Below are positions 1 to 9,646 of a stretch of DNA of 9,646 nucleotides, in pieces. The notes below the pieces were generated by a model. It worked only from the letters and a program-made list of their open reading frames with translations. It was not told where the DNA came from and searched no databases. Within the stretch, counting starts at the first letter, position 1. Every line of letters starts with the position of its first letter. The stretch comes from Chloroflexota bacterium (GTDB lineage: Bacteria > Chloroflexota > Dehalococcoidia > UBA1151): positions 1-9,646 of the forward strand of contig JADFQR010000029.1 of NCBI GenBank assembly GCA_022561735.1, given 5' to 3'. The position numbers were made by a program, and so were the translations under genes.

Positions 1-34
1 ATTTCCCCGCCGAAAGCACACATTTTTGGCCATT

Positions 35-115
35 ATGCCCGGGATGACATATCAAACGTGGGCGATGGGGTAATGGCGTTGATGTACTGGGCGGTCTCTC
101 CCGTCATCCGGGCAT
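35..115. repeat. Imperfect inverted repeat, 14/13 nt arms
   Basis: The left arm at 35-48 (ATGCCCGGGATGAC) is the reverse complement of the right arm at 103-115 (GTCATCCGGGCAT), apart from one extra G in the left arm. About 54 nt separate the arms. The structure could be a small dispersed palindromic element or the remains of one; no flanking target duplication is apparent. Confidence 0.55.
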
Positions 116-122
116 ATATGCC

Positions 123-146
123 CATCCCGAGCGAAGCCGAGGGACC
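123..146 (+). repeat. Short intergenic dispersed-repeat-like motif
   Basis: The motif reads CATCCCGAGCGAAGCCGAGG followed by GACC, with TCCC and GGGA as short complementary ends. From memory, near-identical strings ('catcccgagcgaag(t/c)cgaggga') recur in intergenic regions of many environmental bacterial genomes. Only one clear copy is in the window, so its repeat status is recalled rather than demonstrated here. Confidence 0.35.
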
Positions 147-229
147 TTCACCAACAGAGTTGACCTTCGAACCAGGCTGGCGAACCGGGCTGGAAAGGAC
201 GAATTCAACCGTCTGGGGCCGCCAGCACA

Positions 230-1078
230 CTACTCGTGATACCCCTTGTAGCCCTCTGGCGTTGACGGGCCGTGCTCATGCCCCGGGGTGATGCCGTCGC
301 GCTCCGCCGCCGCCTCGGCGCTGCCCTCTGGCACCCAGCCGAGCACATCGGCTCCGTGCTCGATCTCCCGCCATCGCCACCTGTTGTTTGAGATAGCGTT
401 AAAAGCGTCATACATCAGGTCGTCCGGCGCGCTGATACAGCGGTCGATCATGTCGATAGCGTCCATCTGGTCCAGGAAGCCCGGCCAGATACCGCGAACG
501 TGAGGACGATTCTCCTCCAGTACCCCGCCGAGCTTGATGACCATAGAAGAGATGCCGTGCAGGTCGGCGTAAAGCCTCCCGATGTGCTCCCCGTACAACT
601 TCGCGACACCGTACGGGTTGTTCGGGTAAGGCCCGTCCTCGATCGTGATCATTCGCCACTCGGTCGGGAAATCCGGGTCGTCCTCCCGCATGTTTGCCAG
701 CTTCCAGTAAGGCTGATTGCGGTCAAACATGTACCCCAGTTGCGTGTTGCCGGAGCTCATGAACACCACGCGCTTCACCCCGGCCTCCCGCGCCGCCTCG
801 TACACATTCAGCGTCCCCCGCATCGTGATCGCCATCGTCGGCTCCCACAACTCCGTCAATCCGGCCGTTGCCGCCGCCAGGTGGAGTACCGTGTGCACAC
901 CCTCGAACGCTGGCTTGATGGCCTCAGCGTCGGTGATGTCCGCCTGCAGGCTCGGAATCGTGTCAACATGCCGGCGTGCAAGCCCGGTCAAATCGAACTT
1001 GTCGCCGAGGTGTTCGATCACGAGCCCGCCGATCAAGCCGCTCGCGCCGGTTATCAGGACTTTTTTCTTGTCAGCCAA
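230..1078 (-). CDS. NAD-dependent epimerase/dehydratase, uronate-dehydrogenase-like
   Basis: This is a 282-aa extended short-chain dehydrogenase, presumably a cytosolic NAD(P)-dependent oxidoreductase or epimerase acting on a sugar or sugar acid. An N-terminal Rossmann motif GASGLIG sits at residues 11-17. There is an acidic stretch ADITD near residues 46-50, a core Ser pair at 108-109 (FMSSGN) and the catalytic YGVAK (Tyr156, Lys160). The C-terminal segment FNAISNNRWRWREIEHGADV and the following GWVP resemble uronate dehydrogenases, which oxidise uronic acids to aldarolactones, but the substrate cannot be read from sequence. The frame is open to 1162, but TTG at 1078-1076 is preferred: GGAG lies 8 nt upstream and the Rossmann strand starts directly after it. 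The gene diverges from the ThDP enzyme gene across a repeat-bearing spacer. Family assignment is confident; function is not. Confidence 0.85.
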   Translation of the reverse strand: MADKKKVLITGASGLIGGLVIEHLGDKFDLTGLARRHVDTIPSLQADITDAEAIKPAFEGVHTVLHLAAATAGLTELWEPTMAITMRGTLNVYEAAREAGVKRVVFMSSGNTQLGYMFDRNQPYWKLANMREDDPDFPTEWRMITIEDGPYPNNPYGVAKLYGEHIGRLYADLHGISSMVIKLGGVLEENRPHVRGIWPGFLDQMDAIDMIDRCISAPDDLMYDAFNAISNNRWRWREIEHGADVLGWVPEGSAEAAAERDGITPGHEHGPSTPEGYKGYHE

Positions 1079-1086
1079 TGCTGGTC

Positions 1087-1090
1087 TCCG
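1087..1090 (-). promoter_or_regulatory. Ribosome binding site deciding a TTG start
   Basis: On the minus strand GGAG lies 8 nt before TTG (1078-1076). No comparable site precedes the upstream ATG at 1162, so the TTG is taken as the epimerase start. Confidence 0.6.
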
Positions 1091-1168
1091 TTCATGCAAT
1101 GTTCGAGGGTGGCCGGTAGGGTAGGGCGCGGCGCCGGCGGTTTCAAGGACGGAGGGGCGCATGCCGAT

Positions 1169-1226
1169 GGTCCTTCGAGAGCCTCAGGACGCTTGAGCGA
1201 GGGCCTTGGGACGCTTGTGCGAGGGC
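1169..1226 (+). repeat. 58-bp direct repeat, copy 1
   Basis: The copy begins GGTCCTTCGAGAGCCTCAGG and contains two degenerate sub-units of the form GGACGCTTGNGCGAGGGC. It matches copy 2 at 1293-1350 at 52 of 58 positions; the first 27 bases are identical. The core CCTTCGAGAGCCTCAGGACG recalls a widespread environmental-genome intergenic motif (ccttcgacaggctcaggacg). That link is from memory. Confidence 0.8.
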
Positions 1227-1239
1227 TTTATGTCGCTGA

Positions 1240-1268
1240 TTGAAAGCGGAGACTTCGACAAATGTAGG
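1240..1268 (+). promoter_or_regulatory. Weak candidate promoter between repeat copies
   Basis: TTGAAA at 1240-1245 matches a sigma-70 -35 box at 5 of 6 bases. It is followed after 17 nt by TGTAGG (1263-1268), a poor -10 (3 of 6). It lies in the spacer between the two direct repeats and would drive the ThDP enzyme gene with a leader of roughly 140 nt. This is a guess from pattern only. Confidence 0.2.
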
Positions 1269-1292
1269 GACGGATTGGTATCCGCCCGCCGG

Positions 1293-1350
1293 GGTCCTTC
1301 GAGAGCCTCAGGACGCTTGTGCGAGGGCCTCAGGACGCTTGGGCGAGAAC
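1293..1350 (+). repeat. 58-bp direct repeat, copy 2
   Basis: This is the second copy of the element at 1169-1226, starting 124 nt downstream in the same orientation, with six differences all in the second half. A further partial CTCAGGACGCG follows at about 1350-1360, giving five occurrences of the GGACGC core in under 200 bp. Confidence 0.8.
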
Positions 1351-1404
1351 TCAGGACGCGGTCGAGAACCGCGGGGCGCTCAGGCTAGAGGATCAGGAAA
1401 CGTC

Positions 1405-1413
1405 AAGGGGGTG
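1405..1413 (+). promoter_or_regulatory. Strong ribosome binding site deciding a TTG start
   Basis: AAGGGGGTG nearly matches the anti-Shine-Dalgarno complement. Its G-run ends 6 nt before TTG at 1418 but 15 nt before the in-frame ATG at 1427. TTG is therefore preferred as the start. Confidence 0.6.
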
Positions 1414-1417
1414 ACGA

Positions 1418-3055
1418 TTGACCGAAATGACCGGCGGACATGCTGTCGTGCAGCAGCTCGTGGCGGAGGGCGTGGACACCGTGTTCGCCGTCCCCGGCAT
1501 GCAGGTCATGCACATCTATGACGGCTTTCTTGAAGCGCCGGGCATCAACCTGATCACATGCCGCCACGAGCAGACGGCCGTATTTGCCGCAGATGGCTAC
1601 GCCCGCACCCGCGGCGTGCCCGGTGTGGCGCTCATCGTGCCCGGACCCGGTGCGTACAACGCAGGCGCAGCGATGGCGACCGCGATGGCCGGAAACTCGC
1701 CGGTGCTGCTCATCTCGGGCCAGATCGCCAGCCATGAACTGTATGGCGGCCGTGGCTCGCTCCACGAGATCAACGACCAGCTTGAGTTCATGGCCCCGGT
1801 GACCAAATGGCGGCAGCGGACCGGGTCAGCAGACGAGATCCCGGGACTGATCCACGAAGCGTTCAGGCAGCTCAAGACCGGGCGTCCGCAGCCGGTCGAG
1901 GTCGAGGTCCCGCACGACTTTCTCGCCGAAAGACAGGACTTCGAAATCATCGGGCGCGAGGAGTACCCACGCCCGGACGTTCCAGCGGACCACGTATCCA
2001 GCGCAGCGGACATACTGGCGGAGGCGACGCGCCCGCTCATCTGGGTCGGTGACGGCGTAGTGAGGGCCGGCGCATCCGGCGAACTGGAGCGGATGGCCAC
2101 CGCGCTCGGCGCGCCGGTCCTGCACAGCCGTGACGCCCAGGGCGCGCTGCCGGACCCTCACCCCCTGGCCTTTGAAGTCCCATCGCCGGGCTACGGAGAT
2201 CCGGCCACCGAGGACCTGCTACGGGCCGCGGACGTGATACTGGTCGTGGGCAGCCGATTCGCCCGCTCAGAGACGTCACGATGGGACCTTTCGGCGGATC
2301 AGCGGCTCTTGCATATCGACATCGACCCCGCCATCCCGGGTGAGTCGTACAACCCTGTCGTGTCGATCGTGGGAGACGCCCGCGTCGCGCTTGCCGCGCT
2401 CAACAGCGCCCTTGAAACACGCGCGTTCAACTCCGGATGGGACCCGGATATGCTGGCGGAGGTTCATGGCCGGCGCAGGACATTGTTGAGGCTTAAATAT
2501 CCCGAGCAGGTGCGGGCGTTCGAGAAACTCCGCTACCTTCTGCCTGACAACACCGTCATCGTTGGCGGCGTGACCGTGGGAAGCCGGTGGATGGGCTCTG
2601 CATTTGACATCCTGCAGCCCGGCACCCTCACATCCGCCTCCTACATGACCACCCTCGGCTACGCCTTCCCGCTCGCCCTGGGTGTGAAGGCCGGAAGCCC
2701 GGACCGGCCGGTGATAGCGCTGTGCGGTGACGGCGGGTTCTCGTACGCGATCGGCGACCTCGCAACCGCGGTGCAGCACCGCATCAATCTCGTCATCGTC
2801 CTGTTCAACAACGGAAAGTACGGCGCATCGCAGAACGACCAGATGCACGGCCGTTTTGGCGGACGCGTCATCGGGACCGACCTCGTCAACCCGGACTTCG
2901 TCGGACTCGCAGAATCGTTCGGGGTCGTGGGCGTCCGGGTCAATAAGCTGCACGATCTCCCGGCTGCCATTTCTGATGCGACAGCCGCCGGACAGCCCGT
3001 CCTTATCGACGTGGTCGGAGATGCCATGCGGGCGCTGGACCATGTTGACATCTGA
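1418..3055 (+). CDS. ThDP-dependent enzyme, acetolactate synthase-like
   Basis: This 545-aa protein belongs to the acetolactate synthase/benzoylformate decarboxylase superfamily, which decarboxylates or ligates 2-oxo acids with thiamine diphosphate (ThDP). The N-terminal PYR domain (about 1-170) carries the catalytic glutamate Glu51 in RHEQTAVFAADGYART, then PGPGAYNA. A central Rossmann-like domain spans about 190-330. The C-terminal PP domain has the ThDP/Mg motif GDG at 437-439 with paired Asn 464-465 about 25 residues later. Length fits the catalytic subunit of acetolactate synthase, but no regulatory small subunit (ilvN/ilvH) is adjacent and ilvC is absent. A catabolic relative is therefore as likely as biosynthetic IlvB, and the substrate cannot be assigned. 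It is followed by a co-directional flavin disulfide reductase after 130 nt. The start is TTG at 1418; ATG at 1427 is the alternative. Confidence 0.9.
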   Translation: MTEMTGGHAVVQQLVAEGVDTVFAVPGMQVMHIYDGFLEAPGINLITCRHEQTAVFAADGYARTRGVPGVALIVPGPGAYNAGAAMATAMAGNSPVLLISGQIASHELYGGRGSLHEINDQLEFMAPVTKWRQRTGSADEIPGLIHEAFRQLKTGRPQPVEVEVPHDFLAERQDFEIIGREEYPRPDVPADHVSSAADILAEATRPLIWVGDGVVRAGASGELERMATALGAPVLHSRDAQGALPDPHPLAFEVPSPGYGDPATEDLLRAADVILVVGSRFARSETSRWDLSADQRLLHIDIDPAIPGESYNPVVSIVGDARVALAALNSALETRAFNSGWDPDMLAEVHGRRRTLLRLKYPEQVRAFEKLRYLLPDNTVIVGGVTVGSRWMGSAFDILQPGTLTSASYMTTLGYAFPLALGVKAGSPDRPVIALCGDGGFSYAIGDLATAVQHRINLVIVLFNNGKYGASQNDQMHGRFGGRVIGTDLVNPDFVGLAESFGVVGVRVNKLHDLPAAISDATAAGQPVLIDVVGDAMRALDHVDI

Positions 3056-3139
3056 AACCGGCCGCACCTGAAAAACCGGACCGGCATCGGAATTACACGG
3101 GATAGCGACGCAGAAACGCGCATCCGCGCTTCCGGCCCC

Positions 3140-3156
3140 GCTTCTCGGGGAGAAGC
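3140..3156 (+). other. Small hairpin upstream of the flavoprotein gene
   Basis: GCTTCTC (3140-3146) and GAGAAGC (3150-3156) pair perfectly around a GGG loop. A competing pairing CCCCG/CGGGG (3136-3140 with 3146-3150) overlaps it. No T-run follows, so it is a poor terminator. It ends 16 nt before the ribosome binding site and might affect translation of the next gene. Confidence 0.35.
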
Positions 3157-3172
3157 ACCAGCGCCATCACAC

Positions 3173-3178
3173 AAGGGG
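3173..3178 (+). promoter_or_regulatory. Ribosome binding site for a GTG start
   Basis: AAGGGG ends 7 nt before GTG at 3186. The following residues begin directly with the FAD-binding strand (KNYDLLIIGSG), so the start is well supported. Confidence 0.65.
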
Positions 3179-3185
3179 ACTCTCT

Positions 3186-4550
3186 GTGAAGAACTACGAC
3201 CTGTTGATAATCGGTTCCGGATCCTCCGGCACACTTCCGGAAGCGGCGATTAACCGCGGCGAGACCGTGGCGGTCGTGGAGCCCAACAGCTGGGGCGGCA
3301 CCTGCGTGAACGTCGGCTGTATACCGTCCAAGATGCTCATCTACGCGGCGGAGGCCGCTGATGCCGTTAATCACGGCGACTACTACGGCATCAAGGCCCA
3401 TATCGATCACATCGACTGGAGCCGGGTCGTCGGGCGGGTTAACGAAAAACTTTCGCCGATGTGGGACGGCATCACCGCCTGGTATCACGATTACGATGGC
3501 CTGACCCCGTACGATGGCGCCGCACGTTTCATCAGCGACCGGGTTGTCGAGGTCAACGGGGAGCAGATAACCGGGGACAAGATCGTCATCGCGGCCGGAA
3601 GCCGGCCCTTCATCCCGCCGATCCCCGGGCTCAGCGGCGTCCCGTACCTGACCTCTAACGAGGCGCTCTACCTGGACAAACAGCCGGAGAGCCTGGTCGT
3701 CATTGGCGGCGGGTACATCGGCGCCGAGCTTGGCCACTACTTCAGTGCGCTGGGCACGGAGTTGACCATCATCGACATGGCCCCCGAGATGCTGATGATC
3801 GAAGACTCGGAGGTGCGGGCCAGGTTCACGGAGGCGTTCAGGGCGAAGTCGAACACGAGACTGGTGATGGGCGCTGCCGTGAAGTCGGTTAGCGGAGACG
3901 AAAACGGCGTGACGGTGACGCTGGAAGTTGACGGCAAAGAGCAGACGGTTTCGGCTGAGAAAATCCTGATCGCCACGGGACGCCGCCCGAACACCGACAT
4001 TCTCGGCATGGATCAGACCGGGATTCAGTGCGACACGATTCATCGCATCACGGTCAACGAGCACATGGAAACGAACGTAGATAACATCTGGGCGCTGGGC
4101 GATATCACAGACACGCCCCCGCTCAAGCACGTCGCCAACATGGAGGCCCGGATCGTCCGGCACAACCTGTGGGCCAACGGAAATGAGCGGATGTCCGCTG
4201 ACTACCACGGCATCCCGCACGCCGTGTTCTCGTCTCCCCAGGTCGGCTCGGTCGGACTGACAGAGGACCAGTTGAAGGACGAGGGCGTTTCGTACACGGC
4301 CATCACCCGCAGTTACGGCTCCACTGCGTGGGGGTGGGCGATTGGCGACGAGGATAGCTTCGCTAAACTCCTGGTGGGCGAGGATCGCAAGATCCTGGGA
4401 GCCCACATCGTGGGCCCCTCCGCCTCCATACTCGTCCAGGAGTTCGCCACGCCGATGCGCCTCGGGCTAACCGTGGACCAGATGAAGGAAGCTATCTACA
4501 TCCACCCGGCGGCAAGCGAGTTGATAGAAAACACCTTCCTGGACGCATAA
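3186..4550 (+). CDS. Flavin disulfide reductase, mycothione reductase-like
   Basis: This 454-aa class I pyridine nucleotide-disulfide oxidoreductase should be a cytosolic FAD homodimer passing electrons between NAD(P)H and a disulfide. Visible parts are the FAD motif GSGSSG (10-15), the redox-active pair Cys40/Cys45 in GGTCVNVGCIPSK, the NAD(P) motif GGGYIGAE (174-181), ATGRRPN (263-269), a second FAD contact near ALGDI, and a C-terminal dimerisation domain with His440 and Glu445 (HPAASE). Several stretches (YGIKAHIDHIDWSRVVGRV, LKHVANMEARIVRHNL, AWGWAIGDEDSFAKLL) recall actinobacterial mycothione reductase more than dihydrolipoamide dehydrogenase or mercuric reductase. No mycothiol-synthesis or 2-oxoacid dehydrogenase E2 gene is in the window. 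It follows the ThDP gene by 130 nt in the same direction. The substrate disulfide is unknown, so no gene symbol is given. Confidence 0.88.
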   Translation: MKNYDLLIIGSGSSGTLPEAAINRGETVAVVEPNSWGGTCVNVGCIPSKMLIYAAEAADAVNHGDYYGIKAHIDHIDWSRVVGRVNEKLSPMWDGITAWYHDYDGLTPYDGAARFISDRVVEVNGEQITGDKIVIAAGSRPFIPPIPGLSGVPYLTSNEALYLDKQPESLVVIGGGYIGAELGHYFSALGTELTIIDMAPEMLMIEDSEVRARFTEAFRAKSNTRLVMGAAVKSVSGDENGVTVTLEVDGKEQTVSAEKILIATGRRPNTDILGMDQTGIQCDTIHRITVNEHMETNVDNIWALGDITDTPPLKHVANMEARIVRHNLWANGNERMSADYHGIPHAVFSSPQVGSVGLTEDQLKDEGVSYTAITRSYGSTAWGWAIGDEDSFAKLLVGEDRKILGAHIVGPSASILVQEFATPMRLGLTVDQMKEAIYIHPAASELIENTFLDA

Positions 4551-4561
4551 GGGCCTGGCAT

Positions 4562-4576
4562 CCCCGCGTTCCGGGG
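4562..4576 (+). terminator. Weak hairpin after the flavoprotein gene
   Basis: CCCCG (4562-4566) pairs with CGGGG (4572-4576) around a five-base loop, 11 nt after the stop codon. There is no T-tract, so it is a weak candidate for transcript end processing rather than a convincing intrinsic terminator. Confidence 0.3.
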
Positions 4577-4634
4577 CCTCAAAGGACCGCGTCCCGACCA
4601 ACTCGCATGAGCAGGCGATACCTCATACAACGAG

Positions 4635-4706
4635 AGTCTCAGGGGGCGGAATGCCACGCTTCCTGAGACTTTCAACGTACACCCCTCAAGGGTTCGCTCC
4701 GCCCCC
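4635..4706 (+). promoter_or_regulatory. Structured leader with interlocking pairings
   Basis: Two perfect 9-bp pairings interlock here. AGTCTCAGG (4635-4643) pairs with CCTGAGACT (4662-4670). GGGGGCGGA (4642-4650) pairs with TCCGCCCCC (4698-4706). The order A-B-A'-B' means they either form an H-type pseudoknot, if A is shortened by two pairs, or compete as alternative folds. A small ACCC/GGGT hairpin (4681-4693) lies in the last loop. The region sits 139 nt before the GTG of the M20 gene. It could be a cis-regulatory RNA, a DNA-level palindrome, or chance in GC-rich sequence; it matches no riboswitch class I recognise. Confidence 0.4.
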
Positions 4707-4831
4707 CGTACTCCCTGATCCTTGACCGGCCATAACATGTGCCCACCGGCCAAAGGTCGGACCCGGCCTGCTCCCGAGCTGTGTTGTCGACGCAGGAAAT
4801 GGCGGGCCGATGTCTGGCGATGGCGATACAT

Positions 4832-4837
4832 AAGGAG
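4832..4837 (+). promoter_or_regulatory. Ribosome binding site deciding a GTG start
   Basis: AAGGAG ends 7 nt before GTG at 4845. The frame is open further upstream (an ATG-like start could be drawn near 4722), but the extra 41 residues are Arg/Cys/Pro-rich and unlike the family, so 4845 is chosen. Confidence 0.8.
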
Positions 4838-4844
4838 TAACAGC

Positions 4845-6173
4845 GTGGACACCGATCTACAGAAGGCGCTTGACGCGCTCTCGCGCGATGACGTCATCAA
4901 GCTGACGCGCGACGTCATAGACATCCCCAGTCCGATGGGCGGCGAGAAGGCTCTAGCCGATTTCCTGGCTGTCCGATTCAGGGAGCTGGGCGTCGATGTC
5001 ATGGTGCAGGAAGTCGAACCCGGCCGTCCCAACGTGATCGCGACCTATAAGGGCACGGGCGGTGGTGCGTCACTCATGCTGTTCGGCCACATGGACACGA
5101 CCTGGGCCGGTGATGAGGAGGGTGTTCGTGAGCTGGGCCCGGGATACCAGCCGTCCTCGTACATGGAAGGCGACTGGATCTACGGCGCGGGCGCATACAA
5201 CATGAAGAGCGGCCTCGCCTCGGCGATCGCAGCGTTCGAGGCGATCGTACGGTCCGGGGTCAGGCTGGCTGGAGACCTGATCATGGCCTGCGTCGTTGGC
5301 GAGACCTGCCACACGCAAATCGGCCGCTACCAGGGCGCACGTTATCGAGGTTGCGGCGTCGGCGCGAGCTTCATGGTCGGCAACGGCGTTTCAGCGGATA
5401 TGGCGGTCTGCCCGGAGCCCACGTCCGGCCGAGTTTCCATAGCGTCCGGCGGCTATGTTTACTTTGAGATCAAGATCACCGGCAATCCGGGCGCGACCTA
5501 CGCGCGGGGCGGCGACGAGATTCAGGTGAAACCCGCTGTAGACGCAATAGAGAAATCCCAGCACATCCTGGCCGCGATCAGGGACTGGGCGCCCGGGTAC
5601 AAGCAAGCTCACCTTTACCGCGGGCAGGAAGCGACCAATGTAGCTGTCGTCGCCATGGAGGCCGGCCACCCGTGGCGACCCACCAAGCTCGCACCGTTCT
5701 CGCGGATCTACCTGGAGGTCGACACCGTGCCGGGCCAGCGCGTGATAGATGTCGTGCGAGAAGTCGAAGCGCTGATGGAAGACTGCCGTACCAGGGACCC
5801 TGAACTTGACCTTGACCTGAAGGTTATCCAGACTCCGGACGGCGCGGAAGTTGCTGAGGACGAGTACGTCGTGGGCGCTATGTCGCGCGCCCATAGCGCG
5901 GTCCACGGAAACGCACCAGAGGTGACGTTTGACTCATGGGTCGCAGACACCGCGACGATGATCCGCGCCGGCATACCGGCGATCTGTTACGGGCCGGCCG
6001 GCCGCTCGGCATTCGGCGGTTCGGGCTACTACCCGGTCGAGGGCGAGCACGCCAACGCAGACGACCTCTACAAGGGCTCGCAGGTCTACATCCACCTCGC
6101 GCTTGAGGCCTGCAACCTGCCCCGGGAACAACTGCGGGAACACCGGGAACAACCGGCCCGGCGCGCGCTCTAG
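4845..6173 (+). CDS. M20-family metallohydrolase with altered metal-site residue
   Basis: This 442-aa protein has the M20 (ArgE/DapE/carboxypeptidase G2) fold, a family of cytosolic di-zinc amidohydrolases acting on peptides or N-acyl amino acids. The metal site can be followed through GHMDTT (His82, Asp84), GAGAYNMKSG (residue 119), GETCHTQIG (Glu153), PEPT (Glu191) and GEHANADD (His402). At 119 the usual bridging aspartate of GxGxxDMKG is Asn (codon AAC), and the usual paired Glu-Glu is a single Glu followed by Thr-Cys. From memory, an M20 subgroup with NMK and GE-type motifs exists, so this may be a subfamily trait. The segment around 210-330 fits the dimerisation domain. The C-terminus ends in a Glu/Arg-rich tail (REQLREHREQPARRAL) encoded by three GGGAACA repeats. 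The substrate is unknown. It is third in the plus-strand series, 294 nt after the flavoprotein gene. Confidence 0.85.
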   Translation: MDTDLQKALDALSRDDVIKLTRDVIDIPSPMGGEKALADFLAVRFRELGVDVMVQEVEPGRPNVIATYKGTGGGASLMLFGHMDTTWAGDEEGVRELGPGYQPSSYMEGDWIYGAGAYNMKSGLASAIAAFEAIVRSGVRLAGDLIMACVVGETCHTQIGRYQGARYRGCGVGASFMVGNGVSADMAVCPEPTSGRVSIASGGYVYFEIKITGNPGATYARGGDEIQVKPAVDAIEKSQHILAAIRDWAPGYKQAHLYRGQEATNVAVVAMEAGHPWRPTKLAPFSRIYLEVDTVPGQRVIDVVREVEALMEDCRTRDPELDLDLKVIQTPDGAEVAEDEYVVGAMSRAHSAVHGNAPEVTFDSWVADTATMIRAGIPAICYGPAGRSAFGGSGYYPVEGEHANADDLYKGSQVYIHLALEACNLPREQLREHREQPARRAL

Positions 6174-6196
6174 CGTGACCGGAGACGGCGTCCGGC

Positions 6197-6210
6197 GCTC
6201 CTGGCGGAGC
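6197..6210 (+). terminator. Weak hairpin after the M20 gene
   Basis: GCTCC and GGAGC pair around a TGGC loop, 23 nt after the stop codon. An alternative CTGGC/GCCAG pairing overlaps. No T-run follows, so support as a terminator is low. Confidence 0.25.
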
Positions 6211-6302
6211 CAGTAATGGCGGACCGCGCTGAACAGGCGGACGCGCCCCCGCAACGTTAAGCGAACGGCCCATGCGCTGAACCTGCCCCGGCACAGCCCG
6301 TG

Positions 6303-6342
6303 CGTTGAGCCCGTCCTGAGTGAGCCCGTCGCAGGATGAACG
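6303..6342. repeat. REP-like imperfect palindrome
   Basis: CGTT (6303-6306) and TCCTG (6314-6318) pair with CAGGA (6332-6336) and AACG (6339-6342). GAGCCCGTC occurs twice (6307-6315, 6322-6330). The composition and order recall a dispersed environmental-genome element read as cgttcatccttcgacaagct in the opposite orientation, and share TCCTGAG/CTCAGGA with the repeats at 1169-1350. Membership in one dispersed family is inferred. Confidence 0.45.
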
Positions 6343-6349
6343 AGTGCTC

Positions 6350-6403
6350 CCGCCGGGTAACCGTGCGGATCGGCGACAAAACTCGGAGACCTGTTACCGG
6401 CGG
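6350..6403 (+). repeat. Inverted repeat upstream of the archaellin-like gene
   Basis: CCGCCGGGTAAC (6350-6361) is the reverse complement of GTTACCGGCGG (6393-6403) except for one bulged G. The loop is 31 nt. It lies about 350 nt before the archaellin-like start. It could form a stable RNA or DNA hairpin; its role is unknown. Confidence 0.5.
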
Positions 6404-6744
6404 TTCCGGCCAACGAACAGCCAGTTTTCTTTCACACCCATCAGACGGGACTTCCGCTCATCCGGGGTTCGCAATGTAAATGCCCGGGGTCCATATCCGC
6501 CCCAACATCGGCGTCGGCCGAGGCAACCCGGGGACACCACGGGCGTCAATTAGTCGAAGCGATAACCGGGCACGCGTGGCGACAACTCGCGGCGCAGCGC
6601 AGCGGCCATTGGAGCGTCCTCAGTAGATGGGCGTTTCACCCGGCCTTAGTGTGTTGGATATCACTTCTCACCGCAATTTCCGGCCAGAACCCTGTGTGTG
6701 TTTTGGCGGCGGTATAGCAGAGGTCGTACAGCGACCCCAAGATC

Positions 6745-6749
6745 AAAGG
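6745..6749 (+). promoter_or_regulatory. Ribosome binding site deciding between two ATGs
   Basis: AAAGG lies 9 nt before ATG at 6759 and only 3 nt before ATG at 6753. The second ATG is preferred, which removes two residues (Met-Trp) from the signal peptide. Confidence 0.5.
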
Positions 6750-6758
6750 TCAATGTGG

Positions 6759-7466
6759 ATGTATAAGCTAACTAGCGATCGGGCCGGGGCGCAGCGGGGA
6801 ATCACGGGGCTTGAAACCGCGATCATCCTGATAGCGTTCGTCGTGGTCGCATCGGTATTCGCGTTCACCGTCCTCTCGACGGGTATCTTCTCCTCCGAGA
6901 GAAGCAAAGAGACCGTGTTCGCGGGTCTGGACGAAGTCCGTAGCTCGCTCGAGCCACGCGGCAGCGTCATCGCCTACAAGGGCCGGGTCGGCGCCGGTTC
7001 CAGCTTTGACACTATCTACAAGATAGTCTTCATCGTCTCCAACGCCGTCAAGGGCGAGCCGGTGAACCTGACCCCGCCGTACACGTCGAACGGCGCGGGC
7101 GATGATCCGGACATCGTCGCCGGCGCAAAGTACAGGATGGTCATTTCCTACTCTGACAATGACCAGTTCCTGAACGACCTTCCGTGGACGGTCACATTCC
7201 CGGGATACGACAACGGCGACAACCTTCTGGACGCCGGTGAAAAAGCCGAGATCGCTGTCTGGTTGTTTGACCGGGACAACAATGTGACGAACGCCGCGGA
7301 CGACAACGGGGTCAAAGTGAGCAGCACCGGCGGTCTCACCAGCGCATCCACGATCCCGAGTGTAAACGACAGGTTCGTACTTGAGGTCAAGCCCGAGACA
7401 GGCGCCACCCTCAACATCGAGCGCACCCTGCCGGGCAGGCTCGACATGATCATGGACCTTCGTTAG
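6759..7466 (+). CDS. Archaellin-like (archaeal-type flagellin) protein
   Basis: This 235-aa protein is predicted to be secreted and assembled into a surface filament. The N-terminus is a class III (type IV pilin-like) signal: a basic leader ending QRG, predicted prepilin-peptidase cleavage after Gly14, then ITGLE with Glu at +5, then a hydrophobic helix (about 15-39; ETAIILIAFVVVASVFAF). The remainder is a beta-rich, Cys-free domain with archaellin landmarks: LLDAGEKAEI (156-165) and, near the end, FVLEVKPETGATLNIERTLP followed by MDL. These features match archaeal FlaB/ArlB more than bacterial type IV pilins or true flagellins. No motor, ATPase or peptidase gene is in the window, so it stands alone here. 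Its 3' end is followed by strong hairpins. Its role could be an archaellum-like swimming filament or an adhesive pilus. An open frame reaches upstream to 6627 but lacks a ribosome binding site. Confidence 0.87.
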   Translation: MYKLTSDRAGAQRGITGLETAIILIAFVVVASVFAFTVLSTGIFSSERSKETVFAGLDEVRSSLEPRGSVIAYKGRVGAGSSFDTIYKIVFIVSNAVKGEPVNLTPPYTSNGAGDDPDIVAGAKYRMVISYSDNDQFLNDLPWTVTFPGYDNGDNLLDAGEKAEIAVWLFDRDNNVTNAADDNGVKVSSTGGLTSASTIPSVNDRFVLEVKPETGATLNIERTLPGRLDMIMDLR

Positions 7467-7498
7467 TCAATACCTCTGACTCACGCGAGTAAAAATCA

Positions 7499-7531
7499 GG
7501 TGGGCGGTCCAGGCGGGGACCGCTCACCTTT
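7499..7531 (+). terminator. Intrinsic terminator of the archaellin-like gene
   Basis: GGTGGGCGGTCC (7499-7510) pairs with GGACCGCTCACC (7517-7528) over 12 pairs, one of them G-U, with a six-base loop followed by TTT. It starts 33 nt after the stop codon. Confidence 0.75.
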
Positions 7532-7553
7532 CGTGTCCGGTGCGCCGCCCGCA

Positions 7554-7589
7554 TGAAAAGCCCCCGGTCGTATGATCGGGGGCTTTTCA
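7554..7589. terminator. Bidirectional intrinsic terminator
   Basis: TGAAAAGCCCCCGGTC (7554-7569) pairs with GATCGGGGGCTTTTCA (7574-7589): 16 pairs, one G-U, with a GTAT loop. The A-run on the left and T-run on the right let it work for both strands. It sits between the convergent archaellin-like and zinc-ribbon genes. Confidence 0.85.
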
Positions 7590-7592
7590 GAT

Positions 7593-7627
7593 GTGCCGGA
7601 GTAGGAGCGGTGCTCTTCTTCCGGCAC
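7593..7627. other. Third hairpin in the convergent spacer
   Basis: GTGCCGGA (7593-7600) and TCCGGCAC (7620-7627) form a perfect 8-bp outer stem. AGGAGC (7603-7608) and GCTCTT (7612-7617) form an inner stem with one G-U. The two stems are separated by a symmetric 2x2 internal loop. There is no T-run. It lies only 3 nt from the preceding terminator and 34 nt from the 3' end of the zinc-ribbon gene. Confidence 0.55.
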
Positions 7628-7661
7628 CCCTTGAGGAGGAAGGGCCGTTATCGGGTACCGG

Positions 7662-7874
7662 TCAGGCAGCCTCTTGAGACGGCCCGGCGCTTACATCGCC
7701 GGTCCGGTCCGCCGCCATAACCGGTAAGGGTTCGTTATACCTGCCAACCCTGCCGTACATCCGGGCGTAAAGCGTCCAGGAACAGCTGAGGCACTGCAGG
7801 TACGATCCATTGGAGTCGCGACGCGCCTCCACCGTGCCGGTTGAGCAGTGCGGGCATGAGTTGAACCACAACAT
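7662..7874 (-). CDS. Small zinc-ribbon protein
   Basis: This is a 70-aa protein of unknown function. The N-terminal half has two knuckles, CPHC (7-10) and CLSC (28-31), spaced as in a single treble-clef or zinc-ribbon site, with aromatic residues around them (WF at 3-4, Tyr25, Trp33). The C-terminal half is polar and probably disordered. On the minus strand GAGGA ends 6 nt before the ATG, which supports a real gene. It lies downstream of ilvD in the same direction, 259 nt away with a hairpin between, so it probably has its own promoter. It ends facing the archaellin-like gene across shared terminators. Roles in nucleic-acid or protein binding are possible but not shown. Confidence 0.72.
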   Translation of the reverse strand: MLWFNSCPHCSTGTVEARRDSNGSYLQCLSCSWTLYARMYGRVGRYNEPLPVMAADRTGDVSAGPSQEAA

Positions 7875-7963
7875 TTTCGGTCCTCTTCCAGATCTTCGCC
7901 CCTGTTTTTCAGGGTTTTCCAGGCTGTTTCCGTGGCGCCAGCGGGTCTGGCTGCACTACATAT

Positions 7964-8006
7964 GATGACGGTCGGATATGAAGGGTTCATGAATGAATCC
8001 GTCATC
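7964..8006. repeat. Nested inverted repeat upstream of the zinc-ribbon gene
   Basis: GATGACGG (7964-7971) pairs with CCGTCATC (7999-8006). Inside it ATGAA (7978-7982) pairs with TTCAT (7986-7990) around GGG. The element is about 90 nt upstream of the zinc-ribbon start and could be an operator or a hairpin in its leader. Confidence 0.45.
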
Positions 8007-8099
8007 CTGTGAGAGGTATATGAGGAAGGGCGCGCGGGTAGCGCGAGTAACTGAAATCGGCCTCAAACGGCAGTTTCACGGCCGGATATGTCACCGGAA

Positions 8100-8123
8100 G
8101 GCCGGGCGGAAATTCGCCCGGCC
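8100..8123 (-). terminator. GC-rich hairpin downstream of ilvD
   Basis: GGCCGGGCG (8100-8108) and CGCCCGGCC (8115-8123) form a perfect 9-bp stem with a six-base loop, 10 nt past the ilvD stop. On the minus strand only TT follows, so it is a strong hairpin but an imperfect intrinsic terminator. Confidence 0.6.
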
Positions 8124-8133
8124 GCATCGAGCT

Positions 8134-9646
8134 TCAGCTGGTGATGGCGCCCTTCGCCGCCGGCTGCACCAGCTTGATGTACTTGCCGAGCGTGCCCCGG
8201 GTGTAGGCGGCCGGCGGCGCAGTCCATCTGGACAAACGGTCGTCCAGTTCTTCCTTGCTGATCTTGACGTTCAACTCAAATCGCTCCAGGTCGAGCTCGA
8301 TAACGTCACCATCGCGCAGCGCTGCTATCGGTCCTCCAAGCGCCGCCTCCGGGCCGACATGCCCGATCATCGGGCCGTGCGTGGCGCCGGAGAACCGTCC
8401 GTCCGTCATCAAGAAAACGTCCTCGCCGAGCCCCTGGCCGACGATAGCGCTGGTCACGTCAAGCATCTCCCGCATCCCGGGCCCGCCCTTTGGCCCCTCG
8501 TACCGGATCACGACAAAGTCGCCCTTCTTTATGGACCGCTGCTGTAGCGCCTCCATCACGAGTTCCTCGCGGTCAAAAACTCGCGCCGGCCCGCTCCAGC
8601 GGGCCCCGTATTGATGCCCGGCCACCTTCAGCACCGCCCCGTCCGGCGCCAGGTTGCCGTGCAGCACCACAAGTCCGCCGGTACGCGACAACGGGTCGTC
8701 GGCCGTTCTTATGACCTCCATCTGTGACCCGTCGTCGTGTACATCCGCAAGGTTCTCTGCGATCGTTTTTCCGGTCACCGTGAGTGCGTCACCGTGGAGC
8801 AGTCCGGCGTCCAGCAGCCGCTTCATCACCAGCGGTATTCCGCCGGCGCGGTCCAGGTCAAACATCAGGTATCTTCCGGCCGGTTTCATGTCTGCGATAA
8901 GCGGCGTGCGCATGCTGATGGCGTGGATGTCTTCCAGCGTGAGCTCCATACCCATTTCGTAAGCGATGGCCGGGAGGTGCAGCGCCGTGTTGGTTGACCC
9001 GCCCAGCGCGACCACGAGCGTCACTGCGTTCTCGAACGCTTTGCGCGTCAGGATGTCGGACGGTCGGATGTCCTCCCGGAGCAGATTCATGACCGCCTCT
9101 CCGGCGCGCCGTGACGAGTCCCGTTTGCGGCTGGAAACCGCCGGTTCCGACGCCGACCCCGGAAGCGACAACCCGAGCGCTTCGCCGATGCTGGACATTG
9201 TGTTGGCGGTGAACATGCCGCCGCATGCGCCGGGCCCGGGACAGGCAGCGATCTCCATGGCGCGCAATTCCGCATCATCCAGCTCCCCGACCTGGTACCT
9301 GCCGACGGCCTCCGCCACGTCCTGGATCTGGAACGGTTTCCCCTCCCAGTAGCCGGGCATGATAGAGCCGCCGTACACGAACACCGCCGGGATGTTGAGG
9401 CGCGCTATCGCCATCATCGAGCCCGGCAGGGACTTGTCGCACCCGGCTATCGGCACGACGCCGTCGAACCGTTCTGCGAAACACACGGTTTCTATCGAGT
9501 CAGCGATGATCTCCCGGCTCACGAGAGAGCCTTTCATTCCTTCGGTGCCCATCGAGATCGCGTCGGACACGGTTATCGTGCCGAACATGAAGGGCGTGCC
9601 CGCAGCCTGGGAGACCCCGCGCTTGACCTCGTCCACAAGCGGAGCG
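8134..9646 (-). CDS. ilvD: Dihydroxy-acid dehydratase IlvD, 5' end cut by window
   Basis: This iron-sulfur dehydratase converts 2,3-dihydroxy-isovalerate (or -3-methylvalerate) to the 2-oxo acid in valine and isoleucine synthesis. The visible part covers about 503 residues. The family is usually near 560, so roughly the first 60 are beyond the right edge; the frame runs open through 9646 as [10 protein letters not shown]. Visible landmarks are [16 protein letters not shown], cluster ligand Cys in AGCDKS (codon 9439-9441), a second ligand in [15 protein letters not shown] (codon 9223-9225), GGSTNT, and [10 protein letters not shown] with the active-site serine (about 8372-8403). The 72-residue spacing of the two cysteines fits the family; the first ligand Cys would be in the missing part. 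Sugar-acid dehydratases (EDD-type) are close relatives, but these motifs favour true IlvD. The C-terminus is complete. Confidence 0.93.

Follow-up and report, generated by a model that had tools for sequence, protein, structure and literature searches.

Archaellum genes are no novelty in Chloroflexota. For the SAR202 bacterium Candidatus Lucifugimonas marina, Lim et al. (2023; PMC10444878) reported six flaB genes in tandem and another six in scattered positions; according to the same report no archaella were seen in the cultivated SAR202 cells, and its archaellum section does not analyse the scattered copies one by one. A working archaellum was described in the Chloroflexota species Litorilinea aerophila by Sivabalasarma et al. 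(2025; PMC12488501), whose account of the archaellin also includes a metal site made of D121, D127, E131 and E134. On the archaeal side, the archaellin ecoparalogues of Haloarcula marismortui are described as having salt-dependent expression (PMC6528647). As scattered SAR202 archaellin genes are already in print, an archaellin copy lying apart on a chromosome of this kind is largely ordinary and of low surprise. New here are the conserved locus of such a copy, a dN/dS of about 0.2, the remnants of the gene in one relative and an apparent exchange with the archaellin array in another; in a literature search that covered no preprints and few subscription papers, we found no printed account of individual scattered archaellin loci.

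The whole stretch of DNA analysed (9646 nt, ‘the window’) carries a pre-archaellin gene (ArlB/FlaB-like) at 6759–7466 of the forward strand, with ATG at 6759 and stop codon at 7464–7466, encoding 235 amino acids plus stop. Features of the gene and its flanks are the following:

6174–6758, forward strand: leader or intergenic stretch of 585 nt, from the M20 peptidase stop to the archaellin start (sequence)
6745–6749, forward strand: Shine-Dalgarno-like AAAGG, 9 nt ahead of the ATG (sequence)
6759–6800, forward strand: class III signal peptide MYKLTSDRAGAQRG, with predicted cut G14|I15
6801–6950, forward strand: N-terminal core helix region, mature residues 1–50 (predicted helix 3–35, helix identity, dN 0)
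6951–7463, forward strand: exposed beta domain, mature residues 51–221 (strands in the predicted model)
7209–7241, forward strand: acidic loop DNGDNLLDAGE, probable metal site (alignment to 9i5h)
7498–7529, forward strand: terminator-like hairpin with 13-nt arms, 92% complementary (inverted repeat I3)
7554–7589, no strand assigned: hairpin with 16-nt arms, 94% complementary, with A/T-rich arm ends (inverted repeat I1)

The encoded protein scored 73.8 bits with Pfam family PF01917 (Arch_flagellin; cut-off 29.5), along profile positions 1–162 of 162. No other Pfam family reached E 1e-3; at this threshold neither bacterial pilin profiles (type IV, Flp-Tad) nor the N- and C-terminal domains of bacterial flagellin were matched. 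Among NCBIfam models, the archaellin N-terminal model TIGR02537 scored 28.5 bits (cut-off 20), and a second flagellin model matched with a score far under its cut-off. The five solved structures matched all bear the name flagellin or probable flagellin, and chain 9i5h ranked first among them (E 1.1e-34). Bacterial type IV pilins carry the N-terminal motif GFTLxE; unlike them, the window protein reads GITGLE, and QRG|ITGLE, the hydrophobic helix and the C-terminal signature LEVKPETGATLNIERTLP are all present in it. G14 and I15-T16-G17 were invariant across 22 aligned archaellin sequences, and in the alignment chain 9i5h begins at the Ile homologous to the predicted cleavage residue of the window protein; both observations are consistent with a class III signal peptide predicted to be cut before the hydrophobic helix. 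The initial annotation had read the two termini as those of an archaellin rather than of a bacterial flagellin or pilin, and had pointed to PF01917; the profile search confirmed the family, with no bacterial pilin profile at E 1e-3 or better, and we regard the gene as a genuine archaellin gene of known kind on a bacterial contig.

The predicted fold agrees with this assignment. In a model built from 94 sequences, with a mean pLDDT of 85, residues 3–35 form an N-terminal helix and a C-terminal beta domain follows; the model replaced an earlier one from 22 sequences with mean pLDDT 53, which was discarded. In the alignment to 9i5h, by manual count, the acidic loop DNGDNLLDAGE faces D127, E131 and E134 of the L. 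aerophila metal site, with D121 opposite a gap, and is probably a metal site as well. Judging by its start residue and residue numbering, 9i5h is probably the archaellin of the bacterium L. aerophila: the metal-site residues given in PMC12488501 fall on acidic residues of the chain (manual count). The structure-search output gives no organism for 9i5h, and the main text of PMC12488501 does not contain this term.

The initial annotation had also taken the surroundings to be bacterial and had guessed at Chloroflexota; both points were upheld by the alignments. About 6.8 of the 9.6 kb of the window (blocks 235–1070, 3021–4552, 4833–6147 and 6560–9646) aligned at 80–88% to one contig of the Chloroflexi MAG JACZRO01, the closest of the genomes compared (hereafter G004). 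There the archaellin lies between the same neighbours, in the order M20, archaellin, ilvD seen in the window, with blocks 235–1070 and 3021–4552 inverted; for DNA at 7900–9646, the best match among seven genomes was G004 (86%, full length). An archaeal origin of the contig was ruled out on this ground, the block 1427–3020, unmatched in G004, aligning to another relative, G002 (76% over 1427–4553). Plasmid or phage origin was rejected as well, there being no tblastn match at E 1e-5 in either collection. Every one of the 34 archaellin loci that a scan of genome contigs gave came from a record with Chloroflexi, Dehalococcoidia or Candidatus Lucifugimonas marina in its title, and a protein 99% identical to the window archaellin is encoded on a 3.3-kb contig. 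From kinship with Ca. Lucifugimonas (G001, one of 60 relatives listed around G002) we infer that the host is a marine Chloroflexota bacterium close to SAR202.

In a further relative, G003, the archaellin adjoins the same M20 gene, and the contig stops short of any ilvD. The G002 locus ahead of ilvD consists of ∼121 bases of the M20 3′ part and ∼111 bases of the archaellin 3′-end. Given the synteny in G004 and G003 and the remnants in G002, the sequences compared indicate that the locus is an old, shared one, with loss in one lineage (G002). The decayed remnants sit in the syntenic place at L103, about 6496–6781.

The enzymes around the archaellin gene (window 230–6173 and 8134–9645) were assigned by Pfam as an NAD-dependent epimerase family member, a TPP enzyme, a pyridine nucleotide-disulphide oxidoreductase, the M20 peptidase and an IlvD/Edd family dehydratase; the latter has second, more distant matches in G012 and G002. 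A small ORF at 7662–7874 (reverse strand) matched neither Pfam nor NCBIfam at E 1e-3 and shows, by eye, a zinc-ribbon-like pattern CPHC...CLSC; its 5′ part is covered by 7765–8053, a stretch of DNA that G002 shares at 70% identity.

In the mechanical ORF list the archaellin frame starts at 6627. We placed the start at 6759, because this ATG aligned with an ATG in the two syntenic relatives, G004 and G003 (three-way alignment), and has AAAGG ahead of it; in both relatives AAGG was seen by eye in the alignment ∼10 nt ahead of the ATG. The leader matched the syntenic G004 stretch with 73% identity over 247 columns, a match that ends at the cleavage codon and takes in the 42-nt signal peptide part. 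The promoter scan found no sigma-70 promoter in the leader. The claim of the initial annotation that the gene has its own long leader and terminators stood as to the leader and was only partly supported as to the terminators, since the two hairpins downstream are there and the terminator scan, which required a T-run, listed neither of them. The hairpin at 7554–7589 is a possible bidirectional terminator between convergent genes, and a hairpin resembling it is visible by eye at the decayed G002 locus. Rfam gave no match within the window at gathering scores. With respect to a promoter or RNA element common to archaellin leaders, single-sequence folds of nine leaders shared nothing across all nine, and three array leaders had a hairpin in common by eye. 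Such an element was rejected: the upstream blocks with the strongest conservation proved to be either a tRNA-Gln gene, at another scattered locus, or the 3′ terminus of the array gene that comes before. In four genomes (L140, L144, L149 and L151) a scattered archaellin lies ∼300 nt after an opposite-strand tRNA-Gln gene with TTG anticodon.

The window protein was compared with the archaellins of the arrays. G003, G004 and G012 have three array archaellins each, and in every one of these genomes two of the three have mature residues 1–50 identical to those of the window protein; outside this region the same six copies are 63–72% identical to the window protein. Identity in the helix region was 94, 94 and 86% for the third array copies of G004, G003 and G012, respectively, and 90–98% for the four array copies of G002. 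Two classes of archaellins are divergent here and may be specialised: the head-of-operon class (37–40% identical) and the class of L141, L145 and L152 (60–66%). For mature residues 1–50 we found dN of 0 against the syntenic copies of both G004 and G003, with dS about 1.0 against G004. Over the mature gene, dN/dS was 0.21 against the G004 copy and 0.19 against the G003 copy, and for the beta domain 0.31 against the G004 copy; these pairwise Nei-Gojobori values (own script) are rough at such dS. The gene shows signs of purifying selection.

For G004, the suggested assembly by a machine whose genes lie elsewhere is borne out, the arl genes standing together on another contig. The order on contig C140 (L130) is divergent head archaellin, a gene in arlCDE position, an ArlG-like gene, two ArlF/G-like genes, ArlH, ArlI and ArlJ; both this operon and the single A24 peptidase of the genome sit on contigs other than the archaellin's. 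ArlH passed the FlaH subfamily model NF004723 (256, cut-off 194) and stayed under the cut-off of the equivalog model NF052589 (197.6, cut-off 215); ArlI scored 638 against NF058587 (cut-off 550), and ArlJ reached 372 bits, under its cut-off of 570. Scores for the ArlG and ArlF models were far under cut-offs, the gene in arlCDE position had no Pfam match, and PF04659 (ArlD/E) was not matched in 12 genomes; the ArlG-, ArlF- and arlCDE-like names are given by gene order.

At E 1e-20, ArlI was found in eight of the 60 relatives of G002, all eight being among the 19 relatives with archaellin matches; in 11 of these 19 it was not found at this threshold. In G002 and G012 the contig breaks off within the arlCDE-like gene that follows the head archaellin, so absence of ArlI in these genomes is best read as an assembly break, and loss of the machine was rejected for those two alone. 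No T2SSE ATPase over the cut-off was seen in five of 13 archaellin-bearing genomes (G002, G003, G007, G012 and G065); the G003 contig ends inside a pilB-like gene. Among 12 chosen genomes, the A24 peptidase was present in seven of eight archaellin-bearing ones, with one gene in each of the seven, and in none of the four archaellin-free ones. In G004 it shares a contig with a PilB-like T2SSE ATPase and prepilin-like genes (N-termini judged by eye); therefore, one peptidase probably serves both the archaellum and the pilus systems. Among 10 chosen genomes CheW was seen in five of seven archaellin-bearing and none of three archaellin-free ones. The archaeal adaptor CheF was found in 0 of 7 genomes; its absence is likewise stated for the phylum in Sivabalasarma et al. 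(2025; PMC12488501). To judge from the relatives, the species of the window would have both the ArlH/I/J machine and an A24 peptidase.

The G003 copy at the shared locus was 90.4% identical over 695 nt to one array copy of the same genome, a stretch that begins ∼8 nt ahead of the cleavage codon and runs ∼5 nt beyond the end of the mature coding part. Flanks of this pair were unmatched, save a 45-nt 78% match out of register, the 3′ flank of the locus copy being 64 nt long up to the contig end. Its match to the G004 partner, at 82%, begins ∼78 nt ahead of the cleavage codon and extends through the flank on the 3′ side. In a tree whose bootstrap had not settled, the G003 array copy fell inside the group of G004 and G003 locus copies (99/96; with G004 98/83). 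This looks like one exchange between the scattered copy and the array in G003, apparently after the G003/G004 split. The same tree placed the window protein beside a G002 array copy (95/99), apart from its syntenic partners; in aligned nucleotides the window was about equally close to the G004 partner (78.3%) and to the G002 array copy (77.8%). Of 44 rows, two were left out of the tree: a false hit of the motif used to collect sequences, and a G003 copy with an open frame ending at 152 residues. That motif missed the G002 remnant and the G001 copy of 34% identity.

We then have the survey of 95 copies from 14 sources including the window (copies of G007, G009, G011 and G040 were taken in part). 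Out of 62 copies outside the eight labelled arrays, 33 were nearest to a copy of another genome with shared upstream sequence; 13, with the window copy among them, to a copy of another genome without it; 10 to a non-array copy of their own genome and four to their own array; two had no match. A general cassette model is unsupported by these copies. Copy G002_L143, with 87% identity to its own array and 83% to the best match outside it, may be a second exchange case, but it runs up to the end of its contig and its upstream sequence recurs in array copies, so that it is itself perhaps an array member. The scattered archaellins L135 and L138 of G001 look like recent duplicates (93% in coding sequence, 96% over 578 nt upstream).

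We think it likely that the window gene is one of several archaellin paralogues and makes an extra, interchangeable archaellum subunit by way of a machine encoded elsewhere. The gene would probably form its own transcription unit; the A24 prepilin peptidase of the cell would cleave its product between G14 and I15, and the ArlI/ArlJ machine would feed the subunit into the archaellum filament. As its core helix can take the place of that of the main array archaellins, the subunit is most likely built into the filament together with them or in their stead, in which case just the outer face of the filament would change; use of the scattered subunit may be regulated.

The initial annotation had offered an adhesive filament instead. 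One could imagine such a separate, non-rotating filament to be built by the bacterial type IV pilus machine with its PilB-like ATPase, as the archaellin gene stands alone and the one A24 peptidase of G004 has that ATPase and prepilin-like N-termini on its contig. However, a helix region identical to that of six array archaellins argues against it, as do the archaellin-type N-terminus and C-terminal signature and the best solved relative being an archaellin; our analysis gave this alternative no support, and we consider it improbable. Still less probable is that the scattered copies serve mainly as silent sequence donors recombining into the expressed array and altering the filament surface. 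The G003 pair is in line with such a role (90.4% over 695 nt to the array copy versus 84% to the G004 partner, and the array copy inside the locus group of the tree at 99/96 and 98/83), and G002_L143 would be a second case if it is not an array member. Yet four of the 62 non-array copies were nearest to their own array, against 33 nearest to another genome's copy with shared upstream sequence, and in the window copy the start, the ribosome site and the signal peptide motif are all intact, with dN/dS about 0.2. The gene could also be a relic on its way out, its use ended; the G002 locus, with its ∼111 bases of archaellin beside ∼121 bases of M20, shows such an outcome, but the open frame, the strong helix conservation and the dN/dS values against both syntenic copies leave this reading an equally slim chance.

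An extra, interchangeable subunit thus remains our preferred reading. A wider proposal, that a conserved, separately placed set of archaellins re-coats a horizontally acquired archaellum through selective expression and occasional exchange with the array, is speculative and rather unlikely. If true, re-coating could help, for instance, in evading phages or in dealing with different surfaces; in haloarchaea, a switch of archaellins has been proposed to act against viruses (PMC6011602). In any case, archaellin genes of a marine Chloroflexota group occupy shared, conserved places outside the arl cluster and are not stray contamination, which poses a testable question: why does a bacterium with a borrowed archaeal propeller keep many versions of the filament subunit?

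With the Haloarcula marismortui system, as described, the window has in common several archaellins per cell, and that system is a model for alternative subunits; unlike the window, it is archaeal. The ArlB of L. aerophila aligns with the window protein in the helix, in the C-terminal signature and at three of the four positions of the metal site; the bacterium is a more distant member of the Chloroflexota, of class Caldilineae according to the reference list of PMC12488501. Nearest is Ca. L. marina. In G001 we counted six tandem and six scattered archaellin genes plus a distant seventh at 34% identity, in agreement with Lim et al. (2023). Its scattered copies differ from the window protein (34–62% identical), and none adjoins the best ilvD match at 791 kb; its array copies are 62–64% identical to the window protein where matched, and it is alike in having the same family, the scattered arrangement and a genome with an arl cluster.
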